64,000 nt of DNA from a bacterium 1XD42-54 (GTDB taxonomy: Bacteria > Bacillota > Clostridia > Lachnospirales > Lachnospiraceae): assembly GCA_003612585.1 (NCBI GenBank), contig RAZH01000005.1:124001-188000 (forward strand), given 5' to 3'. Of this stretch, positions 1-64,000 are shown in pieces (the stretch's first letter is position 1; each line of letters starts with the position of its first letter). A program made the position numbers and the translations under genes. The notes beneath the pieces are model-generated. The model was not told the DNA's origin and searched no databases. It saw only the letters and a list, made by a program, of their open reading frames with translations.

Positions 1-64
1 TTCACGATTACCAGACGTCTGTTACTTACAGCTGTTTTCCCTTTTATAAATTTGCAGACGCATT

Positions 65-916
65 TCAGGCTTTCTGCAGATACTCTAAAATCGCCCCGGC
101 CGCCTCCTCCACCGTTGTGGCGTCCGCCGGCACAGCCCAGCCTTTCTCCTGCAATCCATGCATCAGATACGTTACCTGAGGCGCTGCCAGGCCAATTGCT
201 TCCAGCTCCTTATAATGCCGAAATACTTCCCGCGGCACATCATCAAACATAACCTGTCCTTTATTCATCACGATAATCCGTTCCACATAGCGCGCTACAT
301 CCTCCATGCTGTGGGATACAAGAATCACCGTTATTTTCTTCTCATCATGCAACTTTGACACCTGATCCAGTATGTCATCGCGCCCCTTTGGGTCCAGACC
401 CGCTGTCGGTTCATCCAGAACCAGAACCTCCGGATTCATCGCCAATATCCCTGCGATTGCCACGCGCCGTTTCTGTCCTCCGGAAAGTTCAAACGGAGAA
501 ACCTTATAATACTTTTCCTTCAGTCCGACTAACCGCAGCGCCTCGTACGCTCTGGACTCCACCTCTTCCTTGCAAAGTCCGAGATTTTTCGGTCCAAAAC
601 AGACATCCGTAAACACATCCGCTTCAAACAGCTGGTGCTCCGGGTACTGAAAAACGAGACCAACGCTGCTGCGCAGGCGCTTCATGTCAAAGCCTTCCTC
701 ATAAATATTTTTATCGTTATAGTATACAGCTCCTGAAGTTCCTTTCAATAGTCCGTTCAGATGCTGAATCAGTGTAGATTTCCCGGAACCGGTATGACCG
801 ATCATTCCGATAAACTGACCTTCCGGCAAATTCAGATTAATATCCCGCAGAGCATGCTTCTCAAAGGCAGTCCCTGCACCGTATATATAATTTAAATGTT
901 CTATCCTGATCGCCAT
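65..916 (-). CDS. ecfA2: Energy-coupling factor transporter ATPase EcfA2
   Basis: ATP-hydrolysing subunit of an ECF vitamin/metal importer; it pairs with EcfA1 and the membrane protein EcfT, which would lie beyond the left window edge. The 283-residue product shows Walker A GHTGSGKST, signature LSGGQKRR, Walker B VLVLDEPTAGLDP and a switch histidine in VSHSMEDV. An in-frame ATG at 934 exists, but the family start is the ATG at 916 (MAIRIEHL). It lies downstream of ecfA1 on the same strand, as in most Firmicutes. Bases 1-64 hold no gene I can support. Confidence 0.93.
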   Translation of the reverse strand: MAIRIEHLNYIYGAGTAFEKHALRDINLNLPEGQFIGMIGHTGSGKSTLIQHLNGLLKGTSGAVYYNDKNIYEEGFDMKRLRSSVGLVFQYPEHQLFEADVFTDVCFGPKNLGLCKEEVESRAYEALRLVGLKEKYYKVSPFELSGGQKRRVAIAGILAMNPEVLVLDEPTAGLDPKGRDDILDQVSKLHDEKKITVILVSHSMEDVARYVERIIVMNKGQVMFDDVPREVFRHYKELEAIGLAAPQVTYLMHGLQEKGWAVPADATTVEEAAGAILEYLQKA

Positions 917-1032
917 GAAGCTGTCCTCTCTCATTTTGCAATTGCATTCATTCGAATCCGCTGTCTATCTGTGTTTGTTTTCTCTCCTGCATTCAGGAAT
1001 CTCATACCTGTTTTTTTAATAAATTCTGTAAT

Positions 1033-1893
1033 TTATCTTTTATTGCGGTAGACTTCAAGGGCTTCAATGAGCTCCTTATTTGACAAAATTCCATCCGGCA
1101 ATGGAACACCCGCTTTTTGCAGTTCATATGCCACCAGTGTTGCCTGTGGAACATCAAGACGGAAACGCTTCAGCTCCTCCACATGAGAAAAAATCTCCCG
1201 CGGAGTCCCCTGCATCACAATTTTGCCCTGATCCATGACAATAACCTTATCTGCATGAATCACTTCTTCCATATAATGTGTAATTAAAAGCACTGTCACA
1301 TGCTGTTTGCGGTTCAGCTCCTGCACCGTACGGATCACCTCCCGGCGTCCGTTCGGGTCCAGCATAGCAGTCGGTTCATCCAGAACAATGCATTTTGGCT
1401 GCATCGCAACCACCCCCGCGATCGCCACTCGCTGCTTCTGTCCCCCGGAAAGCTTGTTCGGGGAATGTGAACGGTATTCCCACATGCCGACAGCCTTCAG
1501 ACTCTGCTCCACACGCTGCCAGATCTCCTCCTGCGGAACTCCCATATTTTCAGGCCCAAACCCGACATCCTCATCAACAATCGTCCCGATAATCTGATTA
1601 TCCGGGTTCTGAAATACCATACCTGCCGTCTGGCGAATCTCCCATAGTTTTGATTCATCCTTCGTATCCTTGCCATCCACAAAGACCGTACCTTCTGTCG
1701 GCAGAAGAATCGCATTGATATGTTTTGCCAACGTGGATTTCCCGGAACCGTTGTGGCCGAGAATCGCCACAAAATCTCCCTCGTGCACATCCAGGTCAAC
1801 ATCGTCGACTGCACGTGAGCGTGACTCTACCTGCCCTTCCTCATCCATCCTCAGATAATCAAATGCAACATGCCTTGCCTTAATAATTCCCAT
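1033..1893 (-). CDS. ecfA1: Energy-coupling factor transporter ATPase EcfA1
   Basis: Partner ATPase of EcfA2 in the ECF transporter module. The 286 residues carry Walker [10 protein letters not shown], a Q-loop in VFQNPDNQ, signature LSGGQKQR and Walker [14 protein letters not shown]; the N-terminus is the usual A1 type ([13 protein letters not shown]). In related genomes this gene directly follows rplQ. Here rplQ is about 21.6 kb away on the same strand, with accessory genes between. The regulator at 1905-2927 ends 11 bases upstream and might share its transcript. Confidence 0.93.
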
Positions 1894-1904
1894 CTATACC
1901 ACCA

Positions 1905-2927
1905 TCAAAGTTCCCTCGTTGATTTTCCAACTACAAGCTCTGCCTCAAAAATCTGGCGTCTTTCTACCGGCTTTTTCTTAATCAAATCAAACATTAACTT
2001 GATTGTCGCCTCAGCGATTTCTCTGCGCGGCTGACGAATGGTTGTAATCGACGGCTCATAAAACGCTGACACCGGCAAGCCGTCGTACCCGGCCACTGAA
2101 TAATCCTCCGGCACACGTTTTCCTGCGTCAAACAACGCCTTGCAGGCGCCGATTGCCATACTGTCCGAAATCGCATAAATGCAGGTAAATTCGTTTCCGG
2201 ACTCAAGAAGCTTCTTCGTCAGAACGTAGCCGTTTTCCATAGAGTACGTCGGTAGTCCGTTCTCTGTCCAGGCCACAAGCGCATCATCGTATGCAATCCC
2301 ATGGCGCTGCAAAGCGCGCTGATACCCTTTCAGACGAAACATTCCGATGCTGGCATCGCTCTGTTCTGCGGTCAGAAGCGCGATTCTTTTGTGTCCGCAG
2401 TCAATCAGATAATCCACCATTTTTTCACTTTCGCGCACGTCATCTACCGTCACAGTTGCAAATGGCTGTGCCGCCTCAGAGGTATCTACCGTACTGATCA
2501 CAAAAGGTACGGTAAGCTGTTCCAGCTTCTCTCCTGTGTGATTGGAAAGTCCGCCGAGAAATACAATTCCCTTCAGTCTTTTTTCCTTTTCCAGCTGTAT
2601 CGCCACGTCTACCTCGTCCTCAAACTCCTCCACATGCTGAAGGACAAATGTATACTTTTTGCGGTTAATCTCCCGCTCAAAAATCTGAATCATATCCGCA
2701 AAAAACGGATTGCTGATACCTTTAATCAGTACCGCAATGGTATTCGAATCCGAACGCTTGAGATTGCGCGCGCTGTTATTCGGTACATAATTATATTTTT
2801 TAATCGTCTCCATAATCATCTGCTTCGTTGCAGGATTGATATCCGGATGATTATTGATCGCCCTTGAAACTGTACTGACGCCGACGCCGCACAGCTTCGC
2901 GATCTCTTTTATAGTAATCTGTTCCAT
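1905..2927 (-). CDS. LacI/GalR-family transcriptional regulator
   Basis: DNA-binding repressor-type protein of 340 residues. An N-terminal LacI helix-turn-helix (TIKEIAKLCGVGVSTVSRA, then INNHPDI) is followed by a periplasmic-binding-like effector domain that ends in the typical TTIRQPRREIAE segment. The ATG at 2927 (MEQITIKE) is chosen over the frame opening at 2963 because the family begins there. Its ligand is not deducible; sugar genes (epimerase, D-lyxose isomerase) lie further along but are not contiguous. It ends just before ecfA1. Confidence 0.88.
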   Translation of the reverse strand: MEQITIKEIAKLCGVGVSTVSRAINNHPDINPATKQMIMETIKKYNYVPNNSARNLKRSDSNTIAVLIKGISNPFFADMIQIFEREINRKKYTFVLQHVEEFEDEVDVAIQLEKEKRLKGIVFLGGLSNHTGEKLEQLTVPFVISTVDTSEAAQPFATVTVDDVRESEKMVDYLIDCGHKRIALLTAEQSDASIGMFRLKGYQRALQRHGIAYDDALVAWTENGLPTYSMENGYVLTKKLLESGNEFTCIYAISDSMAIGACKALFDAGKRVPEDYSVAGYDGLPVSAFYEPSITTIRQPRREIAEATIKLMFDLIKKKPVERRQIFEAELVVGKSTREL

Positions 2928-2973
2928 GTCTATTTCCTCATCAAGCCCTGTACACTGTGTCAAATTATAGCAA

Positions 2974-3321
2974 CTAGTTCCGCAAAATGCAAGTAAAACG
3001 AAAGGCCAGAATAATTCTGACCCTTCCCATCTGATCTGTTACCACCAGAACCTGTTCACGCAAAACCTCATCGGTCAGCCTGCCATCGTGCCAGACACAC
3101 AGTTTTCCACCGGAAAGCGCCTGGTCCCAAAAGACATTCGTTTCGTTTTTTTCCAATATTAAAACAGGAATATTTCTGCCGCGCGCTGTGCCTGCCAGTA
3201 TCGGTTCACAGCCCTTCCACTTTTCCGTAAGGTGCAGTATCAGCAAACCCAGTCTTTGTTCTCCCTGTTCCTTTTTTTCCAGTCTTCTCTGCATACGATT
3301 GCCCGTCCCCAAAGCCGTCAA
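2974..3321 (-). CDS. Hypothetical protein, possible gene remnant
   Basis: 115-residue frame with a possible TTG start at 3321 preceded by GGAGAAG. The N-terminus is charged (EKKEQGEQ) and hydrophobic strands lie in the middle (NIPVLILE, EQVLVVTD). I recognise no family. It follows the YunG-like gene by 30 bases on the same strand and may be a 3-prime fragment of a lost gene. Confidence 0.35.
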   Translation of the reverse strand: MTALGTGNRMQRRLEKKEQGEQRLGLLILHLTEKWKGCEPILAGTARGRNIPVLILEKNETNVFWDQALSGGKLCVWHDGRLTDEVLREQVLVVTDQMGRVRIILAFRFTCILRN

Positions 3322-3351
3322 ACCACTTCTCCGGCCGTTCTCTTTTCACTT

Positions 3352-3801
3352 TTACGCTTCTGACTGCATTGATATCTGCGCTTTTAAAGCTTTCTTCAGA
3401 TACTCGTAACGAAGCCTTTTTTCTTCTTTCGCAAAGTGTACCTCCCGGAACTGCTCCGGGTTATCCTCATAATTCAGGATTTCCTCCCCAAACTGCTCGC
3501 TCGTCAGGTCAAAACAGCAGTCTCCGATAACATTATAGCAATGATAATTTCCACCTGGTCTCAGGATTCCAAAAACCTTGCCTCCAAAAATATCCTGTGC
3601 CAGAAATGCAGTGATAGAACACTGGCCCAATGTCTTATTTTCAACAGTCCATTCATGACGCATCCTTGGGGCGCAGGTCTGCGCACACCAGATCTCTGAT
3701 AATGCATGATACAGATCAATCGGTGTTTCTATTCCCTTATATTCTTCTGTGACAGCCCGCGCATCTGCATGTTCCCAACCATAAAATTTGTACTCTTTCA
3801 T
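3352..3801 (-). CDS. YunG-like small cytosolic protein
   Basis: 149-residue protein without signal peptide or membrane segment. The segments IWCAQTCAPRMR, LGQCSITAFLAQDIFGG and CCFDLTSEQFG resemble the YunG-like family of unknown function, with conserved Cys/His positions. The ATG at 3801 is preceded by AAGAGGTAAT. A good promoter lies immediately upstream, so the gene appears to be independently transcribed. Confidence 0.65.
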   Translation of the reverse strand: MKEYKFYGWEHADARAVTEEYKGIETPIDLYHALSEIWCAQTCAPRMRHEWTVENKTLGQCSITAFLAQDIFGGKVFGILRPGGNYHCYNVIGDCCFDLTSEQFGEEILNYEDNPEQFREVHFAKEEKRLRYEYLKKALKAQISMQSEA

Positions 3802-3839
3802 TTGTATTACCTCTTATCCTGTCTCTTTTTTATTGATCT

Positions 3840-3869
3840 ATTATACTTTATTGACGGTTAACAGTTCAA
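3840..3869 (-). promoter_or_regulatory. Promoter for the YunG-like gene
   Basis: On the minus strand, -35 TTGAAC (3864-3869) and -10 TATAAT (3840-3845) are separated by 18 bases, about 40 bases before the ATG at 3801. Confidence 0.65.
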
Positions 3870-4023
3870 TCAATATCGTGTATTTTCTAATATTGTTACC
3901 AAACTGAAATCAGGCGAGATTTCGCTGCTTGACAGACTCCATGATCCTGAATAGAATTGACAGTACAAGCCTCTTAAGATCAATGAGGAATACTTTTATA
4001 ACCAATCAGAAAGGAATTACATT

Positions 4024-4545
4024 ATGGCACAGAATCCAGTTATTACCATAACGATGGAAAACGGCGATGTTATAAAAGCAGAGCTGTATCCGGACATTGC
4101 ACCAAATTCCGTAAACAACTTCATCAGTCTTGTAAAAAAAGGCTTCTACAATGGCCTGATTTTTCACAGAGTTATCAACGGTTTCATGATTCAGGGCGGA
4201 TGCCCGGACGGAACCGGTATGGGCGGCCCCGGCTACACCATTCCAGGCGAATTTGCTCAGAACGGCTTCTCTAACAACCTGAAACACGATGCCGGCGTAC
4301 TTTCTATGGCTCGCGCCATGCATCCGGATTCCGCAGGCAGCCAGTTTTTCATTATGCACAAAGCCGCACCGCATCTTGACGGCGCTTACGCTGCATTCGG
4401 AAAAGTTACGGAAGGGATGGATATCGTGAACAAAATCGCTGACACGGACACCGATTTCCGCGATCGTCCCATCACAGATCAGAAAATTGCTACTGTCACA
4501 GTAGACACCTTCGGCACAGATTATCCTGAGCCGGAAAGGGTATAA
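4024..4545 (+). CDS. Peptidyl-prolyl cis-trans isomerase, cyclophilin type
   Basis: Cytosolic prolyl isomerase, 173 residues, single cyclophilin domain. Diagnostic segments are the active-site arginine in IFHRVINGFMIQGG, the SAGSQFFI core and HLDGAYAAFGKV. There is no signal peptide. Start ATG at 4024 follows AAAGGAATT. It is the only + strand gene for several kb and ends at a strong hairpin terminator shared with the opposing epimerase gene. Confidence 0.93.
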   Translation: MAQNPVITITMENGDVIKAELYPDIAPNSVNNFISLVKKGFYNGLIFHRVINGFMIQGGCPDGTGMGGPGYTIPGEFAQNGFSNNLKHDAGVLSMARAMHPDSAGSQFFIMHKAAPHLDGAYAAFGKVTEGMDIVNKIADTDTDFRDRPITDQKIATVTVDTFGTDYPEPERV

Positions 4546-4586
4546 CGAAACACCCTCGCAATCATACGTCAAAAAAGAGTCAATAG

Positions 4587-4618
4587 AAAAAGGCTGTCTT
4601 AATGCGACAGCCTTTTTT
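4587..4618. terminator. Bidirectional intrinsic terminator
   Basis: A 12-bp stem (AAAAAGGCTGTC / GACAGCCTTTTT) with a 7-base loop and T-runs on both strands lies between the convergent cyclophilin and epimerase genes. Confidence 0.88.
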
Positions 4619-4661
4619 ATGTTCTGTTAAAATCCAAATATGTGCAGACTCGATATTGCTG

Positions 4662-5540
4662 TTACTGTCCGATCTCGATTGTCCACGTAATCTCATAATT
4701 CTCTCCTGCATCAAGCCCGGTCAGATCTGATTGACAGGATAACTCTTCCACAATCCCATCACGGGACGGAAGCGCACTCCACGGCTCGATACAGACGTAA
4801 GGAGCCTCGCTTTTGGGCTTATGCCAGAAACCAATATAGGGAAAATCCGGGTACCTCACTGTAACACTGCGTGTTCCTTTCCCGCTTGCCAGGCGCACCT
4901 GGTGTGGCATATGTTTCAATACCACTGCATCCTCATCAAAAAGATCATGGCGCAGTAAAATTTTTGACCCTTGCTCAAGACAGTATTCTTTGTCCTGCCC
5001 ATTCAGAAAACAGGTGTCTGTAAATCCAACGCGATATGGGTGGGAAACCAGATCAAATTCCAGATAATAGTCCTCAAAGGAAAGTTCCTTTTCCAGCGGT
5101 ACGCAAAACCCAGGATGGCCGCCCACTGCAAAATACATTCTACATGCTCCTCTGTTTTCAACTCTTGTTGTTGTAATCAGGATGTTGTCTCTCAGCTGGT
5201 ACGTTTGCCAATACGTAAAATCATACGGATACTGCTTTTTTGTCTCTTCATTGCTGTCGAGGCGAAACGTGATACTGTCCTGCGTCTGTGTTTCTGCCTG
5301 GAGCGTCATGTATTTTATAAAACCATGAATCTTCATTTCATATTGCCGCCCCTTGGCCGTATACTTTCCATCTGTCAGCCGCGCGATATACGGAAAAAGA
5401 TTGGGTGCTCTGTCCTCCCAGTATGCCGATTCGCCCTGCCAGAGATATTCTGTCCCGTCCGTACTTTTCACAGACTGCAGTTCTGCACCTGCATCACTGA
5501 TCTCCACAGACAAATACTGGTTTTTAATTGTGTAATTCAT
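4662..5540 (-). CDS. Aldose 1-epimerase family protein
   Basis: Predicted sugar mutarotase-like enzyme, 292 residues, beta-rich, with the family landmarks AELQSVKSTDGTEYLW near the N-terminus, a histidine in KIHGF, GGHPGF mid-protein and EPWSALPSRDG near the end. The ATG at 5540 (MNYTIKNQYL) is the family start and follows GAAAGGAAGCAG. It lies downstream of the D-lyxose isomerase gene, which suggests joint use in sugar interconversion. Substrate not defined. Confidence 0.85.
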   Translation of the reverse strand: MNYTIKNQYLSVEISDAGAELQSVKSTDGTEYLWQGESAYWEDRAPNLFPYIARLTDGKYTAKGRQYEMKIHGFIKYMTLQAETQTQDSITFRLDSNEETKKQYPYDFTYWQTYQLRDNILITTTRVENRGACRMYFAVGGHPGFCVPLEKELSFEDYYLEFDLVSHPYRVGFTDTCFLNGQDKEYCLEQGSKILLRHDLFDEDAVVLKHMPHQVRLASGKGTRSVTVRYPDFPYIGFWHKPKSEAPYVCIEPWSALPSRDGIVEELSCQSDLTGLDAGENYEITWTIEIGQ

Positions 5541-5623
5541 ATTCTGCTTCCTTTCAGCCAGTGGCCCGGAAAAGTAAAACTCCTCCGGGCCACACATGTT
5601 TTGCTATTTTACGTTGAATTTCC

Positions 5624-6307
5624 TCAATCCTTTGCCTTCGGATATTCATTACACAACAGACGATACGGCGGCTCGTCCTCCTCAATTTTGGGAAAACGTC
5701 CCATTTCCTCATAAAAACGATTGTCTGTATTGTCGTCGTTGCACATGGATACCTCGCCAATCAGAACATCACCGGTACCTGGTTTCACATCAAAATCATG
5801 ATACTGATGAGGCCAAAGCGTGATACTCTCCCCCGGTGTCAGCTCCACACCGGTACCTGCTGGAACATAATAAGAACGTCCATCTGCATTGACAAGAACA
5901 TCTGTATCTGCTCGTTCACCGTTTCCATCATCATTCCATACATGGATGATTAAGGTTCCGCCACCACGGTTAATGATATCTTCACTCTTTGTCCAGTGAA
6001 AATGAAGCGGGGAATGCTGTGTCTCTTTGAGCATGAGTAGCTTCTCTGCATACACTTTTTTGTATTTCGGATTATGCTGATTGCCGTTTCGGATTGTCAG
6101 AAGCGCAAACCCGACCTTTTCCCAGTCTCCAAGACCGTAATCCGTGATATCCCATCCAAGCATATTATCACGAATCTCATCATACTCATGTCCTTTTGTC
6201 TCCCATTCCTCCGGTGTCCATTTAGCAAATGGCGGGAGTTCAAAACCATGCTCCCGAATCAGATTTTCCATGTATTTAATACATGCGTTTACTTCAGAAC
6301 GTTTCAT
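5624..6307 (-). CDS. D-lyxose/D-mannose isomerase (cupin type)
   Basis: Interconverts D-lyxose with D-xylulose, and D-mannose with D-fructose, in the known family. The 227-residue cupin carries the metal-binding motif HFHWTKSEDI followed by a second histidine in LWPHQYHDF; the N-terminal KYMENLIREHGFELPPFA and C-terminal NDDNTDNRFYEEMGRFP segments are typical. The start follows AAGGGGGATTTATA. It is probably cotranscribed with the downstream epimerase. Confidence 0.88.
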   Translation of the reverse strand: MKRSEVNACIKYMENLIREHGFELPPFAKWTPEEWETKGHEYDEIRDNMLGWDITDYGLGDWEKVGFALLTIRNGNQHNPKYKKVYAEKLLMLKETQHSPLHFHWTKSEDIINRGGGTLIIHVWNDDGNGERADTDVLVNADGRSYYVPAGTGVELTPGESITLWPHQYHDFDVKPGTGDVLIGEVSMCNDDNTDNRFYEEMGRFPKIEEDEPPYRLLCNEYPKAKD

Positions 6308-6371
6308 TATAAATCCCCCTTAGTTTAGCTTACTACAAGCTGCAACGCAGATTTCCATAAAAGGCATGGTT

Positions 6372-6761
6372 TTATTTTTCCTGGACTTCCAGAATCCCCA
6401 TCGGACATGCTTTTGCACAAATGCCGCATGAGATACATTTCGACGCTACTGGAGAAGTCTCTGCCTTCACCATAACGCCCATCGGACAAACCTCAACACA
6501 TTTGCCACATCCGGTACACAGCTTCTTGTCTACCATGTACACGCCCTTTGCATTCTGTTTGATTGCTCCTGCCTCACAGTTTCTTGCACATTTTCCGCAC
6601 TGAATGCAAGCCTTTACTGTAGCGTCCGTTCCTGTTTTTGATACGATCTGAATACAGGATTTGTCCGGATCAAACTCTTTGTAAAATGCTTCTGAGCAGG
6701 CAATTACACAGCTCAGACATGCCTTGCAGGCTGTTTTGTCTGTTACTACCAATTTCTTCAT
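6372..6761 (-). CDS. Polyferredoxin-like 4Fe-4S binding protein
   Basis: 129-residue iron-sulfur electron carrier of the HycB/CooF type. Four cysteine-rich segments are visible: CKACLSCVIAC, CIQCGKCARNCEAG, CTGCGKCVEVCPMG and CISCGICAKACPMG, enough for three to four clusters. No signal peptide. It stands alone; its redox partner is not in the neighbourhood. The promoter region carries a duplicated near-palindrome in a long leader, which implies control by an unidentified repressor. Confidence 0.85.
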   Translation of the reverse strand: MKKLVVTDKTACKACLSCVIACSEAFYKEFDPDKSCIQIVSKTGTDATVKACIQCGKCARNCEAGAIKQNAKGVYMVDKKLCTGCGKCVEVCPMGVMVKAETSPVASKCISCGICAKACPMGILEVQEK

Positions 6762-6841
6762 ATGTAGATACCTCCAAAATATAATGTAGATACATGACTC
6801 GCCGTTTTCTGCTCACTTGCTTCCGAAATTCACCACTTCAT

Positions 6842-6927
6842 GAAAATAAATTTCCATTCCACCGCCAAATTTACGGTTTTTCTTTGTTTTTACTTGCAAA
6901 ATGCACTCATTTATGAAAATAAATTTC
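6842..6927 (-). promoter_or_regulatory. Duplicated operator-like near-palindrome
   Basis: GAAAATAAATTTC occurs identically at 6842-6854 and 6915-6927, start-to-start spacing 73 bases. The right copy sits about 12 bases downstream of the -10 of the ferredoxin promoter. Twelve of 13 positions are symmetric around the centre apart from one mismatched pair. The protein that would bind is unknown. Confidence 0.5.
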
Positions 6928-6938
6928 TTACAAGCCAC

Positions 6939-6967
6939 ATTATAACACCTAAGTCACATATCGTCAA
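6939..6967 (-). promoter_or_regulatory. Promoter for the ferredoxin gene
   Basis: Minus-strand -35 TTGACG (6962-6967) and -10 TATAAT (6939-6944), spacing 17. The leader to the ATG at 6761 would be about 170 bases and holds the two operator-like repeats. Confidence 0.7.
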
Positions 6968-7050
6968 TTTTAAACATTTTTTTCTTATTTTACAACCATG
7001 CTTTTTGAAATATCCGTATATCTTTCAAAAATCGTTACGCTTTTCAACAA

Positions 7051-8208
7051 CTAGAACGCTTCACGCTGCCGACCAATTTCAATTCCTGTCTGCAACATCC
7101 GGAACATTCTTTCCGCCGCAGCCCGGTACAGCCCCTCTGCCTGCTCAAGTGCCGCATCCAGCGTCATAGGTTCCGGCGTCGTTGACAGGATGGCCGTAAT
7201 CCCCTGCGCATACAGCGTTTCCGCACCGGGGCCGATACCTCCGACAAGTGCAAGCACCGGGATTCCTCTTTTCGCACAGTGCCGGCCAATGCCGGCCGGT
7301 ACCTTTCCATGTGCCGACTGCCAGTCCATGCGCCCCTCTCCTGTCACAACAACGTCCACTCCGCTCAGATGATCCTCAAAATGCAGCAGGTCCAGCACTG
7401 TCTCAATCCCGGATTTCATTGATGCTTTCAGAAAAAAGGAAAGCGCCGCCCCCAGACCACCTGCCGCTCCTGCGCCCGGCAATGGTATCCCTGTTTCGTT
7501 CTCCATACGCTCCAAAAGTTCTGCATAATGCCGCATTCCCGCTTCCAGGCGCAAAACCATGGCTGCATCAGCTCCCTTTTGCGGTCCAAATGTATGCGTT
7601 GCGCCATCGGGCCCAAGCAGAGGATTATCCACATCGCACATCACAGTAAATACGGTATCCTTCACCCCAGGGTGCAGACCTGCCAGATCAATCTGATGCA
7701 CCTGTTCCAAATCTGCCCCCCTTCCCTGCAGCTCTGCGCCGTTTGCATCCAGAAAACGAATCCCCAATGCCCGCATTGCACCCATTCCCCCGTCATTGCT
7801 GGCACTTCCACCGATGGCAACTACAATCTTCCTGCACCCCTGTTCCATGGCATCCACAATCAGTTCTCCGGTCCCGTAAGAAGTGGTATACCAGGGATTT
7901 CGCTTGGTTACCGGCACAAGCGGAAGCCCGGAAGATGCAGCCATCTCAATCACCGCAGAACCATCCGAAAGGATTCCATAAACCGCTTCCCGCTCTTCAA
8001 AAAGCGGCCCGTGCACTTTTACCCTCCGCAGCTTCCCGCCGGACGCTGCCACAACAGCTTCTGCGGTGCCTTCTCCTCCGTCTGCCACCGGAAGCACCTC
8101 ACATACGCAATCCGGAAATACTTTTTTCGCCTCATCGGTCAGCAGTTCCCCAATTTTTTCAGAGGTCAGACTTCCTTTAAAGGAATCCGAAACAAACAGA
8201 AACTTCAT
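7051..8208 (-). CDS. Glycerate kinase
   Basis: Phosphorylates glycerate with ATP (GlxK/GarK family). The 385 residues begin with the family hallmark FVSDSFKGSLTSEKIG and contain DGGEGTAEA, GGSASNDGGMGAMRALG, PGAGAAGGLG and VVTGEGRMDWQS. The start follows AAGGAGGATATAGG. It is not part of an obvious operon. Bases 8209-8397 upstream hold no gene; a TTGACA lies near 8264-8269, but I see no matching -10. Confidence 0.93.
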   Translation of the reverse strand: MKFLFVSDSFKGSLTSEKIGELLTDEAKKVFPDCVCEVLPVADGGEGTAEAVVAASGGKLRRVKVHGPLFEEREAVYGILSDGSAVIEMAASSGLPLVPVTKRNPWYTTSYGTGELIVDAMEQGCRKIVVAIGGSASNDGGMGAMRALGIRFLDANGAELQGRGADLEQVHQIDLAGLHPGVKDTVFTVMCDVDNPLLGPDGATHTFGPQKGADAAMVLRLEAGMRHYAELLERMENETGIPLPGAGAAGGLGAALSFFLKASMKSGIETVLDLLHFEDHLSGVDVVVTGEGRMDWQSAHGKVPAGIGRHCAKRGIPVLALVGGIGPGAETLYAQGITAILSTTPEPMTLDAALEQAEGLYRAAAERMFRMLQTGIEIGRQREAF

Positions 8209-8397
8209 CCTATATCCTCCTTTTTTCTTTGTGCCGTTTTTTTAATTTTAACACATTTCTTGTCAACTGTCCCCTAGCCATACCATATCTCTATATCATC
8301 CTAACAGTCTATCTGGACACATTTACTATACAAGTGTTGCATAATATGAACTACTACAATTGTAGAATAACAACTATTTTGAATATGGAGGAACCTC

Positions 8398-8650
8398 ATG
8401 AAAGTGCCCGAACCACGGATTTTCCTCCGTGTATCTGGTTACTGGATCTGGATTTTGTTCGTCAGATAGCTTGTCGGTTTTCTGGCTGTATTGTTGTGAA
8501 AAACCGGTGCGTTTTCTTTTCCCTATGAATTAACCGGGCCGTTTACAATCAAAATTAAAGACAGGGATTACATTTCAGGTTATGCCATGATAAGGCACAG
8601 TTTCGATTTGAAATCGGACCAGTTCAAAGTGAATCTTATAAAAGAATACA
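8398..8650 (+). pseudogene. Broken + strand gene with two in-frame stops
   Basis: A well-formed start (ATG 8398 after TGGAGGAACCTC) opens a frame interrupted by TAG at 8467-8469 and TGA at 8497-8499. The same frame then stays coherent (SFPYELTGPFTIKIKDRD, then YISGYAMIRHSFDLKS) until it runs into the truncated amidase on the other strand. The first part is hydrophobic. The family is not recognised; MKVPEPR recalls the N-termini of some integrases, but that is only a guess. I read it as an inactivated gene cut at the edge of the accessory block. Confidence 0.45.
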
Positions 8651-9034
8651 CAAAAAGGGATTGCCGGTGTCGTGTACGACAACGCCGTTCACCTCGCTCA
8701 ACGCAATTCCAGGCCGGGAGTATTCATTGACTGGCAAGATGTCCTGAACGAGCCAATCGGGAATTGTGATCTCTCCAGGAATGGCAGGATCTATCGGAAC
8801 AATAGGCGGTTCTGAAAGAGCGGGATCATCTGCCGCCATATTCCCATCAGGCAATTTACTGTCAGGAGCAGGAGCCAGATGCTCCCTCATATGAATCACC
8901 CCGCATACCATAAGGACAATCATTAGAGCCAGCAGAAGGAAGATTACACCGCGCAAAGCATAGGCGATCATCAGCCTTTTGCCACGCTTTTTTCGCCTTG
9001 CTCTGACGGATGATTGGCGCTCCCGTACCGTCAC
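8636..9034 (-). pseudogene. N-acetylmuramoyl-L-alanine amidase, C-terminally truncated
   Basis: 132 residues: a basic N-terminus, one membrane segment (about residues 22-45), a Pro/Asp-rich linker, then the beginning of an amidase_2/PGRP-like domain (IPDWLVQDILPVNEYSRPG, then VNGVVVHDTGNP). The frame then leaves the family (FLCILL) and stops, so almost the whole catalytic domain is missing. Its start overlaps the stop of the permease-propeller gene (ATGA), which places it last in that operon. It is probably non-functional as a hydrolase. Confidence 0.7.
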
Positions 9035-11031
9035 GGCTTAAAAACCACCTCCTTCCCGTCCGATTTTAGAATCATGGTAACTTTCTCGCCATCATAACCA
9101 ACAGACAGGGCCGGGTCATTTGAAACCTTCAGACTGTGGGCGCCATCCCTGCCGCATAGATAAACGCAGTCGGAATCCATGCGGTTGATAAAGTACAGCC
9201 CCTGCTCGGTCAGGCAAAAGTCGTAAGCAACAACATTCTGAAACGGTCTTGCTTTGTGGGTCTTGGTGTCATACGCTGTCAGCAAAGAATTTTCGTTGAT
9301 GAAGTAGATCGTCCGCCCATCAAACGCTATATTCCCCCTGGTGGGGATGTCCAGCACTTGCGTTCGCTGGATCGTCCTGCTCACTTCCGTAATCCCATCA
9401 TTCGTAATGAAAAAGAGGCTGTCGTTGTTCAAGAAAAAGCCATAGCAGTATTGCAGAAACATCCAGGTATCCCCCACGGTATAGTCAATTCCCAGCAGAG
9501 ATCGCCCGCTGTCCGTTATTTTCTCGAAAATAACCTGTTCCTCAAAGGTTTCTGTATCAAGCTGGATGATGGACACCTGGGTAGCTGTGCTGTTGTAGCT
9601 GCCGACCCGATCCACATACTGTTCTGTGCGGGAGACCATATAATAAATATACGGGGCATCCATATAGACGGCTTTGACGTATTCCCCATCCGAAAAGGCC
9701 CCGAACAGCGGAGAGAGGGGCAAATCCGTCAAAGCGCCGGTTGCCCGGTTTTCCAGAGCATATATCCGCGTCTGGTCATCGTAGATCACACTGTAAGTTT
9801 CCGACACACTTTGCGAAGATGAATTGAATATCCCGTTTGCGGATTCTGTGACAGAGCAGCCGGACAGCGAGAGCAACACCAGCAGGCAGAGCGCGGCACC
9901 CCCGCAGCCTCTGACGGTTTTTCTTCCAGACTTCCAGCAGTTTGTGTTTTGCCGCAGGACCCACCATACCATAAGGGCGCAGCACACAGCAGACAGGCCA
10001 AGCAGGGCCAGAAGCTCTTGGGAGGAACGCTCCGAAAAAGTCACGATGGGTTCACCTGTCAACGAATCCTCCACAGAGGAAGTCCCTTCCAGGAATCCGG
10101 TTGCCAGCAGGAACGGCAGGGGCATCGGCAAGCGGTAGCAAATCTGCCTGGACAGTCCGATGTATGGTATCAAGGTGGATGCCACTCCGATCACCACCGT
10201 CAAAGCATATTTCTTCACCAAAACGGAGGCAAAGAGCAGCAGGGCGGCGAGATACACCGAGCCAAAACAGCGCAGGACGGTCAGAATCAGATACGCAGCC
10301 AGCAAAGAGATATTTTTTGTACTGCCTCCAAAACTGGAGATACTCTGAACAGGGTACTCCCCATGGGGCAGGCCGTATTTTATTCCGAAGAAAGCAAAGC
10401 GAATCAGGGCCAGCCCTCCACAGAGAGCGAACACGGCGCAGAGGGTCATCACGACTTTGCTTCTGGCGCTCTTGCGGCTCTGTGGAGCCGTCCGCAAAAG
10501 CGCATCCATCTGGCAGCTATACTCCGAGCAAAAAACCGTAGCTGCCAAAATCAAAATGACAAGGAACAGCGGGAAGTCCAGCGTTTGGGCGGAAAACAGC
10601 CCAGCCCAGCCGTTTGTTTTCAGAAAGTAACGATTGCCGGTGTTCTCGCAGATATATAAATATTGCTGATACACAGCTTCAAAGCCATGCTCATGGGCCA
10701 ATACAGTGCCCGCCTCCGCGATTTGCCGCTCATACTGTTCCGCTGTGATCTGGCCGCTGTAATAATTTTCCTGGGATTGGGCGCGGGTACTGCGGGCCTC
10801 CGTGATGGCCTGGGCCTCTTGCTCCAGCCAAGCGGCCTTTTCCTCTGTGTACGCCCCATCCAACCGTTCCAGATACCACTCACATTCCTCGCGGTATTCT
10901 TCCATCGCGCTGTTCTGCGGCCTGTCGGCTGTGGCCAACCAGACCGTACTGACCAGGAGCACGGCCAGGATATAGCATAGGCCCCGCTGGTAAATCATCA
11001 GTTTTTTCCATTCATAAGAGAAAACGCTCAT
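9031..11031 (-). CDS. ABC-2 type permease fused to a lipoprotein-like beta-propeller
   Basis: 666 residues. The N-terminal half (MSVFSYEWKKLMIYQRG onward) has one membrane helix, a charged extracytoplasmic stretch and then several helices, as in ABC-2 permeases. Near residues 375-392 a second basic/hydrophobic segment ends in LLSLSGC, which looks exactly like a lipoprotein signal with Cys392. The rest is an extracytoplasmic repeat domain of propeller type (TRIYALENRATG, GRTIYFINENS, GLYFINRMDSD). The start at 11031 overlaps the previous stop (ATGA). This may be two ancestral genes joined. Confidence 0.7.
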   Translation of the reverse strand: MSVFSYEWKKLMIYQRGLCYILAVLLVSTVWLATADRPQNSAMEEYREECEWYLERLDGAYTEEKAAWLEQEAQAITEARSTRAQSQENYYSGQITAEQYERQIAEAGTVLAHEHGFEAVYQQYLYICENTGNRYFLKTNGWAGLFSAQTLDFPLFLVILILAATVFCSEYSCQMDALLRTAPQSRKSARSKVVMTLCAVFALCGGLALIRFAFFGIKYGLPHGEYPVQSISSFGGSTKNISLLAAYLILTVLRCFGSVYLAALLLFASVLVKKYALTVVIGVASTLIPYIGLSRQICYRLPMPLPFLLATGFLEGTSSVEDSLTGEPIVTFSERSSQELLALLGLSAVCCALMVWWVLRQNTNCWKSGRKTVRGCGGAALCLLVLLSLSGCSVTESANGIFNSSSQSVSETYSVIYDDQTRIYALENRATGALTDLPLSPLFGAFSDGEYVKAVYMDAPYIYYMVSRTEQYVDRVGSYNSTATQVSIIQLDTETFEEQVIFEKITDSGRSLLGIDYTVGDTWMFLQYCYGFFLNNDSLFFITNDGITEVSRTIQRTQVLDIPTRGNIAFDGRTIYFINENSLLTAYDTKTHKARPFQNVVAYDFCLTEQGLYFINRMDSDCVYLCGRDGAHSLKVSNDPALSVGYDGEKVTMILKSDGKEVVFKP

Positions 11032-12248
11032 TTTGCCCTCCGAACGCAGCGGTGACAGTTTTCCGCTGACAGAAAATAAATCATAGCAGCAACCGCAAGG
11101 CCCGCAATCAGAGCAAACCATATTGCGGCCTGCCAGGTCAGGACGGGGAATCCGCCCAGGTTTACAAACTCTGTTTTGCCCAGGAGAACACGGTTTGTCA
11201 GCAGAGAATAAGGGTTCAGCACCTTTGTCCAGAAGAAATTGGAGTAGGCGCAGGCGGCTCCGCTGACAATCAGCGCCATACAGAGTGCAAAGTCGATAAC
11301 AAAGGGGAGCAGGGCATTTTTCCAGAACATCGAAACCAACAGCCAGAGCATCCCGATCACCCATGTGCCAGCGCATTTGAGCGCCGCAGACAGGAGGACA
11401 TACTGAAAAATGCTGAGATTGACGGAAACTTCAGCAAAGTTCGGAATTGCGAATACCGGCAGGGCCAGCCCTTCAAAGGTCTGAAAAGATGCCGCAAAGC
11501 CAATCAGGTCAAGAAAAGAAAACCACAGCGAGGTCAAGAGCAGAAACAGGGTGACCGCAAGGATTTTCGCCAGGGCTGTTTTTCTGCCGCCGCCCGGACT
11601 TACCAGCAGCAGCATATCCATCTGCGTTTCCCGTTCGCTCACAAAGGTTCCGATGATCCCATAGAGACAGAGCAGGAGGGTCAGGACAATGGAAAAATCA
11701 TAGTTCAGATAGTAATTGCACATTTCCCGGTAGGAAAAGGCGGGGATGGTGCGGCCAGCATAAAGGTTATAGATCGCGCCACTCTCCCTCTGCTGGTAGA
11801 CTGCTCCCTGTTCCCCATAGAGCGCGGCGCTTTGCCGCGCTCTATTTGCCACTTGCTCCGACCGGCCTCTGTACTCATAGAAATACTGCATAGGCTGCAC
11901 AAAATACTTGTCCAGCAGGTTCCTGTCGCTATACAGGTTCCCGGTCATCGTGTTGGGGTCATCGGTGGCTGTGCTTGCGGTCATATCCGACGTGGCCTCC
12001 ACAAGAGGCTGATAAACCGCAAGCAGGCGTTCGATCTTCTCCGGGGTGATCTCTCCCCGGTATTCCTCATAAAGCTGCCAATGGTGCGTGTGCCAGCTTC
12101 TCTCTCCGTTCCCGTCTGTCAGATAGGAGTAGGATTTGTATTCGCCATAGATTTTGAACAGGTTGGCGAGGCTGAACACCACAAAGAGCGCCAGAATGGA
12201 GCGTTTACAGAACTGCTTAATAAACTCATACCGTATCAGACGTATCAT
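11028..12248 (-). CDS. ABC-2 type membrane permease
   Basis: 406-residue membrane protein; the start is the ATG at 12248 (MIRLIRYEFIKQF). A first helix at about residues 18-36 is followed by a roughly 160-residue extracytoplasmic region rich in Tyr/Glu/Arg, then five or six helices. It ends by overlapping the next permease start and itself overlaps the ATPase gene by 23 bases, so the three are translationally coupled. Substrate unknown. Confidence 0.8.
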   Translation of the reverse strand: MIRLIRYEFIKQFCKRSILALFVVFSLANLFKIYGEYKSYSYLTDGNGERSWHTHHWQLYEEYRGEITPEKIERLLAVYQPLVEATSDMTASTATDDPNTMTGNLYSDRNLLDKYFVQPMQYFYEYRGRSEQVANRARQSAALYGEQGAVYQQRESGAIYNLYAGRTIPAFSYREMCNYYLNYDFSIVLTLLLCLYGIIGTFVSERETQMDMLLLVSPGGGRKTALAKILAVTLFLLLTSLWFSFLDLIGFAASFQTFEGLALPVFAIPNFAEVSVNLSIFQYVLLSAALKCAGTWVIGMLWLLVSMFWKNALLPFVIDFALCMALIVSGAACAYSNFFWTKVLNPYSLLTNRVLLGKTEFVNLGGFPVLTWQAAIWFALIAGLAVAAMIYFLSAENCHRCVRRAK

Positions 12249-13113
12249 GGCGCTCCCCCCTGCAATAGTACAAGAACACATCCTCCAGGTTGGGCTGGAC
12301 AGGCTGTGCGGTCTTAATTGGACATCCATCCTCAACAATGCGGAGGGTAAAATGTCCGCCCTCCTGTTTCATGTTGCTGACACAGTACATATCGGTCAGC
12401 AGCGCGGCATCCTCGGCCCCGGCGGTTACATTCCACACCTTGCCCTCAATGTTTCGTTCCAGCGCGGCGGGCGTTCCCTGCATGAGCAGCGTCCCCTGTT
12501 TCAGCAGCAGGATTTCCCGCGCGATGCACTCAACATCTGAAACGATGTGGGTTGCCAACAGGATCGTCCGGCCTTGGGCAAACCGGGAGATCAGGTTCCG
12601 AAACCGTATCCTCTCGCTGGGGTCAAGACCAGCGGTAGGCTCGTCCAGAATCAAAATTTTGGGGTCGGACAGCATGGCCTGCACAATGCCGACGCGTTGG
12701 CGCATACCGCCGGAGAGAGCACCGATTTTCTTGTTCTGTGCGTCTGTCAGGTTCACCGTGGCCAGCAGCTCCGCAACCCGGTCTTGTGCTTCATGGGTGG
12801 GAATGTCTTTCAGCACACACATATAGAGTAGAAAATCCTTGACGGTAAAATCCCGGTAAAAAATAGGGTACTGCGGCATATAGCCGATTTGGGACAGGAA
12901 CGCTTTGCCCAACGTCCTCACGTCCTGGCCGTCCACCCGGATCGTGCCGCTGTCCCCGCGCAGGATGCCCACAAAGGTATTGATGAGCGTGGTTTTCCCG
13001 GCCCCGTTTTCACCCAGCAGACCGTACACGCCCTCGTTCAATGTGGCAGTAAAGTTTTTCAGCGCATATTTTTTCTTGTATTGCTTCGATATGCTTTCAA
13101 ATGTGATCTCCAT
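12226..13113 (-). CDS. ABC transporter ATP-binding protein
   Basis: 295-residue single-domain ATPase that would energise the two permeases. Walker A GENGAGKTTL, Q-loop in GYMPQYP, signature ALSGGMRQR, Walker B ILILDEPTAGLDPSER and the switch His in ATHIVSDVE are all intact. It has about 70 further C-terminal residues. The start at 13113 (MEITFESISKQYKKK) lies just past the stop of the upstream lipoprotein gene. The CcmA/YtrB-like type suggests export or peptide resistance rather than nutrient uptake. Confidence 0.9.
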   Translation of the reverse strand: MEITFESISKQYKKKYALKNFTATLNEGVYGLLGENGAGKTTLINTFVGILRGDSGTIRVDGQDVRTLGKAFLSQIGYMPQYPIFYRDFTVKDFLLYMCVLKDIPTHEAQDRVAELLATVNLTDAQNKKIGALSGGMRQRVGIVQAMLSDPKILILDEPTAGLDPSERIRFRNLISRFAQGRTILLATHIVSDVECIAREILLLKQGTLLMQGTPAALERNIEGKVWNVTAGAEDAALLTDMYCVSNMKQEGGHFTLRIVEDGCPIKTAQPVQPNLEDVFLYYCRGERHDTSDTV

Positions 13114-13114
13114 G

Positions 13115-14287
13115 TTATTCACCAAAGGTAAATGTAGACACCAGCGTATCCACTTCACTAATGTTGCCTCCGAGAATCACCACGGCGGTCTTGGCCCCGT
13201 CCAGAAGGTAAATGCTGGGGATGCGGTAGAAATATGTGGGGTCGGAGTTCTCAATCACTTCGGTGGCAACCAATTTGCCGGAGGTCACGTCATAGACGCG
13301 AACGGTCAGACTGCCGTCCAAAACGGCGGTTGCCACATAGTTCCCCTGCTCCGAGCCGTACACGCCGTCTTTGCCCTCACCGCTGGCAGAGAAGGAAAGC
13401 GTATTGGCACTGCCTGTTGCCCGGTCCACCCAAAGCAGCGTTCCATCGGCCTGGGTAAAGGTCTGCTGGAAAAACAACCGGCTGACGCTGCTCTGCATTT
13501 CTCCCATTTCATAGTCGGACGGTTTTGTGAGCTTCAGACCGCTGCCATCCACGGCGATGCTCCCGTGGATGGAAAAGTCTTGCTCGCCATCTACCTCGGG
13601 AATTGAGTTGCCGCTGCCATAGAATACGATTTGGCTGTTGTCCTGGGCAAAGGCAGCGCCGTTCAGCATCGAAATACTGATGCTGGCTGTCCCGGCGTTT
13701 TGGGCCACGTCCAGGAGGGTAGTTAGGCTCCCGCTTTCCAGGTCATACAGATACAGCCCGCGCATAGCGGCAAACGCCAGCTTCTTTCCGTCCGTGGAGG
13801 CCGCTACGCCCCCCGTTTCACTGACAACAAAATCTTCCTGCAAAAGCTCATTCACCGCGATCTCCTTGTTCAGAGAAAGTGAGCTGTCGTAGATGTACGC
13901 CATCATGCCGCTATCGCACATGCCGGACAGGACGTAGCCCCCGTCAATGGCCTGTGCTTCAAAGTCGCGCAGGGGTGCTTCTACGGTGGCCAGCACCGAG
14001 GAAGTCCCTGTGTCGTAGAGGTACAGCTTGTCCGCCAGCACGAAAAGCGTTCCATTCCCGGCATAGGCGCAGCTCTGGAGCTTACCGCCAAACAGGGCAG
14101 GGTCGAAGGTGCAGGATGTACCAGCCTGGGAAATGGGCTGGTTCTGCTGTCCGTCAAAGGGCGTGACAGCGACCACGGATGTATCGGAGGGGGCGTTTCC
14201 CGAAACCGCAGGGGCATCCGTCTTACCGCAGGCGGACAACGCCAGGGTAAAAATCAGCGCCAATGTCATGCAGAATGTCTTTTTCAT
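13115..14287 (-). CDS. Lipoprotein with WD-like/propeller repeats
   Basis: 390-residue predicted lipoprotein: MKKTF signal, lipobox LSAC with Cys20, then a Ser/Asp/Pro-rich linker and repeated beta-propeller-like blades (KLYLYDTGTSSVL, RGLYLYDLESGSL, LTVRVYDVTSGKL). It is anchored outside the membrane. Its stop is one base from the ATPase start, and it follows the other lipoprotein by two bases. A ligand-sensing or scaffold role for the ABC complex is inference; no catalytic motif is visible. Confidence 0.75.
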   Translation of the reverse strand: MKKTFCMTLALIFTLALSACGKTDAPAVSGNAPSDTSVVAVTPFDGQQNQPISQAGTSCTFDPALFGGKLQSCAYAGNGTLFVLADKLYLYDTGTSSVLATVEAPLRDFEAQAIDGGYVLSGMCDSGMMAYIYDSSLSLNKEIAVNELLQEDFVVSETGGVAASTDGKKLAFAAMRGLYLYDLESGSLTTLLDVAQNAGTASISISMLNGAAFAQDNSQIVFYGSGNSIPEVDGEQDFSIHGSIAVDGSGLKLTKPSDYEMGEMQSSVSRLFFQQTFTQADGTLLWVDRATGSANTLSFSASGEGKDGVYGSEQGNYVATAVLDGSLTVRVYDVTSGKLVATEVIENSDPTYFYRIPSIYLLDGAKTAVVILGGNISEVDTLVSTFTFGE

Positions 14288-14289
14288 GT

Positions 14290-15324
14290 TCAGTTCTCCT
14301 TATACAATAAAATAGAATTGGTCTTAAAGAACGGGCCGGAGGCTCCGTCCTGGGGGACTGCCACACAGTAGAAGGTGTGAAACTGCCCCAGCTTGTCCGG
14401 GTCGATCACGGCCTCAAGCCCCATGACGCTCCCCTTGTTCAAGGTAACAGAGCAGGAGGTGCTTTCGTCAAATTTCACCGGCTGGTGATCCAGGAAAAAA
14501 GCAATACTGTAACTTGTTCCGGCTGTGCCGCACATGGTAAATCGCAGGGGAACGGGAGCGGAGACCCGCAGGTTGTCATAGGTGATGCCGCCGTCACAGG
14601 AGAACGTATAATAGATTCCACTGTCCAGCGTGTCCATGCTCACACCGCCCCAGCCGTATTTGGGAAGCTCGTTTTCCAAATACTGCGCCGTGACCTTTTC
14701 CTCCCGCACATCGCTTTTTGAAAAGATTTCCCGGACAGGCGGAAGGTCTGAATGGGCGGCGGGTGCGTCCACGTTGAACTTCAATTCAACACAGGAATCC
14801 AGCGTCTTATGATACCAGCCATAGCTGGAGGTGGATTCCATATCCGGCTGGAAATCCGGGTTCGTGATGCTCACCACGGTCAAGGCCAGTGTATCGCCGG
14901 TGCTGCCGGTCACAGGCTCAAAGAGGAAGGAAAAGCTCTGATCCTCCTTTGCGGGAAAGCTGTGACAATACTCATACTCCGCTGTGGTATCGTTCACCTT
15001 GTAGGGCTGTGGCTGGCCGTCCAGAAACAGGAGAAATCCAACGGTATCCATCTTGCCGGTGAGGGAGAATCGGTAGTCCAGCCGAAACTCGCCGCCATCA
15101 TAGGAGAATGGCAGACGCTCCCCGCTCTCAGAGAAATCAGCCGAAGCAACTTCGTGGGTGAGCATTGCCAGAAATCCGGCATCCTCCTCCGCCGCCTCAA
15201 ACGGGTTTGCGGCAACAGCCTGTGACGGCGAGGGCGTACTGTCTGGAATGGCATAGTTCCCGCAGGCGACGAGGGATAAAAGTGCGCCGCACATCAGGGG
15301 AACAGCGATCAATCGTTTTCGCAT
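14290..15324 (-). CDS. Lipoprotein with duplicated beta-sandwich-like domain
   Basis: 344 residues; the start at 15324 (MRKRLIAVPLM) follows AAAGGAGGCC. The lipobox is LVAC with Cys21. Two similar segments appear, one around GFLLFLDGQPQPYKVN and one around SIAFFLDHQPVKFDE, each followed by a strand and a FHTFYCVAV/LALTVVSI-like end, which suggests an internal duplication. First gene of the lipoprotein/ABC operon, directly behind a promoter with the response-regulator-type box. Family not recognised. Confidence 0.7.
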   Translation of the reverse strand: MRKRLIAVPLMCGALLSLVACGNYAIPDSTPSPSQAVAANPFEAAEEDAGFLAMLTHEVASADFSESGERLPFSYDGGEFRLDYRFSLTGKMDTVGFLLFLDGQPQPYKVNDTTAEYEYCHSFPAKEDQSFSFLFEPVTGSTGDTLALTVVSITNPDFQPDMESTSSYGWYHKTLDSCVELKFNVDAPAAHSDLPPVREIFSKSDVREEKVTAQYLENELPKYGWGGVSMDTLDSGIYYTFSCDGGITYDNLRVSAPVPLRFTMCGTAGTSYSIAFFLDHQPVKFDESTSCSVTLNKGSVMGLEAVIDPDKLGQFHTFYCVAVPQDGASGPFFKTNSILLYKEN

Positions 15325-15352
15325 ACATGGCCTCCTTTGCTTTGATGGGTCG

Positions 15353-15384
15353 AGTATAGCGGGCAAAGGTCAAAATTCGGTCAA
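15353..15384 (-). promoter_or_regulatory. Promoter with TTGAC-N6-TTGAC box for the lipoprotein/ABC operon
   Basis: On the minus strand TTGAC (15380-15384), six bases, TTGAC (15369-15373), ten bases, then TATACT (15353-15358). The direct repeat has an 11-bp period, as for OmpR-family dimers, and takes the place of a -35. The same layout precedes the adjacent response regulator. Confidence 0.75.
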
Positions 15385-15394
15385 GAAATCCAAA

Positions 15395-15420
15395 ATGCCG
15401 CCCAACTTTTTGGGCGGCAT
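15395..15420 (-). terminator. Intrinsic terminator after the histidine kinase gene
   Basis: Perfect 11-bp stem ATGCCGCCCAA / TTGGGCGGCAT with a 4-base loop, followed on the minus strand by TTTT. It separates the two-component transcript from the lipoprotein/ABC transcript. Confidence 0.8.
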
Positions 15421-15438
15421 CCGGGAGGGACTATTTTA

Positions 15439-16725
15439 TCATGTGGATTGCTTGACCGCGATAGAGGCTTTCACACAGGCCCCATGGGACGGTTGGTTTG
15501 ACAGCTCTATAGTTCCCCCATGCTTCTGGCATAGTACCCGGCTCACCGCAAGCCCCAGCCCCAAATGCTGGCCGGAGGTATCCTCGGAGTAAAACAGGGC
15601 GGTTTTCTTTTTCAGCAGCTTGTCCGAAAAGCCCGGCCCGTCGTCGGTCACGGTGGCCGACAGGATTCCATGCTCCAGGCAAAAAGCAAGTTCAATTTCC
15701 CGTTCCGCAAAACGGAGGGCATTGGAGATCAGATTTTCCAGAACACGGTACAACAGCTCCCCGTCAAAGACGGCCCTCCCCTTCGGCACATGGAGGTCAC
15801 AGGAAAAACGCACCTCGGTATTCTGAAACAGGATAGATAGAGAATCCGCCATGTACTGTAAAAAATCAGGAAGCTCCACCTCTCCGCGGTGAACTTTTGT
15901 TTCTTCGATAGCGCCCAGGTCGCGCATGGTATCGGTATAGCGGCCCATGCGCTCTGCGGTAATGCCGAGATTGGAGAGCGCCTTTTCCAGTTTTTCCTCC
16001 GTCAAGGTTCCACCCTTGTTGTTCTCCTGCAAATATTCCACATAGCCGGTCATGATGGCGATGGGGTTACGCAGATCGTGGGCCACGGATGCCTGTAATG
16101 CGCGGCGTTCCTCCAGCATACTCCACATCTGACGGTTATTCTCATATAGGGTCTGCCGCATTTTCTCAAAGGCAGTACAGAGCTGGCCCAATTCATCCTG
16201 CCCATCAAAGATGATCTGAAAGTTCAAATCCCGGTCTTGAATATGGGCGGTGGCATCCATCAGGACAGTGATCGGCGGCTCCAGTACCTTATGATAAAAC
16301 CACCATGCGCACAAAGTAATTCCAATCACAGCAAACAGGAACGGCAACAGCACCATACAAATTTGCGAAATGCGGTAGGCTGTTCTCACTTTAGGGGAAA
16401 GCATGGAGTAGCTGGATTCAATACGCTCTATCATGTAGCTCGTCTGTCCCTGGCTCTCGTTGTGTTCCTGGCCGTCCGTTACCAGTTGGCCGAATGGCTC
16501 TGGCGAGCCATCAAGGACATACCTCATCTTTGCCTCTGTGACCGTACCATCCGGGGCGGTTGTCTGCTGCGTCAGCCAGACTTCATTGGAATCGGGGAGA
16601 ATATGTTTTTGGAAACAATAACAGCCGAAAATCGCAAGGCTACTGCACAGGAACACGATCAGCATCGTCACCGCCACAGCCTTCATAAAAGAGCGTTTCA
16701 ATGACTGCCTTTTTATTTTTTCCAT
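15439..16725 (-). CDS. Sensor histidine kinase
   Basis: 428 residues. Membrane helices at about 15-37 and 110-135 flank a roughly 70-residue extracytoplasmic loop; then come a HAMP-like segment, the phospho-acceptor box VAHDLRNPIAIM, N-box LENLISNALRFAE and G-boxes DDGPGF and GLGLAVS. The start at 16725 overlaps the response regulator stop by 13 bases. The small sensor loop and the linked ABC genes resemble cell-envelope/antimicrobial-peptide sensing pairs, which is inference. Confidence 0.9.
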   Translation of the reverse strand: MEKIKRQSLKRSFMKAVAVTMLIVFLCSSLAIFGCYCFQKHILPDSNEVWLTQQTTAPDGTVTEAKMRYVLDGSPEPFGQLVTDGQEHNESQGQTSYMIERIESSYSMLSPKVRTAYRISQICMVLLPFLFAVIGITLCAWWFYHKVLEPPITVLMDATAHIQDRDLNFQIIFDGQDELGQLCTAFEKMRQTLYENNRQMWSMLEERRALQASVAHDLRNPIAIMTGYVEYLQENNKGGTLTEEKLEKALSNLGITAERMGRYTDTMRDLGAIEETKVHRGEVELPDFLQYMADSLSILFQNTEVRFSCDLHVPKGRAVFDGELLYRVLENLISNALRFAEREIELAFCLEHGILSATVTDDGPGFSDKLLKKKTALFYSEDTSGQHLGLGLAVSRVLCQKHGGTIELSNQPSHGACVKASIAVKQST

Positions 16726-17387
16726 CGGTAGCCCATCCCCCAAACTGTTTCGATGTACTCACTTCCGCTGGCCTGCATGAGCTTTGCACGGATTTTGCGG
16801 ATATGCTCTTTAATCACGTTGCTGTCACCCTCCGCGTCATAGCCCCATACCGCCTCATAGATACGCTCTTTGTCAAAGACCTGATTGGGGTTAGAGGACA
16901 GAAATTCGATGATGTCAAATTCCCTCTTGGAAAAGGAAAGCTCCTGCTCGTTCCAAAATACTTTTCTGCCAGAGAGATTGATAATCAGTCCCTGGGAGGT
17001 CACGACCTCCGGTGGGCGGTTATTTCGCTCGTCCCGACGTAGATGGGCCTCAATGCGGGCAAGTAATTCCTGCAAGCCGAAAGGCTTGGTAATATAGTCG
17101 TCCCCTCCGGCCCGCAGACCGTTGACCTTATCCTGCTCTGTGATCCGCGCCGTCAGGAACAGGATAGGGCAAACGATATGATTCCGAATGACCTTGCACA
17201 GCTCCAGCCCATCCATCCCCGGCATATTGATGTCCAGAAGGATAAGGTTTGGTTTTGTATTCAGCTTCGCCAGGGCTTCATCGCTGCTATTGGCTACGGA
17301 AACTGTATAGCCGTGATCCTGCAAATGGATTGAAAGTAATTCGGTCAGGATAAGCTCATCATCAACGATCAAAATTCTGTATGCCAT
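16713..17387 (-). CDS. OmpR/PhoB-family response regulator
   Basis: 224 residues: receiver domain with acidic pair LIVDDE, phosphorylation site LILLDINMPGMDG, conserved Thr in LFLTAR and Lys in YITKPFG, then a winged-helix DNA-binding domain (FSKREFDIIEFLSSNP, VIKEHIRKIRAKL, GMGYRWKK). The start is the ATG at 17387 preceded by TGGAGGTGTTTGT. It probably activates its own promoter and that of the lipoprotein/ABC operon through the shared TTGAC direct repeat. Confidence 0.93.
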   Translation of the reverse strand: MAYRILIVDDELILTELLSIHLQDHGYTVSVANSSDEALAKLNTKPNLILLDINMPGMDGLELCKVIRNHIVCPILFLTARITEQDKVNGLRAGGDDYITKPFGLQELLARIEAHLRRDERNNRPPEVVTSQGLIINLSGRKVFWNEQELSFSKREFDIIEFLSSNPNQVFDKERIYEAVWGYDAEGDSNVIKEHIRKIRAKLMQASGSEYIETVWGMGYRWKK

Positions 17388-17408
17388 ACAAACACCTCCA
17401 GTCTTTTC

Positions 17409-17440
17409 ATCATATGGGAAAAAAGTCAAATTTCCGTCAA
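17409..17440 (-). promoter_or_regulatory. Autoregulated promoter of the response regulator, TTGAC-N6-TTGAC box
   Basis: Minus strand: TTGAC (17436-17440), six bases, TTGAC (17425-17429), ten bases, TATGAT (17409-17414). The geometry is identical to the promoter at 15353-15384. A second possible promoter lies just upstream: TAACAA/TTGTTA (17465-17470) and TATAAT (17443-17448), spacing 16, which could give basal expression. Confidence 0.72.
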
Positions 17441-17590
17441 GTATTATAGCGCTTCCTATTTTCATAACAAAATGATTGCCACACACGACTGCAAACTGAA
17501 GCATTTCAATAAGGTGTATTATACTTCTTTTCTTCGAATGGCACAAGAATACAAGTTCTTGTATATTGGGTGTAATATTCAAATAGTAAC

Positions 17591-17621
17591 AGAGGACAGC
17601 GCCCATAAGTCACTGTCCTCT
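17591..17621. terminator. Hairpin AGAGGACAG/CTGTCCTCT
   Basis: Perfect 9-bp stem with a 13-base loop immediately beyond the end of a decayed minus-strand coding fragment. No long T-run follows, so a terminator role is only probable. Confidence 0.45.
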
Positions 17622-17626
17622 GGCAT

Positions 17627-17882
17627 TTAATCATAAATCAATTCACTCAGAATACTTTCCTCCACCTGCACCTTACAGGTGTTCATAAGCCCTTCCCATT
17701 TCAGTGAGGCGCTGGCCTTCAGTTTCTTTCTTTAATTTCCGTCTAAATATGGGCTGTCAAAACTGTCCGGAAACCCGATGCCGGAAAGAGAGGGAGATGT
17801 CTGCCCGGAGTGTCAGGTTTTCCAGTCTCTGAAAATCCAATATTGGGAAAGCCAATACTGGCAGAAATGGCAAAGGCGATAA
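17627..17882. pseudogene. Degenerate coding fragments of a mobile element
   Basis: Short coding-like scraps on both strands without usable starts. Minus strand: a frame ending at 17673 (KLKKETEGQRLTEMGRAYEH) and another ending at 17627 (NTCKVQVEESILSELIYD). Plus strand 17739-17882: EGDVCPECQVFQSLKI then QYWESQYWQKWQRR, with a CPEC zinc-knuckle-like pair. None is a complete gene. Together with the fragments at 18035-18456 they look like relics of a conjugative element. I see nothing definable in 17883-18034. Confidence 0.4.
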
Positions 17883-18034
17883 ATCAGCAGAATCGGAATC
17901 CATACCTGAACGGGAAAATCCCATTTAGGCTGAAATCATCTTTCGGACAGTTAAAAACAGGTTTCTGCAGAGCATAGGGGATTTATCCCCCGTACCCGTT
18001 GAGCACAACCTGAAACATCAGGAATTTCAAGGCT

Positions 18035-18190
18035 TCAGAGTTTACAGTATTTTGCCCGGTTGGAACCAGAGAGGAATGGCTGGACGCAGACGCATTCCTC
18101 CCCATCGTCCAGAAGAATACAGTTGCCGCCGTCATAGTTACAGCATTCATGTATCAGCTTACGCATCCGGCGGTACTGCGGATAATTCAT
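18035..18190 (-). pseudogene. Cysteine-rich VLP-domain-like protein, truncated
   Basis: 51-residue frame with the signature CCNYDGGNCILLDDGEECVC, characteristic of small cysteine-rich proteins carried on Tn1549/Tn916-like conjugative elements. The normal C-terminal half is replaced by PFLSGSNRAKYCKL. A strong AGGAGG lies before an ATC at 18211 rather than before the ATG at 18190, so the original start may have been lost by mutation. Confidence 0.6.
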
Positions 18191-18226
18191 AACCGGAATC
18201 TGATTGTGGATAAAAACACCTCCTTC

Positions 18227-18456
18227 CTAACAGAAAAAATATCCCTCTGCTATATAGTTCATTTTTGGGGCAAAATGACGGGGGTATTTTGAAAAAATTA
18301 TAAAAAATTCATAATTGCCGTCTGTATAAAACATTTCAAACTCACTTGCAGTCAGTTCAATTTCCTGCCCGCAGACTTCAACTAACCGATACTCCAGGCA
18401 GAAATGTAAAAATCCTGCGTCAATAACAGTTAAAGGTGTTCGATTTATCCAGTTTC
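18227..18456 (-). pseudogene. Winged-helix regulator fragment
   Basis: An open frame without a start codon reads NRTPLTVIDAGFLHFC, LEYRLVEVCGQEIELTASEF and then leaves the family after EMFY. ELTASEFEM is the first part of an OmpR-type winged helix of the orphan regulators found on Firmicutes conjugative elements. The remaining helices and the wing are missing. It abuts the ribosome binding site of the cysteine-rich fragment, so both probably belonged to one ancestral operon. Confidence 0.5.
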
Positions 18457-18609
18457 AATTGGCTTTGTGTTCCTGCATTTGTTTTTTTCTCAAAATCTTT
18501 CCTCACCTATTTATCGTCTTACGGGTGTAAATTTTTCTTTGCTCATATTGGCTATTTTACCCTCACATTCTCAAGCCAGTTTTCCATAGTTTCTTTCATA
18601 GTTCCGGCT

Positions 18610-19197
18610 TCAAAACGCTTTCCTTCCATCCAGCGCATTCAAAAGATAAGCCATATTCCGGCCAAGATTTCTCATGGTTTCCAGACCTTCTCCATCCGAC
18701 TGAACATCCCCCGGCATCTGCCCGTAAGCCATCGGCCAATAGGAAGAACCGACTACAAACATATTTTGCAGCATAAAGAAGTGATTCATGGAATCCAGTG
18801 CGGAAAGTGCGCCGCCTCTGCGTGCTGCCGTAACCGCCGCGCCGACTTTATGTGCGAACAGATTTTCGCTGCGGTTCATATCCGTTACCACCGATGCCCG
18901 TTCCAAAAGCGCCTGCATATTCGCAGACATATTTGCCGTATAAACCGGGGAACCGAGAATGATTCCGTCAGCCTGTGTCATTTTTTCAAAGATTTCCTGA
19001 AACTGATCCTTTTTGTGAACGCAGTTCTTCTTTCCGCTGCAGGCCCAGCAAGCCTTACAAGGCTCCATTATTTTGCCGGAAAGCTGAACCATTTCCGTTT
19101 CAATGCCTTCCTTGTTCAGTTCCTCAAATACGGTATTGATAAGAAGCGCTGTATTTCCATCTTTTCTCGCACTGCCGTTAATCGCTAAAACCTTCAT
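18610..19197 (-). CDS. Flavodoxin-like NADPH-dependent FMN reductase family protein
   Basis: 195-residue flavoprotein of the WrbA/iron-sulfur flavoprotein group: phosphate-binding NGSARKDGNTA, a cysteine pair CKACWACSGKKNC and the flavin loop GSPVYTANMSA. The ATG at 19197 follows AAGGAAATAGAC and is preferred over 19212. The frame ends at GRKAF; reading one base differently continues as GKRFEAGTMKETMENWLEN to a stop at 18552, so a frameshift has probably replaced about 20 C-terminal residues. Confidence 0.82.
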   Translation of the reverse strand: MKVLAINGSARKDGNTALLINTVFEELNKEGIETEMVQLSGKIMEPCKACWACSGKKNCVHKKDQFQEIFEKMTQADGIILGSPVYTANMSANMQALLERASVVTDMNRSENLFAHKVGAAVTAARRGGALSALDSMNHFFMLQNMFVVGSSYWPMAYGQMPGDVQSDGEGLETMRNLGRNMAYLLNALDGRKAF

Positions 19198-19222
19198 GTC
19201 TATTTCCTTCATCTATGTATTT

Positions 19223-20251
19223 TTAATACCAGTCATGCTTTTCGCCGCGGTCAAGGTTATTGATCTGCTCCATTTCCTCCTCTGTCAAAGAGAAATGATA
19301 CAGCTCCGTGTTCTCCTTGATGTGGTCGGGATTACTGGAACCGGGAATTACTACCACGCCTTTTTGCAGGTTCCACCGCAAAATGACCTGTGCGGAAGAT
19401 ACATCGTGCGCTTTTGCAATTTCCGAAATCACCGGATCGCCAAGCAGCTCTGCCGTATATCCCCGTCCGCCCAGCGGATACCAGCCCTGCACCACAATCC
19501 CTAAATCCTGAATAAATGGGATGACATCATTTTCCTGATAGTAGGGATGAATCTCATTCTGCACGAGTGCGGGAACCGTATCCACCTGCGGCAGAAATTC
19601 AGTCAATTCCTCCACATACCAGTTAGACAGACCAATGGAACGAATCGTTCCATCTGCCACAAACTGCTCCATTGCCTTGTATACCTTCACATCATTGCCA
19701 TCCGGGTGGTGCAGGAGCATCATATCCACATAACCGATATTCAGACGATCCAGACACGCCTGAATGGACTGCTCCGGGTTTTCCATTTCACTGCCCGGAT
19801 AGATTTTTGTGATAATGAAAATGTCCTCCCGCTGAATGATCCCCTCATCGATTGCCTCCCGGATTGCCTGACCGATTTCCTCCTCATTGCCGTATGCAGA
19901 GGCGGTATCAATAAGACGCACGCCGCTGCTCAGCGCAGATTTTACAGCATTGATACATTCATCCCCGTGAAGACTGTAGGTTCCAAGCCCATTGATCGGC
20001 ATCTCATAGCCGCTGTTCAGCATGACTGTCTTTGTTTCAAAATCAAATTCTGCTTTCACAGTCGTTTCCTCCTCCGTGTCTGTTGCAGCACTCTCAGTAG
20101 GTGCCGCTTCTTCACTTTCCTGCGCTCTTTCTGCCACTTTAGATGTTTCTATATTTCCGGCAGCGTCCGTTTCCGTCTGTACGGTCTGGCCACAAGCCGT
20201 CACAGAGAATACCAACGACAGAAGAAGCGCAAGGCTAACTATTTTTTTCAT
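19223..20251 (-). CDS. Aldo/keto reductase with lipoprotein signal
   Basis: 342 residues. An N-terminal signal (MKKIVSLALLLSLVFSVTAC, Cys20) and an acidic Thr/Glu linker to about residue 65 precede a complete AKR barrel. The catalytic tetrad is visible: Asp115 and Tyr120 in DTASAYGN, Lys149 in ITKIYP, His181 in LLHHPDGND; the cofactor segment VIPGSSNPDHIKEN is near the end. An extracytoplasmic AKR is odd, because these enzymes use cytosolic NAD(P)H. It lies downstream of and overlaps the acetyltransferase gene by 17 bases. Confidence 0.85.
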   Translation of the reverse strand: MKKIVSLALLLSLVFSVTACGQTVQTETDAAGNIETSKVAERAQESEEAAPTESAATDTEEETTVKAEFDFETKTVMLNSGYEMPINGLGTYSLHGDECINAVKSALSSGVRLIDTASAYGNEEEIGQAIREAIDEGIIQREDIFIITKIYPGSEMENPEQSIQACLDRLNIGYVDMMLLHHPDGNDVKVYKAMEQFVADGTIRSIGLSNWYVEELTEFLPQVDTVPALVQNEIHPYYQENDVIPFIQDLGIVVQGWYPLGGRGYTAELLGDPVISEIAKAHDVSSAQVILRWNLQKGVVVIPGSSNPDHIKENTELYHFSLTEEEMEQINNLDRGEKHDWY

Positions 20252-20897
20252 GTACATCCTCCTCAACGGAATCGTTTCTTACGGTTTTAAGTACCCTTGC
20301 AGGCACACCGCCCACCACAGTATAAGGCGGAACATCCTTTATCACTACGGCTCCTGCCGCCACCACAGCCCATTCCCCAATCGTTACGCCGGGCAGGATC
20401 GTGGCGTTTGAGCCAATCCAGACATGGCTTTCTATGGTGATCGGCGCATAATGATTTTTACGGTTCTTTGCCGGATCAAGGTCATGGTTAATGGTTGCAA
20501 GCACTACATTGTGTCCAATGAAAGAACCGTCCCCAATGATAATGCCGCCTTGATCCTGAAAATGGCAGCCGGAATTGATAAACACATCTTTTCCAATCGA
20601 GATATTTTTTCCGAAGTCCGTGTAAAACGGTGGGAATAAGCGAAATGTATCGTCAATCTTTTTTCCTGTGAGCCGTTCCATAAGCTCCCGCAATTCTGCC
20701 GGAGTATGGTAACGGTTGTTCATTTCCATCCCGATCTGGATTGCCTCCTGAAAAAGCGTGTTTGCGTATGCGTCCCGCTCTGGGTTTTCTACTGCTGATT
20801 CCCCAAACCCTTTGATTACTTCCTCCACTGTCAAATTCAATTCGCCTCCCTGTGTGTAAATACGGATTTCATCGTTCACTCCATCTCTTTTTCCCAT
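20235..20897 (-). CDS. Sugar O-acetyltransferase (left-handed beta-helix, maltose/galactoside type)
   Basis: Transfers acetyl from acetyl-CoA to sugars in this family. The 220-residue protein has an N-terminal maltose-acetyltransferase-like helical segment (NRYHTPAELRELMERLTGK) and hexapeptide repeats with catalytic His in TINHDLDPA, HVWIGSNATILPGVTIG and a GGVPARVLK end. The first 15 residues or so (MGKRDGVND) overlap the stop of the hydrolase chimera by 22 bases, so the true start may be internal. Confidence 0.85.
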   Translation of the reverse strand: MGKRDGVNDEIRIYTQGGELNLTVEEVIKGFGESAVENPERDAYANTLFQEAIQIGMEMNNRYHTPAELRELMERLTGKKIDDTFRLFPPFYTDFGKNISIGKDVFINSGCHFQDQGGIIIGDGSFIGHNVVLATINHDLDPAKNRKNHYAPITIESHVWIGSNATILPGVTIGEWAVVAAGAVVIKDVPPYTVVGGVPARVLKTVRNDSVEEDVHEKNS

Positions 20898-21937
20898 TCC
20901 CGCAGGGTGTGTACGCCGGTTTCATCGCCCAGATGATTTCCAAACACCTGATCCCCTCCGGCAGCGCCAGCGCCCCAAGCCCAGGCTCCTAATGCGATTT
21001 TCGGTATTGTTGTATTCATTGTATCGGCCTCTGGTATAATCAGCAGCTCCTTCGGTTCCACTGCAGCTTTGTACGCATCCTCCGAATAATAGCGAGAGTG
21101 TGCATTTTCCCCGGCGACCATCAAAATCGGTCTGGGCGAAACTTCCTTAATGTTTGTCATCAGCGGGAAGTTCCAGAAAGCCACCGGCATAGTAGCCGTC
21201 CATGAAGAAACAAAATTGACTGCGCGAGGATGACGGGCGCGTTTATAATAATAGTTGTAAAACGCCGCAAACACAGCATCAGCCTCCTCCGGCAATTCAG
21301 CCGGGACTTCCATAACGTCGGTCAGCGGTTCACCTGTCTCGTCAAAGCCGATTTCGTGATTGCCGAGTGCAAAAGCGCCGTTTTTTGCATCCTTCCAACG
21401 CTGATTGCTAAGATATTCTTTTATTTTGTTACGCTGCTCCTCGGTATAATAATCCATGTGGCCACGGCTCATATCGCGAGACATATCGTACATGGACATG
21501 GTTGCTACGGCCTTTATACGGGTATCTGTTCCGGCAGCGGTGATCGCCATGCCGGACAGACCGCAGATTCCGATCACACCGATACGGTTCCGGTCTACAA
21601 AGTCCAGTAATCCGATGTAATCAACAGCAGCACTGTAATCCTCAGTAAAAATATCGGGAGAAGCAGTATTGCGGACAGAGCCGCCGCTTTCTCCTCCAAA
21701 AGAGGGATCAAACGCCAATGCCACAAATCCATAAGTAGCCATCTGTTGTGCATACAGACCGGAAGCCTGTTCCTTTACCGCTCCAAAGGGACCTGCCACA
21801 ATAATCGCAGGATTTTTTTGTGCCGGATAATTTTCCGGCAGGTAAAGGTCTCCTGCCAGTTCAATTCCATAGCGGTTCTGAAAGCGAACCTTTTTCATTT
21901 CAATATTCCAATAAATTTCAAATGTTCTGGTATCCAT
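20876..21937 (-). CDS. Alpha/beta hydrolase fused to aldo/keto reductase remnants
   Basis: 353 residues. Residues 1 to about 305 are a DLH-like alpha/beta hydrolase (IIVAGPFGAVKEQ, GICGLSGMAITAAG, MYDMSRDMSRG, RPILMVAGENAHSR). The last 47 residues are foreign: MNTTIPKIALGAWAWG then GGDQVFGNHL is the N-terminus of an aldo/keto reductase, joined to GVHTLREWEKEM, which resembles an AKR C-terminus. The hydrolase catalytic-His region after LLIIPEAD has been lost. Start ATG 21937 after AAGGAG. Activity doubtful. Confidence 0.78.
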   Translation of the reverse strand: MDTRTFEIYWNIEMKKVRFQNRYGIELAGDLYLPENYPAQKNPAIIVAGPFGAVKEQASGLYAQQMATYGFVALAFDPSFGGESGGSVRNTASPDIFTEDYSAAVDYIGLLDFVDRNRIGVIGICGLSGMAITAAGTDTRIKAVATMSMYDMSRDMSRGHMDYYTEEQRNKIKEYLSNQRWKDAKNGAFALGNHEIGFDETGEPLTDVMEVPAELPEEADAVFAAFYNYYYKRARHPRAVNFVSSWTATMPVAFWNFPLMTNIKEVSPRPILMVAGENAHSRYYSEDAYKAAVEPKELLIIPEADTMNTTIPKIALGAWAWGAGAAGGDQVFGNHLGDETGVHTLREWEKEME

Positions 21938-21965
21938 CGTCATTTCTCCTTTACAAAGTTATACC

Positions 21966-22142
21966 TTATCGCGCAGCGCCCGCTTCGGAGAAGCCTGCGT
22001 TTGCGAGTGCCCGGATGGGGAGCGTATCACAGTAACGGCCATCCTCTATAAGCGCCATACACTGTTCGGTTGTTTTCGTATCGCAGCCAGCATCGATTAA
22101 GTTTTGATAAATGCTTCCATACACATCGTTTGCCTCTGCCAT
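21966..22142 (-). CDS. Small protein, probably truncated regulator-associated family
   Basis: 58 residues. The first two thirds (DVYGSIYQNLIDAGCDTKTT, EQCMALIEDGRYCDTLPI) look like the start of a longer Clostridia protein of unknown function commonly placed beside hydrolase/reductase genes. The tail (RALANAGFSEAGAAR) is unrelated, which suggests a deletion joint. The start follows AAGAAGGTAAGAG, 24 bases after the -10 of a good promoter. It heads the hydrolase/acetyltransferase/AKR operon. Confidence 0.5.
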   Translation of the reverse strand: MAEANDVYGSIYQNLIDAGCDTKTTEQCMALIEDGRYCDTLPIRALANAGFSEAGAAR

Positions 22143-22165
22143 CTCTCTTACCTTCTTCTGGACTC

Positions 22166-22194
22166 ATTATAAAACCGTCGCAGTTGAATATCAA
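22166..22194 (-). promoter_or_regulatory. Promoter of the hydrolase operon, divergent from LysR
   Basis: Minus strand -35 TTGATA (22189-22194) and -10 TATAAT (22166-22171), spacing 17. The divergent arrangement suggests that the LysR protein controls it. Confidence 0.7.
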
Positions 22195-22221
22195 ATACAT
22201 ATAAAGAATGGTTTTACATAC

Positions 22222-22250
22222 TTGAAAGGTATGAGAGTTTTTGATACAAT
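22222..22250 (+). promoter_or_regulatory. Promoter of the LysR-family gene
   Basis: -35 TTGAAA (22222-22227) and -10 TACAAT (22245-22250), spacing 17, followed by the ribosome binding site AAAAGGAG at 22266-22273. Confidence 0.68.
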
Positions 22251-22282
22251 AGGAGACATCAATCCAAAAGGAGATCGCAAAT

Positions 22283-23170
22283 TTGGATATTCGGGTATTG
22301 CAATATTTTCTCGCCGTAGCGCGAGAAGAAAGTATTACGAAAGCTGCGGAAGCCCTGCAAATGACACAGCCGCCGCTTTCCAGACAACTGAAAGATTTAG
22401 AACAAGAAGTTGGAAAACAACTGCTCATCCGGGGGAGCAAAAAGGTCACACTAACCGAGGACGGGATGCTGCTGCGTAAACGAGCAGAAGAAATGATTGA
22501 CCTTATGGAAAAAACAAAGGCGGAACTTAGCAGCTCTAACGAAAATATCAACGGAGAAATTTATATCGGTGGCGGCGAAACCGATGCGATTTCCTTTTTT
22601 GCACAGGCAGCCGCAACATTGCAGAAGGAACACCCACTGATCCATTACCACATTTACAGCGGCGATGCCGGTATCGTAACAGAAAAAATAGATAAAGGGC
22701 TGATTGATTTCGGTTTATTGATCGGCCCCTTTGATGTGACAAAATACGATTACATGAGACTTCCTATGACCGACACATGGGGCGTATTGATGCGAAAAGA
22801 CAGCCCGCTGGCTGAAAAGGAATCTGTCTGCGCGGAGGATTTGTGGGACAAGCCTCTGATCTTATCCCATCAGGCATCCATCAGCAGTGAAATGATTTCG
22901 TGGCTGAAAAAAGACGTCAGCAAGCTCAATGTTGTTATGACTTATGACCTGATTTATAATGCTTCTCATTTTGTAAGGAAAGGACTCGGTTATGTGATTG
23001 CATTAGATAAACTTATCAATACCACCGGCGACAGCGAGCTTTGTTTCAGACCGTTATACCCGCGTATGGAAGCCAAATTGTGTATTGTCTGGAAAAAGTA
23101 TCAAGTTTTTTCAAGGGCTTCCAATGAATTTTTGAGCCAGCTAAAAAGAGAGTGGGGAGCAGAGCAATAA
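22283..23170 (+). CDS. LysR-family transcriptional regulator
   Basis: 295 residues. N-terminal winged helix (LQYFLAVAREESITKAAEAL, QMTQPPLSRQLKDLEQEVG) and a two-lobed effector domain (GGGETDAISFFAQAA, LIDFGLLIGPFDVTKYD). The start is a TTG at 22283, nine bases after AAAAGGAG; no ATG fits. It is divergent from the hydrolase/acetyltransferase/AKR genes, its likely target. Confidence 0.9.
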   Translation: MDIRVLQYFLAVAREESITKAAEALQMTQPPLSRQLKDLEQEVGKQLLIRGSKKVTLTEDGMLLRKRAEEMIDLMEKTKAELSSSNENINGEIYIGGGETDAISFFAQAAATLQKEHPLIHYHIYSGDAGIVTEKIDKGLIDFGLLIGPFDVTKYDYMRLPMTDTWGVLMRKDSPLAEKESVCAEDLWDKPLILSHQASISSEMISWLKKDVSKLNVVMTYDLIYNASHFVRKGLGYVIALDKLINTTGDSELCFRPLYPRMEAKLCIVWKKYQVFSRASNEFLSQLKREWGAEQ

Positions 23171-23264
23171 TTTTTGTGTTTATATAGTATACAAAAAGCT
23201 GGCTTGTTCTGAGTTCCTGATACTACTGGCAAGCAATGTATCTTTACGTAAAAGCTGCCCATAC

Positions 23265-23291
23265 GCAGAAATTTCGTAAACGAATTTCTGC
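23265..23291. repeat. Inverted repeat GCAGAAATTTCGT/ACGAATTTCTGC
   Basis: Near-perfect 12-bp arms around a 2-base centre, about 95 bases after the LysR stop, with no T-run. The rest of 23171-23402 holds no gene I can support. Confidence 0.5.
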
Positions 23292-23402
23292 ATAATGCTT
23301 GTTGGTGACATGTCCCCAAGCCCCTGAAATCATTGCCGTGGGCAATGGCTGCGCGTTCCGTTGGAACACTGAAAAAGTTATATTTGCTATTTTGAAAAGA
23401 GA

Positions 23403-23444
23403 AAAACTGCTATGCAATCGGCGAACCTTTTGCATAGCAGTTTT
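23403..23444 (-). terminator. Terminator of the rpmJ-to-rplQ transcription unit
   Basis: Perfect 15-bp stem AAAACTGCTATGCAA / TTGCATAGCAGTTTT with a 12-base loop; a T-run follows on the minus strand. It ends the ribosomal unit 48 bases after the rplQ stop. Confidence 0.88.
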
Positions 23445-23491
23445 CTGTTTTTGTTTCGTATCATATAGCGCGAACTGCGCCAGTTTTATTT

Positions 23492-24028
23492 TTATACCAG
23501 CTCAAGAACTACTTCCATCGCTGCATCACCTTTACGCTGGCCGATCTTTACGATTCTTGTGTAACCACCGTTGCGGCTTGCATACTTCGGTCCGATCTCA
23601 TCGAAAAGCTTTGCTACAAGATCAACTTCCTTTGTGTTTTTCTTCTTGCCAGCAGCTTCTGTCGGAACCTCTTTTACCGGATAAAGAACCTTCAACATCT
23701 GACGACGTGCATGCAGTCTGCTCGGCTTATCCTTTTTGATTTCCTTCTGTACTTCATCGTATACGGTAACTTTCTTGCCGTCTACCACTTCTTTTACTCT
23801 CTTGCCGTCTTTATCTTTGCGTGCAACCTTTGCAGTAACAGTAACTGTCTCATAATTGTCTTTCTCTCTTACTGCCATAGCAATAATGCCTTCTGCAATT
23901 TTACGCACTTCTTTTGCTTTGGATTCTGTTGTAACAATTTTGCCTCTGTAAAGCAGAGCTGTTACCTGATTGCGAAGCAGAGCCTTTCTCTGATCTGCGG
24001 TTCTGCTGAGTTTTCTATAACCTGACAT
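23492..24028 (-). CDS. rplQ: 50S ribosomal protein L17
   Basis: Large-subunit protein, last gene of the alpha operon. 178 residues: the standard L17 N-terminus (GYRKLSRTADQRKALLRNQ) and C-terminus (RNGGYTRIVKIGQRKGDAAM) enclose an extra charged insert at about residues 60-125 (ARKDKDGKRVKEVVDGKK, then KKKNTKEV), against about 120 residues in most bacteria. The long form is typical of Lachnospiraceae. ecfA1, its usual next neighbour, is not adjacent. Confidence 0.96.
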   Translation of the reverse strand: MSGYRKLSRTADQRKALLRNQVTALLYRGKIVTTESKAKEVRKIAEGIIAMAVREKDNYETVTVTAKVARKDKDGKRVKEVVDGKKVTVYDEVQKEIKKDKPSRLHARRQMLKVLYPVKEVPTEAAGKKKNTKEVDLVAKLFDEIGPKYASRNGGYTRIVKIGQRKGDAAMEVVLELV

Positions 24029-24119
24029 TTCTATTTTCCTCCATTCCGGAACACATCACCACGCTCTTCGGTCTTACTGGGGATATGCTTTCTAGTCCAT
24101 CGTGTAATCTTTCACCAGC

Positions 24120-25079
24120 TTACTCGTCGCTCGGATTCAGCGAGAGTCCAAGCTCTTTCAGCTTGCCAAGTACTTCTTCCAGAGATTTACGGCCCAGATT
24201 ACGAACCTTCATCATATCTTCGGAAGTTCTGTTGCAAAGCTCTTCTACGGTATTGATGCCTGCACGCTTCAGACAGTTGAAAGAACGTACGGAAAGCTCC
24301 AGCTCATCAATGTTCATCTCAAGAACTTTTTCTTTCTCGTTGTCTTCCTTCTCAATCATAACCTCTGCCGATTTTGCATTCTCGGAAAGGTCAATGAACA
24401 GACTTAAATGCTCGCTCAATACCTTCGCAGCAAGGCTGACAGCCTCGTCCGGCTCCAGCGTTGCATTTGTATATACATCCAAAGTCAGCTTATCATAGTC
24501 GGTAATCTGACCTACACGCGTATTCTCTACAGTCAGGTTCACGCGCTCAACCGGTGTGTAAATTGCATCGACTGCAATCACACCAATCGGCATATCCTCT
24601 GACTTGCCTTTGTCAGCACTGATGTACCCGCGGCCATTTGTAATCGTAAGCTCCATATAAAGCTTGCTGTCTGCACCGCCGTTCAGCGTCGCGATTACCT
24701 GGTCCGGATTCATGATCTCAATGTCCTGATCCACCTGGATATCCGCCGCTGTTACCACACCTTCGCCTTCAAATTCAATATACGCAATTTTGGCTTCATT
24801 CGTCTCACTGGTGTTTTTGATCGCCAGCGATTTAATATTCATAATAATCTCTGTAACGTCTTCTTTCACGCCAGGAATAGAGCTGAATTCATGCAGTACG
24901 CCTTCGATTTTAACCTGGCTGACAGCAGCTCCCGGCAGAGAAGAAAGCATGATTCTTCTCAGAGAATTTCCCAGGGTCGTACCGTAGCCTCTCTCAAGAG
25001 GTTCCACTACAAATCTTCCGTATCTTTTATCCTCTGACATTTCTGCAATTTCAATTTTGGGTCTGTTGAAATCGAACAC
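24120..25079 (-). CDS. rpoA: DNA-directed RNA polymerase subunit alpha
   Basis: 319 residues: N-terminal assembly domain ([31 protein letters not shown]) and C-terminal domain ([35 protein letters not shown]). The start is a GTG at 25079 preceded by AAGGAGGGGCGAAATA. It is separated from rpsD by an unusually long 326-base spacer. Confidence 0.97.
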
Positions 25080-25327
25080 TATTTCGCCCCTCCTTAACTG
25101 GGTTTGCTTTTTTGAGGGAGTTACATATACTAAAATATAGGCCGCCATACACCCTCGATCTTGCTTCGCGTTCTCGAGCTTGACGAATATAATCGCCGTG
25201 TCCCCGCCGAATTTCTTCGTCGTACACCTTCGATTCCGCTTCGCTCCATCTGCGCAACACGCTTTCACACTAGGCTCGAAAACACCTCACCAAGTGTTCC
25301 ATGTGTCAGGCGCGGGCTTCGCCCTAT

Positions 25328-25384
25328 AAAATCACCGGCTGACAAAAATGTACGTAAACGCACATTTTGTCTCCCGCTGATTTT
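25328..25384 (-). other. Long hairpin in the rpsD-rpoA spacer
   Basis: Arms AAAATCA (25328-25334) / TGATTTT (25378-25384) and GACAAAAATGT (25341-25351) / ACATTTTGTC (25362-25371), with CGG/CCG between them, form one extended stem with a 10-base loop. A smaller hairpin GGGCttcGCCC lies beside it at 25314-25324. The remainder of the spacer (25080-25313) holds no gene I can support. Confidence 0.6.
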
Positions 25385-25405
25385 GCACGGCTCATGCCTA
25401 CACGA

Positions 25406-25999
25406 CTATTTTGAATACAACTCGACGATAAGCACTTCGTTTACCGGAACGTCGATGGCTTCACGGCTCGGAAGCTCTTTTACAGTTCCTCTCAATGCTT
25501 CTGCATCTACATCCAGCCATTCCGGAACAAGGCGTCCGCCTGTTGTCTCGAGAATGTCTTTGTATCTCTGAGAACCTTTGCATTTCTCTTTGATTTCGAT
25601 TGTATCGCCTGCCTTGATCAAGTAGGACGGAATATTCACCTGCTTGCCGTTTACAAGAACGTGTTTGTGGTCAACGATCTGTCTTGCTTCTCTTCTTGTT
25701 CTTGCAAAACCAAGACGGAATACTACGTTGTCCAGACGGCTCTCCAGAAGTACCATCAGGTTTGTACCTGTCTGTCCCTGCATTCTGTCGGCTTTCTTGT
25801 AGTAGTTACGGAACGGTTTCTCTAACACGCCGTAGATGAATTTTGCTTTCTGTTTTTCGCGAAGCTGAAGGCCGTACTCGCTTACCTTACGATTCGCACG
25901 CTTTAACTCTCTGTTGGATTTTTTATCTATTCCTAAATAAATCGGATCAAGACCAAGTGATCTGCATCTTTTAAGAACAGGAACTCTGTTAACTGCCAT
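25406..25999 (-). CDS. rpsD: 30S ribosomal protein S4
   Basis: Primary 16S rRNA-binding protein, 197 residues: N-terminal region with RCRSLGLDP and an S4 RNA-binding domain ([39 protein letters not shown]). The zinc-ribbon cysteines of the C+ form are absent. In the alpha operon, 19 bases after rpsK. Confidence 0.96.
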
Positions 26000-26018
26000 C
26001 TCTATTAGACCTCCCTGA

Positions 26019-26417
26019 TTAGACTCTTCTGCGTTTTGGCGGACGACATCCGTTGTGCGGTACCGGCGTTACGTCGCGGATACTGATTACTTCAAGACCA
26101 TTTGCGGAAAGCGCACGAATTGCTGCTTCTCTTCCTGAACCCGGTCCTTTTACGAATACGTCTACTGTCTTTAAACCATGTACTAACGCTGCCTTTGTAG
26201 CAGTTTCTGCAGCCATCTGTGCTGCATACGGAGTAGATTTCCTTGAACCTCTAAATCCAAGACCACCGGCACTTGCCCATGATAAAGCATTTCCCTGTGC
26301 ATCCGTCAAAGTAACGATTGTATTGTTGAAGGATGACTGGATATGTGCCTGTCCACGTTCAACGTTTTTCTTAACGCGCTTTTTTGTCACTTTCTTTGTA
26401 ACTTTTTTAGCTGCCAT
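26019..26417 (-). CDS. rpsK: 30S ribosomal protein S11
   Basis: 132 residues; typical basic N-terminus ([19 protein letters not shown]), core [19 protein letters not shown] and C-terminus [18 protein letters not shown]. Between rpsM and rpsD as in the canonical alpha operon. Confidence 0.97.
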
Positions 26418-26467
26418 AATCTAAACTAACCTACTTTCTTCTTAATTTTTACGGGTATGTTAACTGC

Positions 26468-26836
26468 TTACTTTTTCTTATTAGCTACTGTTCTCTTCGG
26501 ACCCTTACGTGTTCTTGCGTTGGTCTTTGTCTTCTGACCACGAACCGGAAGGCCTTTTCTATGACGGATACCTCTGTAGCATCCGATTTCCTGCAGTCTC
26601 TTGATGTTGAGGGCTGTATCTCTTCTGAGATCACCTTCTACCATATAATGCGCATCGATGATGTCACGGATTCTCGCAACTTCCTCATCGGTCAAATCTC
26701 TGACGCGTGTGTCAGGATTTACATTCGCTGCAGCCAGAATCTTGTTTGAGCTTGTTCTACCAATACCGTAGATATAGGTCAAACCGATTTCTGCACGTTT
26801 TTCTCTTGGTAAGTCTACACCAGCAATACGAGCCAT
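26468..26836 (-). CDS. rpsM: 30S ribosomal protein S13
   Basis: 122 residues; begins [20 protein letters not shown] and ends with the basic [19 protein letters not shown] tail that reaches the decoding region. It is preceded by AATGGAGGAACAATTAC. The 383-base gap back to rpmJ is far longer than usual. Confidence 0.97.
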
Positions 26837-27219
26837 GTAATTGTTCCTCCATTTTCTTATTGTCTCTAATTGGGGCAGTCATAGCCGCCCAGCCACCGAA
26901 GTGACCTTTCCATCTCATTAAGCTGTGAGTGCGATCCACGTACACACTTCCGCGCGTTCCGTAAGGAATGTGCACACTCTTGCATGACATGCTCATTTTG
27001 CGCCAGCGGTATTTGCACAAAATCGTGTACTGCCAAATCCTGAGCTGGTATTAAAAGCAATATCGCAACGAAATAAAATCCGGACTATCTATATAAAAGA
27101 GTCATATTCTCATTTATTCCATCGTTATATTGATTTATGACTGTGATCCTTCTTCCAGAAAAGATTCTAATATCCTATCACAGAAAAATTTCTCACTGTC
27201 ATTCCGCCGTTTTGTGTGA
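26837..27219 (-). other. Long structured spacer between rpmJ and rpsM
   Basis: No gene. Visible pairings: GTACAC (26940-26945) / GTGTAC (27025-27030) closing a domain, TTCCgtaaGGAA near 26957, and ATTTTGCGC / GCACAAAAT around 26995-27022. Outer CCAGC near 26890 may pair with GCTGG near 27045. Bases 27060-27219 are AT-rich with no clear structure. Confidence 0.45.
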
Positions 27220-27333
27220 TTAGCCCTGTCTCTGTTTGTGCTTCGGGTTCTCGCAGATAATACGGATGCTTCCTTTTCTCTTGATTACCTTACACTTTTC
27301 ACAGATTGGCTTCACTGATGATCTAACCTTCAT
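27220..27333 (-). CDS. rpmJ: 50S ribosomal protein L36
   Basis: 37 residues, [20 protein letters not shown] then the C-terminal zinc ligands in [11 protein letters not shown] (C/C/C/H form). Start ATG 27333 after AAAGGAGGATTAACC. Normally directly behind infA; here it is the first gene of a separate transcription unit with its own promoter. Confidence 0.97.
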
Positions 27334-27416
27334 GGTTAATCCTCCTTTCACCTTTGTTCTGTTTTTGAGCATACGAATAGACGCACTATCCCCGTGCCCA
27401 CAAAAGTACAGATATC

Positions 27417-27445
27417 ATTATAATACGTGCTTTTTGAAATTGCAA
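27417..27445 (-). promoter_or_regulatory. Promoter of the rpmJ-rpsM-rpsK-rpsD-rpoA-rplQ unit
   Basis: Minus strand -35 TTGCAA (27440-27445) and -10 TATAAT (27417-27422), spacing 17. It lies between the stop of the YesN-like gene and rpmJ and explains how the split-off alpha operon is expressed. Confidence 0.82.
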
Positions 27446-27484
27446 GCAGAATTTTCCTGAATCATGTAGGCTTCCCATAAATCC

Positions 27485-28234
27485 TTAAAATAATTGATCT
27501 TTCACACCTGTCCTCTTTTTCCTGAACTCCCGCGGTGTCATCCCTGTCATCTTTCGAAACAATGCTGTGAAATAAGACGAGGTTTCAAACCCCAGATTCT
27601 GCGCAATCATACTGATCGGCAGGTCGGTCTGTAAAAGCATTTTCTGTGAAAAATATATTTTTTCGGAATTAATATAACTGTTCAGCGACTGCCCTGTCAT
27701 CTTTTTAAAATAAGAGGACAGGTATTCCGGTGAAAACCCAACGTATTTTGCTAACATGCTCCGGTTGATTTCCTCCGAAATATGCTCTGAAATATAGTAA
27801 CGAATCTTCTCAATCTGGCCTGGCTGACGTGCTTCTGATGTCTCTTCCTGCTGCTCCCTGCGGCGCATAAGCTCTACCATCGCGCGCCGGATCATGTCTT
27901 CCAGGACAGAATACTCGCTTGTTTTCAGCAGATAGGAGAATACGCCAAGGGAAATTGCCCGCTGCGCATAAGAAAAGTCCGGAAAGCTACTAAGAATAAT
28001 TGTCATACAACGGTACGATTCCTCCCTGCACCAATCAAGCAGATGCAGGCCTGATTTCCCCGGCATTTCGATATCAGTAATCAAAAGATCAATCGCTCTG
28101 GCACGCAGAATTTCCATCGCCTCCGCCCCGCCCATTGCCGTATAGACTTCCTCGGCCAAAAGCGCCTTCCAGTGAATCTCTCTGCAAAGTGAATTCAGGT
28201 ATGGAACATCATCATCAACAATCAACACGTTCAT
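27485..28234 (-). CDS. AraC-type (YesN-like) response regulator
   Basis: 249 residues. Receiver domain (VLIVDDDVPYL, phosphorylation site LLITDIEMPGKSG, Lys in SYLLKTSEY) followed by a C-terminal AraC helix-turn-helix pair (MLAKYVGFSPEYLSSYFKK, ISMIAQNLGFETSSYFTALF). The ATG at 28234 overlaps the stop of the solute-binding protein gene (ATGA). It pairs with the YesM-like kinase at 29737-31404. Targets unknown; the linked ceramidase-like gene is a natural candidate. Confidence 0.9.
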   Translation of the reverse strand: MNVLIVDDDVPYLNSLCREIHWKALLAEEVYTAMGGAEAMEILRARAIDLLITDIEMPGKSGLHLLDWCREESYRCMTIILSSFPDFSYAQRAISLGVFSYLLKTSEYSVLEDMIRRAMVELMRRREQQEETSEARQPGQIEKIRYYISEHISEEINRSMLAKYVGFSPEYLSSYFKKMTGQSLNSYINSEKIYFSQKMLLQTDLPISMIAQNLGFETSSYFTALFRKMTGMTPREFRKKRTGVKDQLF

Positions 28235-29682
28235 TTCTTTCCCCCGTTTCTTTCCTTCTGTTCTGTTCTCCATGCCTGGTACTGTCCGGATAATTCCAGA
28301 CACACCTGCGTTTCTCCCGCCTCCTGCATTTTTCCCAGCATTTCTGGAAGATAAATATCCGGATCAAGCTGCCCGCTTTCCAATCCGTAAGTGTACTCGG
28401 ATGCAATTTTATTTATCGCTGCATTTTCCGCCTTTACCGCTGTATCATCAAAAGCAAAAAAAAGATTCGGGGCTTCCACAGCAGATCGGTTATAACAGTC
28501 CAGCATATCCCACAGCCGTGCATCGTCTCCATACCTCACATCTGTCATATATTGGTTAGGCAATATCCAAGAAGCATCGTTAAAAAATCCTTCTCTGCCC
28601 GCAGGCACGATCGTATCATCTTCACATTTTTTATAATGTACTCCTTCAATTCCATTCGCAAGCAGATTAATCAGATCTCGGTCCGTGTAAAGGAGATTCA
28701 GCAGCTGCATCGCTTTCTCTGGGTAAGCACATTCTTTTGAAATACCCCAACAGCCCCTTTCCAGAGAAGCATTTGTAATCATTGGCTTTGTCAGCTCCTT
28801 TACAACCATACTCCTGCCGCAGTGATTGCTGACCTCTGTTTCTATTCCCGGTTTATAAGCACACACATAGGAAAATAGGATGCCTGACCGCACCAGATCA
28901 GCTGCCTGTATCTCCTGTAAAGCCGAATATTCATACAAATACCCTTGTTCATACCACTTTCGAAACAGCTGTACCAGCTCCCGGTAGTCCTGTGTCCCAT
29001 ACCAATTTGCTACTTCCCCGTCATCTTCTGACACACAAAATACCGTGTTTTCAAATCCATTCCATGTATATCGGTACAAAAGTCCTCTCTTGGTACTGTA
29101 GCTGCAGATCATTTTCATTCTCTCCTCCAAAGGCGCGAGCCATGCAAAAAGCTGATCAAAATCTGCATAAGTTTGAAGAGAATCCAGAGATATTTTATAC
29201 TTTTCAAGAATATCCTTCCGCATCGCAATTCCCTGGCCGCTCACATAATCCCCGAGCGAGGGAATGGATCTCAGTTCATTTCCCTCCAGCAAATCCTGGC
29301 CGTTTTTTTTGAATAGTTCCAGAATATCTGTTCCATATTCGGCTACCAGCTCTGTAATCTCCGCAAATTCATAACCATTCATTGAGGCATGCAGCAGATC
29401 AAAAACAGCCCCCTCTCTTTCCAGTAGCAGCATTTCCTTGTTCCGCCTCGTATCCTTTCCGGTCAGGCGAAGTACAGGTACAAAGCGTACATGGACTCCG
29501 ATTTTGCCATACACTATCTCATCTGCCAGTTCCGTAATTTCTGTCAGCTCCTCCGGAATTCGATTCTCAAAAAACAGGGGCGCTGTCAACAGTATTTCCT
29601 CTGGACTTTCCTGACCATACCCCTTCCTGCTAACCAGGCTCAGTATAACAACCACCATTAAAATGATCTTTCCTCTTTTCAT
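28231..29682 (-). CDS. Extracellular solute-binding protein with DUF3502-like C-terminus
   Basis: 483 residues. The signal-type N-terminus (MKRGKIILMVVVILSLVS) lacks a clear lipobox cysteine. The ligand-binding fold is recognisable from GISKECAYPEKAMQLLNLL and LANGIEGVHY; the end EYTYGLESGQLDPDIYLPEM is the DUF3502-like tail of LipO/YtcQ-type binding proteins. No permease or ATPase is adjacent. It sits between a YesM kinase and a YesN regulator, which suggests a ligand-presenting sensor subunit. Confidence 0.82.
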   Translation of the reverse strand: MKRGKIILMVVVILSLVSRKGYGQESPEEILLTAPLFFENRIPEELTEITELADEIVYGKIGVHVRFVPVLRLTGKDTRRNKEMLLLEREGAVFDLLHASMNGYEFAEITELVAEYGTDILELFKKNGQDLLEGNELRSIPSLGDYVSGQGIAMRKDILEKYKISLDSLQTYADFDQLFAWLAPLEERMKMICSYSTKRGLLYRYTWNGFENTVFCVSEDDGEVANWYGTQDYRELVQLFRKWYEQGYLYEYSALQEIQAADLVRSGILFSYVCAYKPGIETEVSNHCGRSMVVKELTKPMITNASLERGCWGISKECAYPEKAMQLLNLLYTDRDLINLLANGIEGVHYKKCEDDTIVPAGREGFFNDASWILPNQYMTDVRYGDDARLWDMLDCYNRSAVEAPNLFFAFDDTAVKAENAAINKIASEYTYGLESGQLDPDIYLPEMLGKMQEAGETQVCLELSGQYQAWRTEQKERNGGKK

Positions 29683-29736
29683 ATCCCCCTCCATACGTAA
29701 ACACAGCCCGTTTTCGTTTTATAGACATCTTTTCTG

Positions 29737-31404
29737 CTAGGAAACAGGAAAAAACACCTCTGTTTTTGCACCGCCTTCTTCTATATTCTGCACCCGAACT
29801 CCTGCATCAGCTCCATAAAACAGCGTTAAACGCCTGCGGATGTTGCGAATCCCTATCCCATGTCCCCAATCCTGTACAGCCGTTATCTCATCATCCAGCA
29901 AATACCTGAGAGCCTCTTCGGAGAATCCTGCTCCATTATCTGCAACGGAAATGCACAGATAATGTTTTCCAGCATCCTGCTCCTCCCTGGCCTCAATCCG
30001 TATCCTGATATTTTCCACGCTGTCCCCACTGTGTTTCATTGCATTTTCCACCAGTATCTGAATCAGAAGAACCGGTATCTCATAGTCCAGAAATGCTTCT
30101 GCACAGCAAATTTCCAGGGTATACCTGCCATTATGCTGTACATTCTGCAACCGGATATAATTGCGGATAAACGTCAGCTCTTCATCCAGCAAAACAGTTT
30201 GACTGCTATACAGTACGTATCGACAGTGAAAGATGAGCAACCGGATCATCTCATCCGCCATCTCCGATTTTCCCTCTCTTGTCAGGCACCGCATATTATT
30301 CAGTACATTTACAAAAAAATGGGGTCTTATCTGAAGCTGATACAATTCTACCTGTGTCTTCTGGTTTATAATCTCTTTTTCATAAATGTCAATCCTCAGA
30401 TTGCGAATATCATTTGCCATGTCAATTAATGCACGATACACCTGCTGAAACTCCGCAGTTTCCTTTTTATCCCGGTGCAGTTCCTTTTCTCCCCCGCTTC
30501 CAAGGCGGTCAATATTCTTCGTCAGATATCTGAGCGGACGGAAAAGATCCCTACGCAGAAAAATCAGATAAATCAAAAAGAGGCAAAATGCTGCTGCCAT
30601 AATAATAAACATCAGCCATTTCGTCTGCTTCAAAGTCTGATACACAACATCTCCGTTCCATAGAACAGTCACAAAAAACGGTGCCTCCGAAAGTTGTCTG
30701 CTTGTCTCAATCCCTCTTTTTTGTTTTCCGCTGGTTCCCTCCGCCAACAGTGGTCTTCCTTCCATATCTGCAAAAAACACAGATTCAACCCCCGGGAACA
30801 CTGTATTCCGTATGTTTTCAAATAAATGATCTTCTGATATCCAGCACCCGAACAGATTCCCTCCAATCGGAATTCCCAGATAAAAATAAAATGTCTCTCC
30901 TACCTGCAGAGCCTGAAAGATGTCCCTGGTCAGAACCGCCTCCCCGGAAATCTGACAGACTGCTTCATACAAAGCATCTGCTACCTTTCTGTTTTCTGTA
31001 TAGGAGCTGTTATAATTCTGTACAAAAACAATAGTTTCCTCTCCCAGCCAAAACAACGCATCAATTTTCTCCTGCATTGTCAGTAAATCAGTGAGATGCT
31101 CCCCTGCACTTTCTATCTGCTCCAGCGCCTCCATACCGCTGCCCGGCTCGATCTCCAAAATTCCGGAAGAATTTGTTTCACTGTACAAAATCCTCTTCGC
31201 AGAAGAAAAGATTCTGTCTATATCTACCGCAAATGGCTTCAGCGATTCCTCATAATTTACAATCATCTGATTCTGGAAGGCTTTGAAAATCCAGTTCATT
31301 CCAATGCTGAGGATCAGCAAAATCGGACAGAGAAATACAAATATCCAAAATATCATCTTGCTGCGCAAAGAACATGGCGATCTGTCTTTCTTTTTCCATT
31401 CCAT
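29737..31404 (-). CDS. YesM-family sensor histidine kinase
   Basis: 555 residues. Membrane helices at about 18-40 and 280-300 flank a large extracellular sensor domain; then come a HAMP-like linker, the phospho-acceptor box QIRPHFFVNVLNNM, an N-box LIQILVENAMKHS and the ATP-binding GHGIGIRNIRRRL. Partner of the AraC-type regulator. The solute-binding protein gene lies between the two. Confidence 0.9.
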   Translation of the reverse strand: MEWKKKDRSPCSLRSKMIFWIFVFLCPILLILSIGMNWIFKAFQNQMIVNYEESLKPFAVDIDRIFSSAKRILYSETNSSGILEIEPGSGMEALEQIESAGEHLTDLLTMQEKIDALFWLGEETIVFVQNYNSSYTENRKVADALYEAVCQISGEAVLTRDIFQALQVGETFYFYLGIPIGGNLFGCWISEDHLFENIRNTVFPGVESVFFADMEGRPLLAEGTSGKQKRGIETSRQLSEAPFFVTVLWNGDVVYQTLKQTKWLMFIIMAAAFCLFLIYLIFLRRDLFRPLRYLTKNIDRLGSGGEKELHRDKKETAEFQQVYRALIDMANDIRNLRIDIYEKEIINQKTQVELYQLQIRPHFFVNVLNNMRCLTREGKSEMADEMIRLLIFHCRYVLYSSQTVLLDEELTFIRNYIRLQNVQHNGRYTLEICCAEAFLDYEIPVLLIQILVENAMKHSGDSVENIRIRIEAREEQDAGKHYLCISVADNGAGFSEEALRYLLDDEITAVQDWGHGIGIRNIRRRLTLFYGADAGVRVQNIEEGGAKTEVFFPVS

Positions 31405-31438
31405 TAATGCCTATCCTCCTTTTATTTTCAAAATCCAT

Positions 31439-31469
31439 AAAAAGAGCGGCCGATTCAGCCACTCTCTTT
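31439..31469 (-). terminator. Hairpin after the ceramidase-like gene
   Basis: Minus strand stem GAGTGGC / GGCCGCTC-like with flanking AAAGAG/CTCTTT, followed by TTTTTAT. It could act as a partial terminator that sets the lower level of the downstream kinase genes. Confidence 0.6.
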
Positions 31470-31507
31470 ACGTAAGAGATAAAAATCTTTGTGCTGTTTT
31501 GCAGCTT

Positions 31508-33283
31508 CTATTCTGCTGCTGTCGCCTGTTCCCACAACCCTGAAAGCAGGTCTTTAAACGCATCGTTGATCACGCCAGACGGATATTTTACCGCTTTGCC
31601 CCAACGGTGACTGTTGTTGGAAATTGCCACATCGTCCGGATAATAGCTGCGATAGCTGTCTTCCTCCGCATGTGTCCAGCAATGATTCACAACCAGCGTA
31701 TTCTCGGTCGGTGCATCTCCACATACGGTTTCGTCACGTACTGCAACGCCAATTGCATTATAAAGCTCATGCGGAACACCGGCAAAAGTGATATCTCCAA
31801 GCCTCATAACGGTCATAAACAACTGAACCATCGGATACTCTGTCGGCTCAAGAAACTCTCCGGTCTTCTTATCTTTTTCATAGTACAGCTCATCAATAGG
31901 AGCTACCTCGCTTCTGCCCCACGCAAAACTAATCGGTGTGTCTGACACAAAGTCATTTTCTTTTTCGATCTGCGCAATTGCTCTTTGTACATCTTCAAAC
32001 TGAATGGCTGCATAATAAGTGGCTGTCTCAATCATACCACCATTAACCGGAATCTCCAATACAGAATCCGTATAAGGGCTTTCAAAGTTAAAGGTATTGC
32101 GCAAAACCGGGTTCTGATCGCCTGCCGCACCGCTCATCCACAACGCAACTGCACCCGGATATTTCTTCTCCACGTACTGTGAAACGAGACCTGCAATATC
32201 CGGATGAACCGCCGCATTTGCTGATGTCAGTCCGTCTTTGTTTTCCGCCGCATCCAGAGCGTCTATGCTTCGATAATTTTTTTCATACGGTTCACAGTAC
32301 GCAACATTTTTCTCCAGTTTTGTACTCAGAACTGTATTTTTGATCTGCTCCGTATCATAAATGCCTTCCTCAATGTCACTTTCTTCTGCAATTCTTACTC
32401 CGTGCGCCTCATTATAGTCCGGATTAAAATAGTCATTCGCATAAAGTAGTGTATTATGCATTGCGTAATGTACGATAAACGCGATCGGCTCCTTGTCACC
32501 TGTGCGCTCTCTGAATTCTACTACGGAAAGTGTTTTGTCAGAAAACCCTTCTCCATTATAGCCTTCCAGGGTTCCAGGAATCAGGTCGCCGAGTGGATCA
32601 TACGGATTCTGCACCAGGTTATTGCTGTACTTTGTATCACGGTTTACATTAATATAGCTGTTTGTGGTACCCAGGGATACCTCCGCCGGCACCATGGACG
32701 CTATTGCCGTTTCTGCAGCTGCAACCATCTGCTTCTTTACCATTGCGCCCCATTTTGCCTTATTTTTCGCTGCAAGATCTGCCAGCGTATTTGCCGGGTC
32801 ATCCGTCCGTATCTCGATATCCAGCCCGTCCGCCCAATCAGCCGTTGTAATCTCCGGAGCTGAATGCATATGTGTTGTGGACCAAAAAACCTGAGCCTTC
32901 GGTACGCCTGTTTCACTGCTCAACGTTTCGATAAATTCCGCCGGATAAGGCCCTTTTCCTGTCTCAAAGCTTAAGATCAGAGAAGTATTCTCCGGTGAAG
33001 CATTCTCGCCCGCATTGCTCACAGCAATGACGCGTACATAAATGTCCTCCACCGCACCGATGAACGTAAAACCTCTGTTACCGCTTCCCCAAGTGGTCGG
33101 ATACATGTCTGACGTAGGCGTAATCACCTCCATGCCCACTCCTACCATCAGTCCATCTGCCCCGTCTTTCGGCGTCTGCTCCTGTGCAGATATCGTTCCC
33201 ACCATTACGCCGGTCAATAGCATACTGGCACTTATTACTGCCGAAAATAACTGCCTACCGCGTTGAATAACTGTTCTCTTCAT
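31508..33283 (-). CDS. Secreted neutral/alkaline ceramidase-like hydrolase
   Basis: 591 residues. A signal peptide (about residues 1-33, ending TISAQ) is followed by a neutral/alkaline non-lysosomal ceramidase-like domain: GVGMEVITPTSDMYP, metal-binding STTHMHSAPE, a second region HYAMHNTLLYAND and LWMSGAAGDQNPVL. The C-terminal SYYPDDVAISNN segment is present. Members hydrolyse N-acyl amide bonds of ceramides; the actual substrate is unknown. Start ATG 33283 after AAGGAGGTATTT. First gene of the four-gene set inserted between infA and rpmJ. Confidence 0.85.
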   Translation of the reverse strand: MKRTVIQRGRQLFSAVISASMLLTGVMVGTISAQEQTPKDGADGLMVGVGMEVITPTSDMYPTTWGSGNRGFTFIGAVEDIYVRVIAVSNAGENASPENTSLILSFETGKGPYPAEFIETLSSETGVPKAQVFWSTTHMHSAPEITTADWADGLDIEIRTDDPANTLADLAAKNKAKWGAMVKKQMVAAAETAIASMVPAEVSLGTTNSYINVNRDTKYSNNLVQNPYDPLGDLIPGTLEGYNGEGFSDKTLSVVEFRERTGDKEPIAFIVHYAMHNTLLYANDYFNPDYNEAHGVRIAEESDIEEGIYDTEQIKNTVLSTKLEKNVAYCEPYEKNYRSIDALDAAENKDGLTSANAAVHPDIAGLVSQYVEKKYPGAVALWMSGAAGDQNPVLRNTFNFESPYTDSVLEIPVNGGMIETATYYAAIQFEDVQRAIAQIEKENDFVSDTPISFAWGRSEVAPIDELYYEKDKKTGEFLEPTEYPMVQLFMTVMRLGDITFAGVPHELYNAIGVAVRDETVCGDAPTENTLVVNHCWTHAEEDSYRSYYPDDVAISNNSHRWGKAVKYPSGVINDAFKDLLSGLWEQATAAE

Positions 33284-33394
33284 AAAAATACCTCCTTTTT
33301 GTTCGCTTTTTGATATAAAAAGTTTACACAAAATAGAAGATAAGAACTATCAAGATAATATGCAAAATTATTAAAATAATAATCTGTTTCAATC

Positions 33395-33419
33395 GAGTAG
33401 GGAAGATTTTCCCCTACTC
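33395..33419. repeat. Hairpin GAGTAGGG/CCCTACTC upstream of the ceramidase-like gene
   Basis: Perfect 8-bp arms with a 9-base loop, followed on the minus strand by an AT-rich stretch. It may be the upstream boundary of the inserted segment or a leader element. Confidence 0.45.
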
Positions 33420-33473
33420 GCCGTGGCGGGGCAGGCCGCATATGTTGCATATTCCTTTCTGCTTTGTGCACAT

Positions 33474-33511
33474 AAAAAAGAGGATGTCAGCAATTTTGCA
33501 ACACCCTCTTT
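33474..33511 (-). terminator. Terminator after infA
   Basis: Minus strand AAAGAGG / CCTCTTT stem with an internal GCAA/TTGC hairpin, followed by TTTTTT. It ends the S10-spc unit 36 bases after the infA stop. Confidence 0.85.
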
Positions 33512-33546
33512 GTCTGATTTGAAATTCCCACGGCATTTTACCGCTT

Positions 33547-33765
33547 TTATTTATCTCTCCAGATAATTCTGCCCTTTGTCAGATCATACGGAGAAAGCTC
33601 AATCGTAACCTTATCGCCCGGAAGAATCCGGATAAAGTTCATGCGAAGCTTTCCGCTGATATGCGCCAGTACCACATGCTTGTTTTCAAGCTCTACCCGA
33701 AACATGGCGTTCGGCAGTTTTTCCAGTACGGTACCTTCTACTTCAATGACATCTGCTTTTGACAT
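33547..33765 (-). CDS. infA: Translation initiation factor IF-1
   Basis: 72 residues, single S1/OB domain ([40 protein letters not shown]). Start ATG after AGGAGGTCTAT. Last gene of its transcription unit here because a terminator follows; rpmJ, its usual neighbour, lies 6.2 kb away. Confidence 0.97.
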
Positions 33766-33814
33766 ATAGACCTCCTGTCATACACTATACATTTCCTGTT
33801 TATTTCCGCGAGGA

Positions 33815-34114
33815 TCAAATATCCTGTGATTCGCAGCCTGATATTTCACTTCCCTGCAGATTCTGGTAATCCTTTAGGATTCGTCTCACGTGGGCATCCA
33901 TTGTGATGGACTGCAGCTGCACCCGGATCTCCTCCGGCAGGTGTCTGATTACCTGTACATGCTTCTGCTTTTTTTTCTTAGGCGTCTCCAGAAGCCTCCG
34001 CCTGCCGTCTGACAGCCAGAAATATGTGCCGTCATCCTTCAACACCACATACAGGATACCTTTATCATGCCCGGCTCTCGAGACAGCCAGCATCTCTGAT
34101 CTCCATTCCCTCAC
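33815..34114 (-). CDS. KOW domain-containing RNA-binding protein
   Basis: 99 residues. N-terminal KOW/L14e-like strand set (MLAVSRAGHDKGILYVVLKD, FWLSDGRRRLLETPKKKKQKH) and an acidic helical tail. Start GTG at 34114 after CGGAGGAAGAAC. This small gene is commonly found between map and infA in Clostridia; its function is unproven, and ribosome association is inferred. Confidence 0.8.
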   Translation of the reverse strand: MREWRSEMLAVSRAGHDKGILYVVLKDDGTYFWLSDGRRRLLETPKKKKQKHVQVIRHLPEEIRVQLQSITMDAHVRRILKDYQNLQGSEISGCESQDI

Positions 34115-34173
34115 GTTCTTCCTCCGTGCCGCATCCCGGCGGCAAATTTGACCGTTTTTCTCTGCGTGCCGTC

Positions 34174-34959
34174 TCAGAACGGAAACTTACGCCCTTCCGG
34201 GCTGTTCTCACTTAAAGTAAGAATCTCCGGTTCGCCTTCTGTGATCAGGATCGTATTCTCGTAATGCGCCGACAAGCTTCCATCCTCTGTCACTACGGTC
34301 CAGTCGTCATCAAGCCATTCCACATCTGCCCGTCCGGCGTTGATCATCGGCTCAATTGCAAGCGTCATACCCGGCACAAGACGAATACCACGGCTTTTTT
34401 GGCGGAAATTTGGAATCTGCGGATCCTCGTGAAGCGCATGACCTATGCCATGACCAACCAGGTCTCTCACCACACCATATCCAAAAGATTCTGCATAGTC
34501 CCCGATTGCTGCTGAGATCTCATACAGCCGGTTTCCGGCCTTTGCAAATTCAAGTCCTCTGAAAAAGGATTCCCTCGTCACATCAATCAGCTTCTGTGCC
34601 TCCGGCGAAATCTTTCCCACTCCATAAGTACGGGCAGCATCCGAATGCATACCTTTATAAATCAGGCCTGCATCAATGCTCACAATATCCCCCTCCTGCA
34701 GAAGCTTCTCTTTATAAGGGATTCCATGGACCACCTCATCATTCACAGAAATACAAAACGATGCCGGATAACCATTGTAATTGAGAAAATTCGGTTCACA
34801 CCCGAAGCTGCGGATCACACGCTCTCCCAATTTATCCAATTCATGCGTTGAAATACCCGGACGAATCGCATCTGCAAGTTCTTTATGGACAATCTCAAGA
34901 AGCCTTCCGGCCTCCCGCATCAGGTCAATTTCTTTTGCAGACTTCACTGTCACTGCCAT
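34174..34959 (-). CDS. map: Methionine aminopeptidase, type I
   Basis: Removes N-terminal Met from new proteins. 261 residues with metal ligands in SIDAGLIYKGMHSDAARTY, LVGHGIGHALHEDPQIPNF and LAIEPMIN, and the final ENTILITEGEPEILT. Three bases after adk. Confidence 0.96.
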   Translation of the reverse strand: MAVTVKSAKEIDLMREAGRLLEIVHKELADAIRPGISTHELDKLGERVIRSFGCEPNFLNYNGYPASFCISVNDEVVHGIPYKEKLLQEGDIVSIDAGLIYKGMHSDAARTYGVGKISPEAQKLIDVTRESFFRGLEFAKAGNRLYEISAAIGDYAESFGYGVVRDLVGHGIGHALHEDPQIPNFRQKSRGIRLVPGMTLAIEPMINAGRADVEWLDDDWTVVTEDGSLSAHYENTILITEGEPEILTLSENSPEGRKFPF

Positions 34960-34962
34960 GAT

Positions 34963-35607
34963 TTACGCCTCCAGAATTTTTGTGATTGCTGTAAATACAT
35001 CATTCATATCCTGCGTACCGTCCACAGCCTTCAAAATGCCCTGTGTTGTATAGTAATCAATGAGCGGCTGTGTCTGATCATGATAGACCGTCAGTCTCTT
35101 CTGAACGGTCTCCGGCTGATCGTCGTCACGAAGCACCAACACTTCACCGCAAGTCTCACAAATATCGCCCTTGCCGGACGGATTGTGTACAATATGATAC
35201 GTCGCTCCGCAGCCTGTGCAAGCTCTTCTTCCCGACATTCTGTTCACGATATTTTCATCCGGAACATCCACATCAATCGCATAATCCATCTTTTCTCCGC
35301 GTTTTGCAAGCGCGGCATCCAATGCCTCCGCCTGCGGAATTGTTCTCGGAAAACCATCCAGAATATAACCCTTTTTACAATCTTCCTGACTCAGACGATC
35401 AATCACAAGATCTACCGTCAGCTCATCCGGGACAAGGAGCCCCTGGTCCATATATTCTTTTGCCTTCCTTCCAAGCTCTGTACCATTTTTAATGTTTGCG
35501 CGGAAAATATCCCCCGTTGAAATATGCGGCACTTCGTACTTTGCCGCAATCATTTTTGCCTGTGTACCTTTCCCTGCGCCTGGTGCTCCCAGCATGACTA
35601 TCTTCAT
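34963..35607 (-). CDS. adk: Adenylate kinase
   Basis: 214 residues. P-loop [13 protein letters not shown] domain with a zinc-type cysteine set ([10 protein letters not shown] ... CETCG) and [12 protein letters not shown]. The ATG at 35607 ([10 protein letters not shown]) is the family start; the in-frame codon at 35622 is upstream noise. Between secY and map as usual. Confidence 0.96.
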
Positions 35608-35779
35608 AATTGTAAATACCACCTTTTCCTAATCAGATACAAAGCAATTTTGCAATTGTATCTATATAACATTTTAGTGCACTCCCTCCACTTGTATGAC
35701 AGCTGCCACAGGTGGCATGCTGCTATACAACCGGAAGAAGTACACTGAATCTTTTGCATTTCCCTGCTGGCGTAACCTG

Positions 35780-37093
35780 CTACTCTGATAAGAAGCCTTT
35801 GTAGTTACGCACTAACATCTGGGATTCAATCTGTTTTAAAGTTTCAAGGATAACACCCACAATGATGATGATAGAGGTTCCTCCGAAGGAAACCTGTGCA
35901 CCGAATACTCCGTTAAAGAATACCGGCACCAGAACTACGATGATGAGTCCTGCAGCACCAAGGAAAACAAGGTATCCAAGAATTTTGTTCAGGTAATCTG
36001 TCGTTGGCTTGCCCGGCCGGATACCCGGGATAAATCCGCCCTGTTTTTTCATATTGTCTGCAACTTCAATCGGGTTAAAGGTGATTGAAGTATAGAAATA
36101 AGCAAAAAATACGATCAAAACAATATACAGAATCAAACCAATCGAATATACCGGTTTGTTAAAATTAAACCAGTTGCCCTGGCTGAGCATTCCAATGATT
36201 GTACCTGCGACTCCGGTCGGATTTGCTCCTGAGAAGGAAATCACAATCTGCGGTATTGACATCAGCGAGGAAGCAAAGATAACCGGGATAACGCCTGCGG
36301 TATTGACCTTCAGCGGAATAAATGTAGACTGTCCGCCCACCATCTTTCTGCCCTGCATCTTCTTTGCATACTGCACCGGAATCTTCCGGATCGCATCATT
36401 CAGTACAATTACCAGAATGATAGTAACCAGAATAACCGCTACGATAATCAGCGCTGCCAGTGCTCCGTGAGCAATGGATTTGCCCTTTACAAACATTTCA
36501 AACAATCCGGTCATATCAGACGGAATGCTGGAAAGAATATTGACCATCAGGACGATGGAAATACCATTTCCTACACCCTTTTCTGTGATTCGCTCACCAA
36601 TCCACATCAGGAAAGCACTTCCTGCTGTGAGTGCAACAACTACAGTAAGTCCTTTTAAGAAATTCATATCCGGAATCAGACCTGAACGTCCAAAGCCTAC
36701 GGTCATAGCTGTACTCTCAACGAGAGCCAACACAACTGTAACGTAACGCGTAATTGTTGCAATCTTCTTACGACCATCTTCTCCATCCTTATGCATCTCC
36801 TCCAATGCCGGAATGGCAATGGTGAGGAGCTGTATAATAATGGATGAAGTAATATACGGCGTAATGCTCAACGCAAAAATTGACATTTTCTCGAAGGAGC
36901 CACCGGTGAATGCAGAGAAGAAATTAAATGCATCATTGGACTGCTGTGCAAACCACTGTGAAAAATAACTTCTGTTTACTCCGGGTACCGGAAGCTGTGA
37001 GCCAAGCCGAATCACAATAATCATGCAAAAAGTGAAAAAAAGCTTTTTGCGAATGTCTTTAACTCTAAACGCATTCTTCAGTGTCTCTAACAT
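35780..37093 (-). CDS. secY: Preprotein translocase subunit SecY
   Basis: 437 residues, ten membrane helices; begins MLETLKNAFRVKDIRKKLFF with plug-region GSQLPVPGVN; RPGKPTTDYL and the C-terminal SQMLVRNYKGFL are diagnostic. The channel for Sec-dependent export. Directly follows rplO (one base between). A 172-base gap to adk holds nothing I can support. Confidence 0.97.
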   Translation of the reverse strand: MLETLKNAFRVKDIRKKLFFTFCMIIVIRLGSQLPVPGVNRSYFSQWFAQQSNDAFNFFSAFTGGSFEKMSIFALSITPYITSSIIIQLLTIAIPALEEMHKDGEDGRKKIATITRYVTVVLALVESTAMTVGFGRSGLIPDMNFLKGLTVVVALTAGSAFLMWIGERITEKGVGNGISIVLMVNILSSIPSDMTGLFEMFVKGKSIAHGALAALIIVAVILVTIILVIVLNDAIRKIPVQYAKKMQGRKMVGGQSTFIPLKVNTAGVIPVIFASSLMSIPQIVISFSGANPTGVAGTIIGMLSQGNWFNFNKPVYSIGLILYIVLIVFFAYFYTSITFNPIEVADNMKKQGGFIPGIRPGKPTTDYLNKILGYLVFLGAAGLIIVVLVPVFFNGVFGAQVSFGGTSIIIIVGVILETLKQIESQMLVRNYKGFLSE

Positions 37094-37094
37094 A

Positions 37095-37535
37095 TTAGAT
37101 CACCTCTGCTTTTCCACCGAGCTCTTCGATTTTCGTTTTTGCGCTTTCACTGAAAGCATTTACCTTTACAGTCAGTTTCTTTGTCAGTGTTCCGCCGCCA
37201 AGTACTTTCACGCCGTCTTTCACACTCTTTACGATACCGGTCTCAATGAGTTTCTCAATCGTAACCTCTGTACCGTTATCAAATACTTCCAGTGCGCCCA
37301 TGTTGATTGCTTCAATTTCCAGAGTATTTCTGTTCGTGAAGCCTCTCTTCGGGAGACGTCTGTACAAAGGCATCTGTCCACCTTCGAAACCAATTCTCGG
37401 TGCGCCTGAACGTGCTTTCTGACCTTTATGTCCCTTACCTGCTGTTTTACCGTTTCCGGAAGCGTGACCACGTCCTCTTCTGAAATTATCGCTGTGTACG
37501 GAACCTGCAGCTGGTTTTAAGTTTGATAAATCCAT
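37095..37535 (-). CDS. rplO: 50S ribosomal protein L15
   Basis: 146 residues; [20 protein letters not shown] followed by the Gly-rich [20 protein letters not shown] tail that enters the subunit core. In the spc operon order rpmD-rplO-secY. Confidence 0.97.
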
Positions 37536-37562
37536 TATGGCACCTCCTTATCTGAATATTAT

Positions 37563-37745
37563 TTATGCTTCTTCTACCTTAACCATATGGCAAACCTGAG
37601 CAATCATGCCTTTTACCGCATCATTGTTCGGAAGCTCCACCGTTTTGTGCATCTTTGTAAGGCCAAGTGCCTTAACTGTTGCACGATGCTTCGGAATCGC
37701 ACCGATCGGTGATTTAACTAATGTGATTTTTAATTTATCTGCCAT
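37563..37745 (-). CDS. rpmD: 50S ribosomal protein L30
   Basis: 60 residues, KITLVKSPIGAIPKHRATVK and LGLTKMHKTVELPNN are the family core. Between rpsE and rplO. Confidence 0.97.
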   Translation of the reverse strand: MADKLKITLVKSPIGAIPKHRATVKALGLTKMHKTVELPNNDAVKGMIAQVCHMVKVEEA

Positions 37746-37757
37746 CGTTCAAACCTC

Positions 37758-38267
37758 CTAACCCAGAATCTCTTCTACAGATTTTCCGCGAAGTCTGGCA
37801 ACTTCCTCCGGAGATTTCATCTGCTTCAGCGCTTCCAGTGTTGCAAGAACAACGTTCTGCTTATTGTTGGAACCAAGTGATTTTGCACGGATATTTTTAA
37901 TACCTGCGATCTCCAGAACATTACGTGCCGGGCCACCTGCGATGATACCAGTACCAAGCGGGGCTTTGCGGAGCAGTACGGATGCGCCGCCAAACTTTCC
38001 TGTAAAATCGTACGGTACGCTGGCATCCTCATTCATCGGGATGCAGATCAGCTTTTTCATTGCATCTTCTTTGCCCTTACGGATTGCTTCCGGAATTTCT
38101 GTTGCTTTTCCAAGGCCGGCGCCTACGTGTCCGTTGCCGTCACCAACAACAACCAGAGCTGTAAAACGCATGGTACGACCACCTTTTACAGTCTTAGATA
38201 CACGCTTGATTGACACTACCTTGTCAGTCAGTTCGAACTGATTCGGATCGATAATCTCATGTCTCAT
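37758..38267 (-). CDS. rpsE: 30S ribosomal protein S5
   Basis: 169 residues; double-stranded RNA-binding part [19 protein letters not shown] and C-terminal [19 protein letters not shown]. Twelve bases before rpmD. Confidence 0.97.
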
Positions 38268-38284
38268 GTGTCTTTTCCTCCCTC

Positions 38285-38653
38285 TTAGAATTCCAGCCCA
38301 GCTTCTCTTGCTGCCTCTGCCAGTGCTTTTACTTTGCCCTGATAGATAAATCCGCCTCTGTCAAAAACAACCTCTTTGATTCCTTTTTCAAGAGCCTTCT
38401 GCGCAATAACTTTTCCAAGATAAGCCGCTGCATCAACGTTGTTGGTCTTCTCCAGCTCTGCCTTCACTTCTTTCTGAAGTGTGCTTGCAGCTGCCAGAGT
38501 GTTTCCAACGGAGTCATCAATAATCTGTGCATACATATGATTATTGCTTCTGAACACAGCAAGACGTGGTCTTTCAGCAGTGCCGCTGAAACGATTACGA
38601 ATTCTTTTATGCTTATTCAAACGAACTTTAGTTCTCGATTCTTTGCTAACCAT
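38285..38653 (-). CDS. rplR: 50S ribosomal protein L18
   Basis: 122 residues; 5S rRNA-binding protein with [20 protein letters not shown] and the end [17 protein letters not shown]. Between rplF and rpsE. Confidence 0.97.
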
Positions 38654-38671
38654 TCTTCACACTCTCCTTAT

Positions 38672-39211
38672 TTATTTTTTACCAGTCTTACCAACTTTAC
38701 GTCTGATTACCTCGTCAGCATACTTGATACCCTTACCCTTATACGGCTCCGGTTTTCTCTTTTCTCTGATCTCGGCTGCGTACTGGCCAACCTGCTCTTT
38801 GTTGATACCAGAAACAACAATCTTGTTTCCATCAACCTTTGTTTCGATTCCGTCCGGATCTTCCATCTCTACCGGATGTGAATATCCAAGAGACAGCGTC
38901 AGCTTCTTGCCGCTCTTCTGAGCTTTATAACCAACACCGTTTACTTCCAAAGTCTTGGTATAACCTTCGCTTACACCAACTACCATGTTGTGAATCAGTG
39001 TTCTGGTAAGACCATGGAGAGATTTCATTCTCTTCAGATCGTTTGGTCTGGTAACTACTACGTGACCATCTTCCATTTTAATTTCCATTTCCTTCGGAAG
39101 TACTCTTTCCAGAGTTCCCTTCGGTCCTTTTGTGGTAACCTTGTTACCTTCTGCAATCGTAACAGTAACGCCTGCCGGAATTGCGATTGGCATTCTTCCT
39201 ATACGTGACAT
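38672..39211 (-). CDS. rplF: 50S ribosomal protein L6
   Basis: 179 residues; begins [19 protein letters not shown] and contains the C-terminal signature [15 protein letters not shown] 452-base spacer separates it from rpsH upstream, against tens of bases normally. Confidence 0.97.
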
Positions 39212-39281
39212 GCCTTTTTCCTCCTTACTTAGATTTTCGGAGAAGGCAGAACGCCTTCTCTGTTTTCAGTATACAAGTCCA

Positions 39282-39436
39282 GTCATGCAGAAAAACAGGG
39301 AGACAGGCTCGGCAAATTTATTTGCCGGAGACTGTATAACTGTTTTGACAGCTGGGCGGGACGCCCAGTGAGTCGCAGACAGGAGCTGCAAAGCAGCGGA
39401 TAGCCTGCGTAGCAGGCGGTCTGCGACCTGCATGAC
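39282..39436 (-). ncRNA. Multi-branched intercistronic RNA structure, copy A (rpsH-rplF spacer)
   Basis: An outer stem GTCATGCAG (39282-39290) / CTGCATGAC (39428-39436) encloses three arms. Arm 1 is nested: AAAACAG/CTGTTTT, ACAG/CTGT, CGGCAAA/TTTGCCG (39292-39346). Arm 2: CTGGGC/GCCCAG (39352-39368). Arm 3: GTCGCAGAC/GTCTGCGAC (39372-39427) holding GCTGCaaaGCAGC and GCCTGCgtaGCAGGC. Copy B at 43806-43955 has the same plan with different bases. An extra hairpin AGAAGGC/GCCTTCT sits at 39241-39259. Function unknown. Confidence 0.65.
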
Positions 39437-39461
39437 GGAATTACTAACTATTACGAGGTGT

Positions 39462-39649
39462 CTTCCTTCGACTAAGCTCTTGCTGCGCCTGTCGACTTGC
39501 ACTCGCTAAGGTTCAGGAAGGGCCTCTTGCGGTAACACCATGGTCACTAACCTCGCCGCCTCATTTTACTCGGCGCTCGCTAAGTGTCCAGGTGGGCTTT
39601 CATACTAAACTCAAACTCGCTTTCGCTCGTTTTCGCTAAGTATTCAATG
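39462..39649 (-). repeat. Three CGCTAAG-type short repeats in the rpsH-rplF spacer
   Basis: Units at about 39462-39520, 39539-39598 and 39601-39649. On the transcribed strand each begins CTTAGCGA and ends with GCTTAGT, GTTAGTG or TTTAGT after about 25-35 bases. The first is about 75% identical over 59 bases to the unit at 40159-40217. They fill the space between copy A and rpsH. Confidence 0.55.
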
Positions 39650-39663
39650 CCAGTGTTCAATGC

Positions 39664-40065
39664 CTACCAAACGAAAGCAAGAACCTCGCCGCCAACCTGA
39701 AGTTTTCTGGCCTCTTTGTCTGTGATAACGCCCTGATTTGTAGAAAGGATCGCTACACCCAGACCACCAAGTACTCTCGGAAGATTCTCTTTGCCTGCGT
39801 ATACGCGAAGACCCGGCTTAGAGATTCTCTTAATACCTGTAATGATTTTTTCGTTCTTGTCAGCACCATATTTCAGAGTGATATGAATTGTCTTTACAAC
39901 TCCATCCTCGATCAGGTCATATTTTTTGATGTATCCTTCGTCCAGAAGAATGTTTGCGATTGCAAGTTTCATTTTGGATGACGGTACATCTACGGTATCG
40001 TGTTTTGCAGTATTTGCGTTACGGATTCTTGTAAGCATATCTGCAATCGGATCGCTCATTGTCAT
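39664..40065 (-). CDS. rpsH: 30S ribosomal protein S8
   Basis: 133 residues; [20 protein letters not shown] and the C-terminal [20 protein letters not shown]. Start after AGGAGGAAACTATC. Between rpsN and rplF. Confidence 0.97.
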
Positions 40066-40158
40066 GATAGTTTCCTCCTGTTTTTCAGACTTTTCATGTC
40101 ATGTTGTTGTTTTGGTTTGTTATATATCTTGGCTGCCCACTATCTAAAGAAGGGGTAT

Positions 40159-40267
40159 GTTCCTTCAACTAAACTCATGCTGCGCTTACCAGCTTGCATT
40201 CGTTAAGGCTCAGGAACGACCTCGCGCTAAGTTCATTCTTCGCCTTCGGCTCGAATTCACTAAGCTG
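40159..40267 (-). repeat. Two CGCTAAG-type repeats in the rpsN-rpsH spacer
   Basis: Unit 40159-40217 matches the unit at 39462-39520 (TTCCTTC-ACTAA-CTC-TGCTGCGC blocks shared, ending TAAGG-TCAGGAA). A shorter unit follows at about 40224-40267 (GCGCTAAGTTC ... CACTAAGCTG). They run almost up to the rpsN stop. Confidence 0.55.
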
Positions 40268-40274
40268 CTTTCGG

Positions 40275-40460
40275 TCACCAGCTTGCTTTCTTTACTCCCG
40301 GGATCTGTCCCTTGTATGCCAGTTCACGGAAGCATACACGGCAGATGCCATATTTTCTCAGAACGGAATGCGGACGTCCGCAGATTCTGCAGCGTGTATA
40401 TGCTCTCGTGGAGAACTTCGGTGTGCGCTGCTGTTTGATTTTCATTGCTGTCTTTGCCAT
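40275..40460 (-). CDS. rpsN: 30S ribosomal protein S14, zinc-binding type
   Basis: 61 residues with two zinc cysteine pairs ([20 protein letters not shown]) and the end [10 protein letters not shown]. The short zinc form is standard in Clostridia. Confidence 0.97.
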
Positions 40461-40488
40461 GAAATTTTCCTCCTACTATGCTGTCTTT

Positions 40489-41028
40489 TTATTTCGTAAA
40501 CGGCATATTGAATAATCTCAACAATTCACGGGCTTCTTCATCTGTCTTGGCAGTTGTAACGAAGATTACATCCATACCTCTGACTTTATCGATCTTATCG
40601 TACTCGATTTCCGGGAAGATCAGCTGCTCTTTGATACCAAGAGCATAGTTTCCTCTACCGTCGAATGCGTTCGGGTTTACACCTCTGAAGTCACGTACAC
40701 GCGGCAGTGCAAGATTGATCAGGCGGTCTACGAAATCATACATCTTCTCACCACGAAGTGTAGTTTTGCAACCAATTGCCATACCTTCTCTGATCTTGAA
40801 GTTTGCAACGGAATTTTTAGCCTTTGTAAGAACTGCCTTCTGGCCGGTAATTGTTTCCATATCCTTTACAGCAGATTCCAGAACCTTCGCATTGTCCTTG
40901 GCTTCACCAACACCCATGTTGATTACAACCTTGTCAAGCTTCGGAACTTCCATAATATTTTTATATCCGAATTTTTTGATCATAGCATCTACGATCTCAT
41001 TTTGATAAATCTCTTTCAGTCTGCTCAA
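40489..41028 (-). CDS. rplE: 50S ribosomal protein L5
   Basis: 179 residues; [20 protein letters not shown] at the start, [18 protein letters not shown] near the end. The most credible start is the TTG at 41028, nine bases after GGAGG. The TTG at 41037 directly abuts the Shine-Dalgarno and is unlikely. Confidence 0.95.
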
Positions 41029-41050
41029 CTTGTGCAACCTCCTCTCCTAC

Positions 41051-41350
41051 TTAGTTAATCACTTCGCCGGTAGATTTTGCTACGCGGACTTTTTTATCTC
41101 CATCCATCTTAAAACCAACTCTTGTTGCCTTACCTTTATGAAGGTACATAACATTGGATGCATCGATATAGGACTCTTTGTTCACGATGCCGCCCTGCTG
41201 GTTTGCTGCTGACGGTTTTGCATGCTTTGTTACCATGCCGATTCCCTCAACGAGTACCTTACCGTCCTTTACAGCCAGAACCTTGCCATCTTTACCTTTA
41301 TCTTTGCCTGCGATTACCTTAACTGTATCGCCTGTCTTGATCTTATTCAT
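41051..41350 (-). CDS. rplX: 50S ribosomal protein L24
   Basis: 99 residues; KOW motif [20 protein letters not shown] and the short C-terminal [19 protein letters not shown]. Between rplN and rplE. Confidence 0.97.
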
Positions 41351-41364
41351 TCTTTTGGCCCTCC

Positions 41365-41733
41365 TTATAATACTTCCGGAGCCAAAGAAACGATCTTCAT
41401 GAACTTCTTATCACGAAGCTCTCTGGCTACTGGTCCAAAAATACGTGTTCCTCTCGGATTCAGGTCATCCTTGATAATAACTGCTGCATTTTCATCAAAT
41501 CTGATATAAGAACCGTCTTTACGGCGAACACCATTTACTGTACGTACTACAACAGCCTTTACAACGTCACCCTTTTTAACAACACCACCTGGTGTTGCAT
41601 CTTTAACAGAAGCAACGATAATATCGCCAATACTTGCATATCTTCTTGTAGAACCACCCATAACACGGATGCAGAGAAGCTCTTTCGCACCAGTATTATC
41701 AGCAACTCTCAGTCTGGTTTCCTGCTGTACCAT
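41365..41733 (-). CDS. rplN: 50S ribosomal protein L14
   Basis: 122 residues; [20 protein letters not shown] and the end [19 protein letters not shown] are family hallmarks. Between rpsQ and rplX. Confidence 0.97.
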
Positions 41734-41751
41734 GCTGATATACCTCCTATA

Positions 41752-42006
41752 CTATTTAACCTTTTCAACGATTTCAACAAGTCTCCATCTCTTATCTTTT
41801 GACAGCGGTCTTGTCTCCATAACTTTTACTGTATCTCCGATATTGCATTCGTTGTTCTCGTCATGAGCTTTCAGCTTGTAAGTTCTCTTTACGATTTTGT
41901 TGTAAAGCGGATGTCTTACGTGGTCTTCTACTGCAACAACGATTGTTTTGTCCATTTTGTCACTGACAACCTTACCCGTACGGGTTTTTCTAAGATTTCT
42001 TTCCAC
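41752..42006 (-). CDS. rpsQ: 30S ribosomal protein S17
   Basis: 84 residues ([20 protein letters not shown]). The start is the GTG at 42006, eight bases after AAAGGAG; the in-frame TTG at 42027 would add seven non-family residues encoded by the Shine-Dalgarno itself. Confidence 0.95.
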
Positions 42007-42042
42007 GGAAAATTCTCCTTTCTTCAATCTGAACTGCGCCGA

Positions 42043-42246
42043 TTAAGCGTTTGCTTTTTCTGTGATAACGGTCTGAATTCTGGCGATGTTCTTGCGAACC
42101 TCTTTGATCCTGCTCGTGTTATCCAGCTGATTCGTTGCATTCTGGAATCTCAGATTGAAAAGTTCCTTCTTAGCAGCTACTAATTCTTCATTTAATTCTG
42201 CAGCTGATTTGTTCTTTAAATCTTCCACATACTTATTAATTTTCAC
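42043..42246 (-). CDS. rpmC: 50S ribosomal protein L29
   Basis: 67 residues ([36 protein letters not shown]). Start GTG at 42246 is preferred to GTG 42255 on spacing from AAGGCGG. It overlaps the rplP stop by 11 bases. Confidence 0.95.
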
Positions 42247-42673
42247 TGTTATCACCGCCTTCTAAGTCTGCACGAGAAACGATTTTACATTTGCAAGGTA
42301 ACTTGTGCATGGCAAGACGCAATGCCTCACGAGCAACTTCCTCAGGAACTCCTGCAAGCTCGAACATTACGCGGCCTGGTTTTACAACTGCTACCCAGTA
42401 CTCCAGCGTTCCTTTTCCGGAACCCATTCGTGTTTCTGCCGGTTTTGCTGTTACTGGTTTATCCGGGAAAATCTTGATCCATACCTTACCACCACGCTTG
42501 ATGTAACGTGTCATAGCGATACGGGCTGCCTCAATCTGGTTTGATCTGATCCAGCACGGCTCAGTAGCCACAAGACCAAAATCACCGTAGGAGATTGTAT
42601 TTCCTCTTAACGCTTTTCCTTTCATGGAACCGCGGAACTGTTTACGACGTTTTACTCTCTTTGGCATTAACAT
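42236..42673 (-). CDS. rplP: 50S ribosomal protein L16
   Basis: 145 residues; [20 protein letters not shown] and [20 protein letters not shown]. The C-terminal LEGGDNSEN is an acidic extension that overlaps rpmC. Confidence 0.97.
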
Positions 42674-42675
42674 AA

Positions 42676-43326
42676 TTATTTATCGCTCCCTTCTTTTTTA
42701 GATGGAAGTACTTCGCCCTTGTAGATCCAAACCTTTACGCCAACTTTGCCGTAGGTTGTATCTGCCTCAGCGAATCCATAGTCAATATCTGCTCTCAGTG
42801 TCTGAAGCGGAATAGTTCCGTCACTGTAGAACTCAGTACGTGCCATATCGGCTCCGCCAAGACGTCCGGATGCGCAGGTCTTGATACCGAGTGCGCCGGC
42901 TTTCATCGTTCTGCTCATGGTAGACTTCATGGCACGACGGAAGGAAACACGGTTCTCAAGCTGTGCTGCAATATTCTCTGCAACGAGCTGAGCATCCTTA
43001 TCCGGTCTCTTGATCTCTTTGATATCAACAATAAGCTTTTTATCAACAAGCTTCTGAAGCTCTGCTTTCAATTTTTCGATCTCAGCTCCACCCTTACCGA
43101 TTACAACGCCCGGTTTTGCTGTGTGGATGATAACTTTGATGCGATCAGATGCTCTTTCGATTTCAATCTTGGAAACACCTGCACTGTATAATCTCTTTTT
43201 CAGGAATTTTCTGATTTCGTGGTCCTGTACCAGGCAGTCAGCGAAATCACCTTCTGCATACCATCTGGAATCCCAGTCTTTAATAACGCCAACTCTAAGA
43301 CCGTGTGGATTTACTTTCTGTCCCAT
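42676..43326 (-). CDS. rpsC: 30S ribosomal protein S3
   Basis: 216 residues; [22 protein letters not shown]-domain [17 protein letters not shown] and C-terminal [19 protein letters not shown]. Between rplV and rplP. Confidence 0.97.
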
Positions 43327-43337
43327 GATTGTCCTCC

Positions 43338-43724
43338 TTATTTCTCGTTAAGCACGATTGTGATATGGCTCATTCTCTTTTCGATCCTGTAAGCCCTGCC
43401 CTGTGCTCTCGGTCTTACTCGTTTCATTGTCGGTCCCTTGTTTGCGTAGCACTCTTCTACGTACAGGTTCTCGGCACTCATACCGTTGTTGTTTTCAGCG
43501 TTTGCAATTGCTGACTTTAACAGTTTTGCAATCAGTTCAGAAGCATATCTCGGATTGTAAGTAACAATACCAAGTGCTGACTGTACATCTTTACCTCTGA
43601 TCGCGTCTAAAACATAACATGCTTTCTGGACAGAAACACGAGCGTATGACAGCTTTGCTGACGGTCTCGTATCCTTCTGAGCATTTCTCTCTCTCTTAAT
43701 TTGGGATCTATGTCCTTTAGCCAT
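43338..43724 (-). CDS. rplV: 50S ribosomal protein L22
   Basis: 128 residues from ATG 43724 ([20 protein letters not shown]); the loop segment [20 protein letters not shown] lines the exit tunnel. The in-frame codon at 43766 is ignored because it lies in the structured spacer and the family starts at MAKGH. Separated from rpsS by 256 bases. Confidence 0.96.
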
Positions 43725-43805
43725 TGGATGTAGCCTCCTTCCATTCTCAGGGCTTTTGCCCCGCAACGCCCTCCCCGGGCGGACTGATTTTATTTCGAAA
43801 TTGAA

Positions 43806-43955
43806 GCAGCAGCAAAATGAAAAAACAGACTGTGCAAGCGCGCTTGCAAAAGGCTGTATTTTTCATTTTGAAGATGGGCAGAATGCCCATCTAAGCCACA
43901 GATGGTTGCTGCTATGCAGCATCCAGTCCCGCAGGGACGATCTGTGGCGTGCTGC
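43806..43955 (-). ncRNA. Multi-branched intercistronic RNA structure, copy B (rpsS-rplV spacer)
   Basis: An outer stem GCAGCA (43806-43811) / TGCTGC (43950-43955) encloses: arm 1, nested AAAATGAAAAA/TTTTTCATTTT (43814-43869), ACAG/CTGT, TGCAAGC/GCTTGCA; arm 2 AGATGGGC/GCCCATCT (43872-43892); arm 3 GCCACAGAT/ATCTGTGGC (43895-43948) holding GCTGCtatGCAGC and GTCCCgcaGGGAC. The helix order and the GCTGC-N3-GCAGC hairpin match copy A; the stem sequences differ but keep pairing. Confidence 0.65.
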
Positions 43956-43980
43956 ACTCTTTATTTTCTGGATTTTATCT

Positions 43981-44262
43981 TTATCTTACACCAGATCTCT
44001 TTTCGTCCTTGCCATGACCTCTGTAGGTTCTGGTAGCAACGAATTCGCCAAGTTTATGGCCAACCATATCTTCTGTAATATATACCGGAACATGCTTTCT
44101 TCCGTCATGAACAGCGATTGTATGTCCAACGAACTGCGGGAAGATTGTGGAACGGCGTGACCAGGTCTTAATAACCTGCTTGCTTCCTGCTGCATTCATG
44201 GCATCTACTTTTTTCAGTAAACTTTCGTCTGCGAAAGGTCCTTTTTTCAGTGAACGAGCCAT
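43981..44262 (-). CDS. rpsS: 30S ribosomal protein S19
   Basis: 93 residues; [20 protein letters not shown] and [20 protein letters not shown]. Between rplB and rplV. Confidence 0.97.
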
Positions 44263-44290
44263 TGGTTTACCTCCTTATTTTTCTCGAACA

Positions 44291-45133
44291 TTAGTTGATT
44301 GCTTTACCGTCGCGTCTTCTTACGATGAGCTTGTTGGAATGTTTCTTCTTTGCTCTCGTCTTAAGACCAAGTGCAGGTTTGCCCCACGGTGTACACGGAC
44401 CCGGACGTCCGATACCGCACTTACCTTCACCACCACCATGCGGATGGTCATTCGGGTTCATAACAGAACCGCGAACAGTCGGGCGGATACCCATGTTGCG
44501 TTTTCTTCCTGCTTTACCGATGTTGATCAGGTTGTGTTCTGCGTTTCCTACTACACCAACCGTAGCGCGGCAGCTCAGCGGAACCATTCTCATTTCACCG
44601 GACGGAAGTCTCAGTGTTGCGTACTTGCCTTCCTTAGCCATCAACTGTGCTCCGTTACCAGCGGAACGTACCATCTGTCCGCCGTGGCCCGGATAAAGCT
44701 CGATGTTATGCACCATAGTACCAACCGGGATCTGGGAAAGCGGCAGGCAGTTTCCGATACGTACTTCTGCTTCCGGTCCGTTCATGACCTTCATGCCGTC
44801 TTTCAGTCCCTGCGGTGCAAGGATGTATGCCTTCTCACCGTCTGCATAGCAGATCAGTGCGATGTTGGCTGTTCTGTTCGGATCGTATTCGATTCCGATT
44901 ACCGTTGCCGGAATACCATCTTTATTTCTCTTGAAATCGATCACTCTGTATTTCTTTCTGGAACCGCCTCCGCGGTGTCTCACTGTGATCTTACCCTGGT
45001 TATTACGTCCAGACTGCTTCTGCAGTGATACCAGAAGAGCCTTCTCCGGTGAATGCTTTGTAATTTCAGCGTTGTCCAGACCGGTCATGTGTCTTCTGGA
45101 AGGTGTATATGGGTTATAGGTCTTAATTCCCAT
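44291..45133 (-). CDS. rplB: 50S ribosomal protein L2
   Basis: 280 residues from ATG 45133 ([20 protein letters not shown]); peptidyl-transferase-region signature [20 protein letters not shown]. In-frame upstream codons to 45187 are not family sequence. Start follows GAAAGGAGAAACATC. Confidence 0.97.
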
Positions 45134-45186
45134 GATGTTTCTCCTTTCGATATTAATTATCATGCGTCGCCGCATATATTCCTTCA

Positions 45187-45278
45187 CGCAACCAAACGCG
45201 CGTCCTGCGCTCGTTAAGGTTCGCGAACGGGCCCCGACTAGGACTCAACCTGCGTCTTCGACTTGGTTTCGTCAAGTC
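45187..45278 (-). repeat. CGTTAAG-type repeat in the rplW-rplB spacer
   Basis: Transcribed strand: ACTTGACGAAACCAAGTCG ... GTTGAGTCCTAGTCGGGGCC, then CCTTAACGAGCGCAGGAC. It shares the CTTAACGA/GAG...TAGT layout with the units at 39462-39649 and 40159-40267 and likewise lies directly upstream of a ribosomal gene. Confidence 0.45.
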
Positions 45279-45578
45279 TTATAAGCCCTCGAAGATCTCG
45301 ATCTCTTTGCTGTCCTCAGTCAGAGTAACGATTGCTTTTTTGGTCTTTGCCGTTTTTCCGACTACCATTCCACGTCTTCTCTTCTTACCGTCAAGGTTCA
45401 TAGTGTTGACACTCTTTACCTTTGTTCCGTCAAACATTTTCTGAACAGCTTCTTTGATCTGATTCTTTGTTGCATCTGTATGAACAAGGAATGTGTATTT
45501 CTTTTCTGACATAGCATTCATGCTCTTCTCGGTAACTACCGGTTTGAGAATGACGTCATAATATCTAATATCTGCCAT
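45279..45578 (-). CDS. rplW: 50S ribosomal protein L23
   Basis: 99 residues; [20 protein letters not shown] and [18 protein letters not shown]. Its ATG overlaps the rplD stop by one base (TAATG). Binds at the tunnel exit. Confidence 0.97.
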
Positions 45579-46198
45579 TATGCATACACCTCCTCAATTG
45601 CTGCTACAGCAGCTTTTGTAACAACTACTGTGTTATATTTCAGAATATCGAATACATTGATCGTGTTGGTCAGGGCTGTCTTTACATCAACGATATTTCT
45701 TGCAGAAAGAACTACGTTCTGATCGTTTTCATTCAAAACAACCAAAGCCTTCTTCACATTCAGAGCATCCAGAACTGCCTTCATGTTCTTGGTTTTGATC
45801 TCGCTAAGTTTCAGCTCGTCAAGTACAATCAGCTTGTTCTCCTGTACTCTGGAGGTCAGTGCAGACTTCAGAGCCAGTCTCTTTTCTTTCTTGTTCATCT
45901 TAAATGTATAATTTCTCGGTGTCGGAGCAAATACTACTCCGCCGCCTGTCCACTGCGGAGCTCTTGTTGAACCCTGTCTAGCGTGACCGGTTCCTTTCTG
46001 TCTCCACGGTTTCTTTCCGCCACCAGAAACTTCAGAACGTGTCTTTGCTTTCTGTGTACCCTGGCGTTTATTTGCAAGCTGGTTCACAACTGCAAGATGC
46101 ACGAGATGCTCATTTACTTCCACACCAAACACTGCATCATTCAGCTCAATCGTGCCAACTTCTTTGCCTTCCATATTATAAACAGCTACGTTTGCCAT
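45578..46198 (-). CDS. rplD: 50S ribosomal protein L4
   Basis: 206 residues; extended loop [20 protein letters not shown] then [19 protein letters not shown]. In some bacteria L4 represses its own S10 operon by binding the leader; a structured leader is present here upstream of rpsJ. Confidence 0.97.
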
Positions 46199-46228
46199 TT
46201 GTGTCTTCCTCCTTTCCTGATTTCAGGC

Positions 46229-46864
46229 TTATTTACCGGACTTCACTGTCTCTTTAATCGTTACAAGTGCTTTCTTCGGTCCCGGAACAGCGCCCTTTAC
46301 TAAGATAAGATTGTTCTCTGCGTCTACGCGGATCACTTCAAGATTCTGAACCGTGATCTGCTTAGCGCCCATATGACCAGGCATCTTCTTTCCCTTGAAT
46401 ACCTTACTCGGGTCAGATGCTGCACCATTGGAACCTGCATGACGATGATACTTGGAACCATGTGTCATCGGTCCTCTGTGCTGTCCGTGTCTCTTGATTG
46501 CGCCCTGGAAGCCTTTACCTTTGGAGATTGCAGTTGCGTCGATCTTGTCGCCTGCTGCAAACACGTCTGCTTTGATCTCCTGCTTTACTTCGTAGCTCTC
46601 AGCGTCCTCAAATTTGAACTCTCTTACATATCTCTTGTAAGAAACGCCTGCCTTGTCAAAAGAGCCTTTCTGCGGCTTTGCAACCAGCTTCTCTCTCTTG
46701 TCAACAAAACCAACCTGTACTGCACTGTAACCGTCATTCTCGACTGTTTTAACCTGTGTCACAACACACGGGCCTGCCTGAAGAACAGTTACCGGAGTGA
46801 GAACTCCGTCATCGCTGAAGATTTGAGTCATTCCGACTTTTGTTGCTAAAATCGCTTTCTTCAT
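46229..46864 (-). CDS. rplC: 50S ribosomal protein L3
   Basis: 211 residues; [20 protein letters not shown] and [20 protein letters not shown]. Between rpsJ and rplD. Confidence 0.97.
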
Positions 46865-46999
46865 TCCTTTACCTCCTGTTTTTCTACAGCGGATTACCTG
46901 CTGGCAATCATCCTAGTGAACAGAGCATGATATAAGTGGAACTTCATAATGTTACTTCTATATCAACCTGATAGGATTTGCTTCGTAATGATATAATGC

Positions 47000-47317
47000 T
47001 TATTTCTGCTTCATTTTGATGTCAATGTAGACACCTGCCGGCATTTCCAGTCTGGACAGCGCATCAACTGTCTTCTGGGTCGGAGCGATGATATCAATCA
47101 GTCTCTTATGCGTTCTCTGCTCGAACTGCTCTCTGGAATCTTTGTACTTGTGAACCGCTCTAAGAATCGTAACTACTTCCTTCTTTGTCGGAAGCGGTAC
47201 AGGGCCGCTCACCTGAGATCCGTTCTTCTTTACAGTTTCGATGATTTTTTTAGCAGACGCATCTACTAACTGATGGTCATACGCTTTCAATGTAATTCTC
47301 ATTACCTGACTTGCCAT
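47000..47317 (-). CDS. rpsJ: 30S ribosomal protein S10
   Basis: 105 residues; [20 protein letters not shown] and the end [18 protein letters not shown]. The first residues MASQV may be an extension, because the family often starts at MRITL-like sequence; ATG 47317 follows AAAAGGAGGCGACTTTTTTT. First gene of the whole ribosomal transcript. Confidence 0.96.
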
Positions 47318-47543
47318 AAAAAAAGTCGCCTCCTTTTCGCACTTTGTTTCAGTACGACAAGCGGTGACTGTACACTCTCCCGTGCGTGTCGCGAACTCAC
47401 ACGGTGCCCAAGCTTATACGGGCCATTAAAATTTTGTACAGTGACTTGTCGCCAGTTTTATAACTTGACATTCGCTCCACGGAAAACCTGCAGTCTCGCT
47501 GGCTGCAGCAACCTCACGCTTCTACGCTATCAAGGTCACAACG
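47318..47543 (-). promoter_or_regulatory. Structured S10-operon leader
   Basis: About 225-base leader. Transcribed strand: hairpin CTGCAG...CTGCAG near 47495-47515; a long-range two-part stem in which CGACAAG and CACTGTAC (near 47435-47450) pair with GTACAGT and CTTGTCG (near 47355-47375), enclosing GCCC...GGGC and CGTGT...ACACG hairpins. The position fits an autoregulatory leader of the L4 type, but identity with a known leader class is not shown. Confidence 0.6.
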
Positions 47544-47548
47544 AGTAT

Positions 47549-47577
47549 ATTATAAAAGAAAGGACCTCGGAAGGCAA
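47549..47577 (-). promoter_or_regulatory. Promoter of the S10-spc transcript
   Basis: Minus strand -35 TTGCCT (47572-47577) and -10 TATAAT (47549-47554), spacing 17. Bases 47578-47850 upstream are AT-rich with no gene I can support. Confidence 0.82.
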
Positions 47578-47981
47578 GAGATTCCAAAAATTTTATTGTA
47601 TTTTTTTTAATACATTTTTATATTTCTTCTTTTGCCAAACCTACAATTGCACTGACAGAAGTATTTTCACCCAAAATCCCCGTTACACAGACGCAGCCTG
47701 CAAGTCCCGCCCCCTAAAAAACACCATACATCTTTGTAGTTAATTCTCAATAATATTCTATTATATAAAATAAAGAAACAAAAACATTATGATGGCAGTA
47801 ACGCTTACAGGACATAAGTTTTTGAAAAACTGAAAATACGGCCTGTATATTTTGTTAGACATTCTCTGTCACCTATGGTAGAATTTACATAGCAGCGAAT
47901 CCTGTCGTTTTCAGGGCCCGGCGGATTCTTCTACAGCTCATACTAAATATAAAAGCGTGTTGTTTCAGCGGAGGTGATCGT

Positions 47982-48306
47982 ATGGCACTCAGCAAAGATG
48001 ATTTGCAGGCGCTGTCTGAACTCTTGGACATAAAGCTCCAGCCAATCAATCTACAAACAACTCGATAAAGTGAATGCACGGCTTGATCAGATGGACGTAT
48101 GCATGAATGAAATGGATGCTCAGCTCAAACGCATTGACTCGTCTGTAACCAGGAATTATGCCCTGACTCTTGATTTCTATGGAAACCAGACGGAATACAG
48201 CAGACATCAACTACTATATGCGTACATTTACACAATAACGCAAACGCACGTGCACACAATAGCACAAAAGAAGAAATCCTGCAAAAATAAAGAGCAGGAC
48301 ACATAA
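47982..48306 (+). pseudogene. Small coiled-coil protein gene with a frameshift
   Basis: ATG 47982 after GGAGGTGATCGT reads MALSKDDLQALSELLDIKLQ and stops at 48068. The next frame continues the same type of protein (YKQLDKVNARLDQMDVCMNE, MDAQLKRIDSSVTRN) to 48306, heptad-like and charged. A single-base change around 48040 would join them. A possible promoter is TTAGAC (47855-47860) with TAGAAT (47879-47884), spacing 18. A terminator follows. Function unknown. Confidence 0.65.
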
Positions 48307-48307
48307 A

Positions 48308-48347
48308 ACAGAAAATAAGCACCTGCCCGTCAGATGCTTATTTTTCT
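48308..48347 (+). terminator. Terminator after the coiled-coil gene
   Basis: AAAATAAGCA (48312-48321) / TGCTTATTTT (48335-48344), 13-base loop, followed by T-rich sequence. Confidence 0.75.
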
Positions 48348-48424
48348 GTTACATTACATTACGAATTGATAGCATAGGGATATTAACCATAAATATATTG
48401 TAGTAGAAAGGACACGACACGAAC

Positions 48425-49282
48425 ATGTGGATTGCCGACAACTGGAACGATTATGAAGTCATTGATACATCAAACGGAGAAAAACTGGAACGCTGGGGTG
48501 ACTATCTGCTGATTCGTCCCGATCCGCAGGTGATCTGGAATACCCCGCGCCAGCATTCTGGCTGGAAAAAACCAAATGGCCACTACCACCGCAGCAAAAA
48601 AGGCGGCGGAGAATGGGAATTTTTTGATCTGCCCGAACAGTGGAGCATTCGATACCAGAATCTGACCTTTCATCTCAAACCATTCAGCTTTAAGCATACC
48701 GGACTCTTTCCCGAGCAGGCTACCAACTGGGACTGGTTTTCCCAAAAAATTCGCAGTGCCGGACGTCCCGTTAAAGTGCTGAATCTTTTTGCCTATACCG
48801 GAGGCGCCACACTCGCGGCAGCCGCAGCGGGGGCTTCCGTCACACACGTAGATGCCTCAAAGGGTATGGTCGGTTGGGCCAAGGAAAATGCCGCAGCATC
48901 TGGTCTTGCAGATGCACCCATCCGCTGGCTTGTCGATGATTGCGTTAAGTTTGTAGAACGTGAACTCCGCCGTGGGAACCACTATGACGGAATCATCATG
49001 GACCCCCCCTCCTACGGCCGCGGCCCCAAAGGCGAGATCTGGAAAATTGAGGAATCCATCCATCCATTTATCCAGCTGACTGCAAAGCTGCTCAGTGATG
49101 ATCCGCTTTTCTTTCTCGTGAATTCTTATACAACCGGTCTCGCGCCGGCAGTTCTTACCTACATGATTGCTACAGAATTGAAAAAATTTAACGGACATGT
49201 TGAATCACAGGAAATCGGACTGCCCGTCACCCAAAGTAAATTGATCCTTCCGTGCGGAGCTTCAGGAAGATGGGAACGATAG
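48425..49282 (+). CDS. Class I SAM-dependent (RlmI/RlmK-like) methyltransferase
   Basis: 285 residues. After a roughly 110-residue N-terminal region, the Rossmann fold shows motif I VLNLFAYTGGATLAAAAAG, motif II HVDASKGMVGWAKENA and the catalytic MDPPSYGRGPKGE, as in 23S rRNA cytosine methyltransferases of the RlmI group. It lacks the N-terminal PUA domain of full-length RlmI. Start ATG 48425 after AGAAAGGACACGACACGAAC. Likely an RNA methylase; target not known. Confidence 0.85.
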   Translation: MWIADNWNDYEVIDTSNGEKLERWGDYLLIRPDPQVIWNTPRQHSGWKKPNGHYHRSKKGGGEWEFFDLPEQWSIRYQNLTFHLKPFSFKHTGLFPEQATNWDWFSQKIRSAGRPVKVLNLFAYTGGATLAAAAAGASVTHVDASKGMVGWAKENAAASGLADAPIRWLVDDCVKFVERELRRGNHYDGIIMDPPSYGRGPKGEIWKIEESIHPFIQLTAKLLSDDPLFFLVNSYTTGLAPAVLTYMIATELKKFNGHVESQEIGLPVTQSKLILPCGASGRWER

Positions 49283-49315
49283 GATTTCACATCCAACTAT
49301 AATTCCTTTTCAAAT

Positions 49316-49394
49316 AAACAGACGGATTTCCAGGGCTTTTCACTGAAGGATATGCGATACCTTCTTTCCAAAGCTCTGGAAATCCGTCTGTTTT
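49316..49394. terminator. Long bidirectional hairpin
   Basis: AAACAGACGGATTTCCAG / CTGGAAATCCGTCTGTTT arms of 18 bp, extended by GCTTT/AAAGC, around a roughly 30-base centre. Located between the convergent methyltransferase and MFS genes. Confidence 0.8.
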
Positions 49395-49447
49395 AAAGAG
49401 CACAGGAATCCGTTTTCAGGAATCCGGCCCCCATCAAAGCAGTTCCG

Positions 49448-50686
49448 TCATTTGTTCAACTTCGCTGCCTTTACAAACAAAACAAACCCAATCATAAACA
49501 TCACAGAAATGATTGCAACACCAATGTTCGCAACACCTGTAAGCTGCGCTACAAAACCCACCAGCATCGTTCCCATAAAGGAAGCGCCTTTCCCGCAGAT
49601 ATCATAAATACCAAAGTATTCTCCGGATTTTTCGGGCGGAATAATCCGGGCGAAATAGGAACGTGACAATGCCTGAATTGCTCCCTGAAACATACCGACA
49701 AGGACAGCCAAAAGCCAGAACTCCCATTGCTTATCCAGCTGAATTGCAAACAATGCAATACCCGTATAAGCTAGAATACACACCTTTATCAAAAATTCAG
49801 TCCTGTATTTTTTGGAAAGTCTGGAAAAAATTAATGCACACGGAAATGCCACAAGCTGGGTGACAAGCAACGCTAAAAGAAGGCCAGAAGAATCAAGTCC
49901 CAGCGCACTGCCATAAGCTGTCGCCATCTCAATAATCGTATACACACCATCAATAAAAAAGAAAAAAGCCAGCAGATACATAAATATATTTTTCTGTCCA
50001 CTGATATCCTTTAACGTCGCGCCAAGACGGGAGAAACTGCTTCGAATCGGCTTTTTCGGCATCTCAATATAATTCTTCTGTTCATACATTTTGAGAAGCG
50101 GAATCGTCACAACCAGCCACCATAGCGCATTCAGCACAAACGCGATCGTCATTGCCAATCCCATGGTAATGCCAATTTTTTCGTACATAAGCACAAAAAC
50201 AAGAGAAATTACAAAAGGAATACAGCTTCCAATATATCCCCAGGCATAGCCGTTTGACGAAACCATGTCGAGGCGTTCTGGCTGCGTGATATCGACCAAC
50301 ATCGAATCATAAAAAATAAGACTCGCGTTATATCCAACCTTTGCAATCACAAACACTGCAAGAAATACGATCCAGGATGTCGGTACTGATAAAGCCGCAC
50401 AGCCCAGGACTCCCACCATCATACTGATCGTAAACAGCGGCTTTTTATAATTCTGCGTATCGGCAATCGTACCCAGCACCGGACCAATCAGCGCCACCAG
50501 AATCGTTGCCACCGATGCGGCATATCCCCAGTAAGCCAGATAATCCACCTCTGAGATTCCTGCATTCCCTGCCAGATAATTAAAATAAATCGGTATGATC
50601 GTTGACACCAGCATAATAAAAGCCGAATTCCCCACATCATACAAAATCCAGTATTTCTCTAATTTTGTCATTTTTTCGCGATTCAT
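49448..50686 (-). CDS. MFS transporter, UMF1/Atg22-like
   Basis: 412 residues, about twelve membrane helices; begins with the family motif KLEKYWILYDVGNSAFIML, has GPVLGTIADTQNYKKPLF and ALSRSYFARIIPPEKSGEYF. Related to vacuolar effluxer-type proteins; substrate unknown. No linked pathway genes. The phospholipase-like gene upstream ends 54 bases before its start. Confidence 0.87.
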   Translation of the reverse strand: MNREKMTKLEKYWILYDVGNSAFIMLVSTIIPIYFNYLAGNAGISEVDYLAYWGYAASVATILVALIGPVLGTIADTQNYKKPLFTISMMVGVLGCAALSVPTSWIVFLAVFVIAKVGYNASLIFYDSMLVDITQPERLDMVSSNGYAWGYIGSCIPFVISLVFVLMYEKIGITMGLAMTIAFVLNALWWLVVTIPLLKMYEQKNYIEMPKKPIRSSFSRLGATLKDISGQKNIFMYLLAFFFFIDGVYTIIEMATAYGSALGLDSSGLLLALLVTQLVAFPCALIFSRLSKKYRTEFLIKVCILAYTGIALFAIQLDKQWEFWLLAVLVGMFQGAIQALSRSYFARIIPPEKSGEYFGIYDICGKGASFMGTMLVGFVAQLTGVANIGVAIISVMFMIGFVLFVKAAKLNK

Positions 50687-50740
50687 AACTTCCTCCCATT
50701 CTCCCTTTTCAAAAATAAAAATCTCTTTTTACGGCAAATG

Positions 50741-51535
50741 TCATTCGAATGTTCGGTCAAACCTCGCGTCCAATGCACACGCGTCATACAGTGCCGCATC
50801 AAAATTCACCATCATCCGGACTGCTTCCTGGATCGCCGCATCATAATGCTGCATCAGTCCTTCACTGCTTGCGATACAGGCCGGATTATCCCGGCGCTGA
50901 AGCATCAGGCCCTTCATTTCCTTGTACTGTCCGGCCAGCTTCATCAACGTGTTTATGACAAACTGCCCGAAAGCGCCCGGTCTTGTAAACAGCCGTTTGA
51001 CCGTCCTCAAATCTTTCAGAGACTGCTCCACAATTTCCACAGTGATTCCTTTTGCAAAAAACGGAACGATTGCCTCCGCTGTCTCGCGATCTGTGGGTAC
51101 AAGTTTTGCCAAAGGATAAGAAACAGCGTCGCCTCCATCCATACGGATCAATTTTTTTTCAAACTCCTCCTCAATTTCCAGATGCTGCACTCCTGTCTTT
51201 TCTATCATCTGTTGCACATAAGGATGGCACTCGCTGTCAAGAATAAAATGGCAGATGAAACCAAGCAGATACGCATATTCCATACTGTCACGCCCTTTAT
51301 ACCGAATTACTTTGCACGCATGTTCAAAAAATGGAAGTGCCGAAACGCCGTGTAAATGAACTCCATAACGATTTACTGGATTGTGCCCCCAGGGCCGGTA
51401 AAAGAAAAACAAATCCGGTCCCTGCAAACCAATTTGATACTGCGGATAGTATTTTTGAATGATATTTTTTAAATCTTCCCTTACCCGCTTTGAAACATCT
51501 GCTCCAAAACGGTCATGCGCATACATTGCAGGCAT
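50741..51535 (-). CDS. Zinc-dependent phospholipase C-like protein
   Basis: 264 residues, no signal peptide. The N-terminal part holds histidine/aspartate ligands of the zinc phospholipase C fold: MYAHDRFGADV, GLQGPDLFFFYRPWG, HGVSALPFFEHAC and LLGFICHFILDSECHPYV. The second half is helical. Intracellular members of this family are widespread in Clostridia; substrate unproven. Confidence 0.75.
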   Translation of the reverse strand: MPAMYAHDRFGADVSKRVREDLKNIIQKYYPQYQIGLQGPDLFFFYRPWGHNPVNRYGVHLHGVSALPFFEHACKVIRYKGRDSMEYAYLLGFICHFILDSECHPYVQQMIEKTGVQHLEIEEEFEKKLIRMDGGDAVSYPLAKLVPTDRETAEAIVPFFAKGITVEIVEQSLKDLRTVKRLFTRPGAFGQFVINTLMKLAGQYKEMKGLMLQRRDNPACIASSEGLMQHYDAAIQEAVRMMVNFDAALYDACALDARFDRTFE

Positions 51536-51645
51536 ATAAAAACCTCACTTTTTTTATTTTAGTATATCACTACTATAAAAGTATATTCGAAAAATGTAAA
51601 TAGAAAAGCCCGGGCATTTTCTATTTTATGCCCGGACCTGACCTG

Positions 51646-53922
51646 CTACTCCATCAGATACAAATTAATTCTCTGCATAATTCTATTTACAGCATCTTCC
51701 TCACCAATCAGTCCATCCATACAATTCTGAATCTCCTCCAGAACAACCTCCTGTTGTACAAGCTGCGTATCGGCACACACAGTAAGCTCTGCTACCATTT
51801 CAGAAAACCGCTCCAGTTCTTCCTGGGTCGGCCAGGAAAACGTAATACGAAATCCTTCCTCAGAGCCTTCATAGCTAAAACCGTAAGAAGGACCATTTTC
51901 CTCGCCCCATTTTGCATCATACAAAACAGAAGTAAAAGCAGCTGCATTCACAGGGAATCCCAGTCCGCCATTTCGTATGCCGGCTTCCTGCGACAACAGA
52001 TATTTAACCAAAATAAGCGATGCCTCCTGTTCTTTCGATGCCGCCGATATGCCAAGCGTGGCAACCGGCTGAAATACACCGTCACCCTGCCCCGCATACA
52101 CGTTCATTTCACAGGATTCTTTCTGACGACATATGGATGAAATGCCGGAAAGTTCATCGATGGAATACAATGTACCAGTACATAACTGCGCCGTATTGCC
52201 GCTTAAATCCTTATCTAGCAGCCCCATATAATAAAAGACAAGATCTTTCAGTTCAAGATTCTCCTCTTGTTTGAATTTTTTCATTTCTGCGCGGTACGTA
52301 TCCACCCATGTCAATGTTTCCGGTGAGGCATTTTCCCTCATATCCGAATAAATCCCTCTCAGAACATGAATAAACTCATATAATTTTTCTGAATTGATCG
52401 TCCCGTCTTCATTTTTCCAGCTCGCAGCGCTCGCCGAGTACAGAATTTCTGGTAGTAGAAGAATATTTGTAATACTCATCGCACCCTGCTTTTGAACGTC
52501 TGCCAAAGATACCAAATCAGAAAGCGGTGAGACAAATTCTGTTTCTCCAAACGCAACCGGAACTCCAAAGCGGGAAGGCACTGCCGGAACTCCGTCTTCC
52601 GTTTGATACGTATACGCAATATTCTCCAGCAGCCCGTCTTCGGCCTTTACTTCATCTAAAATACCGCTAAGATCTGCCAAAACACCCTTCTTTGCATAAG
52701 ATTCCACCGGCATTCCGTCCAGAATCAGCACATCCGGCCCACCGCCTGAAAGAATTTCCGTGTTTAGTGTGCGCAGTGCATCCGAAGAAGTCATCCCATC
52801 TGTGCCGCTCATTCCCACTTCATATTTTACAAAAATATCGGGATGCTCTTTCTGAAACAAAACGATCATCTGACGGATTCCCTGATCTTCTCTCAAAGAA
52901 TAGATGGTCAGCGTTTTTCCCGGCACGCTGGAAATATCCGAGTCATACAAAAACTTCATCAGTTTGTGCATTCCGTCCGCATCTGAATAGATCACGTAAA
53001 AGTTCTGATCTGCAATTTCCATGGCCACCAAAGATCTGCTCGGATCAGATAAGGCATTCAAGGAACCGTCCACAATCTGTTCCAGCACACCTCCACCCAT
53101 TACATGTGAAAAAATCCCTTCTGATGTACAGTAATACAATCTTCCCTCCTCATCCTCTGTAAAAAGAATCGGATACCCACTGGAAGAATTGATCTCATAA
53201 CTTACACTGCCAGCAAACAGCGCTCCTTCCAGCGCGTCGTCCCGCACAATCGGTTCCCCGCTTGCCACATCGACTCTCTGCACGCCGTTGTCCATCAAAA
53301 GAAGCGCCTCACTGCCGCAGGTGGCAATGATATCCGCCCCGCTTCCAAGCAGATTTATTGACTCACCATTTTCTGGACTTACGGAATACACCTCACCGTT
53401 CGCCGACATCCAGACCAGCGATCCGTCCTGTAAGAACTTCAGCTGTCCAAATGTTGGTCTTTCTTCTTCTGTACACACCGCATTCCCCTGTGCATCAAAT
53501 GAGACAAAACAATACTGCTCCTCAGAACTTCCCAGATTCTCCATTGCAAGCCCGGCTCCTCCGCCATCTGCACGCAATGTCGCTTCTGTAAAATACAGAT
53601 TTTCATACTCCTGTGGAAGCGAAGCGGCGAGTTCCCAGGTGTCACCACCATCTGCACTGTCCCATGCTGACATTCCGTTTTCCTCATCCGAACCAAGAAG
53701 CCGAAGCTTCCCGTCATCCAGTCTCTTAATATCATAAAGCTCCAAACGCCCCTGCGTTTCAGGTAAATTCACATCTGTTTCCAAATACCGCCCAGAAGCC
53801 CCGCTCTGTGCTGCATCCAAAGGTTCAGGTGTCCCCGCCGCAAGCCCCAAAATCAACGCTCCAGCCACAAGCCTTTTTCTGCTTGTTCTCCTTCTTTCCT
53901 GTACCCATCCTTTTTTTACCAT
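51646..53922 (-). CDS. Propeller-type sensor domain fused to a solute-binding protein (paralogue 2)
   Basis: 758 residues from ATG 53922 after GGAGGGTGAAGGGT. A signal/anchor (RKRLVAGALILGLAAG) leads into an Asp-box-containing beta-propeller-like domain (about residues 45-355; SADGGDTWELAASLP, GRLYYCTSEGIFSHV), then a family-1 binding fold (LTIYSLREDQGIRQMI, SGGGPDVLILDGMPVESYAK, GISAASKEQEASLILV). It follows the permease gene and is a paralogue of 54896-57181. Exported, probably binding an oligosaccharide or glycan. Confidence 0.8.
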   Translation of the reverse strand: MVKKGWVQERRRTSRKRLVAGALILGLAAGTPEPLDAAQSGASGRYLETDVNLPETQGRLELYDIKRLDDGKLRLLGSDEENGMSAWDSADGGDTWELAASLPQEYENLYFTEATLRADGGGAGLAMENLGSSEEQYCFVSFDAQGNAVCTEEERPTFGQLKFLQDGSLVWMSANGEVYSVSPENGESINLLGSGADIIATCGSEALLLMDNGVQRVDVASGEPIVRDDALEGALFAGSVSYEINSSSGYPILFTEDEEGRLYYCTSEGIFSHVMGGGVLEQIVDGSLNALSDPSRSLVAMEIADQNFYVIYSDADGMHKLMKFLYDSDISSVPGKTLTIYSLREDQGIRQMIVLFQKEHPDIFVKYEVGMSGTDGMTSSDALRTLNTEILSGGGPDVLILDGMPVESYAKKGVLADLSGILDEVKAEDGLLENIAYTYQTEDGVPAVPSRFGVPVAFGETEFVSPLSDLVSLADVQKQGAMSITNILLLPEILYSASAASWKNEDGTINSEKLYEFIHVLRGIYSDMRENASPETLTWVDTYRAEMKKFKQEENLELKDLVFYYMGLLDKDLSGNTAQLCTGTLYSIDELSGISSICRQKESCEMNVYAGQGDGVFQPVATLGISAASKEQEASLILVKYLLSQEAGIRNGGLGFPVNAAAFTSVLYDAKWGEENGPSYGFSYEGSEEGFRITFSWPTQEELERFSEMVAELTVCADTQLVQQEVVLEEIQNCMDGLIGEEDAVNRIMQRINLYLME

Positions 53923-54017
53923 ACCCTTCACCCTCCCTGTCTGTTTCCTGTTTTCACTCAAAATTTTCAAATCCAAACTTTCATTTATTGGACCGCTAAT
54001 CAACCCTTCCGTCCTTC

Positions 54018-54875
54018 TCACTCTCGTTCCCATGACCTTTGCAGCACCAGAATCAATACAAGCACCACTGCCGCATTAATCACCGCCGCCGCCGAAATCT
54101 TATCAAACGACAACTCACGAAACCAGTTATTATACAAATGCTGAAGCAAATACATACTCTGATGCGGATAATCTCCGGCCACCAGCCATGCCTCTCGGAA
54201 TACCTTAAAGGAATTCAGAAAGGAAAGTACCGTAATCGTATACAGCGACGGCAACAAATTCGGCAGCGTAATACTTCGAAAACACCGCAACTCCCCGGCT
54301 CCGTCCACCCGCGCCGCCTCATATATCTCATTCGGGATTCCGGCAAGTCCCGCCATCCAAAGAATCATATCGTATCCGATATTTTTCCAAAGGTAACTGA
54401 TAACCAGTACCAGAAACGCCGCATCACTCGTCATCCAAGCAATCTTCGCTTGACCCGTTTTTTCAATCAAACCATTGATCAACCCACTGGAATGAAACAA
54501 AACCTTCCACACCAGTACTACCGAAGCGGCCGGAACCGCCACGGGTATGAGGAATCCACTCTTAAGTAAATTTTTCGCAAATTTCAACCTCTGTAAAATA
54601 ACTGCCAGGATCAGAGATACTACTACAAGAAGCGGAATACAGATCAGTGTGAACCGAAGCGTATTTCCCGCTGCCATCCGAAAAGCCGTATTGGAAAACA
54701 CTTCCTTATAATTTTTAAATCCTACCCAATCTAACGTAATCGCGCTCTGAAACGATCGCTTCACCACTTCGATAAACGGCAGCAGCGTAAAAAACAAAAC
54801 TCCGAGAAACCCTGGCAGGAGAAAACAGACTCCCGCCATTTTCTTCCTGCCTGCCCTCCGTTTCCTTGCAAGCAT
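54018..54875 (-). CDS. Sugar ABC transporter permease (MalF/UgpA type)
   Basis: 285 residues, six membrane helices; begins with KKMAGVCFLLPGFLGVLFFT and has the EAA loop EIYEAARVDGAGELRCFRSI. It would form half of a carbohydrate importer pore. No second permease (MalG type) and no ATPase gene lies in the window; the ATPase may be a shared MsmX-like protein elsewhere. Between the two binding-protein paralogues. Confidence 0.9.
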   Translation of the reverse strand: MLARKRRAGRKKMAGVCFLLPGFLGVLFFTLLPFIEVVKRSFQSAITLDWVGFKNYKEVFSNTAFRMAAGNTLRFTLICIPLLVVVSLILAVILQRLKFAKNLLKSGFLIPVAVPAASVVLVWKVLFHSSGLINGLIEKTGQAKIAWMTSDAAFLVLVISYLWKNIGYDMILWMAGLAGIPNEIYEAARVDGAGELRCFRSITLPNLLPSLYTITVLSFLNSFKVFREAWLVAGDYPHQSMYLLQHLYNNWFRELSFDKISAAAVINAAVVLVLILVLQRSWERE

Positions 54876-54895
54876 GACACCACCCTTTTCCTGTA

Positions 54896-57181
54896 TTACT
54901 CTGCAAGATACAGGTTCATTTTCTGCATAATCGTATTGATTGCCTCATCCTCTCCAATCTCGCCGTTTAAGCAGCGTTCCAGTTCTTCTATAATTACGTC
55001 ATGCTGCACACGCTCAAGATCTGCCGCAACGCTGACCTGTTTTGCCATCTCATATAAAGCGTCCAGCTCCTCAACGGACGGCCAGATATAAGTCAGCTCA
55101 ATATCCATCATCATACCTTCTTCATCAATCTGGCTGCTGGACACCGTATAGCCGCCGTTATCGTCAATTCCGTACGTATTCGTATAAATTTCTTCTTCCA
55201 GTGATTTTACATTTACGGAAAAACCGTTATTCTTGTTCTGCATCTGGCCTTCAAACGACAGCATATATTTTACAAAATCTTTTGCGCTTTCCTGCTCTTT
55301 TGCCGTATTCAGAATTCCCATTACACAATACGGAAGAAATACATCTGACTGCTGTACAGAAAGCAATGACGCCTTGCAGGCCCCTGTCTTCTGGTTGATG
55401 GAACACAATCCTGCATAAGCCATTGTACTGTTTAAAGAACCAAGTTTCACTTTTGTTTCTGAAAGCAGATCAAGAATCCCCAATGAAATATCATCTGCCA
55501 TAGTGCTAGAATAATGATCCATCATCACCCAAGTCGCATATATTCCGTTCTGGTATCCATCAATCTTTTCCAATGTTTTTTCAGACGCGTTTTCCCTATA
55601 TACCCGTGCAATTGTATTTACCCCTTTGATAAACTCAGAAAGCTTTTCCTGATTGATGGTTTGATCTTCATTTTTCCAGCTTCCCGCACAGTTTCGATAC
55701 AGAATTTCCCCCATGCTCACAACGTCATACGTAGCCAGTACACCTGCCTGCGCAGCGAGACCTGCAAGAGAGTCAAACCCTTCAACAGAGCCGATCATTT
55801 CCGGATCGCCAGCCGCTACCAGCATTCCGAACTTTGCCGGAACAGCCGGAAGAATGCCATCTGATTCATAAACTCTTGCCACATTCTCCAGAATTCCATC
55901 ACTCCCCTGAATTTCTGATACAATGTCACTCAGATCTGCCAAAAGTCCCTGTCTGACGTATGTATCGACTGACATCTCGTCAAGAATCAGCACATCCGGT
56001 CCGTTTCCTGCCAAAATATCCGTATTCAATGTGCGCAATGCATCTGACACTGTCACACCATCGTCTCCTGTCATTCCGATTTTATAATTCACATAGACAT
56101 CCGGATATTTTTTCTGAAACAACACTGCCGCCTGACGTACCGCACCACTCTCACGCAGTGAATAAACATTCAGCTCCTTCTGTGGCGTACTTGGTACATC
56201 CGCATCATATTCATAACGCAGCAGCTGCGTCTCCGATCCGTTTGCTACAGCCACATAAAAGTTCTGATTCAGAACAGCCATTCCAAGGAATAACACATTC
56301 GGGTCTGAAAGGGAACTGAGTTTTCCATCCACCACCTGTTCTACGACACTGCCGCCCATCATATGCGAGAAAATTCCGTTCCGTGTACTGTAACACAGTC
56401 TGCCCTCTTCGTCCTCCGTCATGGCGATCGCTGTTCCAAACGTCGTAGCTACCATATAACTGCCGCCTTGTGCGTACAGTGCTTCATCCAGTGCATCATC
56501 TCTCATAATCGGTTCCCCGGTCGTCATATCATACCTAAGTAACTCGGACTCTCCCAATAAAAGCACTTCATTTCCACAGGCGCCGATCATATCGACAGTT
56601 GCCGATGTAATCGTACTGCTTATCGCCCCCGTTTCTCCGTCCAGAACACTGACCCCGCTGTTATAAGAAAGACCGAGAAGCTGCCCCTGTCCGGAAAAAC
56701 GAAGAATCATACCAATTCCGTCATCCATGGGCGTTTTCTGCGTATTTCCCTCCGCATCGAAAGACACAAAGCTGCAGTTTAAGTCAGCCTCTGACTCTGC
56801 CCCGCCATCGTCCGACCCTTCCAGCAAAATACCGGCTCCGCCTCCTACCGGATTTAAAATCATACTTAAAAAATAATCATCCCCACTTACCTCCGAAAGC
56901 CCGGCAGCTTTTTCCCAGGTCACGCCTCCGTCGCAACTGTCATACATTGCATACCCTTCCTCATCCGTTCCGATCATCCGAAGGCAGCCCTCACTCGTGC
57001 GCACAATATCCCTGATAAAAAACTCTTCCGGAAGCTGCACCTGCGTTTCCAGGTAACGCCCCATTGCAGCCTCCTCTTCCTGCGCCAGCGCCGGTGTCAC
57101 TGGCAACAAATTGGCAAGCACACAGGCGAAAGCCGTAACTGTGCAGACTCCTTTTCTGAAACGTCTTAAAATCTGATTCAT
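54896..57181 (-). CDS. Propeller-type sensor domain fused to a solute-binding protein (paralogue 1)
   Basis: 761 residues from ATG 57181 (MNQILRRFRKGVCTV), signal peptide to about residue 34. Propeller-like half with the Asp-box DSCDGGVTWEKAAG and GRLCYSTRNGIFSHMMGGSV; then a binding fold LNVYSLRESGAVRQAAVLF, GNGPDVLILDEMSVDTYVRQ. Same architecture as 51646-53922. First gene of the three-gene operon, divergent from the OmpR-type regulator. Confidence 0.8.
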   Translation of the reverse strand: MNQILRRFRKGVCTVTAFACVLANLLPVTPALAQEEEAAMGRYLETQVQLPEEFFIRDIVRTSEGCLRMIGTDEEGYAMYDSCDGGVTWEKAAGLSEVSGDDYFLSMILNPVGGGAGILLEGSDDGGAESEADLNCSFVSFDAEGNTQKTPMDDGIGMILRFSGQGQLLGLSYNSGVSVLDGETGAISSTITSATVDMIGACGNEVLLLGESELLRYDMTTGEPIMRDDALDEALYAQGGSYMVATTFGTAIAMTEDEEGRLCYSTRNGIFSHMMGGSVVEQVVDGKLSSLSDPNVLFLGMAVLNQNFYVAVANGSETQLLRYEYDADVPSTPQKELNVYSLRESGAVRQAAVLFQKKYPDVYVNYKIGMTGDDGVTVSDALRTLNTDILAGNGPDVLILDEMSVDTYVRQGLLADLSDIVSEIQGSDGILENVARVYESDGILPAVPAKFGMLVAAGDPEMIGSVEGFDSLAGLAAQAGVLATYDVVSMGEILYRNCAGSWKNEDQTINQEKLSEFIKGVNTIARVYRENASEKTLEKIDGYQNGIYATWVMMDHYSSTMADDISLGILDLLSETKVKLGSLNSTMAYAGLCSINQKTGACKASLLSVQQSDVFLPYCVMGILNTAKEQESAKDFVKYMLSFEGQMQNKNNGFSVNVKSLEEEIYTNTYGIDDNGGYTVSSSQIDEEGMMMDIELTYIWPSVEELDALYEMAKQVSVAADLERVQHDVIIEELERCLNGEIGEDEAINTIMQKMNLYLAE

Positions 57182-57318
57182 AATATTCCTCCTCACATTC
57201 TTTTCTCCACACATCACAAAGTCCCCTCATTTGTCACAGGTAAATGTAAAAACTTAGCTGAAATCATCCCCTGCGACACACAGCCCTTCTGGCTGCACTG
57301 TACCAAGCCTAACATCTG

Positions 57319-57361
57319 TTCCTCTAAAAATTATCTAAATGAATTATGAAATTTAGAGGAA
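57319..57361. promoter_or_regulatory. Palindrome TTCCTCTAAA/TTTAGAGGAA between divergent operons
   Basis: Perfect 10-bp arms 23 bases apart (57319-57328 and 57352-57361). CCTCTA occurs a third time at 57376-57381. The 258-base divergent region holds no gene. Candidate binding site for the adjacent response regulator, or a transcript hairpin. Confidence 0.5.
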
Positions 57362-57439
57362 TTATAGAGTTTTTTCCTCTATTTTATATGATATAGTTAA
57401 GAAAAGAATTGACAAAAATAAAAATCAGGTGAAATAATT

Positions 57440-58123
57440 ATGCGCATACTGTTAATCGAAGACGATCTCGCCCTCTGCCGTTCTTTGAGCCTGATGCTCC
57501 AACAGGAAGGATTTTCTGTCACTGTTTCAAACGACGGCGAAGAAGGACTTTTTTATATATTGGAAAATGCACATGATCTGGTTCTGCTGGACCGGATGCT
57601 GCCCGAACTGGACGGACTTGAGGTGCTGCGCCAGGCCCGGAAAAAACACGTCACTGTGCCGATCATTTTTCTGACCGCTCTGGGCACTTTAAATGAACGT
57701 ATTACTGGACTGGACTGCGGTGCAGATGACTACATTGTAAAACCTTTTGCCTTTGAAGAGCTGATGGCCCGCATTCGCTGTATCTGCCGCAGACCGCAGC
57801 GACTGACCGAATCAAATTGCCTTTCCTTCGGGGATCTCGCCTACGATCCGAATCAGAACCTGCTTTCCTGCAGGGATAAAAGCTGTACCCTCTCCAGGCG
57901 CGAGGGCGATCTTCTGTCTCTTTTCCTGAAAAATACCGGGCAGATCTTGCCGCGCGCTACCATTTTGCTGCGTGTCTGGGGTCCGGATTCAGAAATTGAG
58001 GACGGCAATCTCGACAACTATATTCACTTTCTGCGCCGCCGTCTAAAATCCATAGATACCAGCGTACAGCTGAAAACCGTACGCGGCGTAGGATACTGCC
58101 TTACGACTACACAAGGAGCCTGA
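57440..58123 (+). CDS. OmpR-family response regulator
   Basis: 227 residues. Receiver: LLIEDDLALCRSL, phosphorylation site LVLLDRMLPELDG, Thr in IFLTAL, Lys in YIVKPFAFE. Winged helix: TLSRREGDLLSLFLKNTGQI, GNLDNYIHFLRRRLK, VRGVGYCL. Followed at once by its kinase. Divergent from the propeller/solute-binding operon, its likely target. Confidence 0.93.
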   Translation: MRILLIEDDLALCRSLSLMLQQEGFSVTVSNDGEEGLFYILENAHDLVLLDRMLPELDGLEVLRQARKKHVTVPIIFLTALGTLNERITGLDCGADDYIVKPFAFEELMARIRCICRRPQRLTESNCLSFGDLAYDPNQNLLSCRDKSCTLSRREGDLLSLFLKNTGQILPRATILLRVWGPDSEIEDGNLDNYIHFLRRRLKSIDTSVQLKTVRGVGYCLTTTQGA

Positions 58124-58124
58124 C

Positions 58125-59435
58125 ATGTTCTCGAAACTTCACTTGCAGCTTACTGCATTATGTATTTCTATTACCGGACTGATTCTTGCTGTCCTTACGA
58201 CAGTCTGCCTTTTTATTTCTGAATCCGGCATTCGCAGCGCCGAGGACTTGTCGTTTGAGTCAAATCTAAACGTTATGTACCAAAATCTGGAGCAGCAGGT
58301 TTCTCTGTCACATAACTGGATTCGCCAGATGGAATACAACTATCATGTATCTTTACAGATTTTCGACAACGGCACTCCGCTTTTCTTTCAGTCCCTGGAC
58401 CGGTCCGATATTCCGGAATCCCTCTGGGAACAGACCAGAGAAAAGGCGCTTACCGACTACGGCATTAATCTCAACGAACCTGCTACGCTGGGCGTTCTGG
58501 CGCAACACAGGGAATTTACCATCAGGGATAAAAATAAGGAGGCTTACTCAGCCTCCGTTGCCCTGATCCCCCGCTCCGGCGGAAGCATCGGCGTTATCAT
58601 TCTTCATCCGCTCTCTGCTATGAACCAGCGGATTCTGCGACAGAGAATCGCGTTTCTCGCCGCTGACCTGGCCGCTCTTGTCCTGCTCGGAATTTTTTAC
58701 TGGCTTTTTACGTCACGTATGATACGGCCGCTACGCGAAAACCAGAAAAAGCAAGTGCAGTTTGTCGCGTCCGCCTCCCATGAGCTGCGCTCGCCGCTTA
58801 CCGTCATACTCAGCAACGTGGCAGCAGTAAAAAACGGCATACTGCCAAATGACCATCAGTTCTTAAATACGATTTATTCGGAAGGAAACCGAATGTCCCG
58901 TCTGATCACGGATATGTTACAGCTTGCCAGCGCGGACAATCATACTTGGAGCATGCAGCCTTCCCTTGTGGAACTGGATACACTCCTGCTTGAGACCTGG
59001 GAAAACTTTGAATCCATGGCGACTACCAGGCAGCTGCGCTGGGAAATCACGCTGCCCGAAGATGCAGTTCCCCGCTGTACCTGTGACCCGCAGCGAATCC
59101 GCCAGCTTCTATCGATTCTCATCGATAATGCATTCTGTTATACTCCGGAAGGCGGTACTGTGCGCCTGTCACTGTCCAAAAATGCCGCGGACGCCCGCCC
59201 TGCAAGTTCTTTTTTTATCTCCGTCAGCGACAATGGCCCCGGTATTCCAGACAATCAAAAAGGCGCTGTCTTTGAACGGTTCCAGCGCCTTGACGCCTCC
59301 CGGCGTGATAAATCTCATTTCGGCCTTGGCCTTTGTATCGCGAAAGAAATCGCGGTTTTGCATAAAGGACGTCTTCTGCTTTCTGATACGCCGGGCGGAG
59401 GAGCCACCTTTACGCTTGTGCTGCCGAAAGGATAA
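58125..59435 (+). CDS. Sensor histidine kinase
   Basis: 436 residues. Membrane helices at about 8-30 and 183-205 enclose a roughly 150-residue extracellular domain; H-box SASHELRSPLTVILSN, N-box LLSILIDNAFCYTP, G-boxes DNGPGIP and GLGLCIAKEIAV. Two bases after the response regulator stop. Convergent with the MarR/citrate synthase frame. Confidence 0.92.
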   Translation: MFSKLHLQLTALCISITGLILAVLTTVCLFISESGIRSAEDLSFESNLNVMYQNLEQQVSLSHNWIRQMEYNYHVSLQIFDNGTPLFFQSLDRSDIPESLWEQTREKALTDYGINLNEPATLGVLAQHREFTIRDKNKEAYSASVALIPRSGGSIGVIILHPLSAMNQRILRQRIAFLAADLAALVLLGIFYWLFTSRMIRPLRENQKKQVQFVASASHELRSPLTVILSNVAAVKNGILPNDHQFLNTIYSEGNRMSRLITDMLQLASADNHTWSMQPSLVELDTLLLETWENFESMATTRQLRWEITLPEDAVPRCTCDPQRIRQLLSILIDNAFCYTPEGGTVRLSLSKNAADARPASSFFISVSDNGPGIPDNQKGAVFERFQRLDASRRDKSHFGLGLCIAKEIAVLHKGRLLLSDTPGGGATFTLVLPKG

Positions 59436-59477
59436 CTTTTACAAAATCTGTTTAAATACTATACCCAAATATCCGGC

Positions 59478-61286
59478 CTATTTTTCTGTTTGCTCCTTGA
59501 CTTCCATCACGCTCATGTAGGCCGGACGTATAATCTTACCCATGCAGATCTGCTCCTCAATGCGATGCGCACTCCATCCCACGATGCGGGCAATCGCAAA
59601 AATCGGTGTGTATAATTCAACCGGAATCCCGAGCATCTGATACACAAAGCCGCTGTAGAAGTCCACATTCGGGCTCACGCCCTTGAAAATTTTGCGCTGT
59701 TTTGCAATCAGCTTCGGTGCAATCTCTTCGATATTATTGTACAGCGCCATATCCACCTGGCGGTGCTTTTCTACTGCAAGCATTTCCACGAATTTCTTAA
59801 AAATGCGCTCTCTCGGATCGGAAAGCGAGTACACGGCATGTCCCATTCCATAAATGAGCCCCTTCCCGTCAAATGCCTCGCCGGCCAACAGCTTTGCAAG
59901 ATAATGCTCGATCTCATCCTTATCTTCAAAATCACGGACATTTGTCCGGATATCTTCCATCATTTCCATAACCTTAATATTCGCACCACCGTGCTTCGGC
60001 CCCTTCAGCGAGGACATCGCAGCTGCAATCGCGGAATACGTATCCGTGCCGGAGGATGTGACAACACGCGTAGTGAAGGTCGAATTGTTACCGCCGCCGT
60101 GCTCCATATGCAGCATCAGCGCCGTATCAAGTACCTTTGCTTCCAGCTTCGTGTACTGCCTGTCCGCGCGCAGCATAAGCAGAATATTTTCTGCTGTGGA
60201 CAGGTCATGATCCGGCCGGTGAATATACATACTGTCATTCTGCTCATAGTGATTATACGCATGGTACCCATACACGGCAAGCATCGGGAATGTACTGATC
60301 AACTGAATGCACTGGCGCAGACTGTTTCCAAGCTCCGTATCGGTTGCACGGTTGTCATACGAAGCAAGCGTCAGAATACTTCTCGTCATGGAATTCATAA
60401 TATCACTGCTCGGCGCCTTCATAATCACATCTCTCGTAAAGTTTGTCGGAAGATGACACGCCTCCGCCAGTATTTTTTTGAACTCAAACAGCTCCTGATG
60501 ATTCGGCTTTTCCCCGAACAACAACAGGTATGCCGTTGCTTCAAATCCAAAGCTGTCCTCATCCAGCTCCTGCACCAGACTCTCAATCGGGTACCCCCGG
60601 TACCAGAGTCTTCCGTCACACGGTGTCTTTACACCGTCTTTCATCTCAAACGATTCAATCCTGGAAATATTGGTAAGACCTGTCAGGACGCCCTTTCCAT
60701 TTTGGTCACGAAGCCCGCGGTATACGCCGTAATCCTGGTAAAGCTGGTCCGAAATCGTATCATTCTTCTGACAAATTTCTTTCTGTCTCTCCGCGTAGCC
60801 TGTCATCTTCTCTTCATAATTCATTCGCATCTGCCTCCTTTGATTCCTGCGCAGATCGGATGCGCACTCCATATTCTGCGTCATCTTTACCGCTACCTCA
60901 TACAACACACGTCTCTCCTCCTGCGTGATCCCGTCAAAAACCACAGCAGTCATGTCCTCCCACATTTTTTCAATGGAGCGAACAATCTCTTCTGCCTGCG
61001 CAGTCAGCACAAAATGTACACTGCGCCGGTCCTTTTCATCCGGAACAAACGCAAGCAGCCCAAGACCGGCCAGATGCTCCGCGGACTGGGAAATATGCCC
61101 TTTCGTCAGCTTGTACGCCTGCCGCAGCTCTTTTGACGTATTGCTTCCCCCGAAGCGATGAAGATAATACAGAATCTCCACATCAATCTTTCGCAAACCA
61201 TACTGTTCCCGAAACACAGCAGCTCTGCTCTCAAGAAGCTGCTTGTACTCTCTTCCATGAAGCAATACCTCAATCGGTCCTTCCAT
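59478..61286 (-). CDS. MarR-type regulator and citrate synthase in one reading frame
   Basis: 602 residues without a stop. Residues 1 to about 150 are a MarR winged helix (TSKELRQAYKLTKGHISQSA, DEKDRRSVHFVLTAQ). From about residue 155 a complete citrate synthase follows (QLYQDYGVYRGLRDQNGKG, HMEHGGGNNSTFTTRVVTSS, YGMGHAVYSLSDPRERIF, NVDFYSGFVYQMLGIP) with the active-site His and Asp regions intact. It catalyses oxaloacetate plus acetyl-CoA to citrate. Start ATG 61286 after GGGAGGAAACG. An internal start may also yield the enzyme alone. Confidence 0.82.
   Translation of the reverse strand: MEGPIEVLLHGREYKQLLESRAAVFREQYGLRKIDVEILYYLHRFGGSNTSKELRQAYKLTKGHISQSAEHLAGLGLLAFVPDEKDRRSVHFVLTAQAEEIVRSIEKMWEDMTAVVFDGITQEERRVLYEVAVKMTQNMECASDLRRNQRRQMRMNYEEKMTGYAERQKEICQKNDTISDQLYQDYGVYRGLRDQNGKGVLTGLTNISRIESFEMKDGVKTPCDGRLWYRGYPIESLVQELDEDSFGFEATAYLLLFGEKPNHQELFEFKKILAEACHLPTNFTRDVIMKAPSSDIMNSMTRSILTLASYDNRATDTELGNSLRQCIQLISTFPMLAVYGYHAYNHYEQNDSMYIHRPDHDLSTAENILLMLRADRQYTKLEAKVLDTALMLHMEHGGGNNSTFTTRVVTSSGTDTYSAIAAAMSSLKGPKHGGANIKVMEMMEDIRTNVRDFEDKDEIEHYLAKLLAGEAFDGKGLIYGMGHAVYSLSDPRERIFKKFVEMLAVEKHRQVDMALYNNIEEIAPKLIAKQRKIFKGVSPNVDFYSGFVYQMLGIPVELYTPIFAIARIVGWSAHRIEEQICMGKIIRPAYMSVMEVKEQTEK
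60822..60840 (-). promoter_or_regulatory. Internal Shine-Dalgarno and ATG of the citrate synthase part
   Basis: AAGGAGG (60834-60840) precedes ATG 60824 by nine bases in the same frame as the MarR part. It would give a normal 448-residue citrate synthase (MNYEEKMTGYAERQ). Confidence 0.65.
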
Positions 61287-61302
61287 CGTTTCCTCCCGGA
61301 TC

Positions 61303-61344
61303 GCTGCATAACAGGACTTCAAAATCCTGTCTCTGTTATGCAGC
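61303..61344. promoter_or_regulatory. 12-bp inverted repeat upstream of the MarR/citrate synthase frame
   Basis: GCTGCATAACAG (61303-61314) and CTGTTATGCAGC (61333-61344), perfect, with a nested CAGGA/TCCTG inside. Only 16 bases from the start codon: a likely MarR operator or leader hairpin. Confidence 0.6.
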
Positions 61345-61456
61345 AATATTTGTTTAATTTTAAACAATATACAAGAGGATACCATAAAGAAGACAAATCT
61401 GCAAGTAAATCCTTTTTATTTTTAATCAAAATATCATAATACACAAAAACCAGCTT

Positions 61457-62248
61457 TTACATTTCCCGCTCCAAAACCTGCATTCCCTGCGCATCAATCA
61501 AATAATCGCTCCAATATACAAGCTCTGAAACCGGAACCAGTTCATACCCCTGCTCCTGAAGCCGCCAAATCACAGTTTCCAGCGCCTGCGCCGTATAATT
61601 CGCGTCGCTGTGCATGCGAATTATAGAACCTCCTGAGAGCTGCGGATCTTCTGTTGCCTTTTTAATTATGGATTCGATTCCGTAATCCTTCCAGTCCTCT
61701 GTGTCCACATTCCATTCTATGGGAAGGTACCCGCTCTGCTTCACCGTTCCAAGCAGTTCTCCGCTATAATCTCCATACGGCGCCCGGAATACCTTCATCT
61801 CCTTGCCGGTCAGCTGCTGTACGCTGCTGTGTACCTGCTGAAGCTCTGCCTGTATCTCGGCCTTGGAAAGTTTCCCCATATCTGTGTGATTCTGGCTGCG
61901 GTTTCCCAGCTCATGTCCTCTTGCCGCTATTTCTTTGACATATTCCGGATATTGGTCCACCCAGTTTCCTGTCACAAAAAAGGTAGCTTTAACACCATAT
62001 TTATCCAATATATTCAAAATCGGCTCTATCTGTCCTGTACCAAAAGACGCCTCAAACGTAAGCGCCGCCTTTTTTTCCTGCGTCTGTACGCAGCACACCG
62101 GCCCCTTCCAGCCACTTACCGTACTGCTCGTCGTTATTGTCCTTTGATTCGTCACGTACGCCCCCATAAAAAACACGAGGGAACACAGGCAAACCAGCCC
62201 AAGTCCCCTCATTCGGTACCATGCAATCTGATATTTCTCTTTCTCCAT
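61457..62248 (-). CDS. Polysaccharide deacetylase family protein with altered catalytic residues
   Basis: 263 residues; an N-terminal membrane anchor (GLGLVCLCSLVFFMGAYV) and a NodB-like fold (KYGVKATFFVTGNWVDQYPE, FRAPYGDYSG, NVDTEDWKDYG, IIRMHSDANYTAQ). The catalytic-base Asp of the TFD motif is Glu66 (TFEASFG), and the first metal His of NHS-x-x-H is Arg117 (NRSQNH). The RAPYG and second-His positions are kept. Possibly inactive or altered. Confidence 0.82.
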   Translation of the reverse strand: MEKEKYQIAWYRMRGLGLVCLCSLVFFMGAYVTNQRTITTSSTVSGWKGPVCCVQTQEKKAALTFEASFGTGQIEPILNILDKYGVKATFFVTGNWVDQYPEYVKEIAARGHELGNRSQNHTDMGKLSKAEIQAELQQVHSSVQQLTGKEMKVFRAPYGDYSGELLGTVKQSGYLPIEWNVDTEDWKDYGIESIIKKATEDPQLSGGSIIRMHSDANYTAQALETVIWRLQEQGYELVPVSELVYWSDYLIDAQGMQVLEREM

Positions 62249-62343
62249 CTGTTATCCGTCCTGAAGTTTCTTACTAAAGTATATGAGAAACTCCCGGATA
62301 TCATGATATCTGTCACAGGATATCTTTTTCAGACAGACAATTT

Positions 62344-63084
62344 TTACTGATTAAAATACAGGCTCTCTGCGACAAGCTTCCGTGTCAGCTCCGCTGCCGC
62401 ATCTTCCAGATATCCCGGAAGGTACTTTTTATTGCTTCCCTGGCCGCCTTCCACAGTAATCAGATCCGTGGAATGATATCCTGTTTGCTGATTATCTCTG
62501 GTCCAGCAAAGATTTACCCACAGAGTATCGTCCACCGGAGACTGGCTGATTACGCCCGCGCCAATCTCATTGAACATTTCTCCCGGAAATCCGACAAGCG
62601 CAACCTTTCCGATACGCAGAACCTGAAGATCCACCGGATATTCTCCCGCCTCAGAAGATGGTATCATTGTCTGGCCGTATTCAAATGCAAGATCCGCATT
62701 TCCAGTCTCAACACTCGTAAAACGCATCACTGCAAGCGTTTTATCTGAAAATCCCTCAAAATTATCGCCCTGCGCCCAGTAATACGTTCCGTCTGCCTTC
62801 GTGTACTTAGCATTCCGGTTCACATTCATATAACAGTTCGAATAACCGATTCCCATTGTAACAGGCTCCAGGTTCGCCAGCGCCTCATCTGCCGCATCCA
62901 TCATCTGGTCATATACGAGACGTCCCCATTTATGAAGATTGTCCACTTCCTCATCTTCTTCAAAGGTAAGATAGCTCATATCAATTTCATTTGTAATTTC
63001 CGGCGCCGCATGCGCATGCGTTGCAGTATAAAATATCGCATCCAGCGGAACGCCTGTATGCTCGCTCAGCTCCTGTGCAAACAA
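62344..63084 (-). pseudogene. Neutral ceramidase-like gene, 5-prime lost and internally deleted
   Basis: 246-residue remnant. It begins in mid-domain (LSEHTGVPLDAIFYTATHAH, then AAPEITNEID), lacking signal peptide and N-terminal strands. After FSDKTLAVMRFTSVETGNAD it jumps to EYPVDLQVLRIGKVALVGFP, missing about 170 residues present in the intact paralogue at 31508-33283, including its HYAMHN metal region. The break at 63084 abuts the 66-bp MITE exactly. Confidence 0.82.
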
Positions 63085-63150
63085 TGATATGCTCCCTCCT
63101 AAGCAGCAAGTTTTATTATTTCACTTGTCTACCTAGAAGGGAGCATATCA
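63085..63150. mobile_element. 66-bp MITE with IS3-type ends
   Basis: TGATATGCTCCCT at one end and AGGGAGCATATCA at the other are perfect 13-bp inverted repeats with the TG...CA termini of IS3-family elements; similarity extends to about 17 bases (CCTAAG against CTAGAAGG). There is no coding capacity. No obvious target duplication flanks it. Confidence 0.7.
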
Positions 63151-63177
63151 AAGCGACAGCCACCTTTTTCATAATTA

Positions 63178-63999
63178 TCACCCAAAATCATCACAGAGCA
63201 GTAAATCATCCCGCTTTGCAGCCACCTGTTTCAGTTCCTCTGTAAAACCTGATGCGCCAAAAAGTACATACCACACACGCCTTGTGTTCTTTCTCCACCC
63301 CACGCGCTCAGACTTTTCTTCCAGACGGTGCAGCACGCCAATATCCACTGGTTCCTGCCAGAACTTGCATTCACCCAGTATCAGATGGTTCCCCTCCGGG
63401 TCAATTGCTGCGATATCAATTTCATCCTTAGAATCCCACCAGCGCCCGATTTGTGAAAAATGAAACGGCCAACAGTCCCTGGCATTCATGTCCCACATCC
63501 GCTCCTGGCATACATCCTCATAGACGTAGGCAATATGGCTTCTGACCAGGCTTTTACGGATTTTGCCCATAACCACCTCACCGTTGCCACTTTCAATCAA
63601 ACTCCGATTCGGATACACAAAACCAAACCAAAACCGGATATAATTATCTTTAATCTTGTAAAGGCCTTTTTTGCTTTTTTCCGGATTTTCTTCCGTAACA
63701 GGCACTTCACGTTCCAGGATATCAAGGTCAATTAGTGTTTTCAGATACTTTGTCAGGCTAGTCGCTTTCACTTCCAGCACAGTGGCAATCGCAGAAATCC
63801 TCCTGTTGCCTGCAGTAATCGCTTTAATAACAGAAAAATAACTGCCGATTTCCGAAACCTCCTGCTGAAGCAGGAAATTCGGTTCATCATACAGATAGCC
63901 GGAACGATTCAGCACATTGCGCCAGATGGCAGTATAAATATCCTTGCTCTCCGAAAACAGTTCGATATATTTGGGAACACCGCCTGTTATGGCATACAT
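63178..63999 (-). CDS. ATP-binding protein with DUF234-type C-terminal domain (partial)
   Basis: The 5-prime part lies beyond the window. The visible 273 residues start at the end of the AAA ATPase region (ITGGVPKYIELF), pass a winged-helix segment (ISAIATVLEVKATSLTKYLK) and end in a nuclease-like DUF234 domain with DEIDIAAIDPEGNHLILGEC then KFWQEP, a PD-(D/E)xK-like arrangement. These archaeal-type ATPases are often on mobile or variable regions; function unknown. Confidence 0.8.
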   Translation of the reverse strand: MYAITGGVPKYIELFSESKDIYTAIWRNVLNRSGYLYDEPNFLLQQEVSEIGSYFSVIKAITAGNRRISAIATVLEVKATSLTKYLKTLIDLDILEREVPVTEENPEKSKKGLYKIKDNYIRFWFGFVYPNRSLIESGNGEVVMGKIRKSLVRSHIAYVYEDVCQERMWDMNARDCWPFHFSQIGRWWDSKDEIDIAAIDPEGNHLILGECKFWQEPVDIGVLHRLEEKSERVGWRKNTRRVWYVLFGASGFTEELKQVAAKRDDLLLCDDFG

Positions 64000-64000
64000 T

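Follow-up and report, generated by a model that had tools for sequence, protein, structure and literature searches.

Folded elements in two spacers of a Lachnospiraceae ribosomal operon as probable old insertions of a structured MITE

Results

Two spacers of the minus-strand S10-spc operon, within the 64,000-nucleotide stretch of a Lachnospiraceae genome that was analysed (the window), hold sequences, here termed copies A and B, that share one branched fold and differ in the sequences of their stems. They are probably two old insertions of a MITE whose folded DNA is kept in a strand-blind manner. Because the minus strand encodes the genes, the transcript is the reverse complement of the strand first read; A and B would be structured spacers carried in the S10-spc mRNA. 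Their parts, assigned from the folds, are as follows.

39280..39438, minus strand: copy A, structured MITE, rpsH-rplF spacer; 177.4 bits with model R1, which itself includes A, and 142.7 bits with R2
39282..39290, no strand: A outer stem, arm 1 (GTCATGCAG), partner 39428-39436
39428..39436, no strand: A outer stem, arm 2 (CTGCATGAC)
39292..39346, minus strand: A long arm P4, with ACAG/CTGT (39303-39306/39332-39335) and tip CGGCAAA/TTTGCCG
39352..39368, minus strand: A hairpin P3 (CTGGGCG/CGCCCAG, containing GGGC/GCCC)
39372..39427, minus strand: A 9-bp stem P2 (39372-39380 pairing with 39419-39427) and the hairpins it encloses
39385-39397, minus strand: A hairpin GCTGC-AAA-GCAGC inside P2
39403-39417, minus strand: A hairpin GCCTGC-GTA-GCAGGC inside P2
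43802..43957, minus strand: copy B, structured MITE, rpsS-rplV spacer; 162 bits with R1, which itself includes B, and 124.2 bits with R2
43807..43812, no strand: B outer stem, arm 1 (GCAGCA), partner 43950-43955
43950..43955, no strand: B outer stem, arm 2 (TGCTGC)
43895..43948, minus strand: B stem P2 (GCCACAGAT/ATCTGTGGC) around two small hairpins

The initial annotation had described a helix plan common to both copies, and folding recovers every stem of it, B following over 43807-43955 a plan identical to that of A. The listed pairs, whose arms were chosen because they pair, are all Watson-Crick (52/52 in A and 57/57 in B). Fold energy z-scores on the minus strand are -9.9 for A and -7.9 for B; the corresponding plus-strand values are -8.7 and -9.1, and none of 200 shuffles reached the native energy for either copy on either strand. 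A 78-aa ORF over copy A is without a Pfam match. The remark that no named class matches the element agrees with our search of Rfam and the literature: the proposed Rfam comparison gave nothing at gathering score at A or B (with E up to 10, a micro-RNA model alone overlaps B, far under its gathering score) and no match on copies in four other loci. A ribosomal-protein leader or riboswitch was rejected as an identity for the copies, the only Rfam matches at gathering score being the S10-Clostridia and S4-Clostridia leaders, elsewhere in the window.

The two-sequence covariance model scan that had been suggested was made with R1, built from A and B alone, and found copies in the genus and in the wider Lachnospiraceae. 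A unit of about 158 nt was matched in 23 of 25 genus genomes, with up to 51 matches each and 358 in total, and in 63 of 397 genomes within the family, where the best seven candidates were scored per genome; in other families of the order, 16 genomes were scanned and none had a match. The best match outside the window genome has an E value of 2.5e-33, carriers span many genera of the family as assigned by genome names, and the branched plan itself is found in several copies from other genera. Hairpin-rich elements of other kinds may be among the weaker family-level matches; folding covered 28 loci. Within the window genome, scans with R1 and R2 return A and B as the sole copies, both in sense orientation in one ribosomal operon, and the family seems no longer to be moving there.

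Occupancy of the two spacers varies among close relatives. Copy A is present in the rpsH-rplF spacer of 4 of 24 congeners, the other 20 being without it, while copy B is in the rpsS-rplV spacer of one of 32 genus genomes and was not found there in the remaining 31. The insertion site of A is common to four species, with the fold preserved, and a U-A pair replacing C-G in P2 marks three of 54 representatives, the rpsH-rplF copies of genomes G000, G017 and G019, as well as the rpsH-rplF copy of G011; A would descend from one insertion, inherited vertically. Elsewhere copies lie in every gene-orientation class: 53 between codirectional genes (32 sense, 21 antisense), with a further 10 convergent and 17 divergent sites occupied, these classes being ORF-based and crude, with 39 of the 119 classified copies overlapped by an ORF. 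A long ORF runs right across 2 of 124 copies, a test that is blind to gene-breaking insertions.

The ends of the element are those of a transposon. Young copies are 176 bp long, begin with GTAAC and end with GTTAC; their terminal inverted repeats (GTAACNRTTCAG and its inverse) are imperfect, and 8-bp target duplications flank them. These ends are degenerate in A and B; in A they extend about 9 nt beyond 39280 and 39438, by homology with young copies, and no convincing target duplication was seen at either copy. The terminal pattern GTNACNRTTCNGAAC occurs at least 114 times in G010 and 17 times in G013, with none of the reversed control in either. The duplication was measured on 147 unique copies (175 model hits, 151 of them unique and 148 with enough flank). 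Among 400 offset pairs, the 8-mers exactly 9 nt outside the model ends match best, with a mean of 3.43 of 8 positions against 2.46 ± 0.10 (maximum 2.78) in 500 shuffles at that offset. Seven or eight positions match in 25 of the 147 copies, compared with 2 of 147 in one shuffle, and fewer than seven in the other 122. Perfect 8-bp duplications also flank a 64-bp internal-deletion derivative (L072) and two elements of 124 bp and 36 bp with like ends. The element is thus short (158-176 bp), dispersed, multi-copy and without a transposase gene, and has terminal inverted repeats and a target duplication of fixed length (8 bp), which bears out the mobile structured repeat that the initial annotation had named among its options.

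The MITE, about 176 bp long and lacking its own transposase, would be moved in trans by an enzyme making 8-bp target duplications, presumably a DDE cut-and-paste transposase recognising the terminal repeats. Searches of 1.35 Mb of overlapping fetched loci, and of four genomes assembled into 1-8 contigs, found no autonomous element with the ends of the MITE; many carrier genomes are draft metagenome assemblies. When ends lying up to 6 kb from each other were paired by a matching duplication, the fetched loci yielded only short elements, up to 277 bp; looser paired ends at 0.5-5 kb gave nothing there, and no further end class was recognised in these loci. In the four genomes a shorter end pattern barely exceeded its reversed control (74 matches against 56), with facing pairs only at 65, 80 and 195 bp, and no end pair at transposon distance was seen in G010 among the matches listed. 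In viral contigs the GTNACNRTTCNGAAC-type pattern has nine matches, about chance level by estimate (loci uninspected), and a blastn search with one copy found no match in plasmids or phages. An ISL3 driver was rejected: there are no matches in G008, G010, G013 and G024, those found being in two of six genomes, G192 and G091, and a MITE-like end is absent at two G192 loci (L342 and L344).

IS66-family elements make 8-bp duplications and have ends in GTAA, so that duplication length and first four bases agree with the MITE. Five genomes were searched for them: fragments occur in G000, a single short match passes the cut-off in G008 and one in G024 falls below it, while the copy-rich G010 and G013 have no match and the fragment in the window genome (L109) is followed by GACGCTTAC, not CTGAACTGTTAC. 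Derivation of the MITE from an IS66-family element is very unlikely on this evidence.

Pairing is retained across copies through changes on both sides of the stems. From 61 representatives at less than 90% identity, 53 were used for wobble counts, the other eight being dropped because they carried a nested insert, were truncated or aligned poorly, and 50 for covariation (alignment A5, from which L178, L139 and L031 were also omitted). Both sides have changed in 52 of 65 pairs over these 50 copies; shuffles gave 28.0 ± 2.4 and slid partners 20-28. As the structure was derived from a row of this same alignment, it has an advantage over the slid versions. The covariation proposed from A and B alone extends, beyond chance, to the further copies found with their model.

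Wobble pairs tell against a single strand as the selected form. Among 2951 cells in the 53 copies, G.U pairs number 47 and A.C pairs 64, with 142 other mismatches, some from alignment error; in a wider set (120 of 128 unnested copies) the counts are 105 and 97, whereas 14 tRNAs used as control gave 31 G.U and no A.C in 330 cells. Split by orientation, a comparison of little power, 26 of the 32 sense copies have G.U 24 to A.C 19, and 20 of the 21 antisense copies 22 to 16. As G.U is no commoner than A.C, there is no signature of an RNA read from one strand, and the initial proposal that RNA is the form selected is not upheld, both pairs being about equally rare. We infer that upkeep is strand-symmetric and acts at the DNA level. 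In the long arm a coupled C.T mismatch recurs, as CT in 25, TC in 10, CC in 3 and TT in none of 53 copies.

Discussion

Covariation is usually counted as strong evidence of functional RNA. In this family 52 of 65 pairs covary, yet the wobble test speaks against the transcript as the selected form, a warning that structured intergenic motifs may be transposons. Even the spacers of a highly conserved bacterial operon serve as landing sites for such an element.

The whole unit would be kept as a branched palindrome in DNA by a strand-blind process, most likely the re-matching of arms during replication through template switching or hairpin repair, alongside which selection for harmless, still mobile copies would act. 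The coupled C.T mismatch of the long arm would not be expected to persist under template switching by itself. A tentative extension of this reading is that in this mobile family of the Lachnospiraceae the heritable unit is the branched DNA shape and no particular sequence, folded DNA (cruciform or single strand) being recognised in transposition or repair; stems would be swapped wholesale while pairing, junctions and the coupled C.T mismatch are held strand-symmetrically, a possibility that we put forward much less firmly than the MITE reading itself.

Two other accounts of the upkeep are clearly less probable than the main reading. The structure of the transcript might be selected in either orientation, copies landing in operons persisting only when their RNA folds, since folded untranslated RNA would evade Rho termination and nucleases, with insulation as the gain to the host. 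The excess of sense over antisense copies between codirectional genes, the strong fold on both strands and the position of the only survivors of the window genome within an operon are in keeping with this, but the antisense copies lack the expected wobble bias (in a small sample), and convergent and divergent sites are occupied too, so that we consider it rather unlikely. To a similar degree we doubt that upkeep is purely mutational, with quasi-palindrome template switching matching the arms of a shape that is itself unselected. Such a process would explain why changes are two-sided and one-sided intermediates few, why G.U and A.C are about equal, and why stems are Watson-Crick even where copies seem immobile; correction should, however, erode the plan of four hairpin loops, the fixed junctions and the coupled C.T mismatch, which persist in the genus, and the branched plan also persists in several copies of other genera. 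The 358 matches provide, in 23 genus genomes, hundreds of natural replicates with which to separate selection on RNA, selection on DNA shape and arm correction by template switching.

A cis-acting RNA regulator binding a ribosomal protein at both spacers, another option of the initial annotation, would suit the sense orientation of both window copies in one ribosomal operon and the fold kept at the A site in four species, but is highly improbable for an element dispersed in up to 51 matches per genome and in every orientation class, missing from the matching spacers of most congeners and bearing transposon ends, target duplications and no G.U preference.

Among known systems, integron attC sites are mobile DNA defined by a conserved folded shape and unpaired bases, not by sequence. 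The likeness lies in the shape-defined mobile DNA, while the ends and 8-bp duplications of this MITE point to transposition. The sequence and target duplication of bcr1 would differ from those of this MITE. According to one report, bcr1-bcr3 of the Bacillus cereus group are short, dispersed MITE-like repeats that lie in UTRs and between the genes of operons, and are partly transcribed (PMC3446304); on that description they resemble this MITE in being short, dispersed and intergenic in operons, in another host group. Also comparable, as two papers describe them, are QMITE2 of Coxiella burnetii, with terminal inverted repeats, 7-9 bp target duplications and strongly folded transcripts, and the small Correia/NEMIS elements of Neisseria, likewise with terminal inverted repeats, target duplications and folded transcripts (PMC10969869, PMC2229807), which thus combine terminal repeats, target duplications and a strong fold as this MITE does. 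Such transcripts are described as long stem loops in which one end pairs with the other (PMC2229807), whereas in this MITE a branched plan bears four hairpin loops and the stems covary wholesale. CIR repeats of Caulobacter and Brucella are intergenic with a phylogenetically conserved multi-arm fold; they share the conserved intergenic fold, but have two arms with a linker, and transposon ends are not described for them in the relevant part of that source (PMC2229807).

Fold and mobility

The element standing as copies A (39280-39438) and B (43802-43957) in two spacers of the S10-spc operon is a real structured MITE, a transposon without its own transposase, and is family-wide. Folding of both spacers on each strand gave z-scores of -7.9 to -9.9, no shuffle being equally stable, and bore out the branched fold of the initial annotation. 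The adjoining genes rplF, rpsH, rpsN, rplV and rpsS all lie on the minus strand. That no named class corresponds also held on comparison with Rfam, which gave no match at A or B at gathering score; at E up to 10 the sole overlap was a micro-RNA model on B, far under its gathering score. Hairpin-rich, repeat-like spacer DNA lies on both sides of rpsH (39441-39663 and 40066-40274), and Rfam places two known leaders in the window:

47446-47532, minus strand, S10-Clostridia ribosomal leader
26865-26910, minus strand, S4-Clostridia ribosomal leader

A mobile structured repeat, one option originally raised, is what the dispersed copies, sharp ends and 8-bp target duplications support. Sixty flanked places from four copy-rich genomes present sharp GTAAC and GTTAC ends plus short direct repeats. 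Among 400 offset pairs tested on 147 unique flanked copies, with 500 shuffles at the best offset, the best lay exactly 9 nt beyond each model end, where 8-mer identity was 3.43 against 2.46 ± 0.10 in shuffles and dropped outside the eight positions. Duplications matched at 8/8 in 18 copies and at 7/8 in seven (1 and 1 in one shuffle), two loci with common flanks (L067 and L170), likely one insertion in two species, being counted as two rows. The target duplications look A+T-rich. Perfect 8-bp duplications also accompany a 64-bp internal-deletion derivative (L072) and 36-bp and 124-bp elements with such ends. An ORF of at least 200 codons spans 2 of the 124 copies with enough flank, while the 119 classified copies comprise 32 sense and 21 antisense to codirectional neighbours, 10 convergent, 17 divergent and 39 with some ORF overlapping.

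Another repeat, roughly 50 bp long, which has a hairpin of its own and the core CGGTCGG[TC]GCTAA or near, is nested inside the element at loci L057-L062, L064, L078, L079, L081, L083, L090, L093-L096, L098, L099 and L102. Judged by eye, it sits in four or more distinct regions, among them the P3 loop, the P4 arm, P2 and a position next to H1, as though palindromes attracted it.

Distribution

In the 3.7-Mb window genome, the covariance model built from A and B alone (R1) found both, plus an opposite-strand reading of part of A; that built from 50 copies (R2) found both, a third match reaching only E 2.96. The two-sequence model proposed initially did recover further copies: at E up to 1, R1 matched 23 of 41 genomes, namely 23/25 of the same genus (window genome included; at most 51 matches each) and 0/16 from other families of the order. 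Within the family, 63/397 genomes, covering 56/334 genera, match at E up to 1e-3; within the class, at a cut-off of E 1e-5, 5/391 do so, and these five belong to the window's own family. We infer that this family is Lachnospiraceae from the names attached to genomes in a pattern scan that listed 80 of 120 stretches. Those listed are metagenome assemblies carrying the label Lachnospiraceae, Oscillospiraceae, Clostridiales, Eubacteriales or Ruminococcus, together with one isolate, Anaerostipes butyraticus JCM 17466, whose copy (57.4 bits) has a similar fold. Other genera of the family carry a shorter sister type (L253, L254, L255, L257, L258, L261; matches of about 122-126 nt), similar in long arm and tip and smaller in the left lobe. 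At L017 a THF riboswitch (869-965) lies about 130 bp from an element copy. One copy used as a blastn query had no match among plasmids or phages, and the literature searched, subscription papers being mostly outside its reach, describes no such element for Lachnospiraceae.

Insertions in the ribosomal operon

rplV was located in 32/47 genus genomes, and these 32 regions were fetched; the rpsH-rplF spacer was measurable in 24. Four of these 24 (G000, G011, G017, G019) carry the element there, directly before a CTGAAAACAGAG block common to the spacers printed. A U-A pair replaces C-G in P2 in 3/54 representatives, all from these four carriers, and likewise in the G011 copy. Since site and rare pair are common to all four, the element was likely inherited from one insertion; on a protein tree of the 24 genomes one change suffices, the grouping being weakly supported (46/53). 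Identity to A at this site is 71-76%, and the stems nonetheless pair. B occurs in 1/32 rpsS-rplV spacers; G011 has the right-hand flank of its site with the element absent, and the G439 region holds a degenerate copy (43.5 bits). Across the 32 regions the rpsS-rplV, rpmC-rpsQ, rpsN-rpsH and rpsH-rplF spacers range from 22 to 452 bp and seem to be places where small repeats land; the remaining spacers are near constant in length, apart from a single 103-bp rpsQ-rplN spacer, in L310.

Covariation and strand symmetry

The covariation claimed from A and B extends to 50 diverse copies, in which 52/65 pairs change on both sides. Paired cells make up 90.1% (78.1% in shuffles, 34-41% with slid partners), and two-sided change affects 375 cells, where shuffles have 114. 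Selection on RNA from one strand should accumulate G.U but not A.C. The element, with 2698 Watson-Crick, 47 G.U, 64 A.C and 142 other cells in 53 representatives, does not depart from equality of the two (p 0.13), and 120 unnested copies give 105 G.U and 97 A.C. By contrast, 14 tRNAs from the same loci have 299 Watson-Crick, 31 G.U and no A.C cells, a zero partly built in since the tRNA finder itself scores pairs; the G.U rates differ at p 2e-12, the cells not being independent. The pairing is thus real, yet strand-symmetric. An unpaired site is itself coupled, C standing opposite T in 25 of 53 copies and T opposite C in 10, with T.T in none, C.C in three and other combinations in 15 (p 6e-7 over four pyrimidine classes, the copies being related). 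What is new here relative to an ordinary MITE is how strong this covariation is, together with its symmetry between the strands.
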